A DNA stretch of 64,000 nt from Bacillota bacterium (GTDB lineage Bacteria > Bacillota > Sulfobacillia > JACIYH01). Shown piece by piece: positions 1 through 64,000 of the stretch. Below the pieces are notes generated by a model, which searched no databases, was not told the DNA's origin, and worked only from the letters and a program-made list of their open reading frames with translations. The stretch lies in NCBI GenBank assembly GCA_030019365.1, contig JASEFA010000007.1:1-64000 (forward strand), given 5' to 3'. The position numbers were made by a program, and so were the translations under genes. Numbering within the stretch: position 1 is the stretch's first letter; each line of letters starts with the position of its first letter.

Positions 1-76
1 CCTCCACCGTACCCCGCTGCCCGGGCTGCAGGATGGCGTTGCCTCCCAGGGCGATCACCACAAGCTCCTTAGCCAC
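1..76 (-). CDS. arcC: Carbamate kinase, N-terminal fragment cut by window edge
   Basis: Only the first 25 codons are inside the window. Reading leftward from GTG at 76 the product begins MAKELVVIALGGNAIL, which is the N-terminal beta strand and GGNA nucleotide/phosphate loop of carbamate kinases. An AGGAGGAAAGGGAA ribosome binding site stands just before the GTG. The enzyme makes ATP from ADP and carbamoyl phosphate, releasing carbamate, in the cytosol. The gene lies downstream of a carbamoyltransferase on the same strand, a pairing known from arginine, agmatine and purine-related fermentations (ygeW/yqeA in E. coli). Other amino-acid kinase family members share part of this motif, but the neighbour makes carbamate kinase the best call. 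Confidence 0.85.
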   Translation of the reverse strand, partial: MAKELVVIALGGNAILQPGQRGTVE

Positions 77-294
77 TTCCCTTTCCTCCTGCTGCCCCTA
101 TTCTCCCCGCCCCGTCACACCGGCTCGTCCCGCCGCCCCATCGCGCCGCCCCGCCGCGCCGCCAGGGCGGAAGCCCGCCCTGGCTGCAGCGACCTGGACG
201 CGGCTATATGCCGGGAGCCCACGCTTGCATGATGCTGGCCAGTCCGGTGGCGCCACATGGCGGGCACCGGCCAGCGCCGGGGCGGGACGGGGGC
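77..294. other. Intergenic region between carbamoyltransferase and carbamate kinase
   Basis: About 218 bases of very GC-rich sequence. It holds one perfect 9-bp hairpin (listed separately) and the carbamate kinase ribosome binding site. No further gene is recognisable; open frames here are GC-driven. No clear promoter was seen, so the kinase is probably co-transcribed with the carbamoyltransferase. Confidence 0.5.
162..183 (-). repeat. Perfect 9-bp hairpin with 4-base loop
   Basis: The arm CCAGGGCGG (162-170) pairs with CCGCCCTGG (175-183) around a four-base loop. It lies after the carbamoyltransferase stop on the minus strand and is not followed by a T-run, so it looks more like an mRNA processing or stability element than a full intrinsic terminator. 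Confidence 0.5.
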
Positions 295-1338
295 TCACTG
301 CATGATGAGGGCCATCACGGCCTTCTGGGCATGCAATCTGTTTTCCGCCTCGTCGAACACCACCGAGTTGGGACCGTCGATGACCTCGTCGGTGACCTCA
401 AAGCCCCGGTCGGCGGGCAGGCAGTGCATGTACAGCACATCAGGCCGGGCCAGCTTAAGGGTATCCTCGTCGCAAATCCAGTGCTTGTTGGCATCGAACA
501 GCTTCCCCACGGCGTCCCAGTCCGCTGCCCTGGCCTGGGGCGGGATGTGCTTGAGCACCCCCCAGCACTTGGGATACACCACGTCGGCATCGCGGAAGGC
601 CTTCTTCATGTCGTGGACGATTTCGAAGGTGCCCCCGAACCTGCGCTGGTTCTCCTTCACCTTCTCGATCACCCCGGGATCGAGCTCGAATCCCTCGGGG
701 TGGGCCAGCACGATGTCCATGCCGAAGAAGCTGGAGATGGCCACGGCGCTCTGGGGAACCGCCACCGGCTTCTCCACGCTGGGGGAGTATGCCCAGCTCA
801 CCACGACCTTCTTACCCTTCAGGTCACCCAGCTTCTCCTTCATGGTCATGATGTCCGCCATGGCCTGGCACGGGTGCCACATGTCGTCTTCCATGTTGAT
901 GACCGGGATGGTGGCCCAGCGGGCAAACTCCCGGATGTACTCATTGCCCCGGCCGTAAACCCAGCCGGTGGGCTTGCCGTAAATGCGGATGGCGATGGCG
1001 TCGCCGTAGCGGGACAGCACCCGGGCCACGTCGGACACCCGCTCGGTGGTGTACGCCTTCTCCATCCCCTTGATGGCGGGAGTGTAGACCTTGTCCGCAT
1101 CCAGATAGTTGGCGTGGCCGCCCAGCTGGGCGAACCCGGCCTCGAAGCTGTTGCGCGTGCGCAGGGACCGGTTGTAGAAGATCAGGAACAGGTTCTTGCC
1201 TTCCAGCAACCGGTGGGGCCGGCGCAGGGCATAGTCTTCCTTCAGCCGGAACGCCACCTCCAGGATGGTCTCCAGCTCCTCCCGGGTGAGCTCGAACTCG
1301 GAGATGAAGTCCCTTCCCTTGAACACATCTGTCTTCAC
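295..1338 (-). CDS. ygeW: Knotted carbamoyltransferase (YgeW/ornithine carbamoyltransferase family)
   Basis: 347 residues with aspartate/ornithine carbamoyltransferase architecture. The carbamoyl-phosphate loop reads NRSLRTRNSFE (about residues 52-62), in place of the STRTR of classical enzymes. HPCQAMAD (about 158) is the HPxQ motif and MHCLPADRGFEV (about 305) carries the HCLP motif. The SLRTR loop, the MEDDMWHPCQ context and the length fit the YgeW-type knotted branch better than anabolic ArgF. The reaction would be carbamoyl transfer to, or phosphorolysis of, a carbamoylated amine; the natural substrate of YgeW is not settled. The GTG at 1338 has AGAGGT five bases upstream. Carbamate kinase follows, implying ATP production from carbamoyl phosphate. 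A sigma-54 promoter lies about 75 bases upstream. Ornithine or putrescine as substrate cannot be excluded. Confidence 0.8.
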   Translation of the reverse strand: MKTDVFKGRDFISEFELTREELETILEVAFRLKEDYALRRPHRLLEGKNLFLIFYNRSLRTRNSFEAGFAQLGGHANYLDADKVYTPAIKGMEKAYTTERVSDVARVLSRYGDAIAIRIYGKPTGWVYGRGNEYIREFARWATIPVINMEDDMWHPCQAMADIMTMKEKLGDLKGKKVVVSWAYSPSVEKPVAVPQSAVAISSFFGMDIVLAHPEGFELDPGVIEKVKENQRRFGGTFEIVHDMKKAFRDADVVYPKCWGVLKHIPPQARAADWDAVGKLFDANKHWICDEDTLKLARPDVLYMHCLPADRGFEVTDEVIDGPNSVVFDEAENRLHAQKAVMALIMQ

Positions 1339-1411
1339 GTTACCTCTTGTACCTCCTGTATGCCGGGTGGACGCGACCGTCCCCCTCGTGTTTCATCCCG
1401 GCTTACGCCCT

Positions 1412-1427
1412 TGCAAGTCCCGTGCCA
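1412..1427 (-). promoter_or_regulatory. Sigma-54 (-24/-12) promoter of the carbamoyltransferase gene
   Basis: On the minus strand the sequence is TGGCACG-GGAC-TTGCA, an exact match to the consensus TGGCACG-N4-TTGCW. It lies in the 168-base gap between the deaminase gene and the carbamoyltransferase and points toward the latter. Transcription should start near 1400. A sigma-54 activator without a sensor domain is encoded 10 kb upstream in the same cluster (11460-12455) and is a plausible but unproven partner. Confidence 0.8.
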
Positions 1428-1506
1428 CCTCCCCGCGCGGCGAAATCCCTTGGCAGAGAGGCCCGTCACCCCGCACCGGCACCAGGTCGCGCCCGCAACG
1501 ATCTTC

Positions 1507-2835
1507 TCAAGGTGAGAAATGAGAAGCACGCGCCTCGCACTCGGCCATGACCCGGTGGACGTCCACGGTCAGCAGGCGCCGCTCCAGGAGGAGCGGGCGA
1601 CCGTCCACGATTACCATCTCCACATTCTGGGGGCCCGCACAGTACACGATGCCGGCGTAAAGGTCATGCAGGGGCCAGCTACCCGGGACCCGCAGGTCGA
1701 GCACCACCAGGTCCGCCCTCATCCCCGGCTCCAGCCTCCCCAGCTCGTGCTCCCGGCCGACGGCCCGGGCTCCCCCGGCGGTGGCCATCTCCAGCACCCG
1801 GTAGGCGTCGGGCCGGGTGGGATCACCGGAAATGCCGCGCGGCATCAATGCCGCCAGGCGCATGGCGGCGAACATGTCCAGCGTCCCCGCGCTCGCGGCC
1901 CCATCGGTGCCCAGGGCCACGGGCACCCCGGCCTCCAGCATCTCCACCACGGGGGCAACTCCCGCCCCCAGCTTCAGGTTGCTGACGGGGCAGTGGACGC
2001 AGGCGCCCTGCAACGAAGCCAGCATCCGGACTTCGTCCTCATCCAGGTGCACACAGTGGGCGGCGAGCAACCTGTCGTCGAGCAGGCCGGCGGCGCGGAT
2101 GAGCTCGGGCGGCCTCCTGCCGTACCGCGCCAGGCAGGCATCCACCTCTCCCCGGGTCTCGGCCAGGTGGATGTGCACGCCCAGGCCGGTTTCCCGCGCC
2201 AGCCGGTGCACCCGGGCCAGGAATTCCGGCGGGCAGGTATGGGGAGCGTGAGGGCCCAGCATGGCGGTGATACGGCCTCCCGCCCCGCCATGCCAGCGCG
2301 CCGCGAACCCCCGGGCGGCCTCCAGCAGTTGCTCTGCCCCCTCGCGGGCGGGCACCAGCCCGGGCGCAAGGGCAGCCCGCATCCCCGACTCCCGCACCGC
2401 CTGCGCCACTTCGTCCATGTGGAAGTACATGTCCGCAAAGGTCGTGGTACCGGACAAGATCATCTCGGCGATGGCCAGCAGGGTTCCCCAGTACACGTCC
2501 TCCGGCGTGAGACGGCCCTCTGCGGGCCATATCCTGTCCCGCAGCCACCGGTCCAGGGGCAGGTCTTCCGCGTACCCCCGGAAAAGGGACATGGCGGCGT
2601 GGGTATGGGCGTTGACCAGCCCCGGGATGACCACCTTCTCCGCCGCCTCGAGCACGCGGGTGCCCGGGCCCCACTGCCGGGGGACCCGGCTCCGGGGCCC
2701 CACCGACGCGATGCCGGGACCTTCGATCACGATCTCCCCATCGGGGATGATGCCAGCCCGCCCCGCCATGGTGACCACCGTGGCGCCGGTGATCACCAAA
2801 CGCTCCTCTGCCACCCCACCACCGGGCGCCAGCAC
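1507..2835 (-). CDS. mtaD: 5-methylthioadenosine/S-adenosylhomocysteine deaminase (amidohydrolase)
   Basis: About 442 residues of the amidohydrolase superfamily. The metal site is visible as NAHTHAAMSLFRGYAEDLPL near the N terminus, GPHAPHTCPPE in the middle, HIHLAETRGEV, and GTDGAASAGTLDMF toward the C terminus. AEDLPLDRWL and CPVSNLKLGAG are typical of MtaD. Members deaminate MTA, SAH or adenosine to the inosine forms. The start is taken at GTG 2835 because GGAGGGG lies six bases upstream; a GTG at 2814 is an alternative. The gene begins just as the MTA phosphorylase gene ends, so the two are translationally coupled and probably act on the same substrates. Guanine-deaminase-like SsnA proteins, which neighbour ygeW in E. 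coli, are the nearest alternative. Confidence 0.82.
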   Translation of the reverse strand: MLAPGGGVAEERLVITGATVVTMAGRAGIIPDGEIVIEGPGIASVGPRSRVPRQWGPGTRVLEAAEKVVIPGLVNAHTHAAMSLFRGYAEDLPLDRWLRDRIWPAEGRLTPEDVYWGTLLAIAEMILSGTTTFADMYFHMDEVAQAVRESGMRAALAPGLVPAREGAEQLLEAARGFAARWHGGAGGRITAMLGPHAPHTCPPEFLARVHRLARETGLGVHIHLAETRGEVDACLARYGRRPPELIRAAGLLDDRLLAAHCVHLDEDEVRMLASLQGACVHCPVSNLKLGAGVAPVVEMLEAGVPVALGTDGAASAGTLDMFAAMRLAALMPRGISGDPTRPDAYRVLEMATAGGARAVGREHELGRLEPGMRADLVVLDLRVPGSWPLHDLYAGIVYCAGPQNVEMVIVDGRPLLLERRLLTVDVHRVMAECEARASHFSP

Positions 2836-2837
2836 AG

Positions 2838-3629
2838 CTACCCCTCCACTGCCGGGCCCGCGGCCCGGCCGCACCGGCAGTGGCGCACGGGGGGGACCAT
2901 CTCCACCGCCCGCTCGAGCAGGGCCCGCAGGCGGGCTGTGTTGGCCGCCATCACCTGGAGGACCTCCTCGTGGGTGAGAGGGGTAGGGGAAATGCCGGCG
3001 GCGAAGTTGGTCACCGCGGCCACCAGGGCGTAGCAGAGGTTGGCCTCCCGGGCCAGCACCACCTCGGGCACATTGGTCATCCCCACCAGGTCCCCTCCCA
3101 GGATGCGGAAGGCCCTGATCTCCGCGGGCGTCTCGAAGCGGGGGCCTTCGGTGCAGACGTAGACGCCCCCCTCGTGGGCGGCTATCTCCAGCTCCCGGGC
3201 AGCCCGGGCCAGACTCGCCCTCAGTTCGGGGCAGTACGGCTCGGTGAAGTCTACGTGCACGACGCCGGCCTCACCCCCTTCGAAGAAGGTGGACTCCCGG
3301 CGCCGGGTGAAATCGACGAACTGGTCCACCAGCACGAATTCCCCCGGTTTCATCTCCGGATTGAGCGATCCCACGGCGGCAGTGGCCAGCACCCGCTCAA
3401 AGCCCAGGTCCCGCAGGGCCCGGATGTTGGCCCGGTAGTTGACCCGGTGCGGGGGCAGGGAATGATGGGGCCCGTGCCGGGTCAGGAATCCCACCTCGAT
3501 TCCCCTGAACCTTCCCAGGCTCACCCGCGCCTCTCCGTAAGGGGTGGTGACCGTCGTCTCCTCCCGGCCCTCCAGCAGGCCGGGATCGTACACCCCCGTC
3601 CCTCCGATGATGGCAACCCGCACCTCCAA
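2838..3629 (-). CDS. mtnP: S-methyl-5'-thioadenosine phosphorylase family protein
   Basis: 263 residues of the trimeric purine nucleoside phosphorylase/MTAP family. Visible hallmarks are IIGGTGVYDPGLLEG at the N terminus, the phosphate-binding RHGPHHSLPPHRVNYRAN stretch, ATAAVGSLN, EGPRFETPAEIR and MTNVPEVVLAREA in the purine/ribose pocket, then VTNFAAGIS. It cleaves MTA (possibly also inosine or adenosine) with phosphate to free base and (methylthio)ribose-1-phosphate. The start is TTG 3629 or GTG 3623. It sits between an ECF S-component and the MTA/SAH deaminase, which points to nucleoside salvage. Whether it prefers MTA, methylthioinosine or adenosine cannot be decided by reading. Confidence 0.87.
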   Translation of the reverse strand: MEVRVAIIGGTGVYDPGLLEGREETTVTTPYGEARVSLGRFRGIEVGFLTRHGPHHSLPPHRVNYRANIRALRDLGFERVLATAAVGSLNPEMKPGEFVLVDQFVDFTRRRESTFFEGGEAGVVHVDFTEPYCPELRASLARAARELEIAAHEGGVYVCTEGPRFETPAEIRAFRILGGDLVGMTNVPEVVLAREANLCYALVAAVTNFAAGISPTPLTHEEVLQVMAANTARLRALLERAVEMVPPVRHCRCGRAAGPAVEG

Positions 3630-3664
3630 CGCCCCCCAGTGCCCCGCTTTCGCCGCTCAGAATG

Positions 3665-3688
3665 GGGGCCCGGGTGCCCCCGGGCCCC
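3665..3688 (-). repeat. Perfect 10-bp GC hairpin between ecfS and mtnP
   Basis: GGGGCCCGGG (3665-3674) pairs with CCCGGGCCCC (3679-3688) over a four-base loop, in the 69-base gap between the S-component stop and the phosphorylase start. No T-run follows on the minus strand. It may tune mRNA levels of the two halves of the operon rather than end transcription. Confidence 0.55.
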
Positions 3689-3698
3689 TCTCGCGCCC

Positions 3699-4508
3699 TT
3701 ACAGAAACATGGCGAGCAGGATGAGCACCACCAGCGGAGCCAGTCCGCCCACGATGCCCAGCTTGCCCACCACCGCCAGGTTGCCGAACTGGGCGAAACC
3801 GGCGGCAAATGCCGACGCCCGGTACACCTCTATGGACAGGTAGTTCCCCACCACCAGCGCCACCAGCCCTCCCAGCCAGAGCAGGGCGGTGCGCGCCCCC
3901 GGGGCCCTGCGGCCCACATCCTCCTCCGGCATGATATCCGTCCAGAGCAGACCCCAGCGCTTGACGCGTGGGTAGAGGATATACAGCAGGATGGGGCCCA
4001 GGATGATGGCGGCGAGGAAGTTGTTCACGGTGATGATGTTGCCCAGCACGGCAAAGGGCAGCATCTTGAGGACCTCCAGGCCCCAGGCGATGATCACCGC
4101 GCATACCGTGCTGGCCAGGAAGGCAACCAGGGCGAACTCCAGCACCTGCCGACCCCGGCGGGAGCGCATGTCGGGCTCGACGCCGGAGGACAGGACGCCC
4201 ATGTGTCCCCAGATGGCATAGGGAACCAGGCCGAAGAAGAAGTTGCCGATGAACCCAAAGAAGCTGCCCGGTCCCAGGGTGCCGAACAGGTCACCGATCA
4301 GGTTCCCGATGGCAGACCCCCAGGCGGCCGCGGGACCGAACAGGAGTGAGAACACCACCGGCACCACGTTGGCAGGCCGCACTTCGGTGATCCCGGGAAT
4401 GAGCGGGATACCCTTGAAGGGGATCAGGATGGCCGCGTACACCGCCGCAGTAAGGGCCACCAGCACTACCATCTTGGTGCTCCGCCACATGGTGATCAGC
4501 TCTCTCAC
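3699..4508 (-). CDS. ECF transporter S component, substrate unknown
   Basis: 269 residues, strongly hydrophobic, with about six to seven membrane segments. After a short cytoplasmic start comes VVLVALTAAVYAAILIPF, then GITEVRPANVVPVVFSLLFG followed by a Gly-rich loop (GSAIGNLIGDLFGTLGPGS). That layout resembles QueT/HtsT-type S components. A helix with NIITVNNFLAAIILGPILLY follows, and a hydrophobic C terminus extends beyond the usual 180-200 residues. The partner energy-coupling genes (fused EcfA and EcfT) are two genes upstream in the same operon. SAH hydrolase lies before it and MTA phosphorylase after it, so the imported solute is inferred to be adenosine, MTA, SAH or another purine nucleoside. 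That specificity is not established by any motif seen. Confidence 0.78.
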   Translation of the reverse strand: MRELITMWRSTKMVVLVALTAAVYAAILIPFKGIPLIPGITEVRPANVVPVVFSLLFGPAAAWGSAIGNLIGDLFGTLGPGSFFGFIGNFFFGLVPYAIWGHMGVLSSGVEPDMRSRRGRQVLEFALVAFLASTVCAVIIAWGLEVLKMLPFAVLGNIITVNNFLAAIILGPILLYILYPRVKRWGLLWTDIMPEEDVGRRAPGARTALLWLGGLVALVVGNYLSIEVYRASAFAAGFAQFGNLAVVGKLGIVGGLAPLVVLILLAMFL

Positions 4509-4544
4509 GCCACACCCTCCTCTCCACCCGCATGGCGGGTTTCC

Positions 4545-5795
4545 TCAGAGCCGCCACGAACGCAGATACTCCGCCTGTTCCCCGGTCAGGCCGTCGATGC
4601 TCACCCCCCATCCCGCCAGCCACAACCTGGCCACCTTCTCGTCCATTTCCCGGGGCACGCCCAGGACGCCCCTGCCCAGCTCCGGTCCCCGCTCCTGCAC
4701 ATGGCGGAGGGCCAGGGCCTGCAGTCCGAAGGAGAGATCCATGATCTCGGCCGGGTGGCCGTCCGCCGCGGCCAGGTTCACCAGCCTGCCCTCGGCCAGC
4801 AGGTGCAGGCGACGCCCATCGGCCAGCCGATACTCCTCCACCCCGGGACGTACCACCCGCCTGGACACAGCCAGGCGGTCCAGGTCGGGCTTGGAGATCT
4901 CCACGTCGAAGTGACCCGCGTTGGCCAGGATGGCCCCGTCCTTCATGACCTGGAAGTGCTCTCCGCGGATGACGTCCCTGTTGCCGGTCACCGTGACGAA
5001 AAAGTCGCCCACCCGGGCGGCCTCCCCGAGGGGCATGACCCCGAACCCGTCCATGATGGCCTCGATGGCGCTGATGGGATCCACTTCGCACACGATCACC
5101 CTGGCCCCCAGGCCGCGGCCCCGCATGGCCACCCCTTTGCCGCACCAGCCGTACCCGACCACCACCACCGTCTTGCCGGCCACCACCAGGTTGGTGGCCC
5201 GCATGATGCCGTCCCAGGTGGCCTGGCCGGTGCCGTAACGGTTGTCAAACAGGTGCTTGCAGTAAGCGTCGTTCACCGCCACCACCGGGATCTCCAGGAC
5301 CCCCCGGGCCTCCATGGCCCGCAACCGGTGGATACCCGTGGTGGTCTCTTCGCACGCCCCCTTCACCTTCTTCAGAAGCTCCCGCCGCTCGGTGTGAATC
5401 AGGGTCACCAGATCGGCCCCGTCATCGATGATCAGGTCCGGTTCCGTGTCCAGCACCCGGTGCAGGAAGGCACGATACTCATCCCGGGCAGCATCCCGCC
5501 AGGCGTACACCAGCACCCCCGACTCGGCCAGGGCGGCGGCCACGTCGTCCTGGGTGGAGAGGGGATTGCTCCCCGCCACCGCCACCTGCGCTCCCCCGTC
5601 CCGGATCACCTGGGCCAGGTAAGCCGTCTTTGCCTCCAGGTGCAGGCATATGGCCACCCTCCGGCCGGCGAAGGGCAACTCCTTCGTGAACTCCTTCTTG
5701 ATCTCGCCCAGCACCGGCATGTGCTGGCTGACCCAGTCGATCTTCAGCTTCCCCCCGGGAGCCAGAGAGGGATCTCTCACCACGCTGCTTCCCAC
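4545..5795 (-). CDS. ahcY: Adenosylhomocysteinase (S-adenosylhomocysteine hydrolase)
   Basis: 416 residues of the short prokaryotic SAHH class. It begins [12 protein letters not shown], then shows HLEAKTAYL (substrate domain), [27 protein letters not shown] and the NAD-binding [13 protein letters not shown] loop, with NAGHFDVEI further on. The C-terminal tyrosine motif (KPDHYRY) of eukaryotic forms is absent, as in many bacterial and archaeal short forms. The reaction is reversible cleavage of SAH to adenosine and homocysteine in the cytosol. Adenosine formed here can feed the phosphorylase, deaminase and adenine deaminase encoded beside it. It is separated by 36 bases from ecfS and 33 bases from ecfT. 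Confidence 0.93.
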
Positions 5796-5828
5796 GACCT
5801 GCCTTCCCCCCTCACCAACTGCACCCGG

Positions 5829-6608
5829 CTACCTGATCAGGCCGGGAATCTCCAGCCAGCCGCGCAGCTTGAAGAAAACCGTCACCGCGAGCAGGACCAC
5901 CGCACAGAGCAGGACCGCGTAATCCAGGGCACGAAAGCCGATCTCCAGGTAGTACGTCCTCTCCTTTTGGGCGCCGAACCCCTTGGACTCCAGGGCCATG
6001 GCCAGCTGGTTGGTGCCCCGGATGGCGCACACGAACACGGGTATCAGCATGGGAAACTGCTTTCTCACCCGGACCAGAAACCCCCCCGAGGAGATGTCCA
6101 GGCCCCTCGATTTCTGCGCCTGTATCACCGTCACGCTGGCCCCGACGAAGGTGGGGACCAGCCTGAGGGCGGTGGAAAAGGCAAAACTGACGGGAAAGGG
6201 GGTCCCCAGCCTGATAAGTCCCGTGGTTATCTCCTCGTTGCGGGTGGTGGAGAGGAAAACCATCCCCGCTATCACCATGGTGTCCAGCTTCACGCCCGTG
6301 GCCAGCCCGTAGAGAAGCGCTTCCAGCTCGATGGGCCCCAGGAGGCGCGTAGGGCCTCCCGCCCAGAAAGACCAGATGAGGGTGGAGAGGACGCCGATGG
6401 TAACCAGCATCACCCAGATGCGCCTCAGGTTCGCCAGCACCCGGGCCGCCTGTCCCGCGGTCAGCACCACCGCCAGCAGCCCCAGCAGGGGCACGGGATG
6501 GTTCATCAGGACGGCCATGGCAAAGACCATGAGCAGGACGCACAGCTTGGAGCGCGGGTCCAGGCGGTGGACGGCGGTATCGCGGTCAAGGTACAGGTAG
6601 ACGTCCAC
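5829..6608 (-). CDS. ecfT: ECF transporter transmembrane coupling protein EcfT
   Basis: 259 residues. The N terminus DRDTAVHRLDPRSKL is the usual EcfT opening. Several membrane helices follow, and two cytoplasmic coupling-helix signatures are present: AQKSRGLD (about residue 175) and ALESKGFGA (about 215), the X-R/K-G motifs that dock into the ATPases. It couples ATP hydrolysis by EcfA to substrate capture by an S component at the membrane. Its start (GTG 6608) lies 22 bases inside the end of the EcfA gene, so the two are translationally coupled. The S component is likely the product of 3699-4508 from the same operon. Confidence 0.9.
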   Translation of the reverse strand: MDVYLYLDRDTAVHRLDPRSKLCVLLMVFAMAVLMNHPVPLLGLLAVVLTAGQAARVLANLRRIWVMLVTIGVLSTLIWSFWAGGPTRLLGPIELEALLYGLATGVKLDTMVIAGMVFLSTTRNEEITTGLIRLGTPFPVSFAFSTALRLVPTFVGASVTVIQAQKSRGLDISSGGFLVRVRKQFPMLIPVFVCAIRGTNQLAMALESKGFGAQKERTYYLEIGFRALDYAVLLCAVVLLAVTVFFKLRGWLEIPGLIR

Positions 6609-8301
6609 CGTCGTCGCCCCCCTTCACCAGACAGGCCCTCGCCTCCGCCACCGTGAGCAGGGGGTGACCGAGGCGGTTGCCCAGCCTCACGATCTGGGGT
6701 GGACGCAGGAAGGCCCGCGTCAGCTCCTCCTCGTGGGAGAACACTTCCCGGGTGGGACCGGCGAACATGACCCTCCCGTCCTTCATCACCACCACCCGGT
6801 GGGCGTACTCGGCCACCACCCACATGGTGTGGGTGACCGCGACGATGGTGTGGCCGTCCTGGTTGAGTTTCCTGATCAGTTCCATCATGCCCCGCTGTTC
6901 GCGGTAGTCCAGCCCGGTGGTGGGCTCGTCCAGGATGATGACCCGGGGCCTGGTGGCCAGCACCGATGCCACCGCCACCCGCTGCCTTTCCCCCTTGGTG
7001 AGGGTGAAGGGGTCGGCCCCTTCGCGGCCGGCCAGGCCCACCGCCGCCAGCGCCTCTTCCACCCGCTGCCTGACCTCCTGGGGCCACACGCCGAAGTTCC
7101 TGGGGCCGAAGGCCACCTCGTCGAAAACCGTATCGGCGAATATCTGGTGGTCGGGGTTCTGGAACACATAGCCCACCAGCCTGCTCAGTTCCAGCACTCC
7201 CGCGCGGGCCGTGTCCCTTCCCCCCACCACCACCCGCCCCTCAGTGGGGAGCAGCAGACCGTTGAAGTGCTTCACCAGGGTGGTCTTGCCGCTACCGTTC
7301 TGACCCACCACCGCCAGGAACTCGCCCTCCCGCACGGTCAGATCGATGCCGTCCAGGGCCGTCACCCCGTTGGGATAACGGTGGTGGAGCCCGCGAACCT
7401 CGATAATGGGCTCGTCCCGGGCCGGACCGCCTTTCCCCTCCAGAAGGCGGCCGTAAGCCTGCTCGTCGACGCGCCAGCCCCGCACCCCCATGAAATCCAG
7501 GGCTTCATCGACTGTGAAGGGAACCTGCTCCTCCCCCAGGTCGCGGAAAAGCCGCACCACGTGCAGCGGCTGGATCCCCGCCTCCTCCAGAGCATCCGCA
7601 TCGGCCAGCACTTCCCGGGGGGACCCCTGCCTGCTGATGCGACCCCCCTGCATGACCAGCAGTCGGTCGGCGGCCAGGGCCTCTTCGGTCTCGTGCTCGA
7701 CGATGACCATGGTGACGTCCCGGGCGGCCCGCAGGCGGGCGGCGGCATCGAACACCTCGTGCTTTCCGATGGGGTCCAGGTCTGTGGTGGGTTCGTCCAT
7801 GCAGACCACCCACGGGGCCAGGGAGAGCACCGAGGCAATGGCCAGGCGCTGCTTCTGGCCGCCCGACAGCGTCATGGGTTGACGGCGTTCCATCCCGCTC
7901 AGGCGCACCGTGGCCAGGGCTTCCCGGACGCGGGCGGCGATTTCTTTCCGGGGAAGGCCGAAGTTCTCCGGGCCGAACGCCACCTCGAGCTCCACGTTCG
8001 TCGAGAACAGCTGGGTCTCGAAGTCCTGGAAAACCAGCCCCACGTCCCGCGCCAGCTGGCTCACCTTCGCCTGCCGGGTATCTTTGCCCAGCACGGTGAC
8101 CCGGCCTTCCAGCTTGCCCCGCAGGAAGTGGGGGATGAGCCCGTTCATCGTGCAGCACAGGGTGGACTTACCCGCCCCACTGGGCCCCATGACCACGACG
8201 AACTCGCCCTCTCCCAGCTCCAGGTCGATGCCGTCCAGGGCGCAGGCGGCCTGGTCCTTGTAGCTGAAACGCACTCCCTCCATCGTCACCGCGGAACTCA
8301 A
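6586..8301 (-). CDS. ecfA: Fused two-domain ECF ATPase (EcfA-EcfA')
   Basis: About 571 residues carrying two complete ABC domains in one chain, replacing the usual EcfA1/EcfA2 pair. Domain 1 has Walker A GPSGAGKST, signature LSGGQKQR and Walker B VVCMDEPTTDLDP. Domain 2 has Walker A GQNGSGKTT, the off-consensus signature LTKGERQR, and Walker B VIILDEPTTGLD. The start is placed at TTG 8301, which has GAGGGGTG upstream; GTG 8310 and ATG 8283 are alternatives, and MEGVRFSYKD begins the first domain. It powers uptake with EcfT (overlapping downstream gene). The altered second signature implies asymmetric ATP sites, as in other heteromeric ABC pairs. Confidence 0.88.
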   Translation of the reverse strand: MSSAVTMEGVRFSYKDQAACALDGIDLELGEGEFVVVMGPSGAGKSTLCCTMNGLIPHFLRGKLEGRVTVLGKDTRQAKVSQLARDVGLVFQDFETQLFSTNVELEVAFGPENFGLPRKEIAARVREALATVRLSGMERRQPMTLSGGQKQRLAIASVLSLAPWVVCMDEPTTDLDPIGKHEVFDAAARLRAARDVTMVIVEHETEEALAADRLLVMQGGRISRQGSPREVLADADALEEAGIQPLHVVRLFRDLGEEQVPFTVDEALDFMGVRGWRVDEQAYGRLLEGKGGPARDEPIIEVRGLHHRYPNGVTALDGIDLTVREGEFLAVVGQNGSGKTTLVKHFNGLLLPTEGRVVVGGRDTARAGVLELSRLVGYVFQNPDHQIFADTVFDEVAFGPRNFGVWPQEVRQRVEEALAAVGLAGREGADPFTLTKGERQRVAVASVLATRPRVIILDEPTTGLDYREQRGMMELIRKLNQDGHTIVAVTHTMWVVAEYAHRVVVMKDGRVMFAGPTREVFSHEEELTRAFLRPPQIVRLGNRLGHPLLTVAEARACLVKGGDDGGRLPVP

Positions 8302-8403
8302 CCGCGTCACCCCTCGCTCGGCCGTATACGCCGGGTTTTTCGCGGGTGGGAGGACTCCATCCTGCCGGAGCCTCCCCACGGCTAGAGTGTCCCGCACGAG
8401 TAC

Positions 8404-10206
8404 CTAGACAAGCAGGTCCACGAAGCGGAAGGCCACCGTATCCACCAGGCCCCGGTTGGTGATGCGCAGTTCGGGCAGGACGGGCAGGGCGAGCAGGGAC
8501 ATGGTCATGAAGGGAGACGCCAGCTGACACCCCAGGTCGCGCCACGCCTGCCCCAGCTCGGCCACGGCCGCCGCCACCTCGCGGGCGGGCCGGTCGGACA
8601 TGAGCCCGGCGATGGGCAACTCCACCCGGGCGAGCACGGTCCCGCCCGCCACCGCCACCATCCCTCCCCCGCACTCCAGTAAAGCGTTGCCGGCGGCCGC
8701 CATGTCGGCGTCGTCCACCCCCACGACCAGGAGGTTGTGGCTGTCGTGGGCCACGGTGGACGCCACCGCACCCCGGCGCAGGCCGAAGCCCTGCACGAAA
8801 CCCAGACTCATGCCCCCGTTTCGCCCGTGCCGCTCCGCCACCGCCACCTTGGCGATATCTCTGTCCGGGTGGGCCTGTAGCTTCCCGCCCCGCCCGGGCA
8901 GGGAGACGATCAGGTGGCGGGTGAGGACCTTGGCCTCCAGCACCTCAATGACCCGTACCCTGACTTCCCCTTCGGGCATATCCCCCGCCCCCGGGAGCCC
9001 TGCCACGGCGAAATCCACGGGGGCAAGCGGTCGGGGTAACCGGACCGTATGGCGCACCAGGTCAGGATAAGCGGGGTCGCGCGGAGGCGAAAGGAGTCTC
9101 CCTTCGTGCGCCACCACCCGGCCGTCCACCATGACCTGGTGCACGTTCACGCCCGCCAGGTCGGTGAGGAACAGGATGTCCGCCCGCCTGCCGGGAGCGA
9201 TGCTCCCCAGCTCTCCATCCACGCCGAAATATTCGGCCGGGTTGATGGTGGCCATCTGAATGGCGGTGACGGGGCGAAGCCCCTCGAAAATGGCTCTCCT
9301 CACCACCCGGTCCATGTGCCCCTCGGTGACCAGGGTGTGGGGATGGCAGTCGTCGGTGACCAGCACCGCCCGCCGGGCATCCACACCCGCTTCCGTGATG
9401 GCCTTCACCGTCTGCTTCACGTCCCGCCACGCCGAGCCCTCCCGGAGCATGGCCCACATCCCCAGCCGCAGGCGGGCCAGCACGTCCCCGGCGGTGGTGG
9501 ATTCATGGTCTGACGAGACTCCGCTGGCCGCATATGCCACCAGCCCGCGCCCCAGGTCGGGGTGGGCATAGTGGCCGGTGGCGGGCTTGCCGAGGCGCAG
9601 GGCGGCCCGGATCTCCTCGTGCATCCTCTCGTCGCCGTCCAGCACGCCGGGGAAATCCATCACCTCACCCAGTCCGGCCGCCCCGGGCCAGGTGAGGGCC
9701 TCGGCGACCTGGGCCGGGTCGAGAGTGGCGCCCCCGTCCTCCAGATGGGGGGCGGCCGGCACGCAGGAAGGCACAGTGGCAAAGACCTTCAGGGGGAGAT
9801 CCCGCCCCTCCTGCAGGAGCAGGCGTACGCCCTCCAGGCCCAGCACGTTGGCGATCTCGTGGGGATCCATGAAGATGGCCGTGGTGCCCCGGGGCAGCAC
9901 GGCCTGGCAGAACTGAGTGAGGGAAAGCATGCTGCTTTCCACGTGCACGTGACCGTCGATGAATCCCGGGACCAGGTAGCAGCCGCCGGCGTCGATAAGT
10001 TCGGTTCGGGGGCCGACGGTATGGCGAGCATCCTCACCCACGAAGGCGATGCGTCCCGCGGCCACGGCCACGTCCTGCCTCAGCACCTCGCCCGTGAACA
10101 CGTTCACCACCCGGCCCCCGCGGATAACGGTATCAGCGGGTACCGCTCCGGTGGCGACCCTGACCAGGGCCACGGACAGGTCAGCCAGGGTCTGCAGGGG
10201 CACCAC
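8404..10206 (-). CDS. ade: Adenine deaminase
   Basis: About 600 residues of the Ade family. The N-terminal composite domain has VIRGGRVVNVFTGEV. The metal centre includes PGFIDGHVHVESSM and MDPHEIANV, and the middle has ATGHYAHPDL, SDHESTTAGDVLARLRLGM and LVTDDCHPHTL. The C-terminal domain shows TVAHDSHNLLVVG and GGGMVAVAGG, diagnostic of Ade. It converts adenine to hypoxanthine and ammonia, acting downstream of the phosphorylase in this cluster. The start is uncertain: a GGAGG lies only a few bases before tandem GTGs at 10206/10203, right after the stop of the lipoprotein gene, and a CTG at 10197 has better spacing. Confidence 0.92.
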   Translation of the reverse strand: MVPLQTLADLSVALVRVATGAVPADTVIRGGRVVNVFTGEVLRQDVAVAAGRIAFVGEDARHTVGPRTELIDAGGCYLVPGFIDGHVHVESSMLSLTQFCQAVLPRGTTAIFMDPHEIANVLGLEGVRLLLQEGRDLPLKVFATVPSCVPAAPHLEDGGATLDPAQVAEALTWPGAAGLGEVMDFPGVLDGDERMHEEIRAALRLGKPATGHYAHPDLGRGLVAYAASGVSSDHESTTAGDVLARLRLGMWAMLREGSAWRDVKQTVKAITEAGVDARRAVLVTDDCHPHTLVTEGHMDRVVRRAIFEGLRPVTAIQMATINPAEYFGVDGELGSIAPGRRADILFLTDLAGVNVHQVMVDGRVVAHEGRLLSPPRDPAYPDLVRHTVRLPRPLAPVDFAVAGLPGAGDMPEGEVRVRVIEVLEAKVLTRHLIVSLPGRGGKLQAHPDRDIAKVAVAERHGRNGGMSLGFVQGFGLRRGAVASTVAHDSHNLLVVGVDDADMAAAGNALLECGGGMVAVAGGTVLARVELPIAGLMSDRPAREVAAAVAELGQAWRDLGCQLASPFMTMSLLALPVLPELRITNRGLVDTVAFRFVDLLV

Positions 10207-10211
10207 CTCCA

Positions 10212-11324
10212 CTACTTGGGCACGGTTCCCTCCACGCCTTCCACCAACCACTCCATGCTGAGCATTTCCTCGTCGGTCATCTTCTGACCGGCAGCCACCT
10301 TCACCTTACCGGATTGGTCCTTGATAGGCCCCCAGAAGACGTCCCACTTCCCGGAGAGGATCTCCTGCTTCTTCGCTTCGACCAGGTCCTTCACCTCGTC
10401 CGGAACCATGGGGCCGAAGGCCGCCAGATCGACCACACCGTCGGACATGGGGCCCCAATATGCTTCCGGCTTCCAGGTGCCGTCCATAACCGACCGGACC
10501 ACCTTGACGTAGTACGGCCCCCAGTTCCACACCGGCGCGGTGAGAAACGCCTTGGGACTGAACTTGCTCATGTCTGAGTTGTAACCGATGGCGTACTTGC
10601 CTGCCTCCTCGGCCGCCTGCAGGGGGGCGGCGCTGTCAGTCTCCTGGGCCAGCACGTCGGCACCCACGGCGAGCAGGCTCTTGGCCGCCTCCTTCTCCTT
10701 CGCGGGGTCGTACCAGGCGTTGCACCATACCACCTTGACTTTGGCCTTCGGGTTGACGGATCGCACCCCCAGAGTGAAAGCGTCAATGTGGCGTACCACC
10801 TCGGGAATGGGATATGCCCCCACATAGCCCAGCAGGTTCGTCCTGGTCATCTTCCCGCACACCATGCCGGCCAGGTAGAAGGGCTGGTACATGCGACCGA
10901 AGTAGTTGCCGGCATTGTCGGCCAGCTTGTAGCCCGAGCAGTGCATGAAGACGACTTTGGGGTACTTCTGAGCGACATTGATGACGCCGTCCATGTATCC
11001 GAAGCTGGTGGCGAAGATCACCCGGCATCCGTCCTCGGCCAACTGGGTGAGTACCCGCTCGCAGTCCGCCCCCTCCGGCACCTGTTCGACGTACACCGTC
11101 TTCACCCCGGGCACCTGCTTCTCCAGGTACAGGCGGCCCAGGTCGTGAGCGTACGTCCACCCCGCGTCTCCCACCGGACCCACGTACACAAAGCCGACCT
11201 TGAACTCCTGGGCCGGCTCCGCGGGCTGGGCGGGCTTCTCCGGCGTCGCGGGCTTACCGCACGCGCTCACCGCGAGCGCCATCAGGACCAGCACACCCAG
11301 CCCCACCAGTATCCTCCGGTGCAC
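10212..11324 (-). CDS. BMP-family (PnrA-like) nucleoside-binding lipoprotein
   Basis: 370 residues. From GTG 11324 the protein opens with a lipoprotein signal peptide (VGLGVLVLMALAVSAC), the lipobox Cys being followed by GKPATPEKPAQP. The mature part has KVGFVYVGPVGDAGWTYAHDLG, then ATSFGYMDGV, HCSGYKLADNAGNYFGR and VLAQETDS, all characteristic of the Bmp/Med family, whose studied members bind purine nucleosides outside the cell. GGGAGG stands about eight bases before the GTG. No matching ABC permease or ATPase genes (NupOPQ type) are adjacent, so it is an orphan binding protein here. Adenine deaminase follows almost directly, which supports a purine ligand. Confidence 0.86.
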   Translation of the reverse strand: MHRRILVGLGVLVLMALAVSACGKPATPEKPAQPAEPAQEFKVGFVYVGPVGDAGWTYAHDLGRLYLEKQVPGVKTVYVEQVPEGADCERVLTQLAEDGCRVIFATSFGYMDGVINVAQKYPKVVFMHCSGYKLADNAGNYFGRMYQPFYLAGMVCGKMTRTNLLGYVGAYPIPEVVRHIDAFTLGVRSVNPKAKVKVVWCNAWYDPAKEKEAAKSLLAVGADVLAQETDSAAPLQAAEEAGKYAIGYNSDMSKFSPKAFLTAPVWNWGPYYVKVVRSVMDGTWKPEAYWGPMSDGVVDLAAFGPMVPDEVKDLVEAKKQEILSGKWDVFWGPIKDQSGKVKVAAGQKMTDEEMLSMEWLVEGVEGTVPK

Positions 11325-11459
11325 TCTCGCTCCCTCCCTCTCCCCTGTCCATGCCCTCCCCATTGACCACCTGGCACCTCTCCTTCCGCCTGCGACGGTG
11401 CCCTTTTCGTTCTGACGACACGCCTCACCTCCTCCCATCGCCTCGCCAGTCAGCAGCCG
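11325..11459. other. Gap between the sigma-54 activator gene and the nucleoside-binding lipoprotein gene
   Basis: 135 bases holding the lipoprotein ribosome binding site. I looked on the minus strand for a -24/-12 element and found none that matches (only a poor GGGCACC). No gene is visible. Confidence 0.4.
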
Positions 11460-12455
11460 CTAGCGCGCGTGGCGCACGGGGTATCCCTCGAGGGAGTAAC
11501 GTTCCACCTTGCGATAGAGGGTGGCGACGCTGATGCCCAGGGCCCGTGCCGCCAGTCTCTTGCCCTGCAGGCCGGTGCCGTACCGCTCCAGGGCCTCCAG
11601 GATGGCGCGCTTCTCCAGGCTGCGCAGGTCGAGGCCCCACGTCCCCGCGGGAACTGCGGGCGAACCCCTCACGTACGGGGGTAAATGCTCGGGCTCGATG
11701 AGTTCGGCCTGGCACATGTTGGCGGCAAACTCCACCGCATTCTGCAGCTCGCGCACGTTGCCCGGCCAGGAGTAACCCACCAGCAGGCGCATGGCAGCGG
11801 GAGTGAAACCTTCCGGGCAACGGGGAACGGCGCCCGTCAGCCGGCCCAGGAAGTGCTCAGCGAGCGGCGGGATGTCCTCCCGCCGCTCCCGCAAAGGCGG
11901 AATCTGGATCGGAATCACCTGCAGGCGGTAGTACAGGTCCCGCCGGAACTTCCCCTCCTCGACCAGGCGCTCCAGGGGGCGGTTGCTGGCCGCGACCAGC
12001 CGCACGTCCACCCGCAGGCACGCCCTCCCCCCCAGCCGCTCGACCTCCCTTTCCTGCAGCGCCCGCAACAGCTTCACCTGCAGGGGCAGAGCCAGGTCCC
12101 CCACCTCGTCCAGGAACAGGGTACCCCCGTCTGCCAGCTCGAACTTGCCCGGCTTCCCCCGGGGATCGGCCCCGGTGAAGGCACCCCGCTCGTAGCCGAA
12201 AAGCTCACTCTCCAGCAGCCCTTCGGGAATGGCTCCGCAGTTCACGGGCACGAAAGGCCCCTCTGCCCGACGGCTCGCCTGATGGATGGCACGGGCGAGC
12301 AGTTCCTTGCCGGTGCCACTTTCCCCCTGGATGAGGACCGTCGAATCTCCCGCCGCTACCCGCCGGGCCATCTCGCACACCCGCTCCATGGCCGGGTTCC
12401 GGCTCGCTATGGCCGCGAAACCTGCCCGGCCATCACCCCGGCCATCCCGTTGCAT
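11460..12455 (-). CDS. Sigma-54-dependent activator lacking a sensor domain
   Basis: 331 residues, essentially a bare AAA+ domain plus a Fis-type helix-turn-helix. Walker A is [16 protein letters not shown] (about residue 44), the sigma-54 contact loop is [12 protein letters not shown] (about 93), Walker B is [12 protein letters not shown], and R-finger/sensor regions ([19 protein letters not shown]) are present. The C terminus [20 protein letters not shown] is the DNA-binding helix. ATG 12455 has GGAGGTG five bases upstream. With no input domain it may be constitutively active or controlled by abundance or a partner, possibly the regulator encoded 60 bases upstream. It could serve the sigma-54 promoter at 1412-1427. 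Confidence 0.9.
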
Positions 12456-12515
12456 ACCAGCACCTCCACCGACGCCCGGCCTCGTTTCTCCGGGGGCACC
12501 GGGACCCTCGCCCGC

Positions 12516-13820
12516 TCATTCCCCCGCCGCAGCCGTCCCGGCAACCAGGCGGTACACCCGCCGGGGGCGGCCCCGCCTGCCGGGCGTCTCCTGACCCGCC
12601 CACTGCACCAGCCCGCCCGCCTCCAGCTTCCCCAGGATGCGGTTGGCGCTGCGCACCGCCACCTCCAGGTGAGCGGCTGCCTCCTGGGCCGTGAACTCCT
12701 CGCCCAGGCTCTCCAGCACGGCCAGCACCCGGCTGAGGGAGGCGGGAGCCATCCCCAGCTCCCGGGCACGATCCAGCAGGGCGGGATCCGTGCTGCGCAC
12801 CTCGTAGACCACGGGGCCCGCACCCAGGGGCCCGATGAGACGCCGGTGCTCCGTCATCACGTAGCACTTGTTGCCGTCGTTCCGGATGGCCTCCTGCAGA
12901 GCCATGCGGGCGCTGGCACCCGCCCGGTTCGCTGTCTCGCCAAATCCGACGCCGACGCTCACGCGTACCCCGGCCCGGTTGAATCTTTCCACCAGGTTCC
13001 AGCTCGTGTAGAAGTTGGTCGACTTCTCAAAGAGGGTGCGCGTGGTGAAGAACTGGTACTCGTCTCCACCGTCGTGCCACAGGTGACCATCGATTTCCTC
13101 CACGAATCCCAGCAGGATATTGTACGCGCGCAGCCGTCCACGCTGCTGCTGCAGAGGCGTCACCGCGTCCTCGTCGGGGTGGACCCTGACCAGCCCCACC
13201 ACCAGCTGCATGCCTCGCGCCCGGATGCTCTCCCCCACCAGCATCGCTTTCTCCAGGGCCTCTGCCACCGCCACCCGCGAGGGCACCAGCCAGGCGCAGG
13301 GCACACCCTGGGCACGCAGGCGCCCGTATACGCGACGCAGGCAGGTGAGGGCATGGGAGGTCTTCCCCTGCCGGTACAGGCCCAGGTGGAACTCCACCAC
13401 CCGCTCAGGATCGGGAATGCCGGAGTAATCGTGCACGTAAAGGTCAAGCAGGGGGACGCCGACCTCCCGGTAGGTCTCCTCCACCACCCGGCGGTCCATG
13501 GTGTCCACGCTCACCCGGCCCAGGGAGCTGCGGTCCTGCACCCGAAACAGGGAGGCATACAGCCACATGGCCGAGTACGGGATGTACAGGGCGGGCACGC
13601 TGGCCCGCACCTCCGCCACCGTGCGCTGATAGGCCAGGGGACCGGTGAAGAGCACCACCTCCGCCTGCTGGGCGGCCCGTCCGTAAAGCTCCGGCGCCTG
13701 CGCCTCATGCTCGTAAGCCATGGGCAGCACCCGCACTCCGGGAATGCCGCCGGCGACGCCGGCGGCCTGGTCCACCATGTCGGCCGGCCCGATCACCGCC
13801 ACGCGCACCGGCCTGGGCAT
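12516..13820 (-). CDS. Transcriptional regulator with PrpR-like N-terminus, degenerate GGDEF-like domain and winged helix
   Basis: 434 residues in three apparent parts. The first 100 residues (VAVIGPADMVDQAAGV onward) look like the periplasmic-binding-like or PrpR_N sensor fold. The middle (about 200-310) resembles a GGDEF/cyclase-like fold: WHDGGDEYQFFT followed by GVRVSVGVGFGETANRAGASA and NKCYVMTEH. The catalytic GGDEF loop is not intact, so it is probably a ligand sensor and not a cyclase. The last 90 residues (FTAQEAAAHLEVAVRSANRI and GGLVQWAG) form a helix-turn-helix that reads as DNA-binding. The gene precedes the sigma-54 activator and the nucleoside operon on the same strand, suggesting control of salvage genes. 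The ATG has GGGAGGG upstream. Confidence 0.65.
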   Translation of the reverse strand: MPRPVRVAVIGPADMVDQAAGVAGGIPGVRVLPMAYEHEAQAPELYGRAAQQAEVVLFTGPLAYQRTVAEVRASVPALYIPYSAMWLYASLFRVQDRSSLGRVSVDTMDRRVVEETYREVGVPLLDLYVHDYSGIPDPERVVEFHLGLYRQGKTSHALTCLRRVYGRLRAQGVPCAWLVPSRVAVAEALEKAMLVGESIRARGMQLVVGLVRVHPDEDAVTPLQQQRGRLRAYNILLGFVEEIDGHLWHDGGDEYQFFTTRTLFEKSTNFYTSWNLVERFNRAGVRVSVGVGFGETANRAGASARMALQEAIRNDGNKCYVMTEHRRLIGPLGAGPVVYEVRSTDPALLDRARELGMAPASLSRVLAVLESLGEEFTAQEAAAHLEVAVRSANRILGKLEAGGLVQWAGQETPGRRGRPRRVYRLVAGTAAAGE

Positions 13821-14096
13821 CCGGTTTCCCTCCCGCTGAATTTGTCACCTGTCCCTTTATGGACCCGAAATCTTCTATTCGCCGCGCCCGGCTGGAATTC
13901 CTCCTCCCGGCCCCCCGCCCCCGCCCGTGCACCCGCGCCCGCCCGCGCTATCCCGCGCCCGCCCGTGCTACCCCGCGCCGGGAGGCGGGGCTCCGCCCCG
14001 AGCGCGCCGGCCCCGAGGTGCAGGGGAAAGGTGGCGACCCGCCGAAGACCATCTGCGCCCGCGCGAAGACGGCGCTCGGAGGAGGCAACCGCCCAT
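13821..14096. other. GC-rich intergenic region with CCCGCGCCCG-like low-complexity sequence
   Basis: About 275 bases upstream of the leftward regulator gene. From about 13915 to 13980 the sequence repeats short C/G-rich words (cccgcgcccgcccg). No gene is recognised; long open frames here are compositional. The leftward regulator's ribosome binding site (GGGAGGG) is at its left edge. Confidence 0.4.
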
Positions 14097-14429
14097 GAAA
14101 TGCTCAGCGCGTCATCGAACTCATGGAACGATGGCGGCCGGAAGTGGTAATCAACGTGGGCCAGGCGGGGGGCCGTTCGGACATTGCGGTCGAGCGCGTC
14201 GCCATCAACCTGCGCGACTACGGGATGCCCGACAACGCCCACCAGCAGCCGCGGGACGAACCCATAAGCCATGGGGCTCCGGAGCCTCCGGAACGGATTC
14301 ATCCACATCCCCCTGCTCCCGGAGCAGGCAGCGAAATCCACTCCCCCCCGACCCAGCATGTCCCTGGCCACCATGGTGGAGGCCCTCAAGATCGCCATGG
14401 CCGAATCCGTACGGGCCCTGCAGGAATGA
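14097..14429 (+). pseudogene. pcp: Decayed pyroglutamyl-peptidase I (pyrrolidone-carboxylate peptidase)
   Basis: Pieces of one Pcp protein are spread over three frames. [21 protein letters not shown] and [19 protein letters not shown] (14147-14260) are the highly conserved central Pcp block. [15 protein letters not shown] (from about 14296, shifted frame) is the late Pcp motif. [18 protein letters not shown] to the TGA at 14429 is the Pcp C terminus. Before the central block, EMLSA followed by a frame shift to VIELMERW matches the helix preceding it. The segment with the catalytic Cys (SNTAGTFVCN in functional enzymes) is deleted between the second and third pieces, and the N-terminal Glu region is missing. 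This is therefore a dead gene. Intact Pcp removes N-terminal pyroglutamate from peptides. Confidence 0.85.
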
Positions 14430-14440
14430 GGCGCCCGGGC

Positions 14441-14499
14441 GCGAAGATGCAAGAAAGCCGCGCAAGAGGCGCCGCAACGCGAAGATGCAGGAAGGCCGC
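14441..14499. repeat. Two 21-bp imperfect direct repeats
   Basis: gcgaagatgcaagaaagccgc at 14441-14461 recurs at 14479-14499 with two mismatches (period 38). The repeats lie between the pcp remnant and the aminotransferase start and could reflect slippage or a regulator site. Confidence 0.6.
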
Positions 14500-14535
14500 A
14501 ACAGGGCGCCGGCGCGGGCCCACGGGGGGGAGAGA

Positions 14536-15714
14536 ATGAAGCAGGGAACGCCAACCCGGCCCTCGCAGCTGGCCGCAGACATCCCGCCTTTCATCGTGAT
14601 GGACGTGATGGAGAAGGCCCAGGCCATAGGGAAAGAGGGCCCTCCCGTCATCCACCTGGAAGTGGGGGAACCGGACTTCGACACCCCGCCCCCCATCAAG
14701 GAAGCCGCCGCCCGCGCTCTGGCGGCGGGCCACACCCACTATACCCACAGTCTGGGGCTCCCCGAGCTGCGGGAAGAGATATGCGCTTACTACAGGCGGG
14801 AGTACGGGGTGGAGATCACTCCGGACCGCATCATCGTCACCTCCGGGACCTCGCCCGCCATGTTGCTGGTCTTTGCAGCCATCCTGGACCCCGGCGACGA
14901 GGTCATCCTCCCCGACCCTCACTACGCGTGCTACCCCAACACCATCCGCTTCGCAGGGGGAACCCCCGCCTGCGTCACCCTCCGCGAGGAGGAGGGATTC
15001 CGGTACCATCCCCAGGCCATCCGCGCCCGCATTGGCCCTCGCACCAGGGCCATCCTCATCAACTCCCCGGCCAATCCCACTGGCATCGTGCTCTCGCCGG
15101 AGCAGCTTGCTGAGCTGGCAGACCTCGGCATCCTGGTGGTGTCCGACGAGATCTACCACGGTCTGGTCTACGGCGACCAGGCCCACTCGCTGCTCGAATA
15201 CACCGACCGCTGCGTGGTGATCAACGGCTTTTCCAAGCTGTACGCCATGACCGGATGGCGGCTCGGGTATGCCATCGTCCCTCCCGAGCTGGTGCGTCCG
15301 GTGCAGAAGCTGCAGCAGAACCTGATGATATGCGCCTCCTCGGTGGCCCAGCATGCCGCCCTGGCGGCTTTCGGCGCGTGCGGGCCATACGTCCGGGAAA
15401 TGGTGCGTACCTACGACGCCCGCCGCCGGCACCTGGTGGCGCGCCTGCGGGAAATCGGGTTTGGAGTGGCCGTCGAGCCCACGGGGGCGTTTTACGTCCT
15501 GGCCAACGCCCGCAGGTTCTCCACCGACTCCTACGGCTTCGCCATGGAACTGCTCGAGCAAACCCGGGTGGCGGTGGCCCCCGGCATCGACTTTGGCCAG
15601 AACGCGGAAGGGTATCTCAGGTTCTCCTACGCCAATTCCCTGGACAACATCGAAGAAGGGCTGCGTCGCCTTGACGCCTATCTGGACGGCCGTTCCCGGA
15701 CGACCGGGGCCTGA
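14536..15714 (+). CDS. PLP-dependent aminotransferase, class I/II
   Basis: 392 residues of the AspC/PatA type fold-I family. [14 protein letters not shown] is the N-terminal substrate loop. TSGTSPAML lies in the PLP phosphate region. NSPANPTG carries the conserved Asn, [10 protein letters not shown] the Asp that binds the PLP nitrogen, and [16 protein letters not shown] the Schiff-base Lys. The C terminus has [18 protein letters not shown] with the carboxylate-binding Arg. It transfers an amino group from an amino acid to a 2-oxo acid, probably glutamate/2-oxoglutarate linked; the exact amino acid is unknown. ATG 14536 follows GGGGGGGAGAGA. The upstream open frame is low-complexity and is not counted. 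Confidence 0.9.
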
Positions 15715-15837
15715 CAGGGGCGCGCCCGATGGGCGCAGGGCCGACGCGCGCCCGGCCCGCTGCCCCGGCGTGAGCGGGCCTGATGCGCGCGGGCGCGGCG
15801 GTAATGCCCCATCCCACGACTGCTGGAGGTTGAGACA

Positions 15838-16404
15838 TTGCCGGAGGCAAACACCGTGATCGTGGCAGTTTTTGGCGCCCACCAGTGCTCGGCGGAAGTT
15901 TACCAGGCGGCCCGCCTGGTGGGGCAGGGTATCGCCCGGGCGGGCGCCATCCTGGTGTGTGGCGGGACCACGGGCGTCATGGAGGCCGCCTGCCGGGGAG
16001 CCAAAGAAGCGGGAGGCCTCACCGTGGGCATCCTGCCGGGGGACTCCCGTGAACAGGCCAACCCCTACGTGGACATCCCCATCGTGACGGGGCTGGGCGA
16101 CGCCCGCAATGTGATCATCGCCCGGTCCTGCCACGCAGCCATCGCCATCTCCGGCGGCTACGGTACCCTGTCGGAAATTGCCTTCGCCCTCAAGTTCGGG
16201 CTCCCCGCGGTAGGGCTGGGAACCTGGTCCCTCGCCCGGGAAGGCATCAAGGTGCCTCTGGTGCCGGCGAGCAGCCCCCACGATGCCGTGGAGAAGGCGC
16301 TGGCCGCCGCCCGCGGCAACGCGAGGCGCTGGCCGCCGCCCGCGGTAGCAGGAGGCCCTGATTCGGCCCCCGCCAGCCCACCGGGAGCGTGCTGCCTCAA
16401 CTGA
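15838..16404 (+). CDS. LOG/TIGR00725-family putative nucleotide-binding protein
   Basis: 188 residues resembling the lysine-decarboxylase-like (LOG) superfamily. The core GGTTGVMEAACRGAKEAGG is close to the GGGxxGLMGxxxxGA pattern, GILPGDSREQANPY follows, and AISGGYGTLSEIAFALK matches PGGxGTxxE. LOG enzymes hydrolyse nucleoside 5'-monophosphates to base and ribose-5-phosphate, but the TIGR00725 branch is uncharacterised. The start is TTG 15838 with GGAGGT about ten bases upstream. The C-terminal 30 residues (Ala/Pro rich) look like a disordered tail. It follows the aminotransferase by 123 bases on the same strand. Confidence 0.78.
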   Translation: MPEANTVIVAVFGAHQCSAEVYQAARLVGQGIARAGAILVCGGTTGVMEAACRGAKEAGGLTVGILPGDSREQANPYVDIPIVTGLGDARNVIIARSCHAAIAISGGYGTLSEIAFALKFGLPAVGLGTWSLAREGIKVPLVPASSPHDAVEKALAAARGNARRWPPPAVAGGPDSAPASPPGACCLN

Positions 16405-16465
16405 GCAGGTCGATACAGGGCGAGCGGGCGGGTAGCCCGGGCCGGGCACGCCGGGGCATGACGTC

Positions 16466-17386
16466 TCAGTTCAGCCGCTCGATGCGGGGGCGGAAGCCCA
16501 GGCGGTCGAGCATTTCCTCGTAGTCCCGGGCGGTAAGTTCTTCGGGGCGACGTCCCGACAGGGCCACCATGACGGCCTGCATGACGTTGGTACCAAAAGA
16601 GCGGCCGTCGTATTCCGGCGTGGTGGTGACCAGCAAGCTCACCCCGCACGCCCGCAGCGCCTCCACGTCGGCAGGCGTGACGGTATTGGTGATGATGATT
16701 TTGCCCGGCAGGTGATCGGGCATGTGGTGGGCGATGAAGAGGTAGTCGCCGGCGATGATCTCCGCCCGTTCGTAATAGGCAGTGAAGCGGGGGCGCCTTT
16801 CCTTCTGTTTCTTTCCCGTGGGGTACAAGAGGCGAAACGGCAACTGGACGATGACGGGAGCCAACACCCTGGCCAGAAGATCGAGAGAGCGCAGCGTGTG
16901 CAGGGGAACAGGTACGCCCAGCCCGAACATGAGGTCACCCAGGATCAGCCTGCACCCCGCCCGTACCATTGCTTCGGCCATCCCGAACCGGTCCATGGCC
17001 GAAACCATGAGCACGGTCTTTCCCCGCAGGGGCAGGCCGTATTCTTCAACCAGGTAGCTGATGACGCGCCGCTCCAGGGTATCTTTGAGCCCGCAACCGT
17101 CCACCATGGGGGTAATTCTGGCCGCCCGCGCGATGGGCACGGCGTCCCGGATGCGATACCTGTGCCTGCCCGCCTGCAGGTATAGGTCGATGCCGCCCAT
17201 GCCGAAGGCATCCACCTGCCCGTCCAGCTCCCTCACCAGGGCGATGGCCTTGCTGATGTCGCCATCCGTCCCCCGCCGTTCCAGGATCACCTGCCGCCCC
17301 AGGAACTCTGCCCGGGCCAGGTGGTCCCGGGTGCTGGAACCCAGGGAAATCGACACCACCCGTGCGGTCCCGTCAGCGCCCGGCAT
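16466..17386 (-). CDS. Conserved protein annotated in relatives as quinate 5-dehydrogenase-like
   Basis: 306 residues. It opens with VVSISLGSSTRDHLA and has DAFGMGGIDLYLQAG in the first third. VLMVSAMDRFGMAEAMV looks like a nucleotide-binding or Rossmann-like segment, and IIITNTVTPADVEALRACG is a conserved-looking region near the end. Similar proteins in Firmicutes genomes carry the label quinate 5-dehydrogenase, but I see no canonical shikimate/quinate dehydrogenase motif (no SGGA-type loop), so function is best left open. The gene is monocistronic, convergent with the LOG-like gene. A 30-bp palindrome lies immediately upstream of its start and probably regulates it. Confidence 0.55.
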   Translation of the reverse strand: MPGADGTARVVSISLGSSTRDHLARAEFLGRQVILERRGTDGDISKAIALVRELDGQVDAFGMGGIDLYLQAGRHRYRIRDAVPIARAARITPMVDGCGLKDTLERRVISYLVEEYGLPLRGKTVLMVSAMDRFGMAEAMVRAGCRLILGDLMFGLGVPVPLHTLRSLDLLARVLAPVIVQLPFRLLYPTGKKQKERRPRFTAYYERAEIIAGDYLFIAHHMPDHLPGKIIITNTVTPADVEALRACGVSLLVTTTPEYDGRSFGTNVMQAVMVALSGRRPEELTARDYEEMLDRLGFRPRIERLN

Positions 17387-17408
17387 TTTCCGCCCCCACT
17401 ACCACTCG

Positions 17409-17438
17409 ATGGGTGTGCACACGCATGTGCACACCCAT
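17409..17438. promoter_or_regulatory. 30-bp perfect palindrome, probable operator or leader hairpin
   Basis: ATGGGTGTGCACA (17409-17421) is repeated exactly in inverse at 17426-17438 around a 4-base spacer. It is 22 bases upstream of the minus-strand start at 17386. The 13-bp arms are long enough for a dimeric repressor site, or for a strong hairpin at the head of the mRNA. Confidence 0.7.
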
Positions 17439-17616
17439 CCTAGCGCACACCCGCCCTTCTGTCAATCCTGTCCCCGAGGCAAGCACTGGGTGTGCGCCGC
17501 GCGTGCGCGAGGCCTGCGGGCAATGCCCTGGCCAGGCCCGCGCGGGCCGGCGCCTGCGCGTGGGGCCTGCGACGGGACGATACCGTTATACCGTTCGACA
17601 GACCCTGCGATCGGAG
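17439..17616. other. Intergenic region upstream of acylphosphatase stop
   Basis: About 180 bases between the palindrome and the end of acyP. I see no gene and no RNA in it. Confidence 0.3.
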
Positions 17617-17910
17617 TCACCGGATGCGGAAACCAGGCTCGCCGTGGGGTGTCTCCCAGTCCACCTCCACTCCGGCCACGCGGGCACCCGGGGGTCCCTG
17701 CCGGCACCATGCCAGGCAGGCCTCAACTGCCGGCCGCGGGCCCTCGAACACAGCCTCCACCCTGCCGTCGGGCAGGTTCCTCACCCACCCCGCCACCCCC
17801 GACCGCCGGGCCAGCTCGCGGGCATGGGCGCGGAAGAACACGCCCTGCACCCGTCCCGATATGTAGGCGTGGGCGCGTACCGTCTCGCCCTCATGCCCCA
17901 AACCGCCCAT
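17617..17910 (-). CDS. acyP: Acylphosphatase
   Basis: 97 residues, the usual family size. [20 protein letters not shown] contains the phosphate-binding GxVQGVxFR loop with the catalytic Arg. [18 protein letters not shown] contains the conserved Asn and the G-x-V-E-x-x-x-x-G pattern. It hydrolyses acyl phosphates such as carbamoyl phosphate and 1,3-bisphosphoglycerate to the carboxylate and phosphate in the cytosol. The first eight residues (MGGLGHEG) are outside the domain, so the start may be slightly further in. Confidence 0.93.
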
Positions 17911-18046
17911 TCCCTGCTCCCTCCGCGTAGATTATACCGCGCCGGGGAGGACGGGCCCCCGGCCGGGCGATAAGGCGGCGGCGAGGCCAGACCACCCCCC
18001 GGGCGGCACGGAACCGGCGAGCCCGCGCCCACCGGTCCCGGGCTCC

Positions 18047-18649
18047 TCAGGTCCGGATGGCGACCAGAAGGTATCCCGCGGGTCCGTCGGTGAGGGTGAT
18101 CTCGCGGAGGCCGGCGTGCCTGAGCAGGAGGAGCATGGTGTGGTGATCGGGGAGCAGGTGATCGGCCACCGCCCCTCCCAGCCCGCGGTGGAAGTGGTTG
18201 ATGGCCTCCCGGCTCTCCGCATGCCCGATGACCAGGCGCCCCCCGGGCGACAGCACCCGGGCCATCTCGGCCATGGCCCTGCCCTGGTCGGGGAAGTGGG
18301 GGAAAGCGGAGTAGCAGACCACCACCCGGCAGGTACCATCGGGCAGGGGAATGGCCTCCGCCGGGGCACAAAGATACGTTGCATCAGGGAACCTGACCCG
18401 CGCCCGCTCCAGCATGGCGGGAGAGATGTCCAGGGCGTAGACGCGACCCTCCCGCCCCACCAGCTCGCCCAGGCCTGGCAGCAGCACTCCGGTCCCGCAG
18501 CCCACGTCCAGTACGGTCTCGCCCCGCCCCAGACCGGTGGCGGCCAGCATCCGCCGGATGAAGGCATGGGCGACCGTCACCTTCTCGTCCCAGGTGGCCG
18601 CCGCCCGGTCGAAGAAGGCCTGCAGATGCCGATACGGTTCTTCGCTCAC
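18047..18649 (-). CDS. SAM-dependent class I methyltransferase
   Basis: About 200 residues. ETVLDVGCGTGVLLPGLGE is SAM motif I, VYALDISPAMLERAR motif II, CAPAEAIPLPDGTCRVVVCYSA motif III/IV and MARVLSPGGRLVIGHA motif post-III. The layout matches UbiE/Methyltransf_11 enzymes; the methyl acceptor is unknown. The start is taken at GTG 18649, whose GTGA overlaps the stop of the upstream ECF S-component fragment, a typical coupled arrangement. Because related methyltransferases sit beside ECF S components in cofactor or metal uptake loci, a link to metal or corrinoid metabolism is possible but not shown. Confidence 0.85.
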   Translation of the reverse strand: MSEEPYRHLQAFFDRAAATWDEKVTVAHAFIRRMLAATGLGRGETVLDVGCGTGVLLPGLGELVGREGRVYALDISPAMLERARVRFPDATYLCAPAEAIPLPDGTCRVVVCYSAFPHFPDQGRAMAEMARVLSPGGRLVIGHAESREAINHFHRGLGGAVADHLLPDHHTMLLLLRHAGLREITLTDGPAGYLLVAIRT

Positions 18650-18930
18650 GGGCGGGAGGGCACGGCTCGCTTTCCCACCAGGAGGACGGCCGCGCTCCGT
18701 TCCACCAGGGAAACCACCAGTGGGATGAGCACCAGTTGGAGCACCACCCCGGGCAACGACTGGCTGACGGCAAGGGTGAGGGGCGCGAGCAGGGGAATCT
18801 GCTTGAACCCGAAGAGGGGCAGAACGAGGTATCCCAGGAAGCCGTAAACCAGTCTGCCCGCCGCCATGGCCACCAGCAGGGAAGGATACGGGTCTGCGAG
18901 TATTCCTGCCGCATGGGCACCACCAGACAC
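18646..18930 (-). pseudogene. C-terminal half of an ECF transporter S component (N-terminally truncated)
   Basis: 94 residues: SLLVAMAAGRLVYGFLGYLV, then LLAPLTLAVSQSLPGVVLQ and LVLIPLVVSLVERS. This is the second half of a small S component (AAxxAGRLVxG and LPGxxLQxxxIPxVV are typical); full proteins are about 170-190 residues. No matching N-terminal half, such as the usual first helices facing EcfT, was found upstream in any frame between 18931 and 19260. I therefore treat it as a remnant. Its TGA overlaps the methyltransferase GTG (GTGA), which preserves the ancestral operon junction. An assembly error or an unusual short S component are the alternatives. Confidence 0.6.
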
Positions 18931-19082
18931 CCTGAGAAGTCTCGTTCACACCGCTGAGAAGCCAGGTTCCCAACCTCCATCTCGCTCGGCGGGACCAGAC
19001 GCCGCCGTCGCGCCGGGTCCGGCGCCCGCCGACCCCACGAAGCGCAGCGCTGCCGCCCGCGCCGTCCCCTGCGCACCGCCCG

Positions 19083-19100
19083 GCCAGCCCACCGGCTGGC
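19083..19100. promoter_or_regulatory. Inverted repeat, candidate upstream activator site
   Basis: GCCAGCC-cacc-GGCTGGC, two perfect 7-bp arms with a 4-base spacer, about 33 bases upstream of the -24 element. The position is compatible with an enhancer for the sigma-54 response regulator encoded in the same operon. This role is inference. Confidence 0.4.
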
Positions 19101-19132
19101 GGGGGGGATCGGGCCTCCTGCACCTGCATGCC

Positions 19133-19148
19133 TGGCACGAGAATTGCG
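19133..19148 (+). promoter_or_regulatory. Sigma-54 (-24/-12) promoter of the CoA-transferase operon
   Basis: TGGCACG-AGAA-TTGCG matches the consensus TGGCACG-N4-TTGCW at every position except the last, which is degenerate. It is 122 bases upstream of the gctA ATG. The operon encodes its own sigma-54-dependent response regulator (23081-24628), so autoregulation is expected. Confidence 0.85.
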
Positions 19149-19270
19149 CTATGCACCCGCGGACCCACCGCGGGCGGGTCAGACGCGTCGACCGGGCCCG
19201 GCGGACCGGCGCGTGCCGCTGCTGCGGCCCGCGGGCCCGACCCGACCGATGCAGGGAAGGAGGCAAGCGC

Positions 19271-20269
19271 ATGGAAAACGAGCCGATGCAGGGCACCCGA
19301 CCCCTCTTCATGAGCCCGGATGTGGACGCCGCCCGCCAGCATTTCCGGGCCAAGCCCAAGGGGATGGTGGACAAGGTCACCACCGTGAGCGAGGCGGTGG
19401 CGCGTCTGATCCACGACGGGGACTACATCGCCATCGGGGGGTTCGGGGCCAACCGCATTCCCACGGCGGTACTGCACGAGATCGTGCGCCAGGGCAAGCG
19501 TCACCTGGGGGTCTCGGGCCACACCGCCACCCACGACTTTCAGATCCTGGCAGCCGGGGGCTGCATGGACCGCTGTGACGTGGCCTACGTGGTGGGCCTG
19601 GAGGCCCGTGGCCTGTCGCGTGTTGCCCGGCGCCTGTTTGAGGACGGTGGCATCCAGGCCACCGAGTGGACCAACGCCGCCCTGGCCTGGCGCTACCGGG
19701 CTGCGGCCATGGGCATCCCGTTCCTACCCGCCCGCCACATCCTGGGGACCGATACCCTGCGCTACAGCGCCGCGAAGGTGATCACCTGCCCCTACACCGG
19801 AGTGAAGCTGGTGGCCCTGCCCGCCCTGTATCCCGACGTGGCCGTCGTCCACGTGCACCGGGCCGACCGCTACGGCAACTGTCAGATCGACGGCATCAAC
19901 GTGGCCGATAGCGACCTGGCCCGCGCCGCCAAACGGGTAATCGTCACCGCGGAACGTCTTGTTTCTACCGACGACTTCAGACGGGAGCCGCACCGGACCG
20001 CCATCCCCTTCTTCTGCGTGGACGCCGTCATCGAGGTGCCCTACGGGTCTTACCCCGGCAACATGCCATACGAATACTTCTCGGACGAAGAGCACCTGCG
20101 GGAATGGCTGGCGGCTCAGGACGACCCCGAGACCTTCCGCAAGTTCCTCGACAAGTACATTCACGGACCCAAGGACTTCAACGAGTACATGGAGCTCTGC
20201 GGCGGCATCGAGAAGCTGCGGCGCCTCCGGGCTCTCGAACTGATGCTCGGGCGGCCCGGGGTCACCTGA
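19271..20269 (+). CDS. gctA: CoA-transferase subunit A (glutaconate CoA-transferase-like)
   Basis: 332 residues of CoA transferase family I alpha subunit. VSEAVARLIHDGDYIAIGGF followed by GANRIPTAVLHEIVRQGK is the family opening. HILGTDTLRYSAAKVITCPYTGVKLVALPAL and VHVHRADRYGNCQIDG are typical of GctA-type subunits. With the next gene it would form a heterotetramer moving CoA between acyl-CoA and a free carboxylate in fermentation or fatty/dicarboxylic acid use. ATG 19271 has GGAAGGAGG ten bases upstream. Expression is predicted to be sigma-54 dependent. The acyl substrate is not fixed by sequence; glutaconate, 3-oxoacids and acetate are all possible. Confidence 0.85.
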   Translation: MENEPMQGTRPLFMSPDVDAARQHFRAKPKGMVDKVTTVSEAVARLIHDGDYIAIGGFGANRIPTAVLHEIVRQGKRHLGVSGHTATHDFQILAAGGCMDRCDVAYVVGLEARGLSRVARRLFEDGGIQATEWTNAALAWRYRAAAMGIPFLPARHILGTDTLRYSAAKVITCPYTGVKLVALPALYPDVAVVHVHRADRYGNCQIDGINVADSDLARAAKRVIVTAERLVSTDDFRREPHRTAIPFFCVDAVIEVPYGSYPGNMPYEYFSDEEHLREWLAAQDDPETFRKFLDKYIHGPKDFNEYMELCGGIEKLRRLRALELMLGRPGVT

Positions 20270-20388
20270 CACCGCCTACGCGAACCCCGGCTGACGAAGC
20301 CGGTGGTCGCCAGGAGGCCGCTGGTCGCATTGCGATGCGCGGTATGTCGAGCAGTCAGTCAAAGGCATCCCGGCAGGAGGCGATGGCT

Positions 20389-21162
20389 GTGACCGGCGAG
20401 TACAACCCCATGGAGCTCATGATATGCCTGGCCGCGCGGTACCTCGAAGACGGTGCCACCGTGGTGGTGGGTACCGGGGCACCCTGCGCCGCGGCCATGC
20501 TGGCCCAGCGGCTTCACGCCCCGAACCTGATCATCATGTTCGAGGCGGGTGGGGTAGCCCCCATCCTCCCCACCATGCCCATCTCGGTGGGCGATTCCCG
20601 CACCTTCTGGAAGGCCGTCATGGCGACCAGCATGGACGACATCATGTCGTTCTGCCAGAAGGGCATGGTGGACTATACCTTCCTGGGCGGAGCCCAGGTG
20701 GACATGTACGGCAACATCAACTCCACCATGATCGGCACCGATTACTCCCGGCCCCGGGTGAGGTTCCCGGGTAGCGGCGGCGCCAACGACCTGGGCTCCC
20801 TGTGCTGGCGTACCATGATGATCACCCCCCAGGACCGCCGCCGCTTCGTGCCCAGGTGCGACTTCATCACCACCCCGGGGTACCTGACCGGTCCCGGCGC
20901 GCGCGAGGCGGCGGGGCTGCCGCCCGGAACGGGCCCGTACAAGGTCATCACCAATCTGGCCGTGATCGGATTCGACGAAGAGGCCAAGCGCATGCGGGTG
21001 GAAAGCCTGCACCGGGGCATCACCCGGGAGCAGGTCCAGGAGAACACCGGATTCGAGCTGCTGTGGGCCGACGATCTGGCCCAGAGCCAGCCCCCTACTC
21101 CGGAGGAACTGGAAGTGCTCCGGCGGGAGGTCGACCCCTACCGCTACATCATCGGTCGCTGA
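20389..21162 (+). CDS. gctB: CoA-transferase subunit B (glutaconate CoA-transferase-like)
   Basis: About 257 residues of the beta subunit. MELMICLAARYLEDGATVVVGTGAPCAAAM opens it; MFEAGGVAPILPTMPISVGD lies where family I beta subunits place the active-site Glu in an E-x-G motif; and VDYTFLGGAQVDMYGNINST and GSGGANDLGSL are the usual SGGxND region. It pairs with subunit A encoded 110 bases upstream. The start is chosen at GTG 20389 because AGGAGG ends eight bases before it; ATG 20383 is in frame but only two bases from the same site. It is followed by the histidine kinase gene on the same strand. Confidence 0.85.
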   Translation: MTGEYNPMELMICLAARYLEDGATVVVGTGAPCAAAMLAQRLHAPNLIIMFEAGGVAPILPTMPISVGDSRTFWKAVMATSMDDIMSFCQKGMVDYTFLGGAQVDMYGNINSTMIGTDYSRPRVRFPGSGGANDLGSLCWRTMMITPQDRRRFVPRCDFITTPGYLTGPGAREAAGLPPGTGPYKVITNLAVIGFDEEAKRMRVESLHRGITREQVQENTGFELLWADDLAQSQPPTPEELEVLRREVDPYRYIIGR

Positions 21163-21185
21163 CACCGGGGTCACCCCCGGATGCG

Positions 21186-23066
21186 GTGCGGCAAGTCCCG
21201 CAGGTCCGGCAGGCGCCGGGCATCCTCCCTGGGGAGGGCGCCTGCTCTGTCTGTCGAAAGACCTATGCGGGGGTGCGCCTGGTGCGGGGACGATATCTCC
21301 TCCTGCAGAGGGCAGAGGCCATTCTCCTCGAAGAGAAAGCGGACAAGCTCTTCGGACTCACCCGCCTGCTGGATGCCCACCTCGAGGGCGACTACGACGA
21401 TATCCTGCGCCTGCGCGGTATTCCCCCTGACGCTCCCCCGGAGCAGAAGCTGAAGGTCCTCAATGAAGCCCTCAGTCCCTTCACCGATCTGGTGGCAGGC
21501 GCTTTCCCGGGCGTGGGAGTAGGATACTACTCGGCCGACCTGGACTGCATCCTGACCTACGGGCCGAGCGGCGAATTCGGAAACAAGGTCGGGATCACCG
21601 TGGACCCGTGCCACCTGGGGCGCCAGGCCATGGCCCAGAGGCGCGACGTGGTGGGCGTGGGCTCCATGGTGCGGGGGGACATCATGAACTGCATGAGACC
21701 CCTGCTCCGGGGGAACCGCACCATCGGCTTCTGCTGGGCCAACGAGACTCTGGAAGACATTTATCGCCAGATGGAGTTCCGCGCCCGGAAGGTGTTCTTT
21801 TCCCCCGACGTGGAGCCCGTGCTGGGGCTCACCGGCCTGCTGCTTTCCTCCAGCCGCTCCCTTCTCACCAGCCTGCGCCAGTTCCCCGCCGGGCCACCCC
21901 GGTCGCTGACATACCAGCCCCCCAGGGAATCGGCGGATGCGTTGCCCCAGCCCCCTTCCGGGGACGCGCTGGGCGCGCTGGCCTGGTCGCTGGACCGCAT
22001 CCGCCGCTATCTCACCCTCTTTCTCAACAGCCTCAGCCTCGGGGTGCTCATCGCCGACCACCAGGAAGAAGTGGCCTTCGTCAATCAGGCACTCACCGAC
22101 CTGGCCGGCATCACCTCTCCCCCCGCGGGTCTCCCCCTGCCCCAGGCCCTCACCAGCATAGGACTGAGCGAACTGGTCCCGGCAGTGGGAGAGCTGAGGC
22201 GCACGGGGGAGCGCTACCGGTTCGCCTCGCTGGTCCTGGCCCCTCCTGCCCGTGCTTCGCGACCGGTACGGGCCATCCTCTCCCGGATTGAGGACCTGCC
22301 GGGACAGGGAGCCGGCCTGGTCGTCCTGGTAGAAGACGAGGCGGGAGCCCGGGAGGAGGAGGAGCGACTGCGCCGGGCCGAAAGACTGGCGGCACTGGGG
22401 GAACTGGCTTCTACCATCGCCCACGAAATCAGGAACCCGGTCACCATCGTGGCTGGTTGCCTGGAACTCCTGGGACCACGGGCCGGGGACCGCGAGTTCG
22501 TGGCAGAAACCGCCCGTATCGCCACTGAGGAACTGGGGCGCATCAACCGCACCGTGAATGCCCTCCTGGACTTCGCCCGCTTTGCCGAGCCACACCTGAC
22601 CAACACAGACGTCAACCAGGTGCTGCGCCGGGCAACTGCCCTGGTACGGGACTATGCCCGTTCCCACCACGTCCAGGTCACAGAGGAGTACGGCGACCTG
22701 CCTTCCCTCAGCGCCGATCCCGATCACCTGCAGCAGGCGTTCCTGAACCTCCTCATCAACGCCGTCCAGGCCATGCCGGGCGGAGGTACCCTGGGGGTCC
22801 GAACTTCTTGCCGGCAGGGGAGCCAGTTCGTCCGCGTGGAAATAACCGACACGGGAGAAGGCATCAAGCGGGAAGACCAGGACCGGGTCTTCAACATGTT
22901 CTTCACCACCAGGACGGGCGGCACCGGGCTGGGGCTGGCCCTGGTCCACCGCATCGTGGACGAGCACGGCGGCATGGTGGAATTCGAGAGCGAACCCGGC
23001 CGTGGTACCAGCTTCGTGGTACACCTGCCCGTGCGTGTCCTCAGCTGGCCGGAGCGACACCGGTGA
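21186..23066 (+). CDS. Sensor histidine kinase (AtoS/NtrB-like), soluble
   Basis: About 626 residues. A Cys-containing N-terminal stretch (ACSVCRKTYAG) precedes a novel-looking sensor block (about 60-220: GVGYYSADLDCILTYGPSGE and RRDVVGVGSMVRGDIMN). A PAS-like segment (about 275-400, NSLSLGVLIADHQEEVAFVN) follows. HisKA has ERLAALGELASTIAHEIRNP with the phospho-His, and HATPase has NLLINAVQAMPGGG, DTGEGIKRED and GTGLGLALVHRIV. No membrane segments are seen, so it should sense a cytoplasmic signal. The start is uncertain: GTG 21186 is the longest choice after gctB, with GTG 21273 and GTG 21282 as alternatives. The stop overlaps the upstream GTG of the regulator. It probably controls the CoA-transferase operon it belongs to. 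Confidence 0.88.
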   Translation: MRQVPQVRQAPGILPGEGACSVCRKTYAGVRLVRGRYLLLQRAEAILLEEKADKLFGLTRLLDAHLEGDYDDILRLRGIPPDAPPEQKLKVLNEALSPFTDLVAGAFPGVGVGYYSADLDCILTYGPSGEFGNKVGITVDPCHLGRQAMAQRRDVVGVGSMVRGDIMNCMRPLLRGNRTIGFCWANETLEDIYRQMEFRARKVFFSPDVEPVLGLTGLLLSSSRSLLTSLRQFPAGPPRSLTYQPPRESADALPQPPSGDALGALAWSLDRIRRYLTLFLNSLSLGVLIADHQEEVAFVNQALTDLAGITSPPAGLPLPQALTSIGLSELVPAVGELRRTGERYRFASLVLAPPARASRPVRAILSRIEDLPGQGAGLVVLVEDEAGAREEEERLRRAERLAALGELASTIAHEIRNPVTIVAGCLELLGPRAGDREFVAETARIATEELGRINRTVNALLDFARFAEPHLTNTDVNQVLRRATALVRDYARSHHVQVTEEYGDLPSLSADPDHLQQAFLNLLINAVQAMPGGGTLGVRTSCRQGSQFVRVEITDTGEGIKREDQDRVFNMFFTTRTGGTGLGLALVHRIVDEHGGMVEFESEPGRGTSFVVHLPVRVLSWPERHR

Positions 23067-23080
23067 AAGGCAGGTCCAGC

Positions 23081-24628
23081 ATGCGCCCGCGACTCCTCCT
23101 CGTAGACGACGAGCCCAACATGGCCTGGCTTCTGAGGCAGATACTGGGAGAAGAGTACGACCTGTGCGCGGCCTCCTGCGGTCAGGAGGCGCTGCATCGC
23201 CTGCGCACGGAAAGGCCCGATCTGGCCCTGGTGGACATGCGCCTGGGCCAGGAAGACGGGCTGCAACTGCTGCAGGACTTGCGGAAGGTCCATCCTGGCA
23301 TGCCCGTCATCGTCCTGACCGCGTACGCAACCGTGAAGACGGCAGTCGAGGCTATGAAGGCGGGTGCTTTCGACTACGTCCCCAAGCCCTTCGACCCCGA
23401 GGAGCTCAAGCTGACTCTGCAGCGGGCCCTTTCCCTGGCCCGGCTGAGCCGGCGGGTGGAGGAACTGGAGGAGGAGTTGCGGCGCCGCTACGGCCAGGCC
23501 GACCTGGTGGCCGTGAGCCCGCAGATGCTGCGGGTGCTGGCGGTGGCGGAGAAGGTGGCCGGCAGCGACGCCCCCGTCCTCATCACCGGCGAGAGCGGTA
23601 CGGGCAAAGAGGTGGTCGCCCGCACCATCCACGCCCTCAGCCCCCGGCATGGCGGTCCCTTCGTGGCGGTCAACTGCGCTGCCCTGCCCGAATCCCTGCT
23701 GGAGAGCGAACTGTTCGGCTACGAGGCGGGAGCCTTCACCGGCGCCAGATCGCGCAAGCCCGGGCGGTTCGAGAACGCCGCCGGAGGGACCATCCTCCTG
23801 GATGAGGTGGCCGACATGCCCCCGCCCCTGCAGGCCAAGATCTTGCGCGTCCTGGAGGACGGAGAGGTGTTCCCGCTGGGCGCGCGCCGGGCATGCCCGG
23901 TGGACGTGCGGGTGATCTCCTGCACCAACCGCGACCTGGCCAGGCAGGTCCAGCAGGGGAGTTTCCGGGAGGACCTCTACTTCCGCCTGGCGGTCATCCC
24001 CCTCCACCTTCCTCCCCTGCGCGAGCGGCGGGAGGACATTCCCCTGCTGGCACAGCACTTCGTGAAATCGTTCGGGGAGAAATACGGCAAGCACATCCAG
24101 CTGTCGACCGACGCCCTGCGCTGCCTGCAGGGGTACACCTGGCCGGGAAACGTAAGGGAGTTGCGCAACCTCATCGAGCAGATCGTTATCCTCTCGGAGA
24201 AGAAGGTGATAGACGGGTGCGATCTGCCCCCGCACATCGCCGGTGCACCGCAGATCGCCGGTGTCCGCCCGGATGACACCACCGGTCGGCCGGCTACGCT
24301 GCACCGGGCCCGCCAGCAGGCGGAATGGTGGGCCATAAGGGAAGCCCTACGCGCAGCCGGCGGCAACCGCACCCGGGCCGCCCGTTCCCTGGGCATATCC
24401 CGACGCGCTCTGCTCAACAAACTCAAGGGGATGCCGCCGGACGAACTGCCACCGCGGGAGGCGGCGATGCCGCCCGGCGACCTCGGTCCGCGCGAGGCTC
24501 TGATGCCGCCCGCTGAACTCGGTCCGCGCGAGGCCCTGATCCCGCCCGCCGCGCCCCCTCCGCGGGACGAACTCTTGCCGCGCGACGAACGCCAGTCGCG
24601 CGGCGGGACCCAGCCGGCACCCCCCTGA
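23081..24628 (+). CDS. Sigma-54-dependent response regulator (AtoC/NtrC family)
   Basis: 515 residues. The receiver domain (LLLVDDEPNMAWLL, phospho-Asp in ALVDMRLG, Lys in DYVPKPFDPEE) spans about 1-120. A sigma-54 AAA+ domain follows, with [29 protein letters not shown] and GTILLDEVADM. The Fis-type HTH is AARSLGISRRALLNKLKG. After the HTH comes an unusual 65-residue Pro-rich tail with repeated units MPPxxLGPREAL (24431-24628). ATG 23081 is used; GTG 23063 overlaps the kinase stop as GTGA and is also possible. It should activate the sigma-54 promoter at 19133-19148. Confidence 0.92.
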   Translation: MRPRLLLVDDEPNMAWLLRQILGEEYDLCAASCGQEALHRLRTERPDLALVDMRLGQEDGLQLLQDLRKVHPGMPVIVLTAYATVKTAVEAMKAGAFDYVPKPFDPEELKLTLQRALSLARLSRRVEELEEELRRRYGQADLVAVSPQMLRVLAVAEKVAGSDAPVLITGESGTGKEVVARTIHALSPRHGGPFVAVNCAALPESLLESELFGYEAGAFTGARSRKPGRFENAAGGTILLDEVADMPPPLQAKILRVLEDGEVFPLGARRACPVDVRVISCTNRDLARQVQQGSFREDLYFRLAVIPLHLPPLRERREDIPLLAQHFVKSFGEKYGKHIQLSTDALRCLQGYTWPGNVRELRNLIEQIVILSEKKVIDGCDLPPHIAGAPQIAGVRPDDTTGRPATLHRARQQAEWWAIREALRAAGGNRTRAARSLGISRRALLNKLKGMPPDELPPREAAMPPGDLGPREALMPPAELGPREALIPPAAPPPRDELLPRDERQSRGGTQPAPP

Positions 24629-24700
24629 CGGGGCAGCCTCCCTGCCGGAAACGCCTACCGTGGGCGAGCCTGCCCGGTCCGACCCAGCCGGGTTACATCA

Positions 24701-24928
24701 TCATCCCGCAGGCGCCGGCCGCACCCAGCACATCTGGCGCATGCGCACGTGGGTCGGCCCCTGGGGCGTCTCCAGCAGGACGTGGTCGGGGAACACCTGC
24801 CGCAGCAGGCCGGCGATAGTGCCGCACACCGTCGCCACCTGCACGTTCTGTCCCACCAGACCCTGCAGGTGACGCACGAACTGCGGCTCATCGAAGCCCG
24901 AGATCAGGGACGGATCGACGCTTGACAT
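24701..24928 (-). CDS. Small DUF2642-like protein
   Basis: 75 residues: FVRHLQGLVGQNVQVATVCG followed by TIAGLLRQVFPDHVLLETPQG and THVRMRQMCWV. The pattern GxxVxVxTxxGxxxGxLxxVxxDxVxLxT resembles DUF2642 (Sm-like beta barrel) proteins found in spore-forming Bacillota, often linked to spore coats. That role is not shown here. GGAGGTGAT is the ribosome binding site just before the ATG at 24928. The gene is monocistronic and convergent with the response regulator. Confidence 0.75.
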   Translation of the reverse strand: MSSVDPSLISGFDEPQFVRHLQGLVGQNVQVATVCGTIAGLLRQVFPDHVLLETPQGPTHVRMRQMCWVRPAPAG

Positions 24929-25060
24929 AATATCACCTCCCGTCTACCCATTCTTACGCGCCATCGCCCTCCGATGATCACGTACACGCGTCCGCCCGAC
25001 GGGCTCCCGCCGCGCCTCTTGCGGCCCACTTTGCCTGCCACGCGAACGCGCGTCGGTATG

Positions 25061-25089
25061 TTGACGCCCGCCCGCGGTACCGATATAAT
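25061..25089 (+). promoter_or_regulatory. SigA promoter of tRNA-Asn
   Basis: TTGACG (25061-25066), 17-base spacer, TATAAT (25084-25089), ending about 30 bases before the tRNA. Confidence 0.8.
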
Positions 25090-25119
25090 AGGCGCGTAAC
25101 AAAACATGATTAGGAACGC

Positions 25120-25194
25120 TCCTCGATAGCTCAATGGTAGAGCGCCCGGCTGTTAACCGGGGGGTTGCAGGTTCGAGTCCTGCTCGAGGAGCCA
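25120..25194 (+). tRNA. tRNA-Asn (GTT)
   Basis: The acceptor TCCTCGA pairs with TCGAGGA, and T8-A9 and the D arm GCTC-AATGGTA-GAGC are present. The anticodon stem CCCGG/CCGGG carries loop CTGTTAA (anticodon GTT). The T arm is GCAGG-TTCGAGT-CCTGC, and CCA is encoded at 25192-25194. Confidence 0.97.
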
Positions 25195-25292
25195 ATCAAT
25201 TTCCCGGCGTTGAAGGGGCTCCTGAGTTACGCAGCACAATGTGTTGGTTCGGCCACGGCGTGTACATAGGGACAGATGGAGGTGTGCGCTGA

Positions 25293-25640
25293 ATGCCCGG
25301 GAATGAGCCGATCACGGTGAGACCATTCGAGCAAGGGCCGTACCTTCAAGCCGCCCTCTTTTGCGACCAAGTGATTGTAGGAAATGATAACGTCCTCTCT
25401 CTCATACGAATAATCGATACTTTGACGCACACGGAGAGAGGGCCTACCGCGCCCACCGAGATGCCGGAGGTGTCCTACCGGTCTAAGCTGGTGATCATGC
25501 TCAAGCCCGGACGCGCCAGAGGACGACACGAAGTCAAGATCCAGCCGGTCCTCCCTAACGGGGAATCGCTCCCGCCTTTCGTGACATCCGTGCACTTTGA
25601 AGCAGAGGCGAACCGTATTGCACCCGTAGCCAATACATAG
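25293..25640 (+). CDS. Hypothetical protein, beta-sandwich-like
   Basis: 115 residues: YLQAALFCDQVIVGNDNVLS and LIRIIDTLTHTERGP, then YRSKLVIMLKPGRARGRHEV, KIQPVLPNGESLPPF and FVTSVHFEAEANRI. Alternating strands recall small conserved proteins of unknown function that start with a LFCDxVI...LSLIRI motif. ATG 25293 has GATGGAGGTG upstream. The end looks abrupt (PVANT), about where the family would continue, and a second frame opens across the end, so it may be C-terminally damaged. It sits between tRNA-Asn and the restriction-modification genes, in lower-GC DNA, and is probably part of the island. Confidence 0.6.
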   Translation: MPGNEPITVRPFEQGPYLQAALFCDQVIVGNDNVLSLIRIIDTLTHTERGPTAPTEMPEVSYRSKLVIMLKPGRARGRHEVKIQPVLPNGESLPPFVTSVHFEAEANRIAPVANT

Positions 25641-25903
25641 TCTACCGCACGAAAGACGGCGAATACGTCGCCGGAGTACATCAGTATCTCCGTCCGGACC
25701 GTACGCTGGGCGCCAGTGGAAAGCCAGACCCCCTGAGGCGGGTCGTCGGAGGCCGGAAATGGCTTACAGCCCCCGGAAGACCCCGCGAGTCCCCAACTGG
25801 TTATAAGACGCATAGTCCCCAAGTCGGGTCGGCAAGAGGACGGGGCAAGTCGCACGCTCCTCCGTACCAGTGCTTTGTCAGCTCATGCGACGCGCCAGCG
25901 TGA
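25601..25903 (+). pseudogene. Start-less fragment of a small conserved protein
   Basis: An open stretch after a TGA at 25598, without ATG, GTG or TTG before the conserved-looking part. It reads YIVYRTKDGEYVAGVHQYLR and then PDRTLGASGKPDPLRRVV. The GxHxxxxPDxTxGASGxPDPxR pattern is reminiscent of short hypothetical proteins seen elsewhere. The lack of a start and the overlap with the upstream gene's end point to a deletion or frameshift remnant. Function unknown. Confidence 0.45.
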
Positions 25904-25911
25904 CGAAAACG

Positions 25912-25940
25912 TGGTACAATTGTCACGGGTGATCACCCGT
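25912..25940 (+). promoter_or_regulatory. Extended -10 element with a 16-bp palindromic operator, upstream of hsdM
   Basis: TGGTACAAT (25912-25920) is an extended -10 (TGN-TACAAT) with no good -35. A perfect palindrome ACGGGTGATCACCCGT (25925-25940) covers the expected start point. Such a site would let a repressor dimer block hsdM transcription. No controller gene was recognised next to it. Confidence 0.5.
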
Positions 25941-26045
25941 CGCTGTACATGGCCAGAGGCGACAGCACCGGGGTTTTCGTTTGCCGCCCGTCGCCCGTAC
26001 ATACCACTCCGTGAACTCTCTTCCCGAGCACAAGAGGTGGGTCCA

Positions 26046-28112
26046 TTGAATCACAGCCAGATCGTCAGCTTCATCTGGGGAGTAGCCGACCTGATCCGGG
26101 ACAGCTTCAAACGCGGCAAGTACCAGGACGTCATCCTGCCCCTCACCGTTCTGCGGCGCCTCGACTGCGTCCTCGCCCCCACGAAGGGGAAGGTCCTGGA
26201 GACGGTGGCTAGGTTCAAGGAGAAGCTGGAGAACCTCGACCCCCAACTGCGCCGTGCTTCCGGCTTCGCCTTCTACAACAAGTCCCTGTATGACTTCGAC
26301 AAGCTCATCGCCGACGCACCCAACCTGGCTGCCAACTTGCGTAACTATATAAGCGGCTTCAGCGCCAACATGCGCGAGGTCCTGGAGAAATTCGACTTCG
26401 ACAACACCATCACCAAGCTAGATGAGGCGGGGCTGCTGTTCCAGGTGATGGAGCGGTTCAAGAACGTGGGTCTGCACCCCGACGAGGTCGACAACCCCAC
26501 CATGGGCACCATCTTCGAAGAGCTGATCCGTAAGTTCAACGAGGCGCTCAATGAGAACCCAGGCGAACACTTCACCCCCCGCGACGTCGTGCACCTCATG
26601 GCCGACCTCTTGCTGGCGGGCGATGAGGAACGCATCCGCCGCAAGGGCGTGGTGCTCACTGTTTACGACCCCTGCTGCGGCACGGGGGGAATGCTCACCA
26701 TCACGAAGGATCACATCCTCGGTAACGGCGGCCGGGGCGGGATCAACCCCGAAGCCGACATCCATCTGTTCGGCCAAGAGGTCAATCCGGAGACATTCGC
26801 CGTATGCAAGTCAGACCTGTTCATGAAGGACCCCACGGGGCGAGATGCCGACCACATCGCCTTTGGGAGTACCCTCTCCGGCGACCGCCACGCTGGCCGC
26901 ACCTTCGACTACCTGATCGCCAACCCGCCCTACGGCAAGGACTGGAGGCGCGACGAGGACGCGGTGCGGGCGGAGCACGAACGCGGATCCGGAGGCCGCT
27001 TTGGGGCAGGTCTGCCCCGCATCAATGACGGACAACTGCTCTTCCTGCAGCACATGCTGGCCCACATGAAGCCAGTGGACGAGGGCGGCTCCCGCGTGGC
27101 CATTATCATGAACGGGTCCCCCCTCTTCTCCAGCGACGCAGGCAGCGGCGAGAGCGAGATCCGCCGCTGGATTCTGGAGAACGACTGGCTGGAGGCGCTG
27201 ATCGCTTTGCCCGAGCAACTCTTTTACAATACCGGCATTGCGACCTACGTTTGGGTGCTCACGAACCGCAAAGCCCCAGAGCGCAAAGGGCTAGTACAAC
27301 TCATCGATGCCACTTCATTTTGGGTACCGATGCGCAGAAGCCTGGGTGAAAAGCGCCGCGAAATCCCTCCAGACAAGGCAGCCGAAATCCTTGCCCTGCA
27401 CGGCGCCTTCGAAGAAGGGGAACTGGTCAGGATCTTCCCCGCCACCCACTTTGGATACCGCAAGATCACCATAGAACGCCCACTGCGCCTGAACTTCCAG
27501 GCCACCCCCGAGCGAATCGCCCGCCTCGACGACGAACCCGCCTTCCAAAACCTTGCCCGGAGCAAGAAGAAGAGCCCCGAGGAAAGGGCCCGAGAAGAGC
27601 AGGAGGGGCGTCAGTTACAGGTGGATATCAAGCGCGTGCTTTCCACTCTTCCCCGTACCCTGTTCAAGGACCGTGATGCTTTCGTGGCCGAGCTGAAAAA
27701 GGCTGAGGGGCGCGAGGGAACCAAGCTTACGGTCCCCCTGCGCAAGGCCGTGCTCTCTGCCCTTTCGGAACGTGACGAAACGGCCTCGGTCTGCCGCGAT
27801 GATAACGGCAACCCCGAACCAGACCCCGAACTCCGCGACACCGAAAACGTCCCGCTCTCCGAAAACATCGAGGCCTACTTCGAGCGAGAAGTCAAACCCT
27901 ACGTCCCCGATGCCTGGATCAACACCGCCATTCGCGACCACAAGGACGGCCAGGTCGGCAAGGTGGGCTACGAGATCAACTTCAAGCGCTATTTCTTCAA
28001 GTACACCCCGCCCCGCCCACTTGAGGATATCGAAGCCGACATCCAAGCAATCGAAGGCGACGTCATCCGTTTGCTGGCCGACCTGACCAACCGGAACGAG
28101 GTGGGGCGGTGA
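26046..28112 (+). CDS. hsdM: Type I restriction-modification system, methyltransferase subunit HsdM
   Basis: 688 residues. The start is TTG 26046, because the protein then begins MNHSQIVSFIWGVADLIRD, the standard opening of this HsdM group, and GAGGTG lies six bases upstream. The N12-type helical domain runs to about residue 150. The methyltransferase domain carries DPCCGTGGML (SAM motif I) and NPPYGKDW (catalytic motif IV) for N6-adenine methylation. A long charged C-terminal region (about 500-688, ending ADIQAIEGDVIRLLADLTNR) extends beyond the E. coli length of 529. It overlaps hsdS by four bases (GTGA). With HsdS it methylates a bipartite DNA site to protect host DNA. Confidence 0.95.
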   Translation: MNHSQIVSFIWGVADLIRDSFKRGKYQDVILPLTVLRRLDCVLAPTKGKVLETVARFKEKLENLDPQLRRASGFAFYNKSLYDFDKLIADAPNLAANLRNYISGFSANMREVLEKFDFDNTITKLDEAGLLFQVMERFKNVGLHPDEVDNPTMGTIFEELIRKFNEALNENPGEHFTPRDVVHLMADLLLAGDEERIRRKGVVLTVYDPCCGTGGMLTITKDHILGNGGRGGINPEADIHLFGQEVNPETFAVCKSDLFMKDPTGRDADHIAFGSTLSGDRHAGRTFDYLIANPPYGKDWRRDEDAVRAEHERGSGGRFGAGLPRINDGQLLFLQHMLAHMKPVDEGGSRVAIIMNGSPLFSSDAGSGESEIRRWILENDWLEALIALPEQLFYNTGIATYVWVLTNRKAPERKGLVQLIDATSFWVPMRRSLGEKRREIPPDKAAEILALHGAFEEGELVRIFPATHFGYRKITIERPLRLNFQATPERIARLDDEPAFQNLARSKKKSPEERAREEQEGRQLQVDIKRVLSTLPRTLFKDRDAFVAELKKAEGREGTKLTVPLRKAVLSALSERDETASVCRDDNGNPEPDPELRDTENVPLSENIEAYFEREVKPYVPDAWINTAIRDHKDGQVGKVGYEINFKRYFFKYTPPRPLEDIEADIQAIEGDVIRLLADLTNRNEVGR

Positions 28113-29590
28113 AGCAGGTCCCCCGTACACAGACGGTCCAAGTGGACCTGGGGTTAGGTCATACGACAAGCCCAGCCCCGATGACTACGACAATCGCCAT
28201 GGACACTCAGTCGCGTTCTGGTATCAGGCATTCCGCGCCTCCGTTCAGACTGTATCCGGCCTACAGGGACTCAGGCGTAAAGTGGCTCGGATCGACTCCG
28301 ACGAATTGGCAGGTAAGTCGGTTGCGTTTCTTCGTAGAACTCAACCCCTCGCCCCGCGCCGAGCGCCATTCGCCGGAAATGGTCGTGTCCTTTGTTCCGA
28401 TGGAGGCACTGGGAGAATTTGGCGGGCTCCGTCTGGATGCAGAGAAGAGGCTGGATGAAGTCCTCACCGGCTACACCTACTTTGCCGAAAACGATGTACT
28501 CGTGGCCAAGATCACACCGTGCTTCGAGAACGGCAAGGGTGCACTGGCGGAAGGGCTGGCCAACCGCACCGGCTTCGGAACAACTGAGCTTTATGTGTTG
28601 CGCGCCCGGCCGGGGCTCGTTTCGCGTTTCCTATTCTACCTGACCATCAGTCATCCGTTTCGGAAGATCGGCGAATCGGAGATGTACGGCGCCGGAGGCC
28701 AGAAGCGTGTTCCTCCCCACGTTGTGAGAGACTTCCGCTTCGCCAGACCCTCGCTCGCCGAGCAACGCGCCATTGCTCTGTTCCTTGACCGCGAGACAGC
28801 AAGGATTGACCGGCTAGTGGCATGCAAGAAACGGCTGATCGAGTTATTGAGCGAGAAGCGTGCCGCACTCATCACGCGTGCTGTCACCAGAGGACTCGAT
28901 TCCGGCGTTCCGCTTAAAGATTCCGGGGTTAATTGGCTGGGAGAGATCCCGGCCCATTGGGAAACCAGGAGGCTCAAAGAACTGAGTGCGTTGCAGACGG
29001 GCCTCACCTTGGGCAAGACGTACGAGGGGCAGCAACTGACCACACGGCCCTACCTGAGAGTGGCGAATGTGCAGGACGGCTACCTCGATCTTGCGGAGAT
29101 CACCGAGATCGAGGTCCCCGTCCAGGACGTGCACCACTACGAGCTTCAGGCGGGGGACGTCTTGATGACCGAGGGCGGTGACTTCGACAAGCTGGGGCGC
29201 GGATACGTGTGGGAAGGCCAGATAGCTGGGTGCCTTCACCAGAACCACATCTTTGTTGTCCGACCCCAGCCGGACCGACTCAATTCTCATCTTCTGGCCC
29301 TGGTCATGAGCAGCCACTATGGCCGCGCCTATTTCACCGCCGAGTCCAAGCAGTCGACCAACCTCGCCTCGACCAACACCAAGACGCTTCGGAACTTCCC
29401 TATCCCCCTGCCGCCGCTGTCGGAGCAAGAGGCTATCGTGGGTTGGGTGAAGTTGCAGACTGCGAAGATCGACCAGTTGACTGGAAGAATCCGCGAGGGT
29501 ATTGACCGCCTCCATGAGTACCGGACCGCGCTCATCTGGGCGGCGGTGACGGGGAAGATCGACGTGCATGAGGAGGTGGAGGTCATATGA
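28109..29590 (+). CDS. hsdS: Type I restriction-modification system, specificity subunit HsdS
   Basis: 493 residues from the GTG that overlaps hsdM. There are two target-recognition domains, each starting with a similar phrase (DSGVKWLGSTPTNWQVSRL near residue 55 and DSGVNWLGEIPAHWETRRL near 273). Each ends in a conserved helix (LAEQRAIALFLDRETARIDRL; LSEQEAIVGWVKLQTAKIDQL). This is the internal repeat that makes the half-circle HsdS fold. The first 50 residues lack similarity; ATG 28181 or 28199 may be the true start. The recognised DNA sequence cannot be predicted by eye. It overlaps hsdR as ATGA. Confidence 0.93.
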   Translation: MKQVPRTQTVQVDLGLGHTTSPAPMTTTIAMDTQSRSGIRHSAPPFRLYPAYRDSGVKWLGSTPTNWQVSRLRFFVELNPSPRAERHSPEMVVSFVPMEALGEFGGLRLDAEKRLDEVLTGYTYFAENDVLVAKITPCFENGKGALAEGLANRTGFGTTELYVLRARPGLVSRFLFYLTISHPFRKIGESEMYGAGGQKRVPPHVVRDFRFARPSLAEQRAIALFLDRETARIDRLVACKKRLIELLSEKRAALITRAVTRGLDSGVPLKDSGVNWLGEIPAHWETRRLKELSALQTGLTLGKTYEGQQLTTRPYLRVANVQDGYLDLAEITEIEVPVQDVHHYELQAGDVLMTEGGDFDKLGRGYVWEGQIAGCLHQNHIFVVRPQPDRLNSHLLALVMSSHYGRAYFTAESKQSTNLASTNTKTLRNFPIPLPPLSEQEAIVGWVKLQTAKIDQLTGRIREGIDRLHEYRTALIWAAVTGKIDVHEEVEVI

Positions 29591-32500
29591 GCCCTGGCCC
29601 TGACATCTCGGAGCGCAGCTTTGAGGAAGCAATCGAGCGGACGTTGCTGTGGGGCCAGCCGGAACCTAAACCCGGAACGGGTACTCTGGTGCGCGGCATT
29701 TCCCTGCCATATGGGGATTTCGCCCCCGGGGGGTACCAGCGACGGACACCCGACGAGTATGATCCGACTCTGTGCCTAATTCCCCGTGACGTCGTCGATT
29801 TCGTCCTTGCCGCGCAGCCCAAGACCTGGGAGCGGCTCAAGCAGTATCACGGGAGTGACGTGAGGCGGCGCTTCCTGAGCCGCCTGTCCGCCGAGATCGC
29901 CCGGCGGGGCACACTGGACGTGCTGCGCAACGGCATCAAGGACTCGGGCTGTGCGTTGAGGCTCGCTTACTTCCGCCCGCCCAGCGGGTTGAACCCGGAT
30001 CTCCAGCGCCTCTATGAGGCCAACATCTTCTCTGTGGTGCGCCAGTTGCGCTACAGGGAGGACCCCGAGGACAGGCACAGCCTGGACCTCGTCCTCTTTC
30101 TCAACGGCATGCCCATCTTCACGGCGGAACTGAAGAATCCCCTCACGGGCCAGACGGTGCACGAGGCCATTGCGCAGTACAGGAGAGATCGCGACCCGCG
30201 CGAACCCCTGCTCTCGTATGGGCGCTGCCTCGTCCACTTCGCCGTGGACCCGGATCTGGTCTATGTGACGACCCAGTTGGACGGTGCCAGAACCCGCTTT
30301 CTCCCCCTGAACCAGGGCCGCTTTGGGGGGGCCGGAAACCCCCCGGTGCCACCCACGCAGCAAGGATACCCCACCCAGTACCTGTGGACCCGGATCTGGT
30401 CGCGTGACAGCGTGCTGGACCTCATCCGCAACTTCATCCATGAGGTCGAGGAGGAGGACGAGCGGGGCCGCAAGAACGGGCGCAAGTACATCATCTTCCC
30501 TCGCTACCACCAACTCGACGCCGTGCGTCGGCTGGTCGCCCACGCTCAGAGCCACGGCCCGGGCCATCACTATCTCATCCAGCACTCGGCAGGGAGCGGC
30601 AAGAGCTTCACCATCGCCTGGCTGGCCCACCAGCTCTCGGTCCTCCATGGCGCCTCTGGCAGGCGTGTGTTCGACTCCATCGTCGTGGTCACCGACCGCC
30701 GGGTGCTCGACCGGCAGTTGCAGAGGACCGTGCGGCAGTTCGAGCAGACTCTAGGCGTGGTGGAGAACATCGACACCACGTCGCGCCAGCTCAAAGAAGC
30801 CCTGGAGTCCGGCAAGACCATCATCGTCACCACCCTGCAGAAGTTCCCTGTCATCGTAAACCAGATCAGGGAGTTGCCGGGCAAGCGTTTCGCCGTCATC
30901 GTGGACGAGGCCCACTCTTCGCAGGCGGGCGAGAGCTCGAAGAGCCTAAAGACGGTTCTCTTGTCGGGCAGCCTGGAGGAGGCGGAGGCCGACGAGGCGG
31001 AAGCAAAGACGCCCGAAGAGGAACTCGAGGACCGTGTCCTGGCCGAGATTAGGACGCGAGGTCGGCTGCCCAACGTGAGCTGGTTCGCGTTCACAGCCAC
31101 CCCGAAGGCCGCGACCCTCGAACTGTTTGGCACGCAACGGGCCGATGGGAAGGTCGAGGCATTCAGCCTGTACAGCATGCGTCAGGCCATCGAGGAGGGC
31201 TTCATCCTGGACGTCCTGCGCAATTACACCACGTACAAGGCTTACTGGCGGCTCCTCAAGAGGACCGCTGACGACCCGCACTACGACAGGCGGAAGGCGG
31301 AGTATCTCCTGAAATCGTTCGTCGACCTCCACCCCCATGCCATCCGGGAAAAGGTCGGCATCATGGCGGAGCACTTCGCTGCCCGGGTGCAACACGCCAT
31401 CGACGGCAAGGCCAAGGCCATGATTGTAGCCCGCTCACGGCTTCACGCTGTGCGGTACAAGCTCGCCCTCGATGCGTACCTGCGAGAGAAGGGCTATCCG
31501 TGGAAGACCCTGGTGGCCTTCTCCGGAACCGTCCACGACGGGGGCATGGACTACACAGAACCCAATATGAACGGCCTGCCGGAAACGCAGACCGCCAGGG
31601 TATTTGAGCGCCCGGAGTATCGCTTCTTGATCGTCGCCAACAAGTTCCAGACCGGCTTCGACCAGCCCCTCCTCCACACCATGTACGTGGACAAGAAGCT
31701 GGGAGGGGTGAATGCAGTTCAGACCCTATCCCGTCTCAACCGGACCCATCCGGGCAAATCCGAAACCCTGGTGCTAGACTTCGCCAACGAGGGCGAGGAG
31801 ATCCAGAAAGCCTTTGAGCCATACTACGAGACCACCTTGCTCTGTGAGAAGACCGACCCCAACCTCCTCTACGAGATCGAAGCCCGCCTCCGTGACTTCG
31901 GGGTGTTCGGGGATGCGGACATCCGCGATTTCGCGCGAGTCTATTTCGACCCCAAGGCAACCCAGGACCGGGTCTACGCCGCGCTCGAACCTCCTCGCGC
32001 TCGCTTCCGGGAGTTGACCAGGGAAGAGCGCACCGGTTTCCGCGGCCAACTCAATGACTACGTACGCCTCTACGCATTCCTCTCCCAGGTGCTGACCTTC
32101 GCCGACCTCGACCTGGAGAGGCTCTACCAGTTCGCCCGCCACCTGGCCAGGGTCCTACCCCCAGAGCGGGACAACCTTCCCCGTGAAATACAGCAGAATA
32201 TCGACATCGAGTCCTTCCGGATCCAACAGACCTCGAACGGCTCGATCACTTTGCAGCGTCATGCGGGTCAGTTGGAACCGCAGAAGAGCAGGGAGCGTCA
32301 TGTGCCGGGAGAGGAGGAACCGGAGCCCCTCTCCCTGATCATCGCTGAGCTCAACGAACGGTTCGGCCTCAATCTGGGACCCGAGCATCGCGTCACATTG
32401 GACCAGATGATGGCCAGGCTCGATCAGGATGTCGCCCTGGACCTGAGCGCCCGAGTCAATACCCGGGAGAACGCACGTCTCACCTTTGACCAGAAAGTGG

Positions 32501-32667
32501 AAGATGCGATCCAGGCAATCGTCGACTCCAACTTCGAACTCTATAAGCGCATCACCGACGACGCTGCCTTTGGGAACGCCCTCAAGGATCTGCTCTTCGA
32601 CCTTTACATGCGCAGCCGCCAGACCTTGCGCGAGGAGTCGGACGATCCCAACAGTGTTCGAGGCTGA
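29587..32667 (+). CDS. hsdR: Type I restriction-modification system, endonuclease/translocase subunit HsdR
   Basis: 1026 residues. The nuclease domain shows SLDLVLFLNGMPIFTAELKN, the D...E-x-K core. The SF2 translocase has HSAGSGKSFTIAWLAHQL (Walker A), VVVTDRRVLDRQL, VDEAHSSQAGE (motif II), AFTATPKAATLELFG (motif III), TGFDQPLLHTMYVDK (motif V) and SRLNRTHPGKS (motif VI). The C-terminal helical region contacts HsdM. All motifs look intact, so the system is probably active. With HsdM and HsdS it translocates unmethylated DNA and cuts at a distance. Start ATG 29587 overlaps the hsdS TGA. Confidence 0.96.
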   Translation: MSPGPDISERSFEEAIERTLLWGQPEPKPGTGTLVRGISLPYGDFAPGGYQRRTPDEYDPTLCLIPRDVVDFVLAAQPKTWERLKQYHGSDVRRRFLSRLSAEIARRGTLDVLRNGIKDSGCALRLAYFRPPSGLNPDLQRLYEANIFSVVRQLRYREDPEDRHSLDLVLFLNGMPIFTAELKNPLTGQTVHEAIAQYRRDRDPREPLLSYGRCLVHFAVDPDLVYVTTQLDGARTRFLPLNQGRFGGAGNPPVPPTQQGYPTQYLWTRIWSRDSVLDLIRNFIHEVEEEDERGRKNGRKYIIFPRYHQLDAVRRLVAHAQSHGPGHHYLIQHSAGSGKSFTIAWLAHQLSVLHGASGRRVFDSIVVVTDRRVLDRQLQRTVRQFEQTLGVVENIDTTSRQLKEALESGKTIIVTTLQKFPVIVNQIRELPGKRFAVIVDEAHSSQAGESSKSLKTVLLSGSLEEAEADEAEAKTPEEELEDRVLAEIRTRGRLPNVSWFAFTATPKAATLELFGTQRADGKVEAFSLYSMRQAIEEGFILDVLRNYTTYKAYWRLLKRTADDPHYDRRKAEYLLKSFVDLHPHAIREKVGIMAEHFAARVQHAIDGKAKAMIVARSRLHAVRYKLALDAYLREKGYPWKTLVAFSGTVHDGGMDYTEPNMNGLPETQTARVFERPEYRFLIVANKFQTGFDQPLLHTMYVDKKLGGVNAVQTLSRLNRTHPGKSETLVLDFANEGEEIQKAFEPYYETTLLCEKTDPNLLYEIEARLRDFGVFGDADIRDFARVYFDPKATQDRVYAALEPPRARFRELTREERTGFRGQLNDYVRLYAFLSQVLTFADLDLERLYQFARHLARVLPPERDNLPREIQQNIDIESFRIQQTSNGSITLQRHAGQLEPQKSRERHVPGEEEPEPLSLIIAELNERFGLNLGPEHRVTLDQMMARLDQDVALDLSARVNTRENARLTFDQKVEDAIQAIVDSNFELYKRITDDAAFGNALKDLLFDLYMRSRQTLREESDDPNSVRG

Positions 32668-33252
32668 CCGACCGCGAGCCCGAAGCCGGGGCTTCCCGGC
32701 AGACCGCTACGGCGATCCGGGTCCCCCCGGCCAACTTCGACATTGGGCTCCGCCCTCTGCCCGGGGCGGCCGCCAGCCCCGCCTCTAGTTCCAACGCAGG
32801 TCTCGTGCCTTCTTAGCCAAACTTGAACCCAATTTGAACAGCGGAAGGCCGTTTTCGGCCCCCGGGCAGGCCAAAAACCTAGCAATGACGCCATTCCTTC
32901 TCCGCGAAACCGGAAATACGTAGTAAAAGACATTTTGGGTTGAGGTGTTTTTGTGCTTCCCGCCAGAAATGATGGTGACAATGTTCGGGGGAGACGCGCT
33001 GATCAACGGCCACCGGTACTCGATGAGGACTCTCTCCCAATCCACCAACTGTCACCTTCCGCCGGCCGAGGTGGGTTTGGCTTATGCAGTATTCGACAAA
33101 GCACCAGATCTGCCCTTTGAGCCCCGCTGACGAAACGCCCCCGCATAGACACACAGCGCACAACGTAGCAGTCTGCGTCCACACCAGTTCGCACAGCGAA
33201 GCCCAATGGCTCCGCCGCCAGCCTCCTCGACGCGCTACGAAGGGCAAGCCTC
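32668..33252. other. Non-coding region between hsdR and the polyprenyl synthase
   Basis: 585 bases, visibly richer in A and T (about 32800-33120) than surrounding DNA. A small inverted repeat GAAGCC-gg-GGCTTC just after the hsdR stop could be part of a terminator. Short open frames exist on both strands, but none has a recognisable motif or a convincing ribosome binding site. It may mark the right edge of the restriction-modification island. Confidence 0.45.
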
Positions 33253-34263
33253 TCAAGATCGGACCGCTGTCGGCATGCCACCCCGGACCTCCGAGGTGGG
33301 CAGCCTTGCTGCCAGTTGCACAGCGAGATGCTCCAAGGCCGCCCGTGCCGCCCCCGAGGGAAGGCCGTCCAGGTGGGAGCGCGCATTGCGCAGCAACCCC
33401 GTGGCGGCGTCGGCGGCGCGGTCCAGGCCGCCCGACATCGCCACCAGGCGGCAGGCTTCGGCCACCCGGTCATCACCTTCGCCGTTGAGGCTGGCGAGTA
33501 AGCGGCGCAGCCCAGGCCCGCACGCAGGGTGATCCAGGGCACAGATCACGGGCAGGGTGATGACCCCGCGCCGCAGGTCCAGGCGCACCGGCTTTCCCAT
33601 GGTCGCCGTCTCGGCGGTGAAGTCGAGCACGTCATCTATTACCTGAAAGGCGCAGCCCAGGTAGAGCCCGTAGCGGTGGAGGCAGTCCTGCCAGGGCTCC
33701 GGCAGCCCGGCTACCTGCGCTCCCGCCCTCGCACAGGCGGCCATCAGGGCCCCGGTCTTGTTCGCCGCCCGCTCCAGGTACTCGCCGGCGGTTACGGCCA
33801 GATCGCCGCGACGGGCGCGCTGGTCCAGTTCCCCCTCGCACATCCGGGCAATGGCTGCCGTGAGGGTGGCCACCACCCCGAAATGAGCGTGGCGGGCGAG
33901 CAGGCCGAAGGCGCGGGAGAACAGGAAATCACCCACCAGGGTAGCGGCCCCCTCCCCGTGCAGCACGTGGAGGGCGGCCTGACCCCGCCTGTGGGCTGCC
34001 CCGTCCAGGATGTCGTCGTGCACCAGGGACGCCAGGTGGATCAACTCGGCCGCCACGGCCACGTCCCTCACCGCGGTGGGCGGCGCATCACCGAACGAAG
34101 CAGCAAGATGGACGAGCAGGGGACGCAGCCTCTTGCCGGAGGCACCCATGAGGTGTCCCACCGCCGCTGCCACCGCCGGGCTGGAGCTCCGCAAGGCCTC
34201 CCGCATGGCTGCCTCGAAGTCGGGCGTGATCGGCCGTCCCTCCCCGCCTAGGTTGGCGAACAC
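33253..34263 (-). CDS. Polyprenyl diphosphate synthase (HepT/IspB-like)
   Basis: 336 residues of the trans-isoprenyl diphosphate synthase family. GKRLRPLLVHLAA binds IPP. The first Asp-rich motif is in HLASLVHDDILDGAAHRRGQ (DDxxD) and the second in FQVIDDVLDFTAETATMGKP (DDxxD). The residue upstream of the first motif (ASLVHDDILD, small side chains) suggests a long-chain product. It condenses IPP units onto an allylic diphosphate at the membrane surface. It is divergent from the terpene synthase gene with only 24 bases between the chosen starts (GTG 34263 and ATG 34288), so at least one start may be further in. It may supply the C35 or similar precursor for YtpB. Confidence 0.9.
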   Translation of the reverse strand: MFANLGGEGRPITPDFEAAMREALRSSSPAVAAAVGHLMGASGKRLRPLLVHLAASFGDAPPTAVRDVAVAAELIHLASLVHDDILDGAAHRRGQAALHVLHGEGAATLVGDFLFSRAFGLLARHAHFGVVATLTAAIARMCEGELDQRARRGDLAVTAGEYLERAANKTGALMAACARAGAQVAGLPEPWQDCLHRYGLYLGCAFQVIDDVLDFTAETATMGKPVRLDLRRGVITLPVICALDHPACGPGLRRLLASLNGEGDDRVAEACRLVAMSGGLDRAADAATGLLRNARSHLDGLPSGAARAALEHLAVQLAARLPTSEVRGGMPTAVRS

Positions 34264-34287
34264 CGGGGGAGACTATCCGGGGCCCGG

Positions 34288-35442
34288 ATGGGGGAAACAT
34301 CGTTGCGCCACTGGCTTCTGGTATCTGATCTGATGTATCGGGCCTTCCCGGCGGTGGACAGACGACTGGCACGCTATCTGGAGCTGGCGGGCGACCGGGG
34401 CATCCGGCGTCAGGACGGCATCCAGGCCCGCCTGAGCATCCTGACCAAGCGATTCCACTGCCAGGGCGGGGCCGCCTTCGCCTGCCTGAGCCCAGCACGG
34501 CAGGCGCTGCTCGATGCCATCGTGGCCCTGCAGACCATGTCCGACTATCTCGACAACCTGTGCGACCGCCGGCATCCGCCGGAGGAATCACGCTTCCGCA
34601 TGTTGCACGGCGCCATGCGGGCGGCGGTGGCGCCCGGCCCGTCCGGTTCGCACCCTCCGTGGCTGGCACAGGATCGGCTTCTCTCCACTCTGGTGGCCGA
34701 TTGCCATCGCGCCCTCACCGCCCTGCCATCCCACCCGGTGATCCACCCCGAAGTGAGCCGGCTGGTGAACCTCTACTGCGACCTGCAATCATACAAACAC
34801 CTGCCCCCGGGCCAGCGCGAGTCCGCCCTGGTGAGGTGGCAGGCCCGGCAGCAAGGGGAAAAGGACCCGGTGGGGCAGGCCGCCCGGGACCTGTCCTGCC
34901 ACGAGTTTGCGGCCGCCTGTGGGTCCACCCTGGGGATTTTCGCCCTGTTCCGCCTGGCAGCCCAGCCGCGGCTCACCCGCGACCGCGCCGGGGCGGTAGT
35001 GCAGGCTTACTTTCCCCACATCTGCGGCCTGCACATCCTGCTCGATTACCTCATCGACATGGACGAGGACCGGGCCAGCGGCGACCTCAACTTCGTTCTC
35101 CCTTACGGTAGCCGCGACTCAGCCCGCGCCCGGCTGATCCACTTCGTCCGCCGGGCCCTGGAGAAGGCCGGCACCCTTCCGGACGCCTGGTTCCACCGCC
35201 TCGTGGTGAAAGGGCTGCTGGCCATGTACCTCTCCGATCCCAAGCTCGGAGCGCAGGAGCTCGAGGGATTCGCCACCAACCTCCTGCGGGCCGCGGGGCC
35301 TCCGGCGGCAGGCCTGTGGCGTCTCTGCCTGAGGCTGCGCCGCCGCGGGATTATACCCCCGAACTCCTGGCAACCGGTCGCCAGGGACCCGAAGGCGGGA
35401 ACAACTTCGGGGAGCTTCGACGAATGGAAAAGTGGGACGTGA
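34288..35442 (+). CDS. ytpB: YtpB-like class IB terpene synthase (DUF2600; tetraprenyl-beta-curcumene synthase type)
   Basis: 384 residues. MSDYLDNLCDRRHPPEESRF is the first Mg-binding motif of DUF2600 proteins, and HILLDYLIDMDEDRASGDLN is the second Asp-rich motif. Arg- and Lys-containing segments between them (SCHEFAAACGSTLGIFALFR) are also typical. In Bacillus subtilis, YtpB cyclises tetra/heptaprenyl diphosphate to C35 terpenes without DDxxD class I motifs. Here it is next to a polyprenyl synthase and overlaps a flavin reductase by 19 bases, so a C30-C35 lipid made and modified locally is inferred. ATG 34333 (MYRAFPAVDRRL) is an alternative start close to the conserved region. Confidence 0.87.
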   Translation: MGETSLRHWLLVSDLMYRAFPAVDRRLARYLELAGDRGIRRQDGIQARLSILTKRFHCQGGAAFACLSPARQALLDAIVALQTMSDYLDNLCDRRHPPEESRFRMLHGAMRAAVAPGPSGSHPPWLAQDRLLSTLVADCHRALTALPSHPVIHPEVSRLVNLYCDLQSYKHLPPGQRESALVRWQARQQGEKDPVGQAARDLSCHEFAAACGSTLGIFALFRLAAQPRLTRDRAGAVVQAYFPHICGLHILLDYLIDMDEDRASGDLNFVLPYGSRDSARARLIHFVRRALEKAGTLPDAWFHRLVVKGLLAMYLSDPKLGAQELEGFATNLLRAAGPPAAGLWRLCLRLRRRGIIPPNSWQPVARDPKAGTTSGSFDEWKSGT

Positions 35443-36677
35443 TCGTGATCGGGGGCGGACCGGCCGGGTCCCAGGCCGCGTACGAGTGTGCCTCCCGCGG
35501 CATGCGCACCCTGCTCGTGGACCGGAACCGCTTCCCCCGGGAAAAGCCCTGCGGAGGAGGGGTTTCCCTGGCCGCCGAGAACCTGCTGGGCGAGTGCCTG
35601 CCCGCCCGGGTGGCCGAGGTCCGCTGCCGTCTTCTGCGCACCGTCCACCGGGGGTGGAAGAGGGAATTGGACTATCCCCATCCGTTCCTGGCCTCCGTGC
35701 GGCGGACCATTTTCGATCAGTGTCTCGTCGAGCGTGCCATAGCCGCCGGAGCAGAGGTGCGTGACGGCCTGGAGGCCGAATGGATCGATGCCCGGGCCGG
35801 TCATACCCAGATACAGCTGCGCACCACCGACCCGTCCCCTCCGCAACGCGAGAACGGGGCAACGGGGCGAATGGAAGTGCGGAGGCCAGCCCAAACGTCT
35901 TCCTGCGTAGCAACCATCGTAGCAGACGGCGTGGCGGGCAGGGTCTCCCGGGCTCTCCGGGGGCGCTGGCGTCCCGGGGCCCTGGCTCTCTGCTACACTG
36001 CCGAGGCCGAATGGGACGGGCACGCTGACGACCCCTACCGGCAGGAAGGCATAGAGGTCCACTACGCCTTCGTCCCCATGGGTTACGGCTGGCTGTTCCC
36101 CAAGCGCAACTCCATATACGCTGGACTGGGCGCACACCTGCCCGCGGCAGGCGGGCTGAGGCACGCCTTCACCGAGTTCGCCCGGCTGAACCGCCTCCGC
36201 TTCTGTTCCCCGGTCCGTACCGCCCTCGTCCCAGTGGGAGGCGTGGCCCTGAAGGTGGCGGGTGACGGCTGGCTCCTGGCGGGCGACGCGGCCGGTCTGG
36301 CCGATCCCTTCAGCGGGGAAGGCATCCGCTATGCCCTGAGCTCGGGGCGGCTGGCCGGTCAGGCGCTTGCCGCCTGCCTGGAGCAGGGCATGCCACCCAC
36401 GGCTGCCGCTCTAGCCGCCTATTCTCGCTCTCTGCGCACGGCTTTCGGAACCCACCTGGCCCTTGCCAGGCTCATGTTCACCCTGCTCCACCGCTTCCCG
36501 CGGGCTCTGCTTGCCATCTACTTCTGCCACGACGAACCCTTCCGGCGGACTCTGGACATACTGGCCGGTCGCGCCGCCTACGCCGACCTCCTGCGATGGA
36601 TTCTGCCTCGCCTCCCCCTGCTCGCCCTTGTCGGCCCTGCACCCCCCACCGGTGCGGGCCGGCACCCGACGTCCTGA
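35424..36677 (+). CDS. Geranylgeranyl reductase family flavoprotein
   Basis: 417 residues. MEKWDVIVIGGGPAGSQAAYECASRG is the FAD dinucleotide-binding motif. DRNRFPREKPCGGGVS is the signature of geranylgeranyl reductases, with the CG motif. GWLLAGDAAGLADPFSGEGI is the second FAD motif. It reduces isolated double bonds of polyprenyl chains, or oxidises related lipids. ATG 35424 lies nine bases after GGGGAG, inside the end of the ytpB gene, so the two are coupled. A stretch at about 140-170 (SPPQRENGATGRMEVRRP) looks like a flexible insertion. Saturation of the YtpB terpene or of the polyprenyl precursor is a reasonable inference. Confidence 0.88.
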   Translation: MEKWDVIVIGGGPAGSQAAYECASRGMRTLLVDRNRFPREKPCGGGVSLAAENLLGECLPARVAEVRCRLLRTVHRGWKRELDYPHPFLASVRRTIFDQCLVERAIAAGAEVRDGLEAEWIDARAGHTQIQLRTTDPSPPQRENGATGRMEVRRPAQTSSCVATIVADGVAGRVSRALRGRWRPGALALCYTAEAEWDGHADDPYRQEGIEVHYAFVPMGYGWLFPKRNSIYAGLGAHLPAAGGLRHAFTEFARLNRLRFCSPVRTALVPVGGVALKVAGDGWLLAGDAAGLADPFSGEGIRYALSSGRLAGQALAACLEQGMPPTAAALAAYSRSLRTAFGTHLALARLMFTLLHRFPRALLAIYFCHDEPFRRTLDILAGRAAYADLLRWILPRLPLLALVGPAPPTGAGRHPTS

Positions 36678-36698
36678 GGCGGATTCGCATTTGCGCAA

Positions 36699-36728
36699 TT
36701 GACAAGGCAACCGACAGATCACTATACT
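36699..36728 (+). promoter_or_regulatory. SigA promoter of the selenoprotein gene
   Basis: TTGACA (36699-36704), 18-base spacer, TATACT (36723-36728). The expected start point, about 36735, leaves only about 20 bases of leader before GTG 36757, just enough for the AAGGAGGT site (36743-36750). Confidence 0.85.
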
Positions 36729-36756
36729 GGAGGAAACGATACAAGGAGGTACGGAA

Positions 36757-37038
36757 GTGCGGGTTGATATAACCCCGGACGCGATGAGCTTCCTCAAATC
36801 ACGCACCGACGCCGTCACCGTCCTCATGGAGATGTGCGCCGGCTGAGGGGGCGTGTCATATGAGCCTGCCGTGTATGCAGGTGCCCCCCAGGATGTCCAC
36901 AAGTATCAGGAGTTCCAGGTCGACGGTCTGAAGGTCTATCTGGCCAAAGATGCCCGCGTTGCGCGCGACGGAGTCAAGATCTCACTGTGGGGCATTGGCC
37001 CCTGGAAGCGCATACTGGTCGACGGGCTGCTCAGGTAA
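36757..37038 (+). CDS. HesB-like selenoprotein with in-frame UGA (Sec at residue 30)
   Basis: The reading frame starts at GTG 36757, six bases after a strong AAGGAGGT, and runs to TAA at 37036-37038 with a single in-frame TGA at 36844-36846. Read as selenocysteine, the protein has 93 residues. It starts MRVDITPDAMSFLKSRTDAV and continues EMCAG-U-GGVSYEPAVYAG, then VDGLKVYLAKDARV and GVKISLWGIG. The ITPDAMSFL opening and the metal-ligand-like C-x-x-U-G region fit the small HesB/IscA-related selenoprotein group, where Sec replaces the first cluster-binding Cys. A two-tier hairpin starts directly after the TGA (see bSECIS). HesB relatives act in Fe-S assembly or transfer; the selenoprotein branch is uncharacterised. 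The DUF302 gene follows after 45 bases. A chance nonsense mutation is the alternative. Confidence 0.82.
36847..36888 (+). promoter_or_regulatory. Candidate bacterial SECIS element
   Basis: Directly after the TGA, GGGGGC (36847-36852) can pair with GCCCCC (36883-36888). Inside it CCTGC (36865-36869) pairs with GCAGG (36877-36881) around a 7-base loop CGTGTAT. The apical loop has G in its second position, as SelB-binding loops usually do, and lies about 24 bases from the UGA. Confidence 0.7.
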
Positions 37039-37083
37039 CTGCCGGGCCGTGTCCGGGCAATCTCACTTCAGGGAGGCGCACGG

Positions 37084-37473
37084 GTGGGATACCCCTTCGC
37101 TTACACCGTCTGTACCCCGAAGGCGTTCGACGATGCTGTGGCTGTCGTCGAGCGGAAGGTGGCCGAGAAAGGCATGCGGGTCCAGCACGTCCACGACGTG
37201 CAGGCCACCCTCGCCAGCAAGGGCTACCAGATCAAACCCTTGAAGATCATTGAGGTTTGCGATGCGCCCCACGCCCACGCCGTGCTCAGCAAGGACGTCA
37301 TGATCTCCCTCATGATGCCGTGTAAGATCAACGTCTTCGTGCGCGACGGCACCACATGGATAACTGCCCTGCGGCCAACCGTGCTGGCCCAGTTCTTCCC
37401 GGGAGCAGGACTCGACACCGTCGCCCGCGAGGTCGACGCCATACTTGTGAGCATCGTCGACGAAGCGGCATAG
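37084..37473 (+). CDS. DUF302 domain protein
   Basis: 129 residues. FAYTVCTPKAFDDAVAVVER and KVAEKGMRVQHVHDVQATL are the DUF302 first half. KPLKIIEVCDAPHAHAVLS and MISLMMPCKINVFVRDG are the second; the conserved Cys in IxExCxP and in MxPCxxxVY are both present. DUF302 folds as a dimeric beta barrel and has no assigned activity, though some members relate to redox or heavy-metal stress. GTG 37084 is preceded by AGGGAGG. It is 45 bases after the selenoprotein gene and probably co-transcribed, so a shared role in metal or redox chemistry is possible. Confidence 0.88.
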   Translation: MGYPFAYTVCTPKAFDDAVAVVERKVAEKGMRVQHVHDVQATLASKGYQIKPLKIIEVCDAPHAHAVLSKDVMISLMMPCKINVFVRDGTTWITALRPTVLAQFFPGAGLDTVAREVDAILVSIVDEAA

Positions 37474-37533
37474 CACGAGCGACCACCGGCCGTCGCCCCG
37501 CTGCCTGACGCGACGGCGACTCGCAGGCCAGGG

Positions 37534-37561
37534 TTGCGCTCGCCCACAAACACGGTATAAT
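37534..37561 (+). promoter_or_regulatory. Promoter upstream of tRNA-Met
   Basis: TTGCGC (37534-37539), 16-base spacer, TATAAT (37556-37561), 14 bases before the tRNA. The -35 is weak and the -10 perfect. Confidence 0.65.
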
Positions 37562-37575
37562 GATGGTAGTGAGGT

Positions 37576-37651
37576 GGGCCCGTAGCTCAATTGGCAGAGC
37601 ATCCGCCTCATAAGCGGGTGGTTGGGGGATCGTGCCCCTCCGGGCCCACCA
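37576..37651 (+). tRNA. tRNA with CAT anticodon (elongator Met most likely) and unusual T-loop
   Basis: The acceptor GGGCCCG/CGGGCCC pairs fully, so it is not an initiator. T8-A9 and the D arm GCTC-AATTGGCA-GAGC are present. The anticodon loop CTCATAA gives CAT. The T stem is GGGGG/CCCTC, with loop ATCGTGC instead of TTCRANN: positions 54 and 58 are A and T, the reverse of the universal T54-A58. CCA is encoded. tRNA-Ile2 (lysidine-modified CAT) is the alternative. Confidence 0.9.
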
Positions 37652-37652
37652 G

Positions 37653-37681
37653 TTGAAAACCGAAATCGACCGGCTTATAAT
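37653..37681 (+). promoter_or_regulatory. Promoter upstream of tRNA-Glu
   Basis: TTGAAA (37653-37658), 17-base spacer, TATAAT (37676-37681). It starts two bases after tRNA-Met, so tRNA-Glu and tRNA-Val can be transcribed separately. Confidence 0.7.
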
Positions 37682-37697
37682 GGAGGCTGTGTCGCAA

Positions 37698-37772
37698 GGC
37701 CCCATGGTCTAACGGTTAAGACACCGGCCTTTCAAGCCGGCAGCAGGGGTTCGACTCCCCTTGGGGCCACCA
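37698..37772 (+). tRNA. tRNA-Glu (TTC)
   Basis: The acceptor GGCCCCA pairs with TGGGGCC. The anticodon stem CCGGC/GCCGG carries loop CTTTCAA (anticodon TTC). The T loop is TTCGACT, and CCA is encoded at 37770-37772. Confidence 0.96.
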
Positions 37773-37781
37773 GGTTTGGGT

Positions 37782-37856
37782 GGGCGGCTAGCTCAGTGGC
37801 AGAGCGCTTGACTCACATTCAAGAGGTCGTAGGTTCGAGTCCTGCGCCGCCCACCA
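37782..37856 (+). tRNA. tRNA-Val (CAC)
   Basis: The acceptor GGGCGGC pairs with GCCGCCC. The anticodon stem CTTGA/TCAAG carries loop CTCACAT (anticodon CAC). The T loop is TTCGAGT, and CCA is encoded at 37854-37856. Confidence 0.96.
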
Positions 37857-37896
37857 TGAGATCTCTTGGACTGCTACATCGGCGGCGGGCTGCCCG

Positions 37897-38391
37897 TCAA
37901 ATGGGGCGAATCTCGGCCTTGACGGGCGCCCCCGGGTCGTCCTCGATGTGCAGAATCCCGTAAGATGCCTTGCCCCACAGAGTGCGCGCGGCAGGACCCG
38001 GGTTGAAGATGAGGGTCCTGCCGCGGCGTTCGAGAAAAGGACGGTGGGTGTGGCCGAAAACGACCACGTCTGCCTCGGGGAAGTTCTGTCGGGCAAGGGC
38101 CTCCGTATCTCCGGGAGGCCCCTGTCCATGCATCACCCCGATGGTCTTTCCCGCCACCTGCATGATCCTGGTCTTCTCGAGCCTGTTGCGAACCTCGGGC
38201 GCATCCATGTTCCCGGAAACCGCATGGACCGGGGCAATCTGACCCAGAACATCCAGCACGGCCAGGGTAGTGAGATCCCCGGCGTGGATGATCAGGTCCA
38301 CCCCGCGAAGCCCCCGCAGGATGGCCTCGGGAATCGCCCTCTGGTGATCAGGCACGTGGGTATCCGACACAACCCCGATCCTCATCGGCAA
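37897..38391 (-). CDS. YfcE/MJ0936-family metallophosphoesterase
   Basis: 164 residues with the full calcineurin-like metal site: RIGVVSDTHVPDH (D-x-H), LIIHAGDLTTLAVL (GD), VSGNMDAPEVR (GNxD), VMHGQG (H) and VFGHTHRPFLERR (GHTH). Such enzymes hydrolyse phosphodiesters with two Mn or other divalent ions; the physiological substrate is unknown. TTG 38391 is six bases after AGGAGG; ATG 38385 is also possible. Its ribosome binding site lies within about 25 bases of the end of the IS110 transposase gene, so the element probably abuts this gene's leader. Confidence 0.93.
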   Translation of the reverse strand: MPMRIGVVSDTHVPDHQRAIPEAILRGLRGVDLIIHAGDLTTLAVLDVLGQIAPVHAVSGNMDAPEVRNRLEKTRIMQVAGKTIGVMHGQGPPGDTEALARQNFPEADVVVFGHTHRPFLERRGRTLIFNPGPAARTLWGKASYGILHIEDDPGAPVKAEIRPI

Positions 38392-38418
38392 AGCCCACCT
38401 CCTCCCCCGAAAACGCCG

Positions 38419-39657
38419 CTACGCCGCGCACTCCAGATCCTGGAGGTCAACTTTGTAGCCGAGCGCTTCAAGCCTCTTGGTCAGGCGCCTGGCCACCGCC
38501 TCCCGGTCCAGCCTGTCAAAGTAGTCCGCGCCAAGGTCCCGGTACACCGTCTTGTCCCTGAGGATATGGTAGACAATGGTGAGAATGGCGTGCGCTACCG
38601 CAACGGCTGCCCTCTTCTTGCCTTTTCTGGCGGCGAGCCGGTGGTACAACGAAGAGAGGTAGTTACCCTTGGACCTGCCGGCAGCGTGGGCGGCTTGCAC
38701 GAGCAAAGATTTGAGCCATGGGTTCCCCTTGGTGGTCTTCCCGGATTTCCGCTTGCCGGCGGATTCGTTGTTCCCCGGGCACACCCCCGCCCAGGAGGCG
38801 ATGTGCCGGTCCGAAGGGAAGACAGTCATGTCCACACCGATCTCCGCAATTATGCCCTGGATAGCTTTCACGTCCAGGCCAGGCACGCCATCGAGCCTGC
38901 GCGCGTCAGCCTCAAAAGGGCGCATCCTCTCCTCGATTTCCCGGTCAAGCTCCGCAATGGCCTCGTCGAGGTAGTCGATATGAGCAAGGATCTGGGAGAT
39001 TATGAGCCGGTGATGCGGCTTCAGGAAGCCCTCCAGGGCCCTTTGCAGATCGGGGATCTTCTTCCTCATCCTGCCCCGTGCCAATTGTGCCATGGACTCG
39101 GCGTCCATCTCTCCCCGCAGAAGCTCGTGCAGGATCGCCCGCGCAGAGACCCCGGTGACATCAGTAGCCACGGACGCGAGCTTTATGTTGGCGTCCTCCA
39201 GGATCTTCTGGAGCCTGTTCACCTCGGAAGCCTTCTGGCGGGTCAGGCTGGTCCGGTACCTGGTCAGATCCCTCAGTTCCCGGATGGGCTCGGGGGGAAT
39301 GAAGCTTCCCCTGATCAGCCCGTGGCGGAGCAGATCGGCAATCCACTCCGCATCGGAGATGTCGGTCTTCCTGCCGGGGACGTTCTTTATGTGCGCCGCG
39401 TTCGCCAAAACTACCTCAAAGTTCGCCTCCAGGATGTTGTACACGGGTTTCCAATAGACCCCCGTGCTCTCCATGGCCACGTGAGTGCACCCGGCCCGGG
39501 AGAGCCAGTCCGAAAGCATGAGGATGTCCCTGGTCATCGTCCCGAAGGTCCGCGTTTCCTTCTTCGGCTTGCCGTCCGGGCCCGGTACAATAAGGCACGC
39601 GGTGATGACCTTCTTGTGGACGTCCAGGCCTGCGCACCGTTCGTGCATCACTTCCAT
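38419..39657 (-). CDS. IS110-family transposase (DEDD)
   Basis: 412 residues. The N-terminal RuvC-like domain begins CAGLDVHKKVITACL (first Asp), has HVAMESTGVYWKPVYN (Glu) and GRKTDISDAEWIADLL (the two later Asp). The C-terminal Transposase_20 domain has RLDGVPGLDVKAIQGIIAEIG, ASWAGVCPGNNESAGKRKSG and its catalytic Ser region. All DEDD residues appear present and the frame is intact, so the element may be active. It acts as an RNA-guided recombinase in studied IS110 members. The start is taken at 39657. Confidence 0.95.
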   Translation of the reverse strand: MEVMHERCAGLDVHKKVITACLIVPGPDGKPKKETRTFGTMTRDILMLSDWLSRAGCTHVAMESTGVYWKPVYNILEANFEVVLANAAHIKNVPGRKTDISDAEWIADLLRHGLIRGSFIPPEPIRELRDLTRYRTSLTRQKASEVNRLQKILEDANIKLASVATDVTGVSARAILHELLRGEMDAESMAQLARGRMRKKIPDLQRALEGFLKPHHRLIISQILAHIDYLDEAIAELDREIEERMRPFEADARRLDGVPGLDVKAIQGIIAEIGVDMTVFPSDRHIASWAGVCPGNNESAGKRKSGKTTKGNPWLKSLLVQAAHAAGRSKGNYLSSLYHRLAARKGKKRAAVAVAHAILTIVYHILRDKTVYRDLGADYFDRLDREAVARRLTKRLEALGYKVDLQDLECAA

Positions 39658-39845
39658 CTCTAACGCCCCCTTGAGCCGGCGGAGCGCCCCGGAACTCTTG
39701 GATTCTCCCCCGCGTGCTCACGGACACAGTCGGTGCCTCCCAGGGGACGCTCGGGTCAGACTCTCTTCCGGGCTCACGGCACCAGTGAGCAACCGACCTC
39801 CCACACCGGCAGCTTTGCACCGATTGTACCATCAACCCCCGTTTT
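39658..39845 (-). ncRNA. Candidate IS110 bridge RNA region
   Basis: The non-coding stretch between the transposase start and the element's left end. In IS110 elements (non-IS1111 group) this position encodes the bridge RNA, which pairs with target and donor DNA. The segment is rich in short inverted words (for example gagcacgcgggggag and cgggctcacggcaccagtgag). I did not derive its structure or guide loops, so the call rests on position. Confidence 0.45.
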
Positions 39846-39850
39846 CATCG

Positions 39851-40187
39851 GCGGTGGCGACGGCAGGCCGTCATGAGTGACTCTCTTCCCATTCGCGCGC
39901 GAGCTGCGATCTCCCTGTGCATTGCAGCCGCTCTCCCCGCATCCGGAACGGCAGCACAGTGGTGACGGGGCCCGGGAGGAATTGCCTCGCACGATGAAGA
40001 AATGCAGCGCCAAATCGGGCGTTCACCTGCCGGAGACCGGATACCCGATGATGGCATGGGTGGCGCGGGAGATGATGCTATGGCAGTGGGTCCTGCTCTC
40101 ACTTCGGTAGGAAGGATCGTCATGATCGACCTCTCGCTCTCGGGAGACAATGCCGCAGTTCTCGCGCTGCACCCCCTGCCAGCCGGT
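39851..40187. other. Remnant-bearing gap between the IS110 element and hisD
   Basis: About 340 bases. Apart from the TerC-like scrap I see no intact gene. Short frames on both strands have no motif. Confidence 0.45.
40083..40175 (+). pseudogene. N-terminal remnant of a TerC/YjbE-like membrane protein
   Basis: TSVGRIVMIDLSLSGDNAAV then LAL, read at 40107-40169, matches the first helix of TerC-family proteins (IxxIDLxLSGDNAVVIAL), which contains the metal-binding Asp pair. The frame is broken upstream: LWQWVLLSL in another frame looks like the preceding residues. It is lost downstream where the hisD end begins at 40188. A scrap of about 30 residues of a 230-residue protein; non-functional. Confidence 0.55.
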
Positions 40188-41450
40188 CTACCTGATGCGG
40201 AGGCGGGCGGCGGCAGCGTGGGCGGCCAGTCCTTCCAGGGCAGCCAGGCGGGAGGCCACGGGGGCCAGGAGCTTTGCACCCTCGGAGGACAGGCGCTGGT
40301 AGCTTACCACCTTCAGGAAGGCGCCCGCCCACAGCCCGCCCGTGAAGCGGGCGGTGCCTGCGGTGGGCAGGATGTGGTTGGGACCCGCGGCGTAGTCGCC
40401 GAACACTTCTGCCGCCAGGTCCCCGAGGAAGAGGGAACCGTAGTTCCGCAACCGGGGGACGAGGCTCTCCGCGCCGGAAACGTGCAGCTCCAGGTGCTCG
40501 GGCGCCACCTCATTGGCCACCTCTGCCGCCTCCTCCAGGTCAGAAACCAGGCACACCGCGCCCCCCGTCTCCCACGCTTCTTTGGCCACCTGGGACGTGG
40601 GAAGAGCGGCAAGCTGGCGGTCCAGTTCCTCCATTACCTGCCGGGCCAGGGTCCGGGAAGTGGTGACCAGCGCGGCCCGGGCCCGGGGGTCGTGCTCGCA
40701 CTGGGCCAGAAGGTCGGCGGCGACGAGAGTGGGGTCAGCGGTGTGATCGGCGATCACCAGCACCTCGCTGGGGCCGGCCAGGAAGTCGATGGCCACCCGG
40801 CCGAAGACCTGGCGCTTGGCCTCGGTTACATACCGGTTCCCGGGTCCCACCACCATGTCCACGGTGTGAACGGTTTCCGTCCCGTAAGCGAACGCCGCTA
40901 CCGCCTGGGCCCCACCCATGCAGTAGATCTCGTCCGCCCCCGCGATCTCCATGGCCACCAGGGCATAGGGGTTGACGCCCCCGCTCCCTTCCGGCGGGGA
41001 ACAGGCGGCCACCCGCTCCACCCCGGCCTCGCGGGCGGGAATGATCCCCATCAGTGCAGTGGACGGTAACGGGTACCGGCCCCCGGGGACATACACCCCC
41101 ACCGACTGCAGGGGCAGCAGGCGGTGTCCCACCACCACACCCGGCAGCATTTCCTCCTCTACCTCGGAAATGGCACCCAATTGCAGACGGGCGAACTCCC
41201 GAATACGGGCTGCGGCGAACTCCAGGTCGCGGATGGCCTCCTCGGGCACGATGGCGCGGGCGGCCCTCCGCTCCTCCTGACCGACCACCGGAGAGGCACG
41301 ATCCACCCCGTCGAAACGACGGGTGAACTCGCGCAGGGCCTCATCCCCGCCCGCCCTCACCTGCCGTACGATGTCCGCCACGGCGTCGCTGACCGGTGAC
41401 CGCTCCCCCTCTTCCCGCGCCGCCGGCGTTTTGAGAACAACCCTTCCCAC
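40188..41450 (-). CDS. hisD: Histidinol dehydrogenase
   Basis: 420 residues, the normal length. VGVYVPGGRYPLPSTALMG and YCMGGAQAVAAFAYGTETV are family motifs. VDMVVGPGNRYVTEAKRQVFG is the NAD-binding block, IDFLAGPSEVLVIAD and AQCEHDPRARA carry active-site Glu and His positions, and DYAAGPNHILPTAGTARF includes the second His. It oxidises histidinol to histidine in two NAD-dependent steps. No other his genes are in the window, so this copy stands alone. Stand-alone HisD homologues sometimes act on other amino alcohols, so a different substrate is possible. Confidence 0.93.
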   Translation of the reverse strand: MGRVVLKTPAAREEGERSPVSDAVADIVRQVRAGGDEALREFTRRFDGVDRASPVVGQEERRAARAIVPEEAIRDLEFAAARIREFARLQLGAISEVEEEMLPGVVVGHRLLPLQSVGVYVPGGRYPLPSTALMGIIPAREAGVERVAACSPPEGSGGVNPYALVAMEIAGADEIYCMGGAQAVAAFAYGTETVHTVDMVVGPGNRYVTEAKRQVFGRVAIDFLAGPSEVLVIADHTADPTLVAADLLAQCEHDPRARAALVTTSRTLARQVMEELDRQLAALPTSQVAKEAWETGGAVCLVSDLEEAAEVANEVAPEHLELHVSGAESLVPRLRNYGSLFLGDLAAEVFGDYAAGPNHILPTAGTARFTGGLWAGAFLKVVSYQRLSSEGAKLLAPVASRLAALEGLAAHAAAARLRIR

Positions 41451-41545
41451 GCGTTGCCACCCCCGACCTTTCGGGTGGCGACATTATACCACCGCTGGCG
41501 GAGACTACGCACTCTACTACCGCCCCGGCCGCAGAGACCCCGCCC

Positions 41546-43174
41546 TCAGGCGGGGACGGCCGGGATCAGTTCGGCGTCGAAGGTGATGAAGGGCTGCTCG
41601 ATGTCGGCCATGGCATTCACGATCAGCTCCACCAGACCGCCGTAATAGATCCCGCACTTCCGGGTGGCGTGGAAGTAATCGAGCAGGCCCCGCAGCTGAC
41701 CCTTGCAGTTGGAGCAGGGGGCGCACACGTACTTGGGTACGGAAGGATGCAGCTCTCCGGCGAAAGCCTCCAGGATCTGTTTGAACTTCATCCGGCCCGC
41801 CACCCCGCTGCGCCAGTCGGGAAAGTTGAGACCGTCCATGATGGCAAAGCCGCTGCCGCCCCCGCAGCAGTAGTTCTGGGTACCGCTCGGGCTCATCTCG
41901 CGGAACCCGGGGGCGATTCTGCGCAGGATGCGCCGTTGGGGCTCAACGATTCCCATCAGCCGCACGATGTTGCAGGGGTCGTGCAGCGTCACCGGGAAAT
42001 CGTTGCGCCGCGGGTCCAGCTGCAGCCGGCCGCTGGAAACCAAGTGGTCCAGCAGGGTGAGACAGCTCTCGCGGGGGATGTTGAACTCTCCGCCCAGGAT
42101 GCGGTCGGCTACCACGGTGAGGGCCTTGTGGGCATGGCCGCACTCGCCGATGACGATCTTCTTGACCTTGAGCTTCCTGGCCACTTCCGCATGCCTGCGG
42201 GCGATGCGGGCGAACTGGACGTCATCGTACCACACCCCATAGTTTACGGCGTCATAGCCGACCAGCTCGCTGGAGAGGGTCCAGCTTATCCCCGCCTTCT
42301 CCAGGACGATGGCGAACGCCTCCGGGTTTTCGGGCCAGGACAGGAACTCGCCGGCGTTGTGGATGAGGAGGATGTCGGCACCCTCCCTGTCGACGGGCCA
42401 CTCGAACCTCATGCCCGTCTTCTCCTCCACTTCTTCCTGCATCAGCTCGATGCTGTCCATGAGGGCCGCCGGAGTCATGCCGGTGCTCGATCCGGTCTTC
42501 AGTTGCTGCACGGTGCCCAGCCTGTGCAGCTCCGCGGGGGCCAGGCCCATCTCCTGGCTGAACACCTTGCGGATCTCCCGGGTGATGAGGGCGTTGCCGA
42601 TGCCTATGGGGCAAACCTGCGCGCACCGCCGGCACAGGGTGCACCGGTATGCCAGTTCCCCCAGGCGGGCCACCGTACGCCAGTTGAGGTCGATGTCGGC
42701 GCCCTGAAACCCACTCCAGATCCGCCCGCCCGGGGCCAGGTACTTCTTGATAATTCTCCTCAGCAACTCCGACCGGAAGGTGGGCCGGTAAATTTCTTGC
42801 CGGCCACTGGCCAGATAGATGGGACAGGCCTCGGCACAGGTCTGGCACTTGGCGCAGTAGTCCAGGCGCAACATGAGGGGGCCGAGGAAAGTCCAGTTGT
42901 CGTCGGCGGAAAGGAGCCTCCTCACGCCGTCGAGGAACCGGCGTACCAGCTGCTCTTCCTCTTCCCGGTTCTGGGGATGGGGCAGCCGCAGGGCGGTGAA
43001 CCCGTCCAGGGAATCGTCCAGGCGTTGCTTCTGGCTTTCCGTCAGTGATCGCAGGGGGGGCTGGCCCTCGGCGCCGTCATAGGGCGGCGGCAGGGGCACG
43101 AAATCGGCGGGATCGAGGCGGACCAGTTGACGGTCCGCTGCGGCCAGTTCGCGCGTGGTGATGGCTTTCCCCAT
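41546..43174 (-). CDS. dsrK: HdrD/DsrK-like iron-sulfur protein
   Basis: 542 residues. Two 4Fe-4S binding sites are CAKCQTCAEACPIYL and CTLCRRCAQVCPIGIGN (C-x2-C-x2-C-x3-CP each, about 110-200). Two CCG domains follow: one with GECGHAHKAL and HDPCNIVRLMG, the other with NYCCGGGSGFAIMDG and CAPCSNCKGQL. These bind the non-cubane [4Fe-4S] cluster at which HdrD/DsrK handles disulfides. It lies four bases after the DsrM-like gene, and with it should form a membrane complex passing electrons from menaquinol to a disulfide on the DsrC-like protein. Other HdrD homologues (TmcB, glycolate oxidase subunit) are alternatives, but the dsrC neighbour favours DsrK. Confidence 0.83.
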   Translation of the reverse strand: MGKAITTRELAAADRQLVRLDPADFVPLPPPYDGAEGQPPLRSLTESQKQRLDDSLDGFTALRLPHPQNREEEEQLVRRFLDGVRRLLSADDNWTFLGPLMLRLDYCAKCQTCAEACPIYLASGRQEIYRPTFRSELLRRIIKKYLAPGGRIWSGFQGADIDLNWRTVARLGELAYRCTLCRRCAQVCPIGIGNALITREIRKVFSQEMGLAPAELHRLGTVQQLKTGSSTGMTPAALMDSIELMQEEVEEKTGMRFEWPVDREGADILLIHNAGEFLSWPENPEAFAIVLEKAGISWTLSSELVGYDAVNYGVWYDDVQFARIARRHAEVARKLKVKKIVIGECGHAHKALTVVADRILGGEFNIPRESCLTLLDHLVSSGRLQLDPRRNDFPVTLHDPCNIVRLMGIVEPQRRILRRIAPGFREMSPSGTQNYCCGGGSGFAIMDGLNFPDWRSGVAGRMKFKQILEAFAGELHPSVPKYVCAPCSNCKGQLRGLLDYFHATRKCGIYYGGLVELIVNAMADIEQPFITFDAELIPAVPA

Positions 43175-43177
43175 CGT

Positions 43178-44116
43178 TCACTCCACCTCGCGGGCCAGTT
43201 CAGCCCACGTCTTTTTCTTCCCGGGATTGGATATGTGGGGGGCGGACCACCCCACCGGCCGGTTCAGGGCGGCGGCAACCTTTCGCTCGTATGCGGGCCC
43301 CAGGTTGGGACTGTCGTCCCAGCGCACGTGATGGTAGGTGAACCACTTGCCGATGAAGTGGCTCATGTGGGTGAAGGGCAGGTAGACCAGGAACAGCCCG
43401 AGCAGCACCATTTCGCCGGCCACGGCGGGCGGGACGGGGGTGGCGGGAGCCGAGTCGAAAACTCCCCGCACGAAGCCCCGGGCCAGGGCAAAGGATGGGT
43501 CAACGCACAGCCAGGTGACAAACCAGGTTACCGCCAGCGCCAGGATGAAGCCCACGTTGAAGTAGTCCGCCGGTGCGGTCAGAGACCGTAAATCCCGGTT
43601 CGCCAACCGCCTGGCCAGGACACCCAGACCTCCCAGAATCACCAGCAGCATGCCGGCCAGGCCGAAACCGAGGGTCAGGTAGTGCAGGATGGCCGGCGCG
43701 AGGCCGGAGCTGGCGGCTGCGGCGGGACCCCCGGGTAACGGTCCGGCCGCTCCCGCCACCCCACCCGCCGCCAGCAGGAGCAGGAAGACGGCCACGCAGT
43801 AGATGCCCAGGTGAAAGGGATAGGAAACCATCCACATCTTGCGGTTGTGGTGCCAGAGCCCCGCATGCAGGAATATCTCAGAAAGCATGACCTTCAGGTC
43901 GCCCAAGAACGATGTCTTCCGGGGCCGCCTCCACCAATCCGGCTCTTCGTAGTACGACCCGCCGTAGGGCTTCCCCGCCTCGTGGGGAACGGGGTACAGT
44001 TCCCACCGCAGGTGCATGGGGGCGCGGGAGTAGCGTACCGCCCTCACCGCCAGGCCCAGCGCGAAGACTGCCACACACAACAGGCAAAACCCCTGGGAAA
44101 CAGACAAATCATGCAC
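43178..44116 (-). CDS. dsrM: DsrM/NarI-like membrane cytochrome b
   Basis: 312 residues with about five to six membrane helices. LGDLKVMLSEIFLHAGLWHH and NRKMWMVSYPFHLGIYCVAV are the NarI/DsrM signatures with heme-ligating His. A second His cluster is in FTHMSHFIGKWFTYHHVRWD, and LVILGGLGVLARRLANRDLR lies between. The YEEPDWWRRPRKTSFLGD segment is cytoplasmic. It should take electrons from menaquinol and pass them to the DsrK-like subunit encoded next. Upstream it is 52 bases from the dsrC-like gene. Confidence 0.83.
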   Translation of the reverse strand: MHDLSVSQGFCLLCVAVFALGLAVRAVRYSRAPMHLRWELYPVPHEAGKPYGGSYYEEPDWWRRPRKTSFLGDLKVMLSEIFLHAGLWHHNRKMWMVSYPFHLGIYCVAVFLLLLAAGGVAGAAGPLPGGPAAAASSGLAPAILHYLTLGFGLAGMLLVILGGLGVLARRLANRDLRSLTAPADYFNVGFILALAVTWFVTWLCVDPSFALARGFVRGVFDSAPATPVPPAVAGEMVLLGLFLVYLPFTHMSHFIGKWFTYHHVRWDDSPNLGPAYERKVAAALNRPVGWSAPHISNPGKKKTWAELAREVE

Positions 44117-44168
44117 CCCCCGCTTCCGGCTGCATCAGGCAGGACCCAGAGTCATCCCCGCCCCCGGC

Positions 44169-44513
44169 CTACGCAGGGTCGGTGCCGCACCCCAGGTACC
44201 CCAGCTCGGGGAACCACTTCACACCCGCCACCCGACAGGCAGTCTGCACGGGACGCTGGGGGAACAGGACCGCAAGGGCAGTCGCACTCATCCCCGTAAC
44301 CCGGCAGATGTCCTTGACCCAGGGCGGCGCCCCGAACATGGCGACGTGCTGACGGACGTAATACAGCACCTTCCAGTGATCTTCGCTTAGCTCCGGAATC
44401 CCTTCTTCTTTGGCCATTCGCCGGGCCAATGCTTCGTCCCATCCGTCCGGATCGACCAGGAAACCATGTTCGTCCAGCTGCACCCTGGCCAAACCGTGCT
44501 CCAATAGCTGCAC
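44169..44513 (-). CDS. dsrC: DsrC/TusE-family sulfur-carrier protein with altered C-terminal arm
   Basis: 114 residues. DEHGFLVDPDGWDEALARRM, GIPELSEDHWKVLYYVRQH and PPWVKDICRVTGMS are the DsrC fold. The C terminus reads RPVQTACRVAGVKWFPELGY then LGCGTDPA. Canonical DsrC has two Cys ten residues apart, the last being penultimate. Here Cys93 and Cys109 are separated by 15 residues, and four residues follow Cys109. Cys70 is a third. It probably carries sulfur or forms a disulfide that DsrMK reduces. GTG 44513 has GGGGAGGGA upstream. No dsrAB is in the window. Confidence 0.85.
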   Translation of the reverse strand: MQLLEHGLARVQLDEHGFLVDPDGWDEALARRMAKEEGIPELSEDHWKVLYYVRQHVAMFGAPPWVKDICRVTGMSATALAVLFPQRPVQTACRVAGVKWFPELGYLGCGTDPA

Positions 44514-44867
44514 CGGTCTCCCTCCCCTGCCCGCCTTCTCTGCCGCCCCGATCTCCGAGGCCTCCGGTCCTGGCCTGGCTCGGGTCGGCCGGGGGCATCT
44601 CCTGCACAGTCATATCATACCAGCTACACCGTCACCACTCAATATAGTTCCACCTGTCGGGTAGAACATCCTCCCATGCCCGTCCAGAATGCTGCCCCTA
44701 AGATAGAGCGAGGGGCCCCGCCAGGTCTTTGCGAAGGTCTGCTCAGTCACACAACCAGAGCGAACTTCATGGTACGCCTTTGCATTGACATCGCATCACT
44801 GTGGGGATACCATGATTGCGAAATGTTAATAATCCCTTATACTTCTCTGGCTTAAGGAAGGGAAGCC
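44514..44867. other. Divergent regulatory region between dsrC and merR
   Basis: 354 bases, the upstream region of both genes. It contains the dsrC ribosome binding site, a rightward promoter (44785-44813) and no gene. I saw no sigma-54 element. Confidence 0.55.
44785..44813 (+). promoter_or_regulatory. SigA-type promoter of the MerR-like regulator
   Basis: TTGACA (44785-44790), 17-base spacer, TACCAT (44808-44813). The start point would fall near 44820, leaving about 48 bases of leader. Confidence 0.55.
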
Positions 44868-45284
44868 ATGCCCGACCAGGTCGATCCCACCAGACCCCTC
44901 TACACGATAAGCGTGGTAGCGGACGTCCTCGGCCTCCACCCGGAGAGCCTCCGGGAATGGGAACGACGGGGTTTCCTGAGGCCCGCCCGTCGCAGCGGTC
45001 AAAGGTTGTATTCCGACGACGACCTGCGCCGCCTGAGGTTCATTCAGAGCCTTACCGCTGAAGGCCTCAATCTGGCCGGCGTGGCCCATATCCTCGGCCT
45101 CTACCCCTGCTGGTTCTTCAACGGGTGCCCCAGTTGCATGAGGCGCACCGACCGGGTCGGGTGCGCCAAACGGTGCTGGCGGGAAGAAAACATGTACTGC
45201 ACGGTGGCCCTTGACGAGCAACCCCCGTGCCATACCTGTCCCTACCGTCCGCAAGCCTCTTGCGCAAGCACTGCGGCCCACTGA
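44868..45284 (+). CDS. MerR-family regulator with nine-cysteine tail
   Basis: 138 residues. The N-terminal MerR winged helix is YTISVVADVLGLHPESLREW and RRGFLRPARRSGQRLYSDDD. After LNLAGVAHILGLYP the tail holds nine Cys: 81, 87, 90, 99, 103, 111, 121, 124, 132 (GCPSC, GCAKRC, PCHTC patterns). No coiled-coil dimer helix of normal length is seen. The Cys could bind an Fe-S cluster or a metal, making it a redox or metal sensor. ATG 44868 has AAGGAAGGGAAG upstream. It is divergent from the dsrC-M-K genes, which it may control. Confidence 0.85.
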   Translation: MPDQVDPTRPLYTISVVADVLGLHPESLREWERRGFLRPARRSGQRLYSDDDLRRLRFIQSLTAEGLNLAGVAHILGLYPCWFFNGCPSCMRRTDRVGCAKRCWREENMYCTVALDEQPPCHTCPYRPQASCASTAAH

Positions 45285-45345
45285 CTTCCGGGCCGCAGGT
45301 CTTCCCGTGATCCCTCTCACACACAGGGCCACCCGGCCGAGGCGC

Positions 45346-45780
45346 TCACGTTGTCGCCAGCGCGGCGAGGACGCCCAGGGCGACCCCGGCCAGGGCCTCC
45401 AGCGGGCTGTGCCCCAGCAGCTCCCGCAAGCGCGCGGGAGGGATGGTACGCCCGCGGTAGAGGTCCTCCAGAATCTTGTTCAGCACCTCGGCATGCTGGC
45501 CCACCGCCTGCCGCACGCCTGTGGCGTCATACACCACGATGGAGGCGAACACCAGGGATACCGCAAAGAGCGGGCTTTCCCACCCCACCGTGCGTCCGGT
45601 GGCGGTGACCAGGGCGGAGACGAACGCCGTGTGGGAGCTGGGCATGCCCCCCGTTCCCACCAGGCGGGCCACATCGACGCGACGCTGCAGCAGGAGCACC
45701 AGCAGGAACTTCAGGACCTGGGCAGCAATCCAGGCGAGCACACTCGCCCTCAACACCGTGTTCGCCAGCAAGGCCGACAA
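45346..45780 (-). CDS. Divergent PAP2-family membrane protein (YuiD-like)
   Basis: 144 residues with about four membrane helices. LVGTGGMPSSHTAFVSALV is the PSSH signature of the DUF212/PAP2 relatives, and SIVVYDATGVRQAVGQHAEV and LGHSPLEALAGVALG are also typical of the family. Members are thought to be lipid phosphatases, but the role is unproven. It stands alone between the MerR gene and the peptide-uptake cluster. Confidence 0.93.
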   Translation of the reverse strand: MSALLANTVLRASVLAWIAAQVLKFLLVLLLQRRVDVARLVGTGGMPSSHTAFVSALVTATGRTVGWESPLFAVSLVFASIVVYDATGVRQAVGQHAEVLNKILEDLYRGRTIPPARLRELLGHSPLEALAGVALGVLAALATT

Positions 45781-45896
45781 CCCGATCTCACCACCAGCTC
45801 CGTCCCCTTCAAGGGGGCTCTCAGGCTCCCACCTTATCGAACCTGTGCCGCCCCGTCAAGCCCCGTGCCACAAGCTCACGGCTCACGTTTGCCACC

Positions 45897-46724
45897 TTAA
45901 GCTCCAGGCATGGCGCCCCTTCTCCCGGCCGCCGCCTCCACCAGGGCCCGGAAGATAGCCAGCATGGGGGGTCGGCCGAGCATGCGTTCGGGGTGAAACT
46001 GCAGCCCGACGATCCAGGCACCCTCCGCCTCGATGGCTTCGATGATCCCATCCGGTGCCCGGGCGGCCACCCGGAAGCCGGGGGCCACCCGGCGCACGGC
46101 CTGCCGGTGAAACGAGTTCACGGCCAGGTCGGGCCGTCCGCCCGCCTCTGGCCGTCCGCCCGGCTCTGGCCGCCCGCCCGGCTCCTGCCCCTCGACCGGC
46201 TCCCGCGCAGAGGGCTGGCCCAGCGCTCTTTCCAGCAGCGTTCCTCCTTCCACCCGGACGCCATGGGCGGGGATCTCGCCCGGCTGGGGCCACTGCTGGT
46301 GCTCCAGGGTACCCGGGCACTCCGCGGCCAGGGCGCGGTAGGTACTGCCCCCGTATACCTCATTTATGGTCTGCATGCCCCGGCATATCCCCAGGATGGG
46401 GAGCCCGCGGGCGCGGGCCACCCTTATGTAGGCGCTGTCCGATTCGTACCGCCGGGGGTTTATCTCCCGCAACTCCGGAAGCAGGGGCTGTTCCAGCAGG
46501 CGGGCCGGCAGGGGGCCGCCGCCTGTGACCAGCAGCCCGTGCAGGTGGGCCATCAGCCCGGAAGCATCCTCCTCATCAAGGACCGGGAGCAGCACCGGCC
46601 ATCCTCCCGCCACCTCTACCACCCGCACGTATTCCTGGCGGACGTAGTACAGGGCCGCACCAGGCTGCAGGCTGTCCTCGTCGCCCCAGTCGGACGAGAC
46701 CGTCACCCCGATGAGCGGCTTCAC
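45897..46724 (-). CDS. PuuD-type gamma-glutamyl hydrolase (class I glutamine amidotransferase-like)
   Basis: 275 residues. [13 protein letters not shown] opens the peptidase C26 family. GLLVTGGG is the oxyanion region, [20 protein letters not shown] carries the nucleophile Cys, and [11 protein letters not shown] the catalytic His with Glu. These enzymes cleave gamma-glutamyl amides such as gamma-glutamyl-GABA. A low-complexity insertion of tandem [12 protein letters not shown] units (about residues 180-205, DNA near 46135-46200) lies on the surface between core strands. GTG 46724 overlaps the oppF stop (GTGA), so it is the last gene of the peptide operon. It may process imported gamma-glutamyl or peptidoglycan-derived peptides. 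Confidence 0.88.
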
Positions 46725-47761
46725 GTCCCGGTTCCCTCCCTGGAGTAGAGATGGCAGGCTACCCGGTGGGCGGTGCGATCCTGTCCGGCGACGGTCACCA
46801 GCGCCGGCACCTCGTTCTCGCAGCCGGGCTGCCGGCTCGGGCAGCGGGTGTGAAACCTGCACCCGGAGGGCGGATCGATGGGGGTGGGAACAGTGCCCTG
46901 CAGGATGATCCTCTGCCGTCGATAGGTGCGCTCCACGCTGGGGATGGCAGAAAGCAGGGCCTGGGTGTAAGGATGCAGGGGGTGGGCGAACAGCTCCCCC
47001 GTAGGGGCAATCTCCACCACCTTCCCCAGGTACATCACCGCCACCCGGTGGCTGACGTGAAACACCACGCTGAGGTCGTGGGCAATGAACAGGTAGGCCA
47101 GGCCCAGGTCAGCCTGGAGCTCCTGCAGCAGGTTGACTATCTGGGCCTGCACGGAAACGTCCAGGGAAGAGAGAGGCTCGTCGGCCACCACGAACCTGGG
47201 ACGCATGGCCAGGGCTCGCGCCACCCCGATACGCTGGCGCTGACCACCGCTGAACTGATGGGGGTACTGATCGATGTGGCGCTCGTTGAGCCCAACCCGC
47301 CGCAGGAGCACCACTGTTTCCGCCTCCCGCTCGCCCAGAGGGACACCCCGCTGGGCCAGGGCCACTCCGATGATCTGACGCACGGTGTGGCGCGGGTTGA
47401 GAGAGCTGTACGGATTCTGGAAGATGATCTGGACTTCCCGGCGCAGTACGCGCGGACTCAAGCTGCCCGGGCCCCACAGGGGCTGTCCCGCGAACCAGAC
47501 CTGGCCGGCAGTGGGAGGATACAGGCCCACCACGGTGCGTCCCAGGGTGGTCTTGCCGCATCCCGACTCCCCCACCAACCCCAGTGTCTCCCCCGGGAAG
47601 ACCTCCAGGTCTACCTCATCGACAGCCCGTACCGTTCGGTCGCGAGCTCCCGCCATCAGGCGGGCGAGCACGGTGCTGCGCAGGGGGAAATGCTTGGTCA
47701 GGCCGCGGGCCCGCATCAGGGCCTGGCCATCGGCCGGGAGCCCTGCTTCAGGAGCCGGCAA
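46721..47761 (-). CDS. oppF: Oligopeptide/dipeptide ABC transporter ATPase OppF/DppF
   Basis: About 346 residues. [20 protein letters not shown] is Walker [19 protein letters not shown] and [19 protein letters not shown] the Q-loop and signature, [17 protein letters not shown] Walker B. The Cys-rich C-terminal region ([17 protein letters not shown]) is the Opp/Dpp hallmark that can hold an Fe-S cluster. The start is set at TTG 47761, eight bases after GGGAGG; ATG 47716 ([10 protein letters not shown]) is an alternative. It powers peptide uptake with OppD. Confidence 0.94.
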
Positions 47762-48824
47762 CAGCCACACCTCCCGTAGCGTGCCTGAGGCAACGCGCCA
47801 CTCTCCCCCGACCCACCGGCGCCAGCGGGGGAGGCTCCCTCTCGCAGTCCCCCAGCCGCACATCGCAGCGGGGGAAGAAGGCACAGCCCGGTGCCAGGTG
47901 GGCCAGATCGGGCACCACGCCCGGGATGGGGACCAGCCGCCGCCTTTCCGTCAACCTGGGGATGGAGCGCAGCAGGCCGCGGGTGTACGGGTGCGTGGGG
48001 TCTTCCAGGACGGCCTCGGTGCTGCCCCACTCCACGATCTGGCCCGCGTACATCACCGCTATCTCGTGGCAGAACTCGGCCGCCACCGCCAGGTCGTGAG
48101 TCACCAGGATGATGGCGGTGCCGCGGTCCCGGTTGATCCGTCTCATGAGGTCCAGGATCTGGGCCTGGATGGTGACGTCCAGGGCCGTGGTGGGCTCGTC
48201 GGCCAGAAGCAGGGCCGGCCGGCAGGCCAGGGCGATGGCGATGAGCACCCGCTGCTGCATACCACCGCTGAACTGGTGGGGGTACTCCAGGTGACGGGTA
48301 TCCGGCGACGGTATGCCCACCTCCCGCATGAGGGCCAGTACCATCTCCCGCTCCCGGCGCCGGTGCTTTCCCAGCAGGCTGGCGGGAAATCCGGGCAGCA
48401 GCCCGTGTACCCGCAGGGACTCGGCGATCTGGTCTCCCACCCGGTAGGCGGGATTGAGGGTGGACATGGGATCCTGGAACACCATGGCGATGTCCCTGCC
48501 CCGGATGCCCCGCATCTGGGCGGGGGTCTTCCTGAGCAGGTCCTCCCCCTGGAAGCGGACCTCGCCCGCCACCACTTTCCCCGGGTGGGGAACCAGGCGC
48601 ATGATGGAGAGTAAAGTGGCACTCTTTCCGCAGCCGGATTCTCCCACCAGCCCCAGGATACCTCCCCGCCCCAGCTGCAGGGAGACATCGCGCACCGCCT
48701 GCACCCTCCCCTTTTCCGTCGGGTAGACGGTGCTCAGGCCCCGCGCGTCCAGGAGGGGAACCTCCTCCGGCGGGACCTCGCGGGTGCGCCCAGCCAGCGC
48801 ACCGGTGTGCGGAAGCGTCTCCAT
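47748..48824 (-). CDS. oppD: Oligopeptide/dipeptide ABC transporter ATPase OppD/DppD
   Basis: 358 residues. [20 protein letters not shown] is Walker [19 protein letters not shown] the Q-loop, [18 protein letters not shown] the signature and [19 protein letters not shown] Walker B. The C-terminal Cys region [17 protein letters not shown] is present. ATG 48824 has GAAGGTGG upstream and begins two bases after the oppC stop. It forms a heterodimeric ATPase with the next gene product. Confidence 0.95.
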
Positions 48825-48826
48825 CT

Positions 48827-49687
48827 TCAATCCACCTTCAGCCGGGGATCCAGGAGATCGCGCAGGGCCTCTCCCAGCAGGTTGATGGACAACACCAGGA
48901 TCACCAGGGCCAGCCCGGGCAGGGTCGATACCCACCATGCCGTCATCATGTAGCGGTGCCCGTCGTTGACCATGGATCCCCAGGCGGGAATGCGGGGCGG
49001 GATGCCCAGTCCCAGGAAGCTCAGCGAGGATTCCATGACGATCATGTTACCCATGCGCAGCGTGCCCAGCACCAGGATGGAGTGAACGATGTTGGGAAGG
49101 ATCTCGGAGACGATGATGGCCAGATGGGAGCGACCCAGGGCCCGGGCGGCTTCCACGTACTCTCTGGTCTTCTCGGACATGACCTCCGCCCGCGCCAGCC
49201 GGTAGAACTCCACCCACCCCTTGAAGCTCAAGGCCCAGATCAGGTTCCAGAACCCCGGGCCGATCATCGCCATGGCCCCGATGGCGAATATGAGATAGGG
49301 AAACGCCAGGAGGAGATCGGCGAAGCGGGAAAGCACCTCGTCGAAGGGCCCCCGGAAGTAGCCCGCCGCCGTCCCCAGCCCGGTACCCACCACCACCGAG
49401 ATGAGAATGGTGAGCAGCCCCACCAGCAGGGAAACCCGCGCCCCGTATATCACGCGGGAGAGGATGTCCCGCCCCAGCTGATCCGTGCCCAGGGGGAACT
49501 CCCCCGTCCAGGTGGGAGCCCGGAGGCGCTCGGCCAGCCGGACCCTCTCCGGAGAATGGGGGGCCACCCAGGGAGCCAGGACGGCAGCCGCCACGTAGGC
49601 CAGTATCACCACTGCTCCCACGACGGCGCTGGGGTGACGGGCCAGCTTACGCAGGAAAGCCCCCAGATTGCGCAGGGACATCCCCAC
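48827..49687 (-). CDS. oppC: Oligopeptide/dipeptide ABC transporter permease OppC/DppC
   Basis: 286 residues with six membrane helices. FPLGTDQLGRDILSRVIYGA is the DppC/OppC signature, and the EAA loop is REYVEAARALGRSHLAIIVS. SSLSFLGLGIPPRIPAWGSM is the typical C-terminal part. It pairs with OppB to form the channel. The start is 49687, with ATG 49681 as an alternative. Confidence 0.95.
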   Translation of the reverse strand: MGMSLRNLGAFLRKLARHPSAVVGAVVILAYVAAAVLAPWVAPHSPERVRLAERLRAPTWTGEFPLGTDQLGRDILSRVIYGARVSLLVGLLTILISVVVGTGLGTAAGYFRGPFDEVLSRFADLLLAFPYLIFAIGAMAMIGPGFWNLIWALSFKGWVEFYRLARAEVMSEKTREYVEAARALGRSHLAIIVSEILPNIVHSILVLGTLRMGNMIVMESSLSFLGLGIPPRIPAWGSMVNDGHRYMMTAWWVSTLPGLALVILVLSINLLGEALRDLLDPRLKVD

Positions 49688-49765
49688 CTGGAGGCGGGCG
49701 AAATCCCAGGTGCTGCGATGGCGCTCAACGGCGACCGGTAGCTCTTCCGAGACCCCCGCCCCCTC

Positions 49766-50776
49766 TCACAGGCTGATCCTGGGGTTGAGGTAAGTGTACA
49801 GCACGTCCGTGGCGAGATTGACCAGCACGAAGGTAAGGGCATACACCATCACCGACCCCTGCACCAGAGGGTAGTCACGGGCGAAGATGGCGTCCACCAC
49901 CAGCCGGCCCAGTCCCGGCCAGCCGAAGATGGTCTCCACGATCATATTGCCGCCCAGCAGGGTTCCCACCTGCAAGCCCACCACCGTGACCGTGGGGATG
50001 AGGGCGTTGCGCAGGGCGTGGCGAATGATAACCGCCCGCTCCGCCACCCCCTTGGCCCGGGCCAGGAGCACATAGTCGGTGCGGAGCACCTCCAGCATGC
50101 TCGACCGCACCACCCGGGCCACCACTGCCGCCACGCCGGCCCCCAGGGTGACCGAGGGCAGCACCAGGTGCCGCAGGGCATCCCCCAGGGCGGGGAGATT
50201 GGCCGTGAGCAGGGCATCCACCACGAACAGCCCCGTGATGGTGTGCGGTTGCAGGCCGTACGCGACGCGTCCCGAGGTGGGAAACCATCCCAGATGCAGG
50301 GAAAACACGATGATACAGATGATCCCCAGCCAAAAGGCGGGCATGGAGATACCCAGAAAGGCGCCCGCCATGCTGGCCCGGTCCAGCACGGAATACTGAC
50401 GGACGGCGGAGACCACCCCGATGGGCAGAGCCACCACCAGGGCAAACAGCAGGGAGAATACGGCCAGCTCCACCGTGGCCGGGATGGTCTCCGCGATGAC
50501 GTCGATCACCGGGCGGGAGCGAAATATGGAGTAACCCAGGTCCCCGCGCGCCAGCCGTCCCAGGTAGAGGGCAAGCTGCACCGGCAGTGGCTTGTCGAGA
50601 TGAAACTGCGCCCGCAGCATCTCGATCTCCGCCTGCGACACTCCCCCGGCCTCCCCGATCATGATGTCCACCGGGTCGCCGGGCATGAAGCGCATGAAGG
50701 CGAAGACCACCACGGCGATACCCACCGTGATGGGTATGGCCGCCAGGACCCGCTCCAGTATCCGTACTCCCCGCAC
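49766..50776 (-). CDS. oppB: Oligopeptide/dipeptide ABC transporter permease OppB/DppB
   Basis: 336 residues with six membrane helices. FAFMRFMPGDPVDIM opens it, LPVQLALYLGRLARGDLG marks the periplasmic start, and the EAA loop is TDYVLLARAKGVAERAVIIR. ETIFGWPGLGRLVVDAIFAR and DYPLVQGSVMVYALTFVL are typical. Its product forms the peptide channel with OppC. The gene lies 12 bases after oppA. Confidence 0.95.
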   Translation of the reverse strand: MRGVRILERVLAAIPITVGIAVVVFAFMRFMPGDPVDIMIGEAGGVSQAEIEMLRAQFHLDKPLPVQLALYLGRLARGDLGYSIFRSRPVIDVIAETIPATVELAVFSLLFALVVALPIGVVSAVRQYSVLDRASMAGAFLGISMPAFWLGIICIIVFSLHLGWFPTSGRVAYGLQPHTITGLFVVDALLTANLPALGDALRHLVLPSVTLGAGVAAVVARVVRSSMLEVLRTDYVLLARAKGVAERAVIIRHALRNALIPTVTVVGLQVGTLLGGNMIVETIFGWPGLGRLVVDAIFARDYPLVQGSVMVYALTFVLVNLATDVLYTYLNPRISL

Positions 50777-50788
50777 CGCAATCCCCCG

Positions 50789-52369
50789 TTACTTGACGGT
50801 GTATCCTGCTTCCTTCAGCAGCTCCTTTGCCTTGCCGGGATCATACGGATAGGGCTTCAGGTCGGGGTTGAACCCGAACCCGCTGGGCAGGAAACACGTT
50901 GCCAACCGGGTAGCCCCGCCCCCGTACACGGTCTTCAGGATCTCGTCCCAGTTTACGGCGTAGTTCATGGCCTCGCGCACCCGCACGTCGTCAAAGGGAG
51001 GCTTGGCGTAGTTCATCTCTACCGCATAGACCCGGGTACCCTGCACCTTCTTGACCTGCACCTTGGGGTCTTTCTCCAGGTCGGCGGCCATATCGGGTGG
51101 CACCATCTGGATGACGTGGACCTCCCCGGCCTTGAGGGCGGCTATGCGGGTGGCGGGATCGGGCATCATGCGGAATATCACCCGCTTGGCGGGCGCCGGG
51201 CCCACCGGGGGCAGGTCGGGCGAGCCGCCGTAGTACCCGTCAAAGCGCTCCAGCACGATCTGGTCGTCCAGCCGGCCTTCCTTGAACTTGAAGGGACCGC
51301 AGCCCACCGGCTTCTCGGCGAACTTCTGGTCCCCCACCTTCTTGATGTAATCTTTGGGCACGATCTGGAAGTGGACCAGAGCCTGCAGGAAGACGGGGAA
51401 GGGGTTCTTGAGAGTGAAGCGCACCGTGTAGGGATCGACCTTCTCCACCTTCTCCAGGGGACCCAGCAGGCCCTTGCGGGGCGAGGACTGGCCCCCCACC
51501 GCCCCCTCCTGCAGGATACGCTCGAAGGTGAACACCACGTCGTCGGCATCCAGGGTCTCGCCATTGTGGAACTTGATGCCCTTCCGGATCTTGAACTCGT
51601 AGATGTTGGCAGCCGGGTTGGCCCAGGACTCCGCGATCTCCGGGACCACCTTACCGTCCCAGGTGCGGGTGACCAGGCCGTCGAAGATGTTGCGGATCAC
51701 CGTTTCGGTGTCCCGCTCCCGGTGCATGGCCGGGTCGAGGGTGACGATCTTGTTGGTCTTCATCCCCACTACAATGGTGTCCCCGCCCTTGAGCGACACG
51801 TCATGCAGGTTGATGCGGGAATCCATGCTGGGCTGCCAGTTCCGGATATTCGCGGAGGCAGCCTCGACTTCGTCCCGGAAGTACCCGAACACCCAGGGAA
51901 CGTCTTTGTACAGAATGTCCTGCGCCTTGAAGTAGGCCTCCTTGCGGGTGGCTTCGTCGATGCTGGTCAGCGCCTTGTCCATGCAGGCATCGAACTCGGC
52001 GTTGCTGTAGAAGGAGTAATTGCCTCGATCCTTCGTCTTCAGCTTGGGCACTGCCAGATCGAATGGGTCGAAGTAGGCGCTGCCCCAGTCGGTGAGGTAC
52101 ATCTGACGCTCACCGGCCAGGATCTTTTCTTTCATGGCGCTCCATTCCCACACCCGCACCTCAGCCTGCACGCCGATCTCGCGCAGGTTGGCGGCGATGG
52201 CCTCCGCCTCGTCCTTCCGGTTGGCCTCGCTGTCGATCACCACAGACAGGGTCTTGCCCGTCGGCTCGGGGGTGGTCGCCTCCTTCTTCGCGCAGCCCGG
52301 CAGCATCAGGCCCGCCGCCAGCACCAGCAGCACCACCCAGTACCAGGCTCGCTCCACGCCTTTCCGCAT
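50789..52369 (-). CDS. oppA: Family-5 peptide-binding lipoprotein with circularly permuted order
   Basis: 526 residues. A signal peptide ends in the lipobox LMLPGC (Cys26). Then comes sequence that belongs at the C terminus in DppA/OppA: IAANLREIGVQAEVRVWEWS (about 57-77), MYLTDWGSAYFDPF, RKEAYFKAQDILYKDVPWVF and WQPSMDSRINLHDVSL (to about 193). At about 195 the normal N terminus starts: DTIVVGMKTNKIVTLDPAMH, VIRNIFDGLVTRTWDGKVVP, IRKGIKFHNGETLDADDVVF. It continues to the usual middle and late region (PFDDVRVREAMNYAVNWDEI) and ends at YDPGKAKELLKEAGYTVK, exactly where a normal protein would go on to the sequence found at the N terminus. It should bind peptides for OppBCDF. Confidence 0.9.
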   Translation of the reverse strand: MRKGVERAWYWVVLLVLAAGLMLPGCAKKEATTPEPTGKTLSVVIDSEANRKDEAEAIAANLREIGVQAEVRVWEWSAMKEKILAGERQMYLTDWGSAYFDPFDLAVPKLKTKDRGNYSFYSNAEFDACMDKALTSIDEATRKEAYFKAQDILYKDVPWVFGYFRDEVEAASANIRNWQPSMDSRINLHDVSLKGGDTIVVGMKTNKIVTLDPAMHRERDTETVIRNIFDGLVTRTWDGKVVPEIAESWANPAANIYEFKIRKGIKFHNGETLDADDVVFTFERILQEGAVGGQSSPRKGLLGPLEKVEKVDPYTVRFTLKNPFPVFLQALVHFQIVPKDYIKKVGDQKFAEKPVGCGPFKFKEGRLDDQIVLERFDGYYGGSPDLPPVGPAPAKRVIFRMMPDPATRIAALKAGEVHVIQMVPPDMAADLEKDPKVQVKKVQGTRVYAVEMNYAKPPFDDVRVREAMNYAVNWDEILKTVYGGGATRLATCFLPSGFGFNPDLKPYPYDPGKAKELLKEAGYTVK

Positions 52370-52561
52370 GCTCCTCCCTCCCTGGCCTTATTGTCCTCCC
52401 GGTCCCCTGCCCGGGTGCAAAAGGAGCAGCCTCCCAGGCAGGGGCACTGGTAGTGACCTGTTATAACCGAGTAGACGTTACCTTCGCTATCTTCCCGCCG
52501 TTTTCCTGCCCCGGGAATCGACAGGCCGGGCCGAAAGACGTGTCGCCGGACCGGCCGTCGT
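52370..52561. other. Gap between ddl-like gene and oppA
   Basis: 192 bases. It holds the upstream region of oppA (GGGAGGGAG ribosome binding site). A GTTATAACA near 52459 could be a -10, but I see no convincing -35. Confidence 0.4.
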
Positions 52562-53713
52562 TCAGTCGCAGGCGGGGTGCTCCAGCAGGCTCTCCGGCGC
52601 CGGCTGCCGGCTCCCGGACACCAATGCCAGCGGAGTCACCCCACCCGGAGTCAGCCTGCCCGTGCACGCCAGGCGGTCCGTGCAGCGGAACAGCGCCCGC
52701 GCACCTACCGCCCGAAACCGACCCAGGGCTTCCTCAACCAGACGATCGACCAGGCTCACGTAATCCAGCCCCGCCGCCTCCGCCAGCCGGGGTAGCTCGC
52801 TGTACCCGGGCTGGAGACCGGGCATGGTGTTGACTTCCAGCACGAAAGGCACCCCGGCGCGGTCCATGCGGATGTCTACCCGGGCATAGTCAAGACACCC
52901 CAGGGCGTGGAAGGAAAGCAGGGCCATCTCCTCGATTTCTTCCCGCTGACCCGGGGCAAGGGGCGCCGGGCAACGGCGCTCGACCCGGTCGCGCTCCTTC
53001 ATCACGTAACCGTAAATCTCCCCCGCCACCTCCACCTCAGCGGGCGGAAAGAGTATCTCTTCCGGCGGCAGCGCTACCGGCGGGTCATTTCCCAATACTC
53101 CCACCGTGAACTCCCGTCCCGGGATGAACTGCTCTACCAGAGCCGACTGCCCATACTCCCCGAGCACCCGGGCGACCGCCGCCCGCAGGGCGTGCTCGTC
53201 CCCCACCACTGCTTCCGGGCCTATCCCCACGCTGGAACCCTCACTGGAAGGCTTGACAATGAGGGGGAAAGGCAATCCCGGGTGCAGGGGCTGATTGGCA
53301 TCCTGAAACACCTGGAAGGCGGGGGTGGGAATGCCCCAGTGGCGGAAGACCATCTTGGCCAGGGGCTTGTGCAGAGCCAGCACGTGGCTCTCCAGGGGAG
53401 ATCCCGTGAAGGGAATGCTGGCCACCTCCAGCAGGGCCACCACGTTGGCCTGCTGCTTCTTCTGGCCCAGCCCGGTGGCCAGGTTGAACACCAGGTCGGG
53501 TGCCAGGGCCTTGAGCCGCCTCAGCAGGCTGCCCGTCGCCTCCAGCAGCACGGGACGGTATCCCAGCGTCCTGAGGGCCTCGCCCACGGCCTGAGCGGTG
53601 ACCCGGGACTGCACCACGGAGTGGGGGTCGCGTTCGACCCCCGCCCCCGAGAGGGGCCGGTCCACCAGGACCGCGACCTTCAGCTGTCCGCGATCCGCTG
53701 CACCAACGGTCAT
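52562..53713 (-). CDS. D-alanine-D-alanine ligase-like ATP-grasp enzyme
   Basis: 383 residues. The N-terminal domain ends in PDLVFNLATGLGQKKQQANV. The ATP-grasp part has HKPLAKMVFRHWGIPTPAFQ, FPLIVKPSSEGSSVGIGPEA, VEQFIPGREFTVGVLGN, DYARVDIRMDRAGVPFVLEV and NTMPGLQPGYSELPRLAEAA, as in Ddl. The last 50 residues (after VDRLVEEALGRF) are an extra tail. ATG 53713 has GGAGGTG six bases upstream. It probably joins D-Ala or other amino acids for peptidoglycan. A c-di-AMP riboswitch precedes it, which fits control of cell-wall genes. Because some Ddl relatives make other dipeptides, D-Ala specificity is inferred. Confidence 0.83.
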   Translation of the reverse strand: MTVGAADRGQLKVAVLVDRPLSGAGVERDPHSVVQSRVTAQAVGEALRTLGYRPVLLEATGSLLRRLKALAPDLVFNLATGLGQKKQQANVVALLEVASIPFTGSPLESHVLALHKPLAKMVFRHWGIPTPAFQVFQDANQPLHPGLPFPLIVKPSSEGSSVGIGPEAVVGDEHALRAAVARVLGEYGQSALVEQFIPGREFTVGVLGNDPPVALPPEEILFPPAEVEVAGEIYGYVMKERDRVERRCPAPLAPGQREEIEEMALLSFHALGCLDYARVDIRMDRAGVPFVLEVNTMPGLQPGYSELPRLAEAAGLDYVSLVDRLVEEALGRFRAVGARALFRCTDRLACTGRLTPGGVTPLALVSGSRQPAPESLLEHPACD

Positions 53714-53759
53714 CACCAACACCTCCGCTCTCGGTTCGCGACGCCCGGGCGGGGAACAA

Positions 53760-53786
53760 CATACCCAGGGAAGACCCCTGGGCATG
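53760..53786 (-). terminator. Riboswitch expression-platform hairpin
   Basis: On the minus strand CATGCCCAGGG and CCCTGGGTATG form an 11-pair stem (one G-T pair) with a 5-base loop, followed by TTGTT. It lies between the riboswitch aptamer and the ddl-like start, where a regulated terminator is expected. The T-run is short. Confidence 0.55.
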
Positions 53787-53794
53787 CCCAAGCG

Positions 53795-53985
53795 CCCCCC
53801 TTACCACGCTTACGAGGTTAGCTGTCGGGCTCGGGCCGAAGGAGCTAGCCCTACCCACCGGTACCGGGCACCTCACCGCCACCGGTCGGGATTCGCCCCC
53901 GAAGTTGGGTCCCCCGCTCTCCCCGCAGGGAGACTCAGCGCACCGGGCGGACTTCCACCTCAGTGGATGCCAGCCAGACGCACCT
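53795..53985 (-). promoter_or_regulatory. ydaO/yuaA-type c-di-AMP riboswitch
   Basis: On the minus strand the conserved blocks appear in order: GAGCGGGGGACCCA (near 53913), GGGGGCGAATCCCGACCGG (near 53890), GGTGGGTAGGGCTAGC (near 53855), and CCCGACAGCTAACCTCGTAA (53807-53826). These match the ydaO/yuaA consensus, including the GGGTxxATC-like joint and the GTCAGCTAACCTCGTAGGC-like end. Binding of c-di-AMP generally turns such genes off. It lies between a strong promoter and the ddl-like gene. Ends are approximate. Confidence 0.88.
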
Positions 53986-53999
53986 ATTCCATTACGGAA

Positions 54000-54029
54000 A
54001 TTCTATCACCCCCTGAGAGCGGGTGTCAA
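54000..54029 (-). promoter_or_regulatory. SigA promoter of the c-di-AMP riboswitch
   Basis: Minus strand: TTGACA (54029-54024), 18-base spacer, TAGAAT (54005-54000). The expected start, about 53993, is just upstream of the aptamer. Confidence 0.75.
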
Positions 54030-54249
54030 CGGTCTTGCGGGAACCTGAGATCTTGAAAGTACGCCCAGAAAGAGGGTCCAGATCCAGATCCCAGTATAGC
54101 GAGCCCGCGAGAATGCCCGGCTGACGCTCAGGAAAGGGTTCCGCCGTGTTCAAGTCGGCGCCCATGAAACGCCATGAACCCGACCAGCTCGGGGCGGGCT
54201 CAAGAAAGACAATGATCCACCAGGACCCCCACGCCGGCGCAAGTCTGCA
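54030..54249. other. Gap between the riboswitch promoter and the insertion element
   Basis: 220 bases with no gene seen. It probably contains the left end of the insertion element. Confidence 0.3.
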
Positions 54250-55731
54250 TCAGTCGCGGCCCTGCTTCACCGCCTCGATGGCTTCGTCAAGCGACATGCC
54301 CCGGGCTACCAGTTGCCTGAGCCTGTCCAAAGCCTGCTCCTTGCTCACCCTCACCATCAGGGCAGCATACGCCCTCGCGTTCATCACCGTGTAAATCCGC
54401 TTCTTGGGCACGAATACCGCCAGCGTGTACCCCAAAAGATAGCTCTGCCGCCCCCTGACCCTCATCTCCACCCGCAACCGCTCCACATCTTGCGGCCTCT
54501 TCATCTCGTAGATCTTCACCGCGTTGTACAGCACCATCAGCATCACAACCTGCGCCCAGATCGCACAAAGCTTCCGCCCTACCGGCGTCCTCACCCGCCA
54601 CTCCTGACTCAGCTCCCTGATCCCCTCGTTCTCCACCGTCCACCGCCGCCCATACTCCTCCACCCACCTGCCCGCCCTCCGCCCCAATGGCAGGGTGGTC
54701 ACGTAAACCCACTCGTGCACCTCGCCAGTGCGCTTGTCCACCTCCCGCGCCAGCACCGCATTCACCCGGATGGCACCACCCCCAGAACGGTACTCCACAC
54801 CGGGTATCCCCGCCACCTCCAACACCTTCACCCGCGGCCTCCTCTTGCCCCCCTTGCGCACCTCCACCTCCTCAGGCCGATGCTCTGCCAACCGCGCCAG
54901 CCCCCGCACGTCCTCCACCAGGTCTACGTTCGAGGGCACCAGGGTCAGATAATCGATACCGTACTCTTCCTTCAGACGGCTCAGGAACCGCGCTCCCCAG
55001 TACCCCCGGTCCAAAATGAGTAGCTCGATCATCTCCCGCACAGGACATACCCGCCGGGAAATCTCATCCAAAATGCGCAAAAGAAGCACCCTCTCGTCTG
55101 TCCCCAGCGGACCCATCGCCACCCCCACGATCCGCTCCCTCTCCTCGCACACATTAAGTAAGATCACCACCTTGTACCCCCGCAGATGCCGCCCATCCCC
55201 ATCACAAGCCTCCCCCACCCCCTCGTACGTTTTGCCCTCCACCTCAATGGTGAACCCATCCGCCGCATACACCTTGCCCCTGATCCACCTCTTCCCGCGC
55301 ATGAGCTTTACCGCCTCGTAAAACACCCTGCTGCTCTCTTCCACTCTCACCCGCTTCAGATGGTTGCGCAGCGTGTCCTCGTGTACCACCCCCCTGTCCT
55401 CCGCTTCCACCTCCTTCACCTCTTCTACCGTGAACCCAACCTCCATCAGCAACTTGCCATCACGCAGCACCGGCCCCGCCCGCGCAAGATGGCCAAGGTG
55501 CATGAGGTCGAACAAAATCAACAGCCCGTTCAGCCGACGGTAGTCCTCCCCATTGCGCTTCTTCAGATGCGGCTGCAGCGAAACCAGAACCTCCCAGAAG
55601 CCCGCCTCCCGCAAAAACTCCACTAAATGCTCGTTCTTGCCATACTCACTCTCCACCACTAGGTGGCGCTCGCCACTGGCCACCGCCGCCCGCACACCAT
55701 CATCGTCCCGCCCGTACACCACGTATCCCAT
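54250..55731 (-). CDS. DDE transposase (IS4/IS1634-like)
   Basis: 493 residues. The likely triad is Asp in VYAADGFTIEVEGKTYEG (about 155), Asp in IELLILDRGYWGARFLSRLK (about 240) and Glu in WTVENEGIRELSQEW (about 385), the last like the YxxxxE of IS4 members. The N-terminal region has DYRRLNGLLILFDLMHLGHL and a helical DNA-binding look. The C terminus MSLDEAIEAVKQGRD is charged. No internal stop is seen, so the copy may be active. It begins one base after the upstream partner gene's stop. Confidence 0.85.
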   Translation of the reverse strand: MGYVVYGRDDDGVRAAVASGERHLVVESEYGKNEHLVEFLREAGFWEVLVSLQPHLKKRNGEDYRRLNGLLILFDLMHLGHLARAGPVLRDGKLLMEVGFTVEEVKEVEAEDRGVVHEDTLRNHLKRVRVEESSRVFYEAVKLMRGKRWIRGKVYAADGFTIEVEGKTYEGVGEACDGDGRHLRGYKVVILLNVCEERERIVGVAMGPLGTDERVLLLRILDEISRRVCPVREMIELLILDRGYWGARFLSRLKEEYGIDYLTLVPSNVDLVEDVRGLARLAEHRPEEVEVRKGGKRRPRVKVLEVAGIPGVEYRSGGGAIRVNAVLAREVDKRTGEVHEWVYVTTLPLGRRAGRWVEEYGRRWTVENEGIRELSQEWRVRTPVGRKLCAIWAQVVMLMVLYNAVKIYEMKRPQDVERLRVEMRVRGRQSYLLGYTLAVFVPKKRIYTVMNARAYAALMVRVSKEQALDRLRQLVARGMSLDEAIEAVKQGRD

Positions 55732-56112
55732 TCACTCTCCCTCCCCCCATTCCACCCTCCGCAGACGCTCAACCACGTCAAACAACTCCTCAATTTCACC
55801 CGTCAGTTCCCGAATCCGCTGCCTCGCCTGGCGCAACTCCCTGTGCCGCCTCAAAAGCACCTTCAGCTGCCGCACCTCCTTCTTGGCCACGTACCGCATC
55901 CGGGTCCGCCCATCTACCTTCTGGGACAGGTAATGGTACGGCCCGTGCTTCTCACCTCGCTTGCACCTGCAACCGGCCTTCCCACACGTCCGGTATTGCT
56001 CCACCAAAGACCCCTCCATAAACGGCCCGACCCTCATCACCCGATCCTCCCACCAGCCTCGTTCCCTCCGCAACCCGTCAATCACCTGCCGCACCCGGCT
56101 CAGTTCCTCCAC
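55732..56112 (-). CDS. DUF6788-like small protein paired with the transposase
   Basis: 126 residues from GTG 56112, which has GGAGGTGG upstream; a longer ATG start at 56163 would run into the inverted repeat. The core GSLVEQYRTCGKAGCRCKRG followed by EKHGPYHYLSQKVDGRTRMR is a compact Cys-containing motif typical of DUF6788. It is followed by a long helix (LLRRHRELRQARQRIRELTG). Such proteins occur next to transposases, and the CxxxxCxC cluster may bind zinc. The role in transposition is unknown. Confidence 0.8.
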   Translation of the reverse strand: MEELSRVRQVIDGLRRERGWWEDRVMRVGPFMEGSLVEQYRTCGKAGCRCKRGEKHGPYHYLSQKVDGRTRMRYVAKKEVRQLKVLLRRHRELRQARQRIRELTGEIEELFDVVERLRRVEWGEGE

Positions 56113-56131
56113 CAGCGGCCACCTCCACCAT

Positions 56132-56168
56132 ATCCTGTGTGTTATGATTAAACAGGCGCACACAGGAT
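56132..56168. repeat. 10-bp inverted repeat with 17-base loop
   Basis: ATCCTGTGTG (56132-56141) and CACACAGGAT (56159-56168). It lies just upstream of the DUF6788-like start and could be a promoter operator or part of the element's end. Confidence 0.6.
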
Positions 56169-56354
56169 TCCTTCCAAAACGAGAGGCCTGACAGATTATT
56201 TTGCAGGCCCCTCAGCTAATCACAACATCCATGCCTATCCTGGCAACTTTCAATTTCTCTGACAGCAAGCCCGCGGACAGCAAGCCCGCGGACAGCAAGC
56301 CCGCGGACAGCAACTCTGCGGGTGCCGGTGGGGGGTGGCGCCAATGCGCGGCTG
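56169..56354. other. Gap between the insertion element and the alcohol dehydrogenase
   Basis: About 185 bases with four copies of a 15-base repeat (56261-56320) and no gene seen. Confidence 0.4.
56261..56320. repeat. Four tandem 15-bp repeats
   Basis: gacagcaagcccgcg occurs three times exactly (56261, 56276, 56291) and a fourth time degenerate as gacagcaactctgcg (56306). A 60-base tandem array in non-coding DNA next to the alcohol dehydrogenase stop. Slippage or a regulatory array is possible. Confidence 0.85.
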
Positions 56355-57584
56355 CTAGTCGAAGACGAAGGCGGCCTTGACCACGCGGCTGCTTCTCTTG
56401 TCCGTGAGCGTTTGGAAAGCCCGGCGGTATTCGGGCAGGCGGAAGCGGTGGGTGAGCAGGGAGGACATGTCCACCGCCCCCCGGGCCATCAGGTCCAGGG
56501 CCACCTGGTAGGTGCGCACCCGGTCTCCCCGGTATTCTTCGGTGCTGTAGCAGAAGGACCCCACCAGATGGAGCTCTTTGAGCCAGATGAAGCTCCAGTC
56601 GACCCCACGGGGCACCGAGGCCAGGCCAACCAGCACCACCTTCCCCCCCCGGCCCGCGAAGCGGAGGGAGTCGTCGATGCTGCCCGAGGAGCCCACGCAT
56701 TCGTAGACGATGTGCGCCCCGTTCTCCAGGACGGGCTTGCCAATCATGGTCTTGAGCGCCTGCGTGCCCAGCGCCTCCGCCGTCCGGGGCACGTATCCCG
56801 GCCCGGTGCGCACGACCTCGTCCGCTCCGTAGTGGCGGGCCAGGTCCGCCTGGAAGTCGTGGCGGGCCAGGACCACGACGCGCCCCGGGTGTCCCAGGGC
56901 CCGCAGTCCGGCCACCACCCCCAGGCCGATGATGCCGGCTCCGATCACCAGGCAGGTCTGGTCGGGGGCGGGGAAGTGGCGCATGAGGGCGTGCAGCGAA
57001 GAGGCGAAGGGATCCACCAGGACGGCCTGCTGGTCGGTGACGTGGTCGGGGACGTGAAGGAGCTGGCTGCGGTGGGCCAGGAAGTAGGGGCTCCACCCTC
57101 CACCGGTGTCACGGCAGCTGCCGGTGAGCATTCCCGGGGAGAGGTTGCCGCGGGTGAAGTTCTCGCAGATGGAGTGGTCTCCCCGCTCGCAGAGCCGGCA
57201 GCGGGGGGATATCCCCCGCACCTCGCAGGGGAGCATGGGATCCACCACCACCCGGTCACCCACCCGGAACCCCTCCACCGCCGCTCCCAGCTCGGCGATA
57301 GTGCCCACGTTCTCGTGTCCTACGGTGAAGGGGAAGCTGGCGAAAGGGGAAGTGGACGGGCTGTCGTGCAGGAGGACCAGGTTCATGTCGCTGCCGCAGA
57401 TCCCCGAATACCTGGTTTTCACTTTAACCCATTCGGGCCCGGGCAGGACGGGCTCGGGCACCTGCCTGTACTGCAGGCAGGCGAGTGGGCTCCAGAACAC
57501 CCCCTTCCAGACACCCCCGAGGGCCTTGCTCACTATCCATCTGGGCACGCTGTCCACGAACTGCAGTGCCTCCACGGGCATCAC
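56355..57584 (-). CDS. Zinc-dependent alcohol dehydrogenase (MDR family)
   Basis: 409 residues. The catalytic zinc Cys and His are in YSGICGSDMNL and FTVGHENVGTIAELG. The structural zinc loop is unusual: CEVRGISPRCRLCERGDHSICENF, with a seven-residue insertion between the first two Cys. The NAD(P) motif is CLVIGAGIIGLGVVAGL. It oxidises an alcohol or reduces an aldehyde or ketone; the natural substrate is unknown. The gene is leftward and alone, divergent from the next aminotransferase by about 170 bases. Confidence 0.9.
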   Translation of the reverse strand: MMPVEALQFVDSVPRWIVSKALGGVWKGVFWSPLACLQYRQVPEPVLPGPEWVKVKTRYSGICGSDMNLVLLHDSPSTSPFASFPFTVGHENVGTIAELGAAVEGFRVGDRVVVDPMLPCEVRGISPRCRLCERGDHSICENFTRGNLSPGMLTGSCRDTGGGWSPYFLAHRSQLLHVPDHVTDQQAVLVDPFASSLHALMRHFPAPDQTCLVIGAGIIGLGVVAGLRALGHPGRVVVLARHDFQADLARHYGADEVVRTGPGYVPRTAEALGTQALKTMIGKPVLENGAHIVYECVGSSGSIDDSLRFAGRGGKVVLVGLASVPRGVDWSFIWLKELHLVGSFCYSTEEYRGDRVRTYQVALDLMARGAVDMSSLLTHRFRLPEYRRAFQTLTDKRSSRVVKAAFVFD

Positions 57585-57757
57585 CCCATCTCGCGCGTTT
57601 CTGCCCAGAGGTTCGGGGACAGGCCCCGTTTTCCTGCTGCCGCCCCGGCAGGTGGTGCGGAGGAAAAGGGGGGTGGTCCGGCGTATCCTGCTGGTGAGCG
57701 GGTTGGTAGGTTCCGGGCAGGACGGAAGGCACCCGCCATCCCCGGGAGGTGTCGGCC
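57585..57757. other. Divergent gap between alcohol dehydrogenase and aminotransferase
   Basis: 173 bases. It holds the aminotransferase ribosome binding site. No clear promoter or gene was seen. Confidence 0.3.
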
Positions 57758-58912
57758 TTGACCGTCCTGTCCGATCGTGCGGTTTCCTTGCCTGCTTCTC
57801 CCATCCGGGCCATGATGGCCCAGGCGGCCCTTTTCCCCGATGCCGTCCGCCTGGAGATGGGAGAGCCCGACTTCACCACGCCGGAGCCATACATGGAGGC
57901 GGCCTTTGCCGCCGCCCGGAGGGGGGCCACCCATTACACCCCCACTTCCGGTATCCGGGAACTGCGTGGCGCCATCGCCACCCGGCTCCGGGCCGACTAC
58001 GGGTTGGAGGTTGACCCGGACCGGGAGGTACTGGTGAGCGTGGGGGCGGTGGGGGCGCTGGGGGTGGCGTGCCTGGCGGTGGTGCGCCCCGGGGACGAGG
58101 TGTTGGTCCCGGACCCCGGGTGGCCCGTTTACCGTTCCCAAATCGCCCTGGCGGGCGGGGTGGCGGTTCCCGTGCCCCTGCGGGAGGAGATGGCCTTCCA
58201 CATGCAGGCGGAGGACGTGGAGTCGCACATCACCGCCCGCACCCGCGCCCTCATCCTGAACTCTCCCCACAATCCCACCGGGGCGGTGCTCTCAGAAGAG
58301 GAGACGCGCCGGATCGCGGAGGTGGCTCACCGGCACCGTCTCACCGTTATCTCCGATGAGGTCTATGAGAAGCTGCTGTACGATGGCCGGCGGCATTTCT
58401 CCCTGGCCTGCATCCCGGAGATACGCCCGCAGGTCATCACCGTCTCGGGGGTTTCCAAGACATACGCCATGACGGGCTGGCGCCTGGGATACGCGCACGC
58501 CTCCGCCGAGATCATCTCCGCCATGGGCCGCATCCAGGAGTGCCTGGCTTCATGTCCCGCCTCGGTGTCCCAGCACGCCGCCCTGGCTGCCATCGGTGGA
58601 GACCAGGGTCCCGTCGCGGAGATGCGGGAGCAGTACGATCGTCGCCGGCGCTTCCTGGTGGAGGGTCTGAACCGGCTCCCGGGGATTTCCTGCCTGATGC
58701 CGGAGGGGGCCTTCTACGTGTTCCCCAGTGTGAAAGCCCTCGGTCGTCCTTCGGCCGAACTGGCCCAGGAACTCCTGGTACGGGCCCGCGTGGTGGTGGT
58801 GCCCGGTTCCGGCTTCGGCGATGCAGGCGAGGGCTACCTGCGCCTCAGCTACGCCACCTCTCTCGAAGCGCTGCAGGCTGCCGTCCAGCGCATCGAGTCT
58901 TTTCTCTCCTGA
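57758..58912 (+). CDS. PLP-dependent aminotransferase, class I/II
   Basis: 384 residues. EMGEPDFTTPEPYMEAAFAA, THYTPTSGIRELRGAIATRL and NSPHNPTGAVLSEEE are the class I motifs. SDEVYEKLLYDGR carries the PLP-binding Asp, [17 protein letters not shown] the Schiff-base Lys and LRLSYATSLEALQAAV the carboxylate Arg. The start is TTG 57758, about eight bases after GGGAGGTG; GTG 57749 is also in frame. It resembles the other aminotransferase here (14536-15714). Near a branched-chain amino acid transporter, a role in amino acid use is plausible. Confidence 0.92.
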   Translation: MTVLSDRAVSLPASPIRAMMAQAALFPDAVRLEMGEPDFTTPEPYMEAAFAAARRGATHYTPTSGIRELRGAIATRLRADYGLEVDPDREVLVSVGAVGALGVACLAVVRPGDEVLVPDPGWPVYRSQIALAGGVAVPVPLREEMAFHMQAEDVESHITARTRALILNSPHNPTGAVLSEEETRRIAEVAHRHRLTVISDEVYEKLLYDGRRHFSLACIPEIRPQVITVSGVSKTYAMTGWRLGYAHASAEIISAMGRIQECLASCPASVSQHAALAAIGGDQGPVAEMREQYDRRRRFLVEGLNRLPGISCLMPEGAFYVFPSVKALGRPSAELAQELLVRARVVVVPGSGFGDAGEGYLRLSYATSLEALQAAVQRIESFLS

Positions 58913-58983
58913 AGTGCTTCCCGCCCACGCGGGCGGCGGTGGGAGTGGGAGTGGGTGCCGCCGGCCGGGCCGTCAGGCCGGAG

Positions 58984-59700
58984 TCAGTGCCCGAGAGCCT
59001 GGACTACCCGCACGGTGCCCAGGAGCAGGAGGATTACGCCGGGAGCGAGCCCCAGCAGGAGGCGGTAGGGTAACAGCGTGCGGGTTTCCGTGGGCTCGGC
59101 CGGGCACGCGTCAGCCTGTTGGGTGCGGCCCTGTTCGTGCCAGGCTGTCGGCGAGCAGTGGGCATTCAGGCGGATGGGCGCAAGAGGGATCGCCGCCGGC
59201 CACACCGCCGCGCGCACGGCAATCCTGCGACCCAGCCCATTGCCCAGCCCCACCAGTACCACGTGAGCCATGCCGAACAGGGGGGGAACCAGGGGGGAGC
59301 GGTACCCGGCCATGGCCAGTGCGCAGGCGGTAAGGGAGGCATCGACCGCCACACTGCCGCCTATGAGAATCAGAAGGCTCCATTCCAGGGGACCTTCTTC
59401 GGCGGCGGAGGCACCGGTGCCTCGAGGCGAGGTCGTGGGCCGCCGGTAACGCAGGGCTTCCCGGAAGTGCCAGCAGGCGGCGGCCAGGAAAACCGCGGCC
59501 GCGAGCCAGATGGCGGTATCCCCACCCAGGGACCCGGCCAGGGCTGTTCCGGCCGCCATGGCGAGCGCACTGCCCAGGGCGGATTCCGCTCCCACTGCTG
59601 CTATCTGCCAGGCAGTGATGCGGCGCCTGCGCAGCCCCTGGGCGAGCCCTGCCCACATTCCGTCCAGGCTGACTGCCAATGCCAGGAACACCAGGTCCAC
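58984..59700 (-). CDS. ytaF: MntP/YtaF-like membrane protein
   Basis: 238 residues with about six helices. VFLALAVSLDGMWAGLAQGL at the N terminus and IGGSVAVDASLTACALAMAG in the middle show the paired D-x-x-x motif that defines MntP/YtaF metal exporters. The hydrophilic stretch 175-205 separates the last helices. YtaF relatives are induced during sporulation in Bacillus; Mn efflux is known for MntP. GTG 59700 has GAGGTGAG upstream. It is convergent with the aminotransferase. Confidence 0.85.
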   Translation of the reverse strand: MDLVFLALAVSLDGMWAGLAQGLRRRRITAWQIAAVGAESALGSALAMAAGTALAGSLGGDTAIWLAAAVFLAAACWHFREALRYRRPTTSPRGTGASAAEEGPLEWSLLILIGGSVAVDASLTACALAMAGYRSPLVPPLFGMAHVVLVGLGNGLGRRIAVRAAVWPAAIPLAPIRLNAHCSPTAWHEQGRTQQADACPAEPTETRTLLPYRLLLGLAPGVILLLLGTVRVVQALGH

Positions 59701-60024
59701 GGGGTGCGACTCACCTCGGTGGGGGGTGCGCCTGTCGGGGATGGAGGATGGCCGCTTCCTCCGGGTGCGCTACCCCCCGGAAAGGGCGTCGTACCACTCA
59801 TATGCTCGCGGCGGGTTGGGGGTAACGGCCGCCCCGTTCTGTACAAATGGCAGAAGGAAAAGGGCCCAATGCAGCGAATATACGCGGAGACGAACCCGCG
59901 AAGGGGGGATGTGCAGTCCTTTGCGGGAAGCGAGGCCGCGAAGGGGGGATGTGCGGTCGCTTGCGTGAGGAGTGGGGGTCGGAAAGCGTTAACGCCAATC
60001 GGACACGAAGGGAGAGATGAGAGC
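59701..60024. other. Leader region of the liv operon with direct repeats
   Basis: 324 bases with no gene. From about 59896 to 59966 a sequence beginning CCGCGAAGGGGGGATGTGC is present twice at a 40-base period. It lies about 70 bases upstream of livJ. Confidence 0.55.
59896..59966 (+). repeat. Two imperfect direct repeats, 40-base period
   Basis: ccgcgaaggggggatgtgcagtc at 59896 and ccgcgaaggggggatgtgcggtc at 59936 (one mismatch), each followed by a ttgcg. The pair may be a regulator-binding array or a duplication in the liv leader. Confidence 0.75.
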
Positions 60025-61188
60025 GTGAAGCGCGGAACGGCGGTGGTGTGGGCGTTGCTGCTCGTGGCGTCACTGGTGCTTACCTCCGGGTGTGCCAAGA
60101 AGCCCGCCGAGCAACCCGGTGCGCAACAGCCGCAGGAGAAGATCATCAAGATAGGGATGATTGCCCCGCTGACCGGAGACGTCAAGACATTCGGAGAGTC
60201 CACCAAGAATGGGTTCCTGCTCGCTCTGGAGGAGACGGGGAACCAGGTGGCTGGGTACAAGATCGAGCCGGTGATGGGCGACGATCGGAACGACCCCACG
60301 GAAGCAGTGAACGTGGCCACCAAGCTGTGCACCCAGGACAAGGTGAAGGCCATAGTGGGTTCCGTGGCGTCCAAGTGCTCCATTCCGGTTTCTGAGGTCT
60401 GCGAGGCCAACAAGGTGGTGCAGATCAGCCCCACTTCCACCAACCCGCGGGTGACCGTTGACCTGGGCCGGCGCAAGACATATGTCTTCCGGGCCTGCTT
60501 CATCGACCCGTTCCAGGGCAAGGTGGGCGCCAAGTTCGCGCTGGACACCCTCAAGGCCAAAACTGCCGCCGTACTCTTCGACCAGGGCAACGACTACGTG
60601 ATCGGGCTGGCCAACTTCTTCAAGGACGCTTTCACAGCCGGTGGGGGCAAGATTGTGGCCTGGGAAGCCTACACGAAGGACGACGCGGACTTCTCGGCCG
60701 TCCTCACCAAGATTGCCCAGAAGAAGCCGGACATTCTGTATCTCCCCGACTACTACAACAAGGTCAGCCTGATCGGTAAACAGGCACGCGAGAAGGGTAT
60801 CAAAGCGACTTTCATGGGCGGGGACGGTTGGGACTCGTCGGAGCTGGACTTCGCCACCATGGAGGGCGGTTACTTCACCAACCACTACTCCGCCGAAGAC
60901 CCGCGGCCCGAAGTGAAGGCGTGGGTGGACAAGTACCAGAAGAAGTACGGCTCCACTCCTGACGCCCTGGCCACCCTGGCGTACGACGCTACCAAGCTGC
61001 TCCTGAAGGCGATCGAGAACGCCGGGCCGGATGATTCCACCAAGATCCGGGATGCGATGCAGAAGCTCCAGATGGATACGGTAAGCGGCAAGATCTCCTT
61101 TGACGAGAACGGGGACCCCATCAAACCGGCCGTCATCCTGCAGGTCAGCGGAGGTAAGCAGAAGTACATTGCCACGGTGACGCCGTAA
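60025..61188 (+). CDS. livJ: Branched-chain amino acid ABC transporter substrate-binding lipoprotein
   Basis: 387 residues. Signal peptide WALLLVASLVLTSGC with the lipobox Cys. The mature part reads IKIGMIAPLTGDVKTFGEST and GSVASKCSIPVSEVCEANKV, then RACFIDPFQGKVGAKFALDT, AAVLFDQGNDYVIGLANFFK and GWDSSELDF, all periplasmic-binding type I (Liv/Leu) features. GTG 60025 follows GGGAGAG. It binds leucine, isoleucine, valine or a related amino acid outside the cell. A strong hairpin separates it from livH. Confidence 0.93.
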   Translation: MKRGTAVVWALLLVASLVLTSGCAKKPAEQPGAQQPQEKIIKIGMIAPLTGDVKTFGESTKNGFLLALEETGNQVAGYKIEPVMGDDRNDPTEAVNVATKLCTQDKVKAIVGSVASKCSIPVSEVCEANKVVQISPTSTNPRVTVDLGRRKTYVFRACFIDPFQGKVGAKFALDTLKAKTAAVLFDQGNDYVIGLANFFKDAFTAGGGKIVAWEAYTKDDADFSAVLTKIAQKKPDILYLPDYYNKVSLIGKQAREKGIKATFMGGDGWDSSELDFATMEGGYFTNHYSAEDPRPEVKAWVDKYQKKYGSTPDALATLAYDATKLLLKAIENAGPDDSTKIRDAMQKLQMDTVSGKISFDENGDPIKPAVILQVSGGKQKYIATVTP

Positions 61189-61197
61189 GCATGAGGC

Positions 61198-61231
61198 GCC
61201 GGGGAGGAGTACGGCTGCGCTCCTCCCCGGC
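61198..61231 (+). terminator. 12-bp perfect hairpin between livJ and livH
   Basis: GCCGGGGAGGAG (61198-61209) pairs with CTCCTCCCCGGC (61220-61231) around a 10-base loop. No T-run follows. In ABC operons such hairpins usually lower permease expression relative to the binding protein, or protect the upstream mRNA. Confidence 0.75.
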
Positions 61232-61258
61232 CATCTTCTGGTTGGAGGCTGAAAGCCA

Positions 61259-62143
61259 GTGACTGTTGTTCTCGAGCAGATCTTCAACGGGTTCCAGCTG
61301 GGTTTTGTGTACGCCCTCATCGCCCTCGGATACACCATGGTCTACGGCATCATCAGGCTGATAAACTTCGCCCACGGAGACGTCTTCATGGTGGGGGCGT
61401 TCCTGGGCGTGTTTGGTTACACCAGCTGGAGGCTGCCCTTTCCCCTGGCCATCCTGGTTTCCATGGTGATGTGCGCCGTGCTGGGAGTGACCATCGAGCG
61501 GGCTGCGTACCGGCCCCTGCGTTATGCTCCCCGCATCGCCGCTCTGATCAGCGCCATAGGCGTTTCCCTTTTCCTGGAGTACTTCTGCTCCCTCAAGTTC
61601 GTATTCGGTCCCAACTACCGCGTGGTCGACCGGCCCTTCGCGGTCACCAGTTTCAGGGTGGCGGGTGCCAACGTCTCCAACATACAGGTGATCGTGGCCG
61701 TGGTTGTGGTCGTACTGCTGGCTTTGCTGCAGTACATGCTCTTCCACACCAAGATCGGCAAGGCCATGCGCGCGGTGTCCCAGGATCATGACGCTGCCCG
61801 CCTGATGGGTATCAACGTGGACAACGTGATCTCGGCTACCTTCGCCATCGGGTCGGCACTGGCCGCAGCCGGGGGCGTGCTGTACGCGGTCGCCTACCCG
61901 CAGATATGGCCCTTTCTGGGGATCATGCCGGGCCTCAAGGCGTTCACGGCAGCAGTGCTGGGCGGAATCGGGATAGTACCGGGGGCATTCCTGGGCGCCC
62001 TCATCATGGGACAGGTGGACGTGCTTTCTGCCGCCTTCATATCGTCCCAGTTCCGGGATGCCGTGGGATTCTCCATACTGATCCTGGTGTTGCTGGTGCG
62101 GCCCACGGGACTTTTGGGTTCCCGCCAGCCGGAGAAGGTGTAG
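61259..62143 (+). CDS. livH: Branched-chain amino acid ABC transporter permease LivH
   Basis: 294 residues with about eight helices. IFNGFQLGFVYALIALGYTM and VYGIIRLINFAHGDVFMVGA are the LivH signature. ERAAYRPLRYAPRIAALISA and GKAMRAVSQDHDAARLMGIN are the EAA-like cytoplasmic loops. GTG 61259 has GGAGG upstream. It pairs with LivM. Confidence 0.95.
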   Translation: MTVVLEQIFNGFQLGFVYALIALGYTMVYGIIRLINFAHGDVFMVGAFLGVFGYTSWRLPFPLAILVSMVMCAVLGVTIERAAYRPLRYAPRIAALISAIGVSLFLEYFCSLKFVFGPNYRVVDRPFAVTSFRVAGANVSNIQVIVAVVVVVLLALLQYMLFHTKIGKAMRAVSQDHDAARLMGINVDNVISATFAIGSALAAAGGVLYAVAYPQIWPFLGIMPGLKAFTAAVLGGIGIVPGAFLGALIMGQVDVLSAAFISSQFRDAVGFSILILVLLVRPTGLLGSRQPEKV

Positions 62144-62164
62144 CAGGTGGGAGGGAGAATACGT

Positions 62165-63184
62165 TTGCCGGGGTCAAAGCGGATACTGGAGCATCCCATG
62201 GTTTTCCCTGCCGCCGCCGCTGCGTTCTATGTGGTGGTGCGCGCCCTCACCGGTGCCGGGTTGATCAACGATTACTGGCGGCTCATCCTCGATCAGTCGC
62301 TCATCATCGCCGTTGCGTCTCTCGGCCTGAGCCTCATCTACGGTTTCTGCGGCCAGTTCTCCCTGGGACACGCCGCCTTCTACGGACTGGGTGCTTACAC
62401 GGCCGGGCTCATTGGCAAGCTGTACGGTCACGGTAACCTGGCCTGGTTCGCCGCCTCGCTGGTGGCCGGGGCGCTGGTGGCCGGCTTCGTTGCCCTCCTG
62501 GTCGGGCTTCCCATCCTGCGGCTGAGGTCCGATTACCTGGGCATCGCCACCCTGGGCTTCGGCATCATAGTGAAGGTGCTCATGGACAACTCCAACAAGC
62601 TGATTCCCGCCACGGGCGGGGCCACCGGCATGACCGGCACCCCCCGGGTGGCGGACTTCACGTGGATTTTCATCACGACCGTCCTCGTGATCCTGCTGGT
62701 GCGCAACTTCGTCTATTCCCGCTACGGGAGGGCCTGGGTGGCCATCAGGGAGGACGAGGTGGCGGCAGATGCCATGGGGGCAAACACCACGCTGTACAAG
62801 ACCTTGGCGTTTGTGCTGGGCTGCGGGCTGGCCGGCCTGGCGGGGGGCCTGTACGCTCACCGGTACCCGTTCGTACATCCCTCGAGTTTCGATTTCCTGA
62901 AGTCCATCGACTTCCTCATCGTGGTGGTACTGGGAGGTCTGGGCAGCTTCACGGGAACCGTAGCCACGGCCATCGGCTGGGTGTTCCTGCTGGAGGGACT
63001 GCGGGGGGTCCTGGGCCAGGCCTTCGTGGACTGGCGGGGAGTGGTGTACGCCCTCATCCTGGTGGTCACCATCATCCTGCGGCCCCGCGGGCTGCTCGGT
63101 GGCAGGGAGTGGAGCGCGCTGGTACCGAGGGTCCTGGCAGTGCCGGTGGGGAAGGGGGAGCGGCGTGGCGGAACTGGAAGTTGA
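62165..63184 (+). CDS. livM: Branched-chain amino acid ABC transporter permease LivM
   Basis: About 339 residues. SLGLSLIYGFCGQFSLGHAA and FYGLGAYTAGLIGKLYGHG are the LivM signature, with GRAWVAIREDEVAADAMGAN as the EAA-like loop. TTG 62165 is chosen because GGGAGGGA lies seven bases upstream; GTG 62147 is also in frame. It ends 20 bases inside livG. Confidence 0.94.
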   Translation: MPGSKRILEHPMVFPAAAAAFYVVVRALTGAGLINDYWRLILDQSLIIAVASLGLSLIYGFCGQFSLGHAAFYGLGAYTAGLIGKLYGHGNLAWFAASLVAGALVAGFVALLVGLPILRLRSDYLGIATLGFGIIVKVLMDNSNKLIPATGGATGMTGTPRVADFTWIFITTVLVILLVRNFVYSRYGRAWVAIREDEVAADAMGANTTLYKTLAFVLGCGLAGLAGGLYAHRYPFVHPSSFDFLKSIDFLIVVVLGGLGSFTGTVATAIGWVFLLEGLRGVLGQAFVDWRGVVYALILVVTIILRPRGLLGGREWSALVPRVLAVPVGKGERRGGTGS

Positions 63185-63935
63185 CCGGTTGACCAAGTTC
63201 TTCGGCGGGCTGAGGGCCGTTTCGGAGTTCCATCTTACCCTGCAGGAGGGCGAGCTGGTCGGCCTGATCGGGCCCAACGGGGCCGGCAAGACTACCGTGT
63301 TCAACCTCATCACGGGCATGATCCCTCCCAGCGCGGGAGAGGTCCGGTTCCGCGGGGACAGCATAGTGGGCTTGCCGCCCTATCGCATATTCCAGAAGGG
63401 TATGGCCAGGACGTTCCAGAACATCCGGCTCTTCAAGGAGGCCACCGTGCTCGACAACGTGCTGGTGGGGCTGGACTCCAGGCCGAAGTACGGGTCTTTC
63501 CATGCCGCCTTCCGCACCGGGCACCTGAGTGGCGCGGAAGTGAAGTTGAAATCGGAGGCCCTCGACATCCTGGAGACGGTGGGATTGCGGGAACGGGAGG
63601 GGGAGCTGGCCAGAAACCTCCCCTATGGTGCCCAGAGGCGGCTGGAGCTGGCGCGGGCACTGGCGGGACGCCCCCGGTTGCTCCTGCTGGACGAACCGGC
63701 TGCGGGCATGAACCCGGCCGAGGTGCAGGAGATGGTGCGGTTGATCCGGGATCTCAAGGAACGGTACGGCCTGACCGTGCTACTCATCGAACACCAGATG
63801 GGCGTGGTCATGAACCTGTGCCCCCGCATCGTGGTAATGGACTTCGGAGAGATCATCGCCGAGGGTAGCCCGGTGGAGATCCAGCGTAACCCGCGGGTGC
63901 TGGAGGCGTACCTGGGGAAGGGGGCCGTGGCCTGA
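63165..63935 (+). CDS. livG: Branched-chain amino acid ABC transporter ATPase LivG
   Basis: 256 residues. GLIGPNGAGKTTVFNLITGM is Walker A, ARTFQNIRLFKEATVLDNVL the Q-loop and LLLLDEPAAGMNPAEVQEMV Walker B. The signature region reads LPYGAQRRLELARALAG in place of LSYGQQR, which is common in LivG. It dimerises with LivF. GTG 63165 follows GGGGGAG and lies inside the livM end. Confidence 0.95.
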   Translation: MAELEVDRLTKFFGGLRAVSEFHLTLQEGELVGLIGPNGAGKTTVFNLITGMIPPSAGEVRFRGDSIVGLPPYRIFQKGMARTFQNIRLFKEATVLDNVLVGLDSRPKYGSFHAAFRTGHLSGAEVKLKSEALDILETVGLREREGELARNLPYGAQRRLELARALAGRPRLLLLDEPAAGMNPAEVQEMVRLIRDLKERYGLTVLLIEHQMGVVMNLCPRIVVMDFGEIIAEGSPVEIQRNPRVLEAYLGKGAVA

Positions 63936-64000
63936 TGTTCCTCGAGGTCAAGGATCTGAATGTGTACTACGGCGCCATCCAGGCCATCCACGGTATCTCG
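63935..64000 (+). CDS. livF: Branched-chain amino acid ABC transporter ATPase LivF, cut by window edge
   Basis: The first 22 codons only: MFLEVKDLNVYYGAIQAIHG then IS. This is the LivF opening before Walker A. The ATG shares one base with the livG stop (TGATG). The rest lies outside the window. Confidence 0.9.
   Translation, partial: MFLEVKDLNVYYGAIQAIHGIS

Follow-up and report, generated by a model that had tools for sequence, protein, structure and literature searches.

A selenoprotein gene of the CC/Se motif family in a Sulfobacillia genome, with a conserved hairpin behind its in-frame UGA and a predicted IscA-like fold

The gene at 36757-37038 (plus strand) of the window analysed here, a stretch of 64,000 nucleotides from a Bacillota (Sulfobacillia) genome, is a genuine selenoprotein gene and adds a member to a family that has already been described. 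It encodes a 93-residue protein of the CC/Se motif family (NF041239), and comparison with related sequences indicates, with a probability of roughly 95%, that the UGA at codon 30 is decoded as selenocysteine. Comparison shows the recoded frame, the position of the selenocysteine, the hairpin that follows it and the decoding machinery in the genome; from these we infer the insertion of selenocysteine itself.

The gene begins with GTG at 36757 and ends with TAA at 37036-37038. Its only internal stop is a TGA at 36844-36846, which is codon 30 of 93 and closes a Cys27-Ala-Gly-Sec30 motif (CxxU; 36835-36846, plus strand) identified from the sequence and the family alignment. The reading frame thus has the single interruption described in the first-pass annotation, although 63 sense codons, not 64, lie between the TGA and the TAA. 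Expression signals precede the frame, as had also been proposed. A sigma-70-like promoter on the plus strand (TTGACA, 18 nt, TATACT; 36699-36728) matches the consensus at 11 of 12 positions, where shuffled sequences would be expected to yield 0.3 such sites, and a Shine-Dalgarno sequence, AAGGAGG (36743-36749, plus strand), lies 7 nt ahead of the GTG.

The only NCBIfam match of the protein, with selenocysteine written as cysteine, is NF041239, the ‘CC/Se motif family (seleno)protein’. The score of 95.6-96.8 bits lies well over the curated cut-off of 40 bits, and the match covers profile positions 1-91 of 91; a Pfam scan of the protein returned no match. All 35 aligned relatives match the same model, and in their alignment the Sec/Cys column of the CAGU motif (residues 27-30) is invariant. 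The gene had at first been taken to be unrecognised. This does not hold at the level of the family, because NF041239 is a curated NCBI model, and a review of selenoproteins in prokaryotes published in 2026 already includes it in its table 1 (PMC13188914), where it is given the motif CxxU and described as a ‘hypothetical protein predicted in Moorella thermoacetica’. With the described family the protein shares its full-length match over the cut-off, its size of about 91 residues, the CxxU motif and the occurrence of selenocysteine and cysteine variants at one position. Nothing essential sets it apart; identity is 28-54% to aligned members outside the genus and 76-80% within it.

A gene caller that reads UGA as a stop would report an ORF at 36853-37038, starting at a GTG at 36853. 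This would agree with a UGA that truly terminates translation, leaving a 29-residue upstream frame and a 61-residue downstream ORF as separate or decayed pieces. We regard this as very improbable, because the distribution of the codon argues against it. Each of the 8 relatives from the species genomes carries TGA at the corresponding codon, and two further genomes of the same genus do so as well. Many genera share this UGA, the frame is intact on both sides of it, and the protein is conserved at the level quoted above within the genus. Across the phylum, 90 of 398 genomes carry the family, 78 of them with a TGA-containing copy. A strong SelB match is present in 76 of these 78 (taking a best E-value of 1e-79 or better in place of the cut-off), compared with 263 of all 398 genomes over the cut-off (Fisher p about 3e-13). 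The two UGA-bearing genomes without a strong SelB match are G168, a draft that is about 90% complete, and G176, whose family match is partial and borderline.

The host genome itself (G000; 2.94 Mb, about 98% complete) encodes the selenocysteine pathway, the absence of which would have spoken against the selenoprotein reading. A search for selA, selB, selC and selD found selA (551 bits), selB (337 bits, or 368 including a second piece), selD (395 bits) and a tRNA-Sec with the anticodon TCA (UCA), which was also called by ARAGORN. The host selD (L048; G000:C11:19100-20020, minus strand) contains an in-frame TGA of its own, in the context AGUAAK. This fits the UxxK motif of selenocysteine-containing SelD (PMC13188914), suggesting that the host SelD is probably a selenoprotein too, which is a known arrangement.

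The frame would be equally open if UGA were read as tryptophan or another residue, through a variant code or near-cognate readthrough. This appears even less probable than a true stop. TGA serves as the normal stop of the upstream gene, which ends at 36677, the genome holds tRNA-Sec(UCA) together with the whole selenocysteine pathway, and homologues lacking the UGA carry cysteine at the site, not tryptophan. Most of these non-TGA homologues have Cys at the Sec site, often as Cys-Cys, so that residue 30 aligns as selenocysteine or cysteine; a Sec/Cys position elsewhere would have contradicted the proposed assignment. Some variation at the motif was observed. Two loci (L077 in G045 and L078 in G115) have two adjacent in-frame TGA codons (Sec-Sec), and in two paralogues (L063 in G237 and L069 in G013; VGTAGGPA and IGTAGGPA) the Sec/Cys position has apparently been lost. 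Family matches with TAA or TAG in G383 were considered as another recoded codon. These stops sit where the match begins, at its N-terminal edge, and not at the Sec site, and therefore do not constitute evidence of recoding.

Selenocysteine decoding of UGA 30 would further be expected to leave a mark in the RNA downstream of the codon, where a two-tier hairpin had been proposed. The sequence does fold into this structure, with a minimum free energy of -24.4 kcal/mol, yet the z-score against shuffled sequences is only -1.5, so that folding energy alone is unconvincing. The case for the hairpin comes instead from comparison. We aligned 40 stretches without gaps, from the TGA to base 48. The upper stem, CCTGC/GCAGG with the loop CGTGTAT (36865-36881, plus strand), consists of 5 bp that join columns 22-26 to columns 34-38 (36865-36869 to 36877-36881). 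All 40 sequences pair at every position of this stem (200 of 200 cells), with compensatory changes from U-A to C-G and from G-C to A-U. For the whole structure, 88% of cells are paired, compared with 33-46% in slid controls. The lower tier of the proposal did not hold up in the same way. The GGGGGC/GCCCCC stem (helix 1 of the 12-pair structure) is paired in just 42.5% of cells and represents an extension specific to this window (36847-36888, plus strand), which folds here but is not conserved in relatives. An alternative lower register, columns 5-8 with 43-46, fares better, with 73.8% of cells paired. The pairs that hardly vary there coincide with Gly and Pro codons, however, and we do not count this register as shown.

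Stem and loop of the upper hairpin overlap the codons for P-A-V-Y-A-G. Among selenocysteine-containing members the codons of the P-A-V-x-A segment are nearly fixed (CCT in 40/44, GCC in 36/36, GTG in 43/44, GCA in 31/32), whereas they vary in cysteine-containing members. The valine codon illustrates this best: GTG is used by 43 of 44 Sec members and by 2 of 12 Cys members, with a Fisher p of 2e-8 that overstates the independence of what are related sequences. This contrast at third positions, almost invariant in Sec members yet unconstrained in Cys members, suggests that selection acts on the RNA rather than on the protein. The hairpin CCUGC-CGUGUAU-GCAGG is thus very likely the SECIS, the putative SelB-binding element, given that it is paired in every aligned sequence, shows compensatory changes and has third positions frozen in Sec members only. 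An Rfam scan gave no match to a SECIS family, and a search of the host's own genome for copies of the hairpin found a mismatch-free one only in this gene. A covarying, conserved hairpin with codons frozen in UGA members alone is a further argument against a true stop.

What the recoded protein looks like was addressed by structure prediction. An AlphaFold model built with the 35-sequence alignment has a mean pLDDT of 92, and its best structural matches in the PDB are all of the IscA/SufA type (Foldseek E 1e-4; Z 9-10 over 84-87 residues, and 9.3-9.9 for the top chains), among them 1r94 with a Z of 9.9 and an rmsd of 2.7 over 85 residues. Searching PDB sequences with the profile of the family returned no match. 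In the hhalign alignment, Sec30 falls on the first cluster ligand of IscA from E. coli, Cys35; the IscA sequence was verified with 1s98. This supports the suggestion that the selenocysteine of the CAGU motif stands at the position of a cluster-ligating cysteine. At the profile level the protein resembles IscA proper only modestly, and the similarity ends at about residue 77-80. There is no cysteine past residue 30, so both C-terminal ligand cysteines of IscA are without a counterpart. Compared with IscA/SufA (PF01521), the protein therefore shares the predicted fold and the position of the first ligand cysteine, but lacks the C-terminal CxC and a match to the Pfam model, and has an extra cysteine three residues ahead of the selenocysteine. 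The host genome, at roughly 98% completeness, yielded no PF01521 (IscA/SufA/HesB) protein.

The first-pass annotation had placed the product with small HesB/IscA-like selenoproteins and named TIGR01911 (HesB_rel_seleno) for comparison. The likeness stands for the fold and for the alignment of Sec30 with Cys35, and fails for the family. Membership of TIGR01911, together with a role as a classical A-type Fe-S carrier, would agree with the IscA fold and with selenocysteine at the first ligand position. Weak matches of 3 of the 35 family members to NF038090 (IscA_HesB_Se) lean the same way. TIGR01911 and the protein also have a similar size and remote profile similarity (hhalign E 9e-7). However, TIGR01911 (cut-off 66.35 bits) found no match in the genome or in the NCBIfam scan of the protein, and PF01521 did not match the protein either. 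The UxGP motif of TIGR01911 is not present here, where the sequence reads U-G-G-V within CAGUGG, and the C-terminal CxC is missing. Both NCBIfam and the review enter HesB-like TIGR01911 separately from the NF041239 family (PMC13188914). We consider it unlikely that the protein is a HesB_rel_seleno member and a classical carrier.

A gene for a DUF302 protein (37084-37473, plus strand; PF03625, 59 bits) follows on the same strand 45 bp downstream, and the two may be co-transcribed. It had been suggested that they form a selenium/Fe-S redox pair. DUF302 also directly follows the gene in L044, a locus from a different taxonomic family with a 65.6% identical protein. Another genome of the genus (L051) shows the arrangement too, though there the DUF302 matches are fragmented. 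These are the only such cases among the loci checked. In L009, L052 and the other loci, DUF302 was not found beside the gene and the neighbours vary, so it does not qualify as a conserved operon partner; linkage is sporadic, a general pairing finds no support, and a functional redox pair seems unlikely. On the other side, the geranylgeranyl-reductase-like upstream gene is retained within the genus. Its product (35424-36674) and a DUF2600 protein (34288-35439, 309 bits), encoded just upstream of the selenoprotein gene, are grouped with an ORF that resembles a polyprenyl synthase by eye, and the group (33253-36677) is likely a terpenoid gene group. Elsewhere in the window we noted three consecutive tRNA genes (Met, Glu, Val; 37576-37856) directly past the DUF302 gene, an IS110-like transposase ORF recognised by resemblance of its translation (38419-39657, minus strand) and a c-di-AMP riboswitch (53791-53950, minus strand; RF00379, 73.8 bits against a cut-off of 38).

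Taken together, both the machinery in the genome and the Sec/Cys alignment at residue 30 strongly support the selenoprotein reading. We propose that the hairpin, which starts 18 nt past the UGA and presents the loop CGUGUAU, would recruit SelB and Sec-tRNA(Sec), so that UGA 30 would be read as selenocysteine and translation would continue to the TAA. The product would then adopt the predicted HesB/IscA (A-type carrier) fold, with the Cys27-x-x-Sec30 pair at the site of the first cluster ligand of IscA. The pair suggests redox chemistry or metal binding. Because the C-terminal IscA ligands are missing and the pair occupies the first-ligand site, it is about an even chance that the product is a small selenol/thiol protein on an IscA-like scaffold, acting in selenenylsulfide redox chemistry or in the binding of a metal or other thiophilic ligand, rather than a classical Fe-S carrier. 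More tentatively, the SECIS CCUGCCGUGUAYGCAGG, near-unchanged across distant lineages, might form a class of its own, combined with an IscA fold that no longer carries Fe-S clusters and instead has a CxxSec site for redox chemistry or metal binding.

The finding is a gene-annotation catch, which leaves what is known of selenocysteine decoding unchanged. A correct gene model is useful here because callers that treat UGA as a stop readily truncate or miss such genes. Beyond the annotation, the assignment of an IscA fold and a hairpin backed by covariation sharpen what to test in an uncharacterised selenoprotein family.

Follow-up and report, generated by a model that had tools for sequence, protein, structure and literature searches.

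The window analysed here, a stretch of 64,000 nucleotides from a genome of the Bacillota class Sulfobacillia (assembly GCA_030019365.1, contig JASEFA010000007.1), carries on its minus strand an operon of the oligopeptide/dipeptide importer type. The gene at its head (50789..52369, minus), with an ATG start and a TAA stop, encodes a lipoprotein of 526 amino acids from the family-5 substrate-binding proteins (SBP_bac_5), with its segments in permuted order. An RBS-like sequence, GGGAGGGAGGAG (52371..52382, minus), is read directly 5' of the ATG, and the protein begins with a signal peptide (52292..52369, minus) that ends with the lipobox LPGC at Cys26. The genes that follow, all on the minus strand, encode an OppB/DppB-type permease (49766..50776), assigned by Pfam BPD_transp_1 and by synteny, an OppC/DppC-type permease (48827..49687; Pfam OppC_N and BPD_transp_1), and two ATPases, one of the OppD type (47748..48938) and one of the OppF type (46721..47884), both with Pfam ABC_tran and oligo_HPY and both with a true start that may lie downstream. 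An earlier note on this DNA had described an intact opp operon with the signal peptide and lipobox placed ahead of the permuted part, and the LPGC motif, the two BPD_transp_1 matches and the two ABC_tran matches bear this out; export signal and operon are those of an SBP_bac_5 protein. The final gene of the run encodes a Peptidase C26/class I glutamine amidotransferase (45897..46862, minus; Pfam PF07722). A homolog of this enzyme is found near several orthologous operons, permuted and un-permuted alike, and these neighbours give a weak lead that the ligand might be a gamma-glutamyl or similar peptide. Close upstream of the operon lies a DDE_Tnp_1 transposase (window 54250-55731), with an ORF of 143 amino acids (55732-56163) before it. 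On the plus strand, an open frame of 811 amino acids (window 50018-52453) lies opposite the binding-protein gene and a portion of OppB; it most likely results from the GC-rich codon pattern.

A normal-order profile, with mature E. coli DppA as reference, assigns residues 37-194 of the window protein (51788..52261, minus) to DppA 342-507, the normal C-terminal third, and residues 196-524 (50798..51784, minus) to DppA 1-341, the normal N-terminal two thirds. The old C terminus is joined to the old N terminus at residue 195 (51785..51787, minus), with at most one residue between them in the profile alignment. The same reversal is seen with the Pfam SBP_bac_5 profile, in which protein residues 36-112 match profile positions 281-363 and residues 240-524 match positions 1-279, and with HMMER against PDB 6ofq, where residues 36-161 align to 370-499 and residues 209-523 to 42-369. 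The homology itself is strong, at 311.5 bits against a Pfam gathering cut-off of 32.4, and the E-values of 1e-92 in Pfam and of 1e-10 for the short half on its own rule out a chance match. Since profile positions 281-363 stand before 1-279, the protein departs from the canonical N-to-C order and is a permuted variant rather than a canonical SBP_bac_5 member. Rearranged to the normal order, it aligns with un-permuted orthologs free of gaps and overlap at the cut. By these alignments the permutation is complete, with every normal segment present once, none lost and none duplicated, so that both segments are whole, their order is reversed and the old termini are joined, as expected of a natural circular permutant. 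The earlier note had read C-terminal sequence directly after Cys26, a junction at about residue 195 (DNA near 51787) and a chain end at a point that lies mid-protein in the normal order; the DppA mapping places the junction exactly there and ends the second part at DppA 341. The separate alignment of the two halves that it had proposed gave matches to SBP_bac_5 and DppA in reversed order, and the first 195 residues, which could instead have been the N-terminal lobe of a longer family, match the C-terminal third of SBP_bac_5.

Structure prediction, also proposed in that note, supports one intact fold. From an alignment that combined permuted full-length rows with the N and C fragments of normal homologs as rows of their own, AlphaFold2 modelled the permuted chain with a pLDDT of 93.1 and a pTM of 0.87; the contacts of one half with the other are supported by six full-length rows and by what the network itself has learned. 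The six-row alignment alone gave a pLDDT of 48, and an alignment heavy in N fragments was discarded because it misplaced the C fragments. Foldseek and VIA-align, both sequential, matched residues ~193-526 to the N-terminal ~320-390 residues in family-5 chains; VIA-align placed residues 195-526 on 3-323 of 1uqw (318 residues, rmsd 1.6, Z 28), and residues 197-526 matched 1-343 of 1dpp. With the second part (195-526) superposed, the TM score over the whole chain was ~0.5, which is expected when a permutant is aligned sequentially. No PDB chain among the best 60 matched across the junction.

The same order had also been sought in relatives, and it recurs widely. Orthologs with the permuted order and the same junction, 43-95% identical, occupy the same oppABCD operon in about 40 genomes. 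Of 154 genomes in the window's class, 22 have a permuted ortholog, with 46-95% identity across the junction; eight further matches at 30-38% comprise seven divergent permuted paralogs and one protein of normal order (L144). Further permuted orthologs come from other classes of the phylum. Named MAGs share the order, and so does Ca. Fermentithermobacillus carboniphilus, whose chromosome (CP062796) is complete. Against two same-genus genomes dN/dS was 0.05 and 0.09, with similar values in both parts; the permuted form is under purifying selection and is maintained in many species. The lipobox is also present in the same-genus orthologs. Orthologs of the same clade at L021, L022, L024, L026 and L187-L194 have an ordinary signal peptide without the lipobox Cys, and appear to be secreted via signal peptidase I with no lipid anchor. 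In one genome (G026; L104/L123) the frame of the ortholog is split by an internal TAG and is possibly a pseudogene or a sequencing error.

Un-permuted orthologs stand in the same A-B-C-D operon. A search of the phylum gave four normal-order proteins (L165-L168) that are 61-62% identical to the window protein in the N part and 56-58% in the C part, and others (L169-L177, L179) at 55-62%; their OppB and OppC are ~57-66% identical to those of the window. Taken together, the un-permuted orthologs (L165-L179, L027; 45-62% identity) resemble the window's locus in operon, conserved permeases and ATPase, and differ from it in their normal N-to-C order. Their presence in the same operon and their clean alignment at the cut indicate that the permutation happened within an orthologous operon, where, on this comparison, the permuted form replaces the un-permuted ortholog.

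The possibility that the order is an artefact, with halves of neighbouring genes joined wrongly in assembly or annotation, comes to mind as the window's genome is a draft of 27 contigs and the gene sits at contig ends in a relative (G352). We regard it as negligible: misassembly is excluded in practice, since some 40 other genomes, a number of which consist of one contig, have the same order and junction at 43-95% identity, and the low dN/dS argues against it as well. It is also very improbable that the gene is a degenerate, non-working chimera of a C-terminal fragment from one paralog and an N-terminal fragment from another. The window's genome has 19 family-5 genes among which such recombination could take place, but both halves are closest to one and the same un-permuted ortholog group, the join is residue-exact, both parts are under purifying selection and the predicted fold is confident. 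The direction and the number of changes inside the ortholog group deserve more caution. The OppA tree unites 24 permuted rows (81/99), leaving the normal rows outside and permuted L140 apart, whereas the OppB+C tree nests the normal rows beside permuted L130 and L140 (90-91% support) and forces one change. The OppB+C placement, with only that one change forced, could mean that the permuted order is ancestral here, the normal-order proteins (L165-L179) being reversions and the window protein not derived. This we consider unlikely, given the grouping in the OppA tree and the normal order in all the outgroup operons (L027, L178, L180, L181).

Permutation in this family extends beyond one ortholog group. 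Segment order was scored with profiles of four segments, S1S2S3S4 being the normal order, and cuts were mapped on DppA. Four circular orders were found besides the normal one, with cuts near DppA 341, 209, 436 and ~100. Most permuted proteins have the cut at 341|342 (type A), among them the window protein, L145, L182 and L014. The last (G000:C4:169504-171093) is a second permuted SBP_bac_5 lipoprotein of the window's own genome, 27% identical to the first, followed by its own permease and placed in a separate clade; two of the 19 SBP_bac_5 proteins of this genome are thus permuted. Type B, cut at 209, comprises L164/L209, L263-L265 and L268-L270, and one genome (G925) has three type B proteins and one type A ortholog. 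Type C, cut at 434|438, was seen once, in an Oscillospiraceae genome (G569; L230:1619-3464, minus). Type D, cut near 100-120, was seen in 8 of 151 sampled Chloroflexota genomes (L241, L245, L247-L253). A junction profile run at E 1e-27 on 200 Pseudomonadota gave no junction-spanning match, which, with its limited sensitivity, is no proof of absence.

The cut shared by most permuted proteins might suggest one ancient permutation behind them all, with the normal proteins that fall among them convergent. We find this hardly credible, because an AU test on the type A rows rejects a single clade of permuted proteins (p 1.6e-60), the cut lies at four different points, and the tree of all types calls for seven changes between normal and permuted order, six of them forced by well-supported branches, and nine changes among all orders, these counts carrying no direction. 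Types B and D are each monophyletic. The sister of type B is the type A clade of L014 (100/98), and type C pairs with a type A protein (100/99); these placements point to a second round of permutation or to a shared ancestor that the tree leaves unresolved. We therefore favour, with good though not complete confidence, repeated permutation of family-5 binding proteins, with at least six changes of order, four cuts, lineages that have apparently been re-permuted, and replacement within orthologous operons.

Taken with the predicted structure, the sequence makes it almost certain that the window protein is a circularly permuted family-5 (cluster C) lipoprotein, which probably works as the substrate-binding component of an ABC importer of the oligopeptide/dipeptide type. 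The usual two-lobe clam fold would be kept by simply joining the normal N and C termini, which would lie next to each other, and the chain would be opened in the loop after the helix ending in KAKELLKEAGY. Ligand capture and delivery to OppBC would proceed as in the un-permuted orthologs. In DppA/OppA structures the normal N terminus belongs to lobe one and DppA position 341 to lobe two. With the permutation, the exit point of the lipid anchor would shift from lobe one to lobe two, giving a different tether geometry towards the permease. The permutation may have arisen in place within the operon; the simplest route, which we put forward as a default guess, would be permutation by duplication (PMC3320104), in which oppA was first duplicated in tandem and the redundant ends were then lost. 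Intermediates of duplication or fission were sought in all retrieved loci and none was seen, nor any ORF with a duplicated segment; single-part ORFs among these loci are contig ends, frameshifts or the one TAG-split gene. At L194 and L191, an apparent remnant of the C part behind the stop turned out to be merely the start of OppB. A decayed family-5 fragment (DppA 111-195) lies ~1.4 kb upstream of the permuted gene at L026:4320-4610 and L185:10086-10301; the S1-like fragment at L026 was considered as an intermediate and set aside, since it looks like another family-5 pseudogene.

Family 5 is among the commonest families of binding proteins and, to our knowledge, natural circular permutations are rare and mostly single cases. 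Several independent permutations within one family show that natural re-wiring of this fold is compatible with its retention by selection. The un-permuted orthologs, at ~60% identity and in the same operon, form a close matched pair with the permuted ones, in which the effects of chain order on folding, secretion, membrane tethering and transport can be asked. The permuted series likewise bears on the natural routes of permutation, namely duplication, and fission and fusion. If the proposal is true, repeated permutation may shift the lipid anchor between lobes, and the family would be a natural permutant series of one fold. The permuted proteins also supply proven cut points on which biosensor design could draw. 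Annotation based on segment order and sequential alignment (Pfam coordinates, Foldseek) capture such proteins only partly.

The nearest reference is E. coli DppA, with the SBP_bac_5 family (PF00496, cluster C). The window protein shares with it all segments, the opp/dpp operon, a lipoprotein or Sec signal and the predicted fold, and differs in running from 342-507 to 1-341. The DppA ligand residues R355 and D408 correspond in the window protein to a gap and to an Ala, and neither is conserved in the un-permuted orthologs; the protein also scores 175 bits with NCBIfam DppA_dipep, against a cut-off of 1005, and so falls outside the dipeptide-binding equivalogs. In the open-access literature we found no description of permuted family-5 proteins. 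Natural permutations have been described in DNA methyltransferases, with documented duplication intermediates, and in saposin/swaposin (PMC3320104), which differ from the present case in being intracellular enzymes or small helical proteins. A parallel among binding proteins is the glucose-binding lipoprotein TpMglB-2 (Tp0684) of Treponema pallidum, which is itself circularly permuted, was solved in 2016 and was termed 'Type Ic / Cluster Bc' (PMC4990184). Like the window protein, it is a naturally permuted ABC substrate-binding lipoprotein, and it still binds its ligand; it differs in that its fold is the sugar-binding one of cluster B, its hinge has a fourth cross-over and its permuted part is poorly conserved (PMC4990184). 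The window protein showed no sequence match to TpMglB-2; Pfam gives SBP_bac_5 only and the best PDB matches are family-5 proteins, which places it outside cluster B. Circularly permuted substrate-binding proteins are thus known already from another fold cluster, and the window protein and its relatives add family 5, for which our search gave no earlier description.
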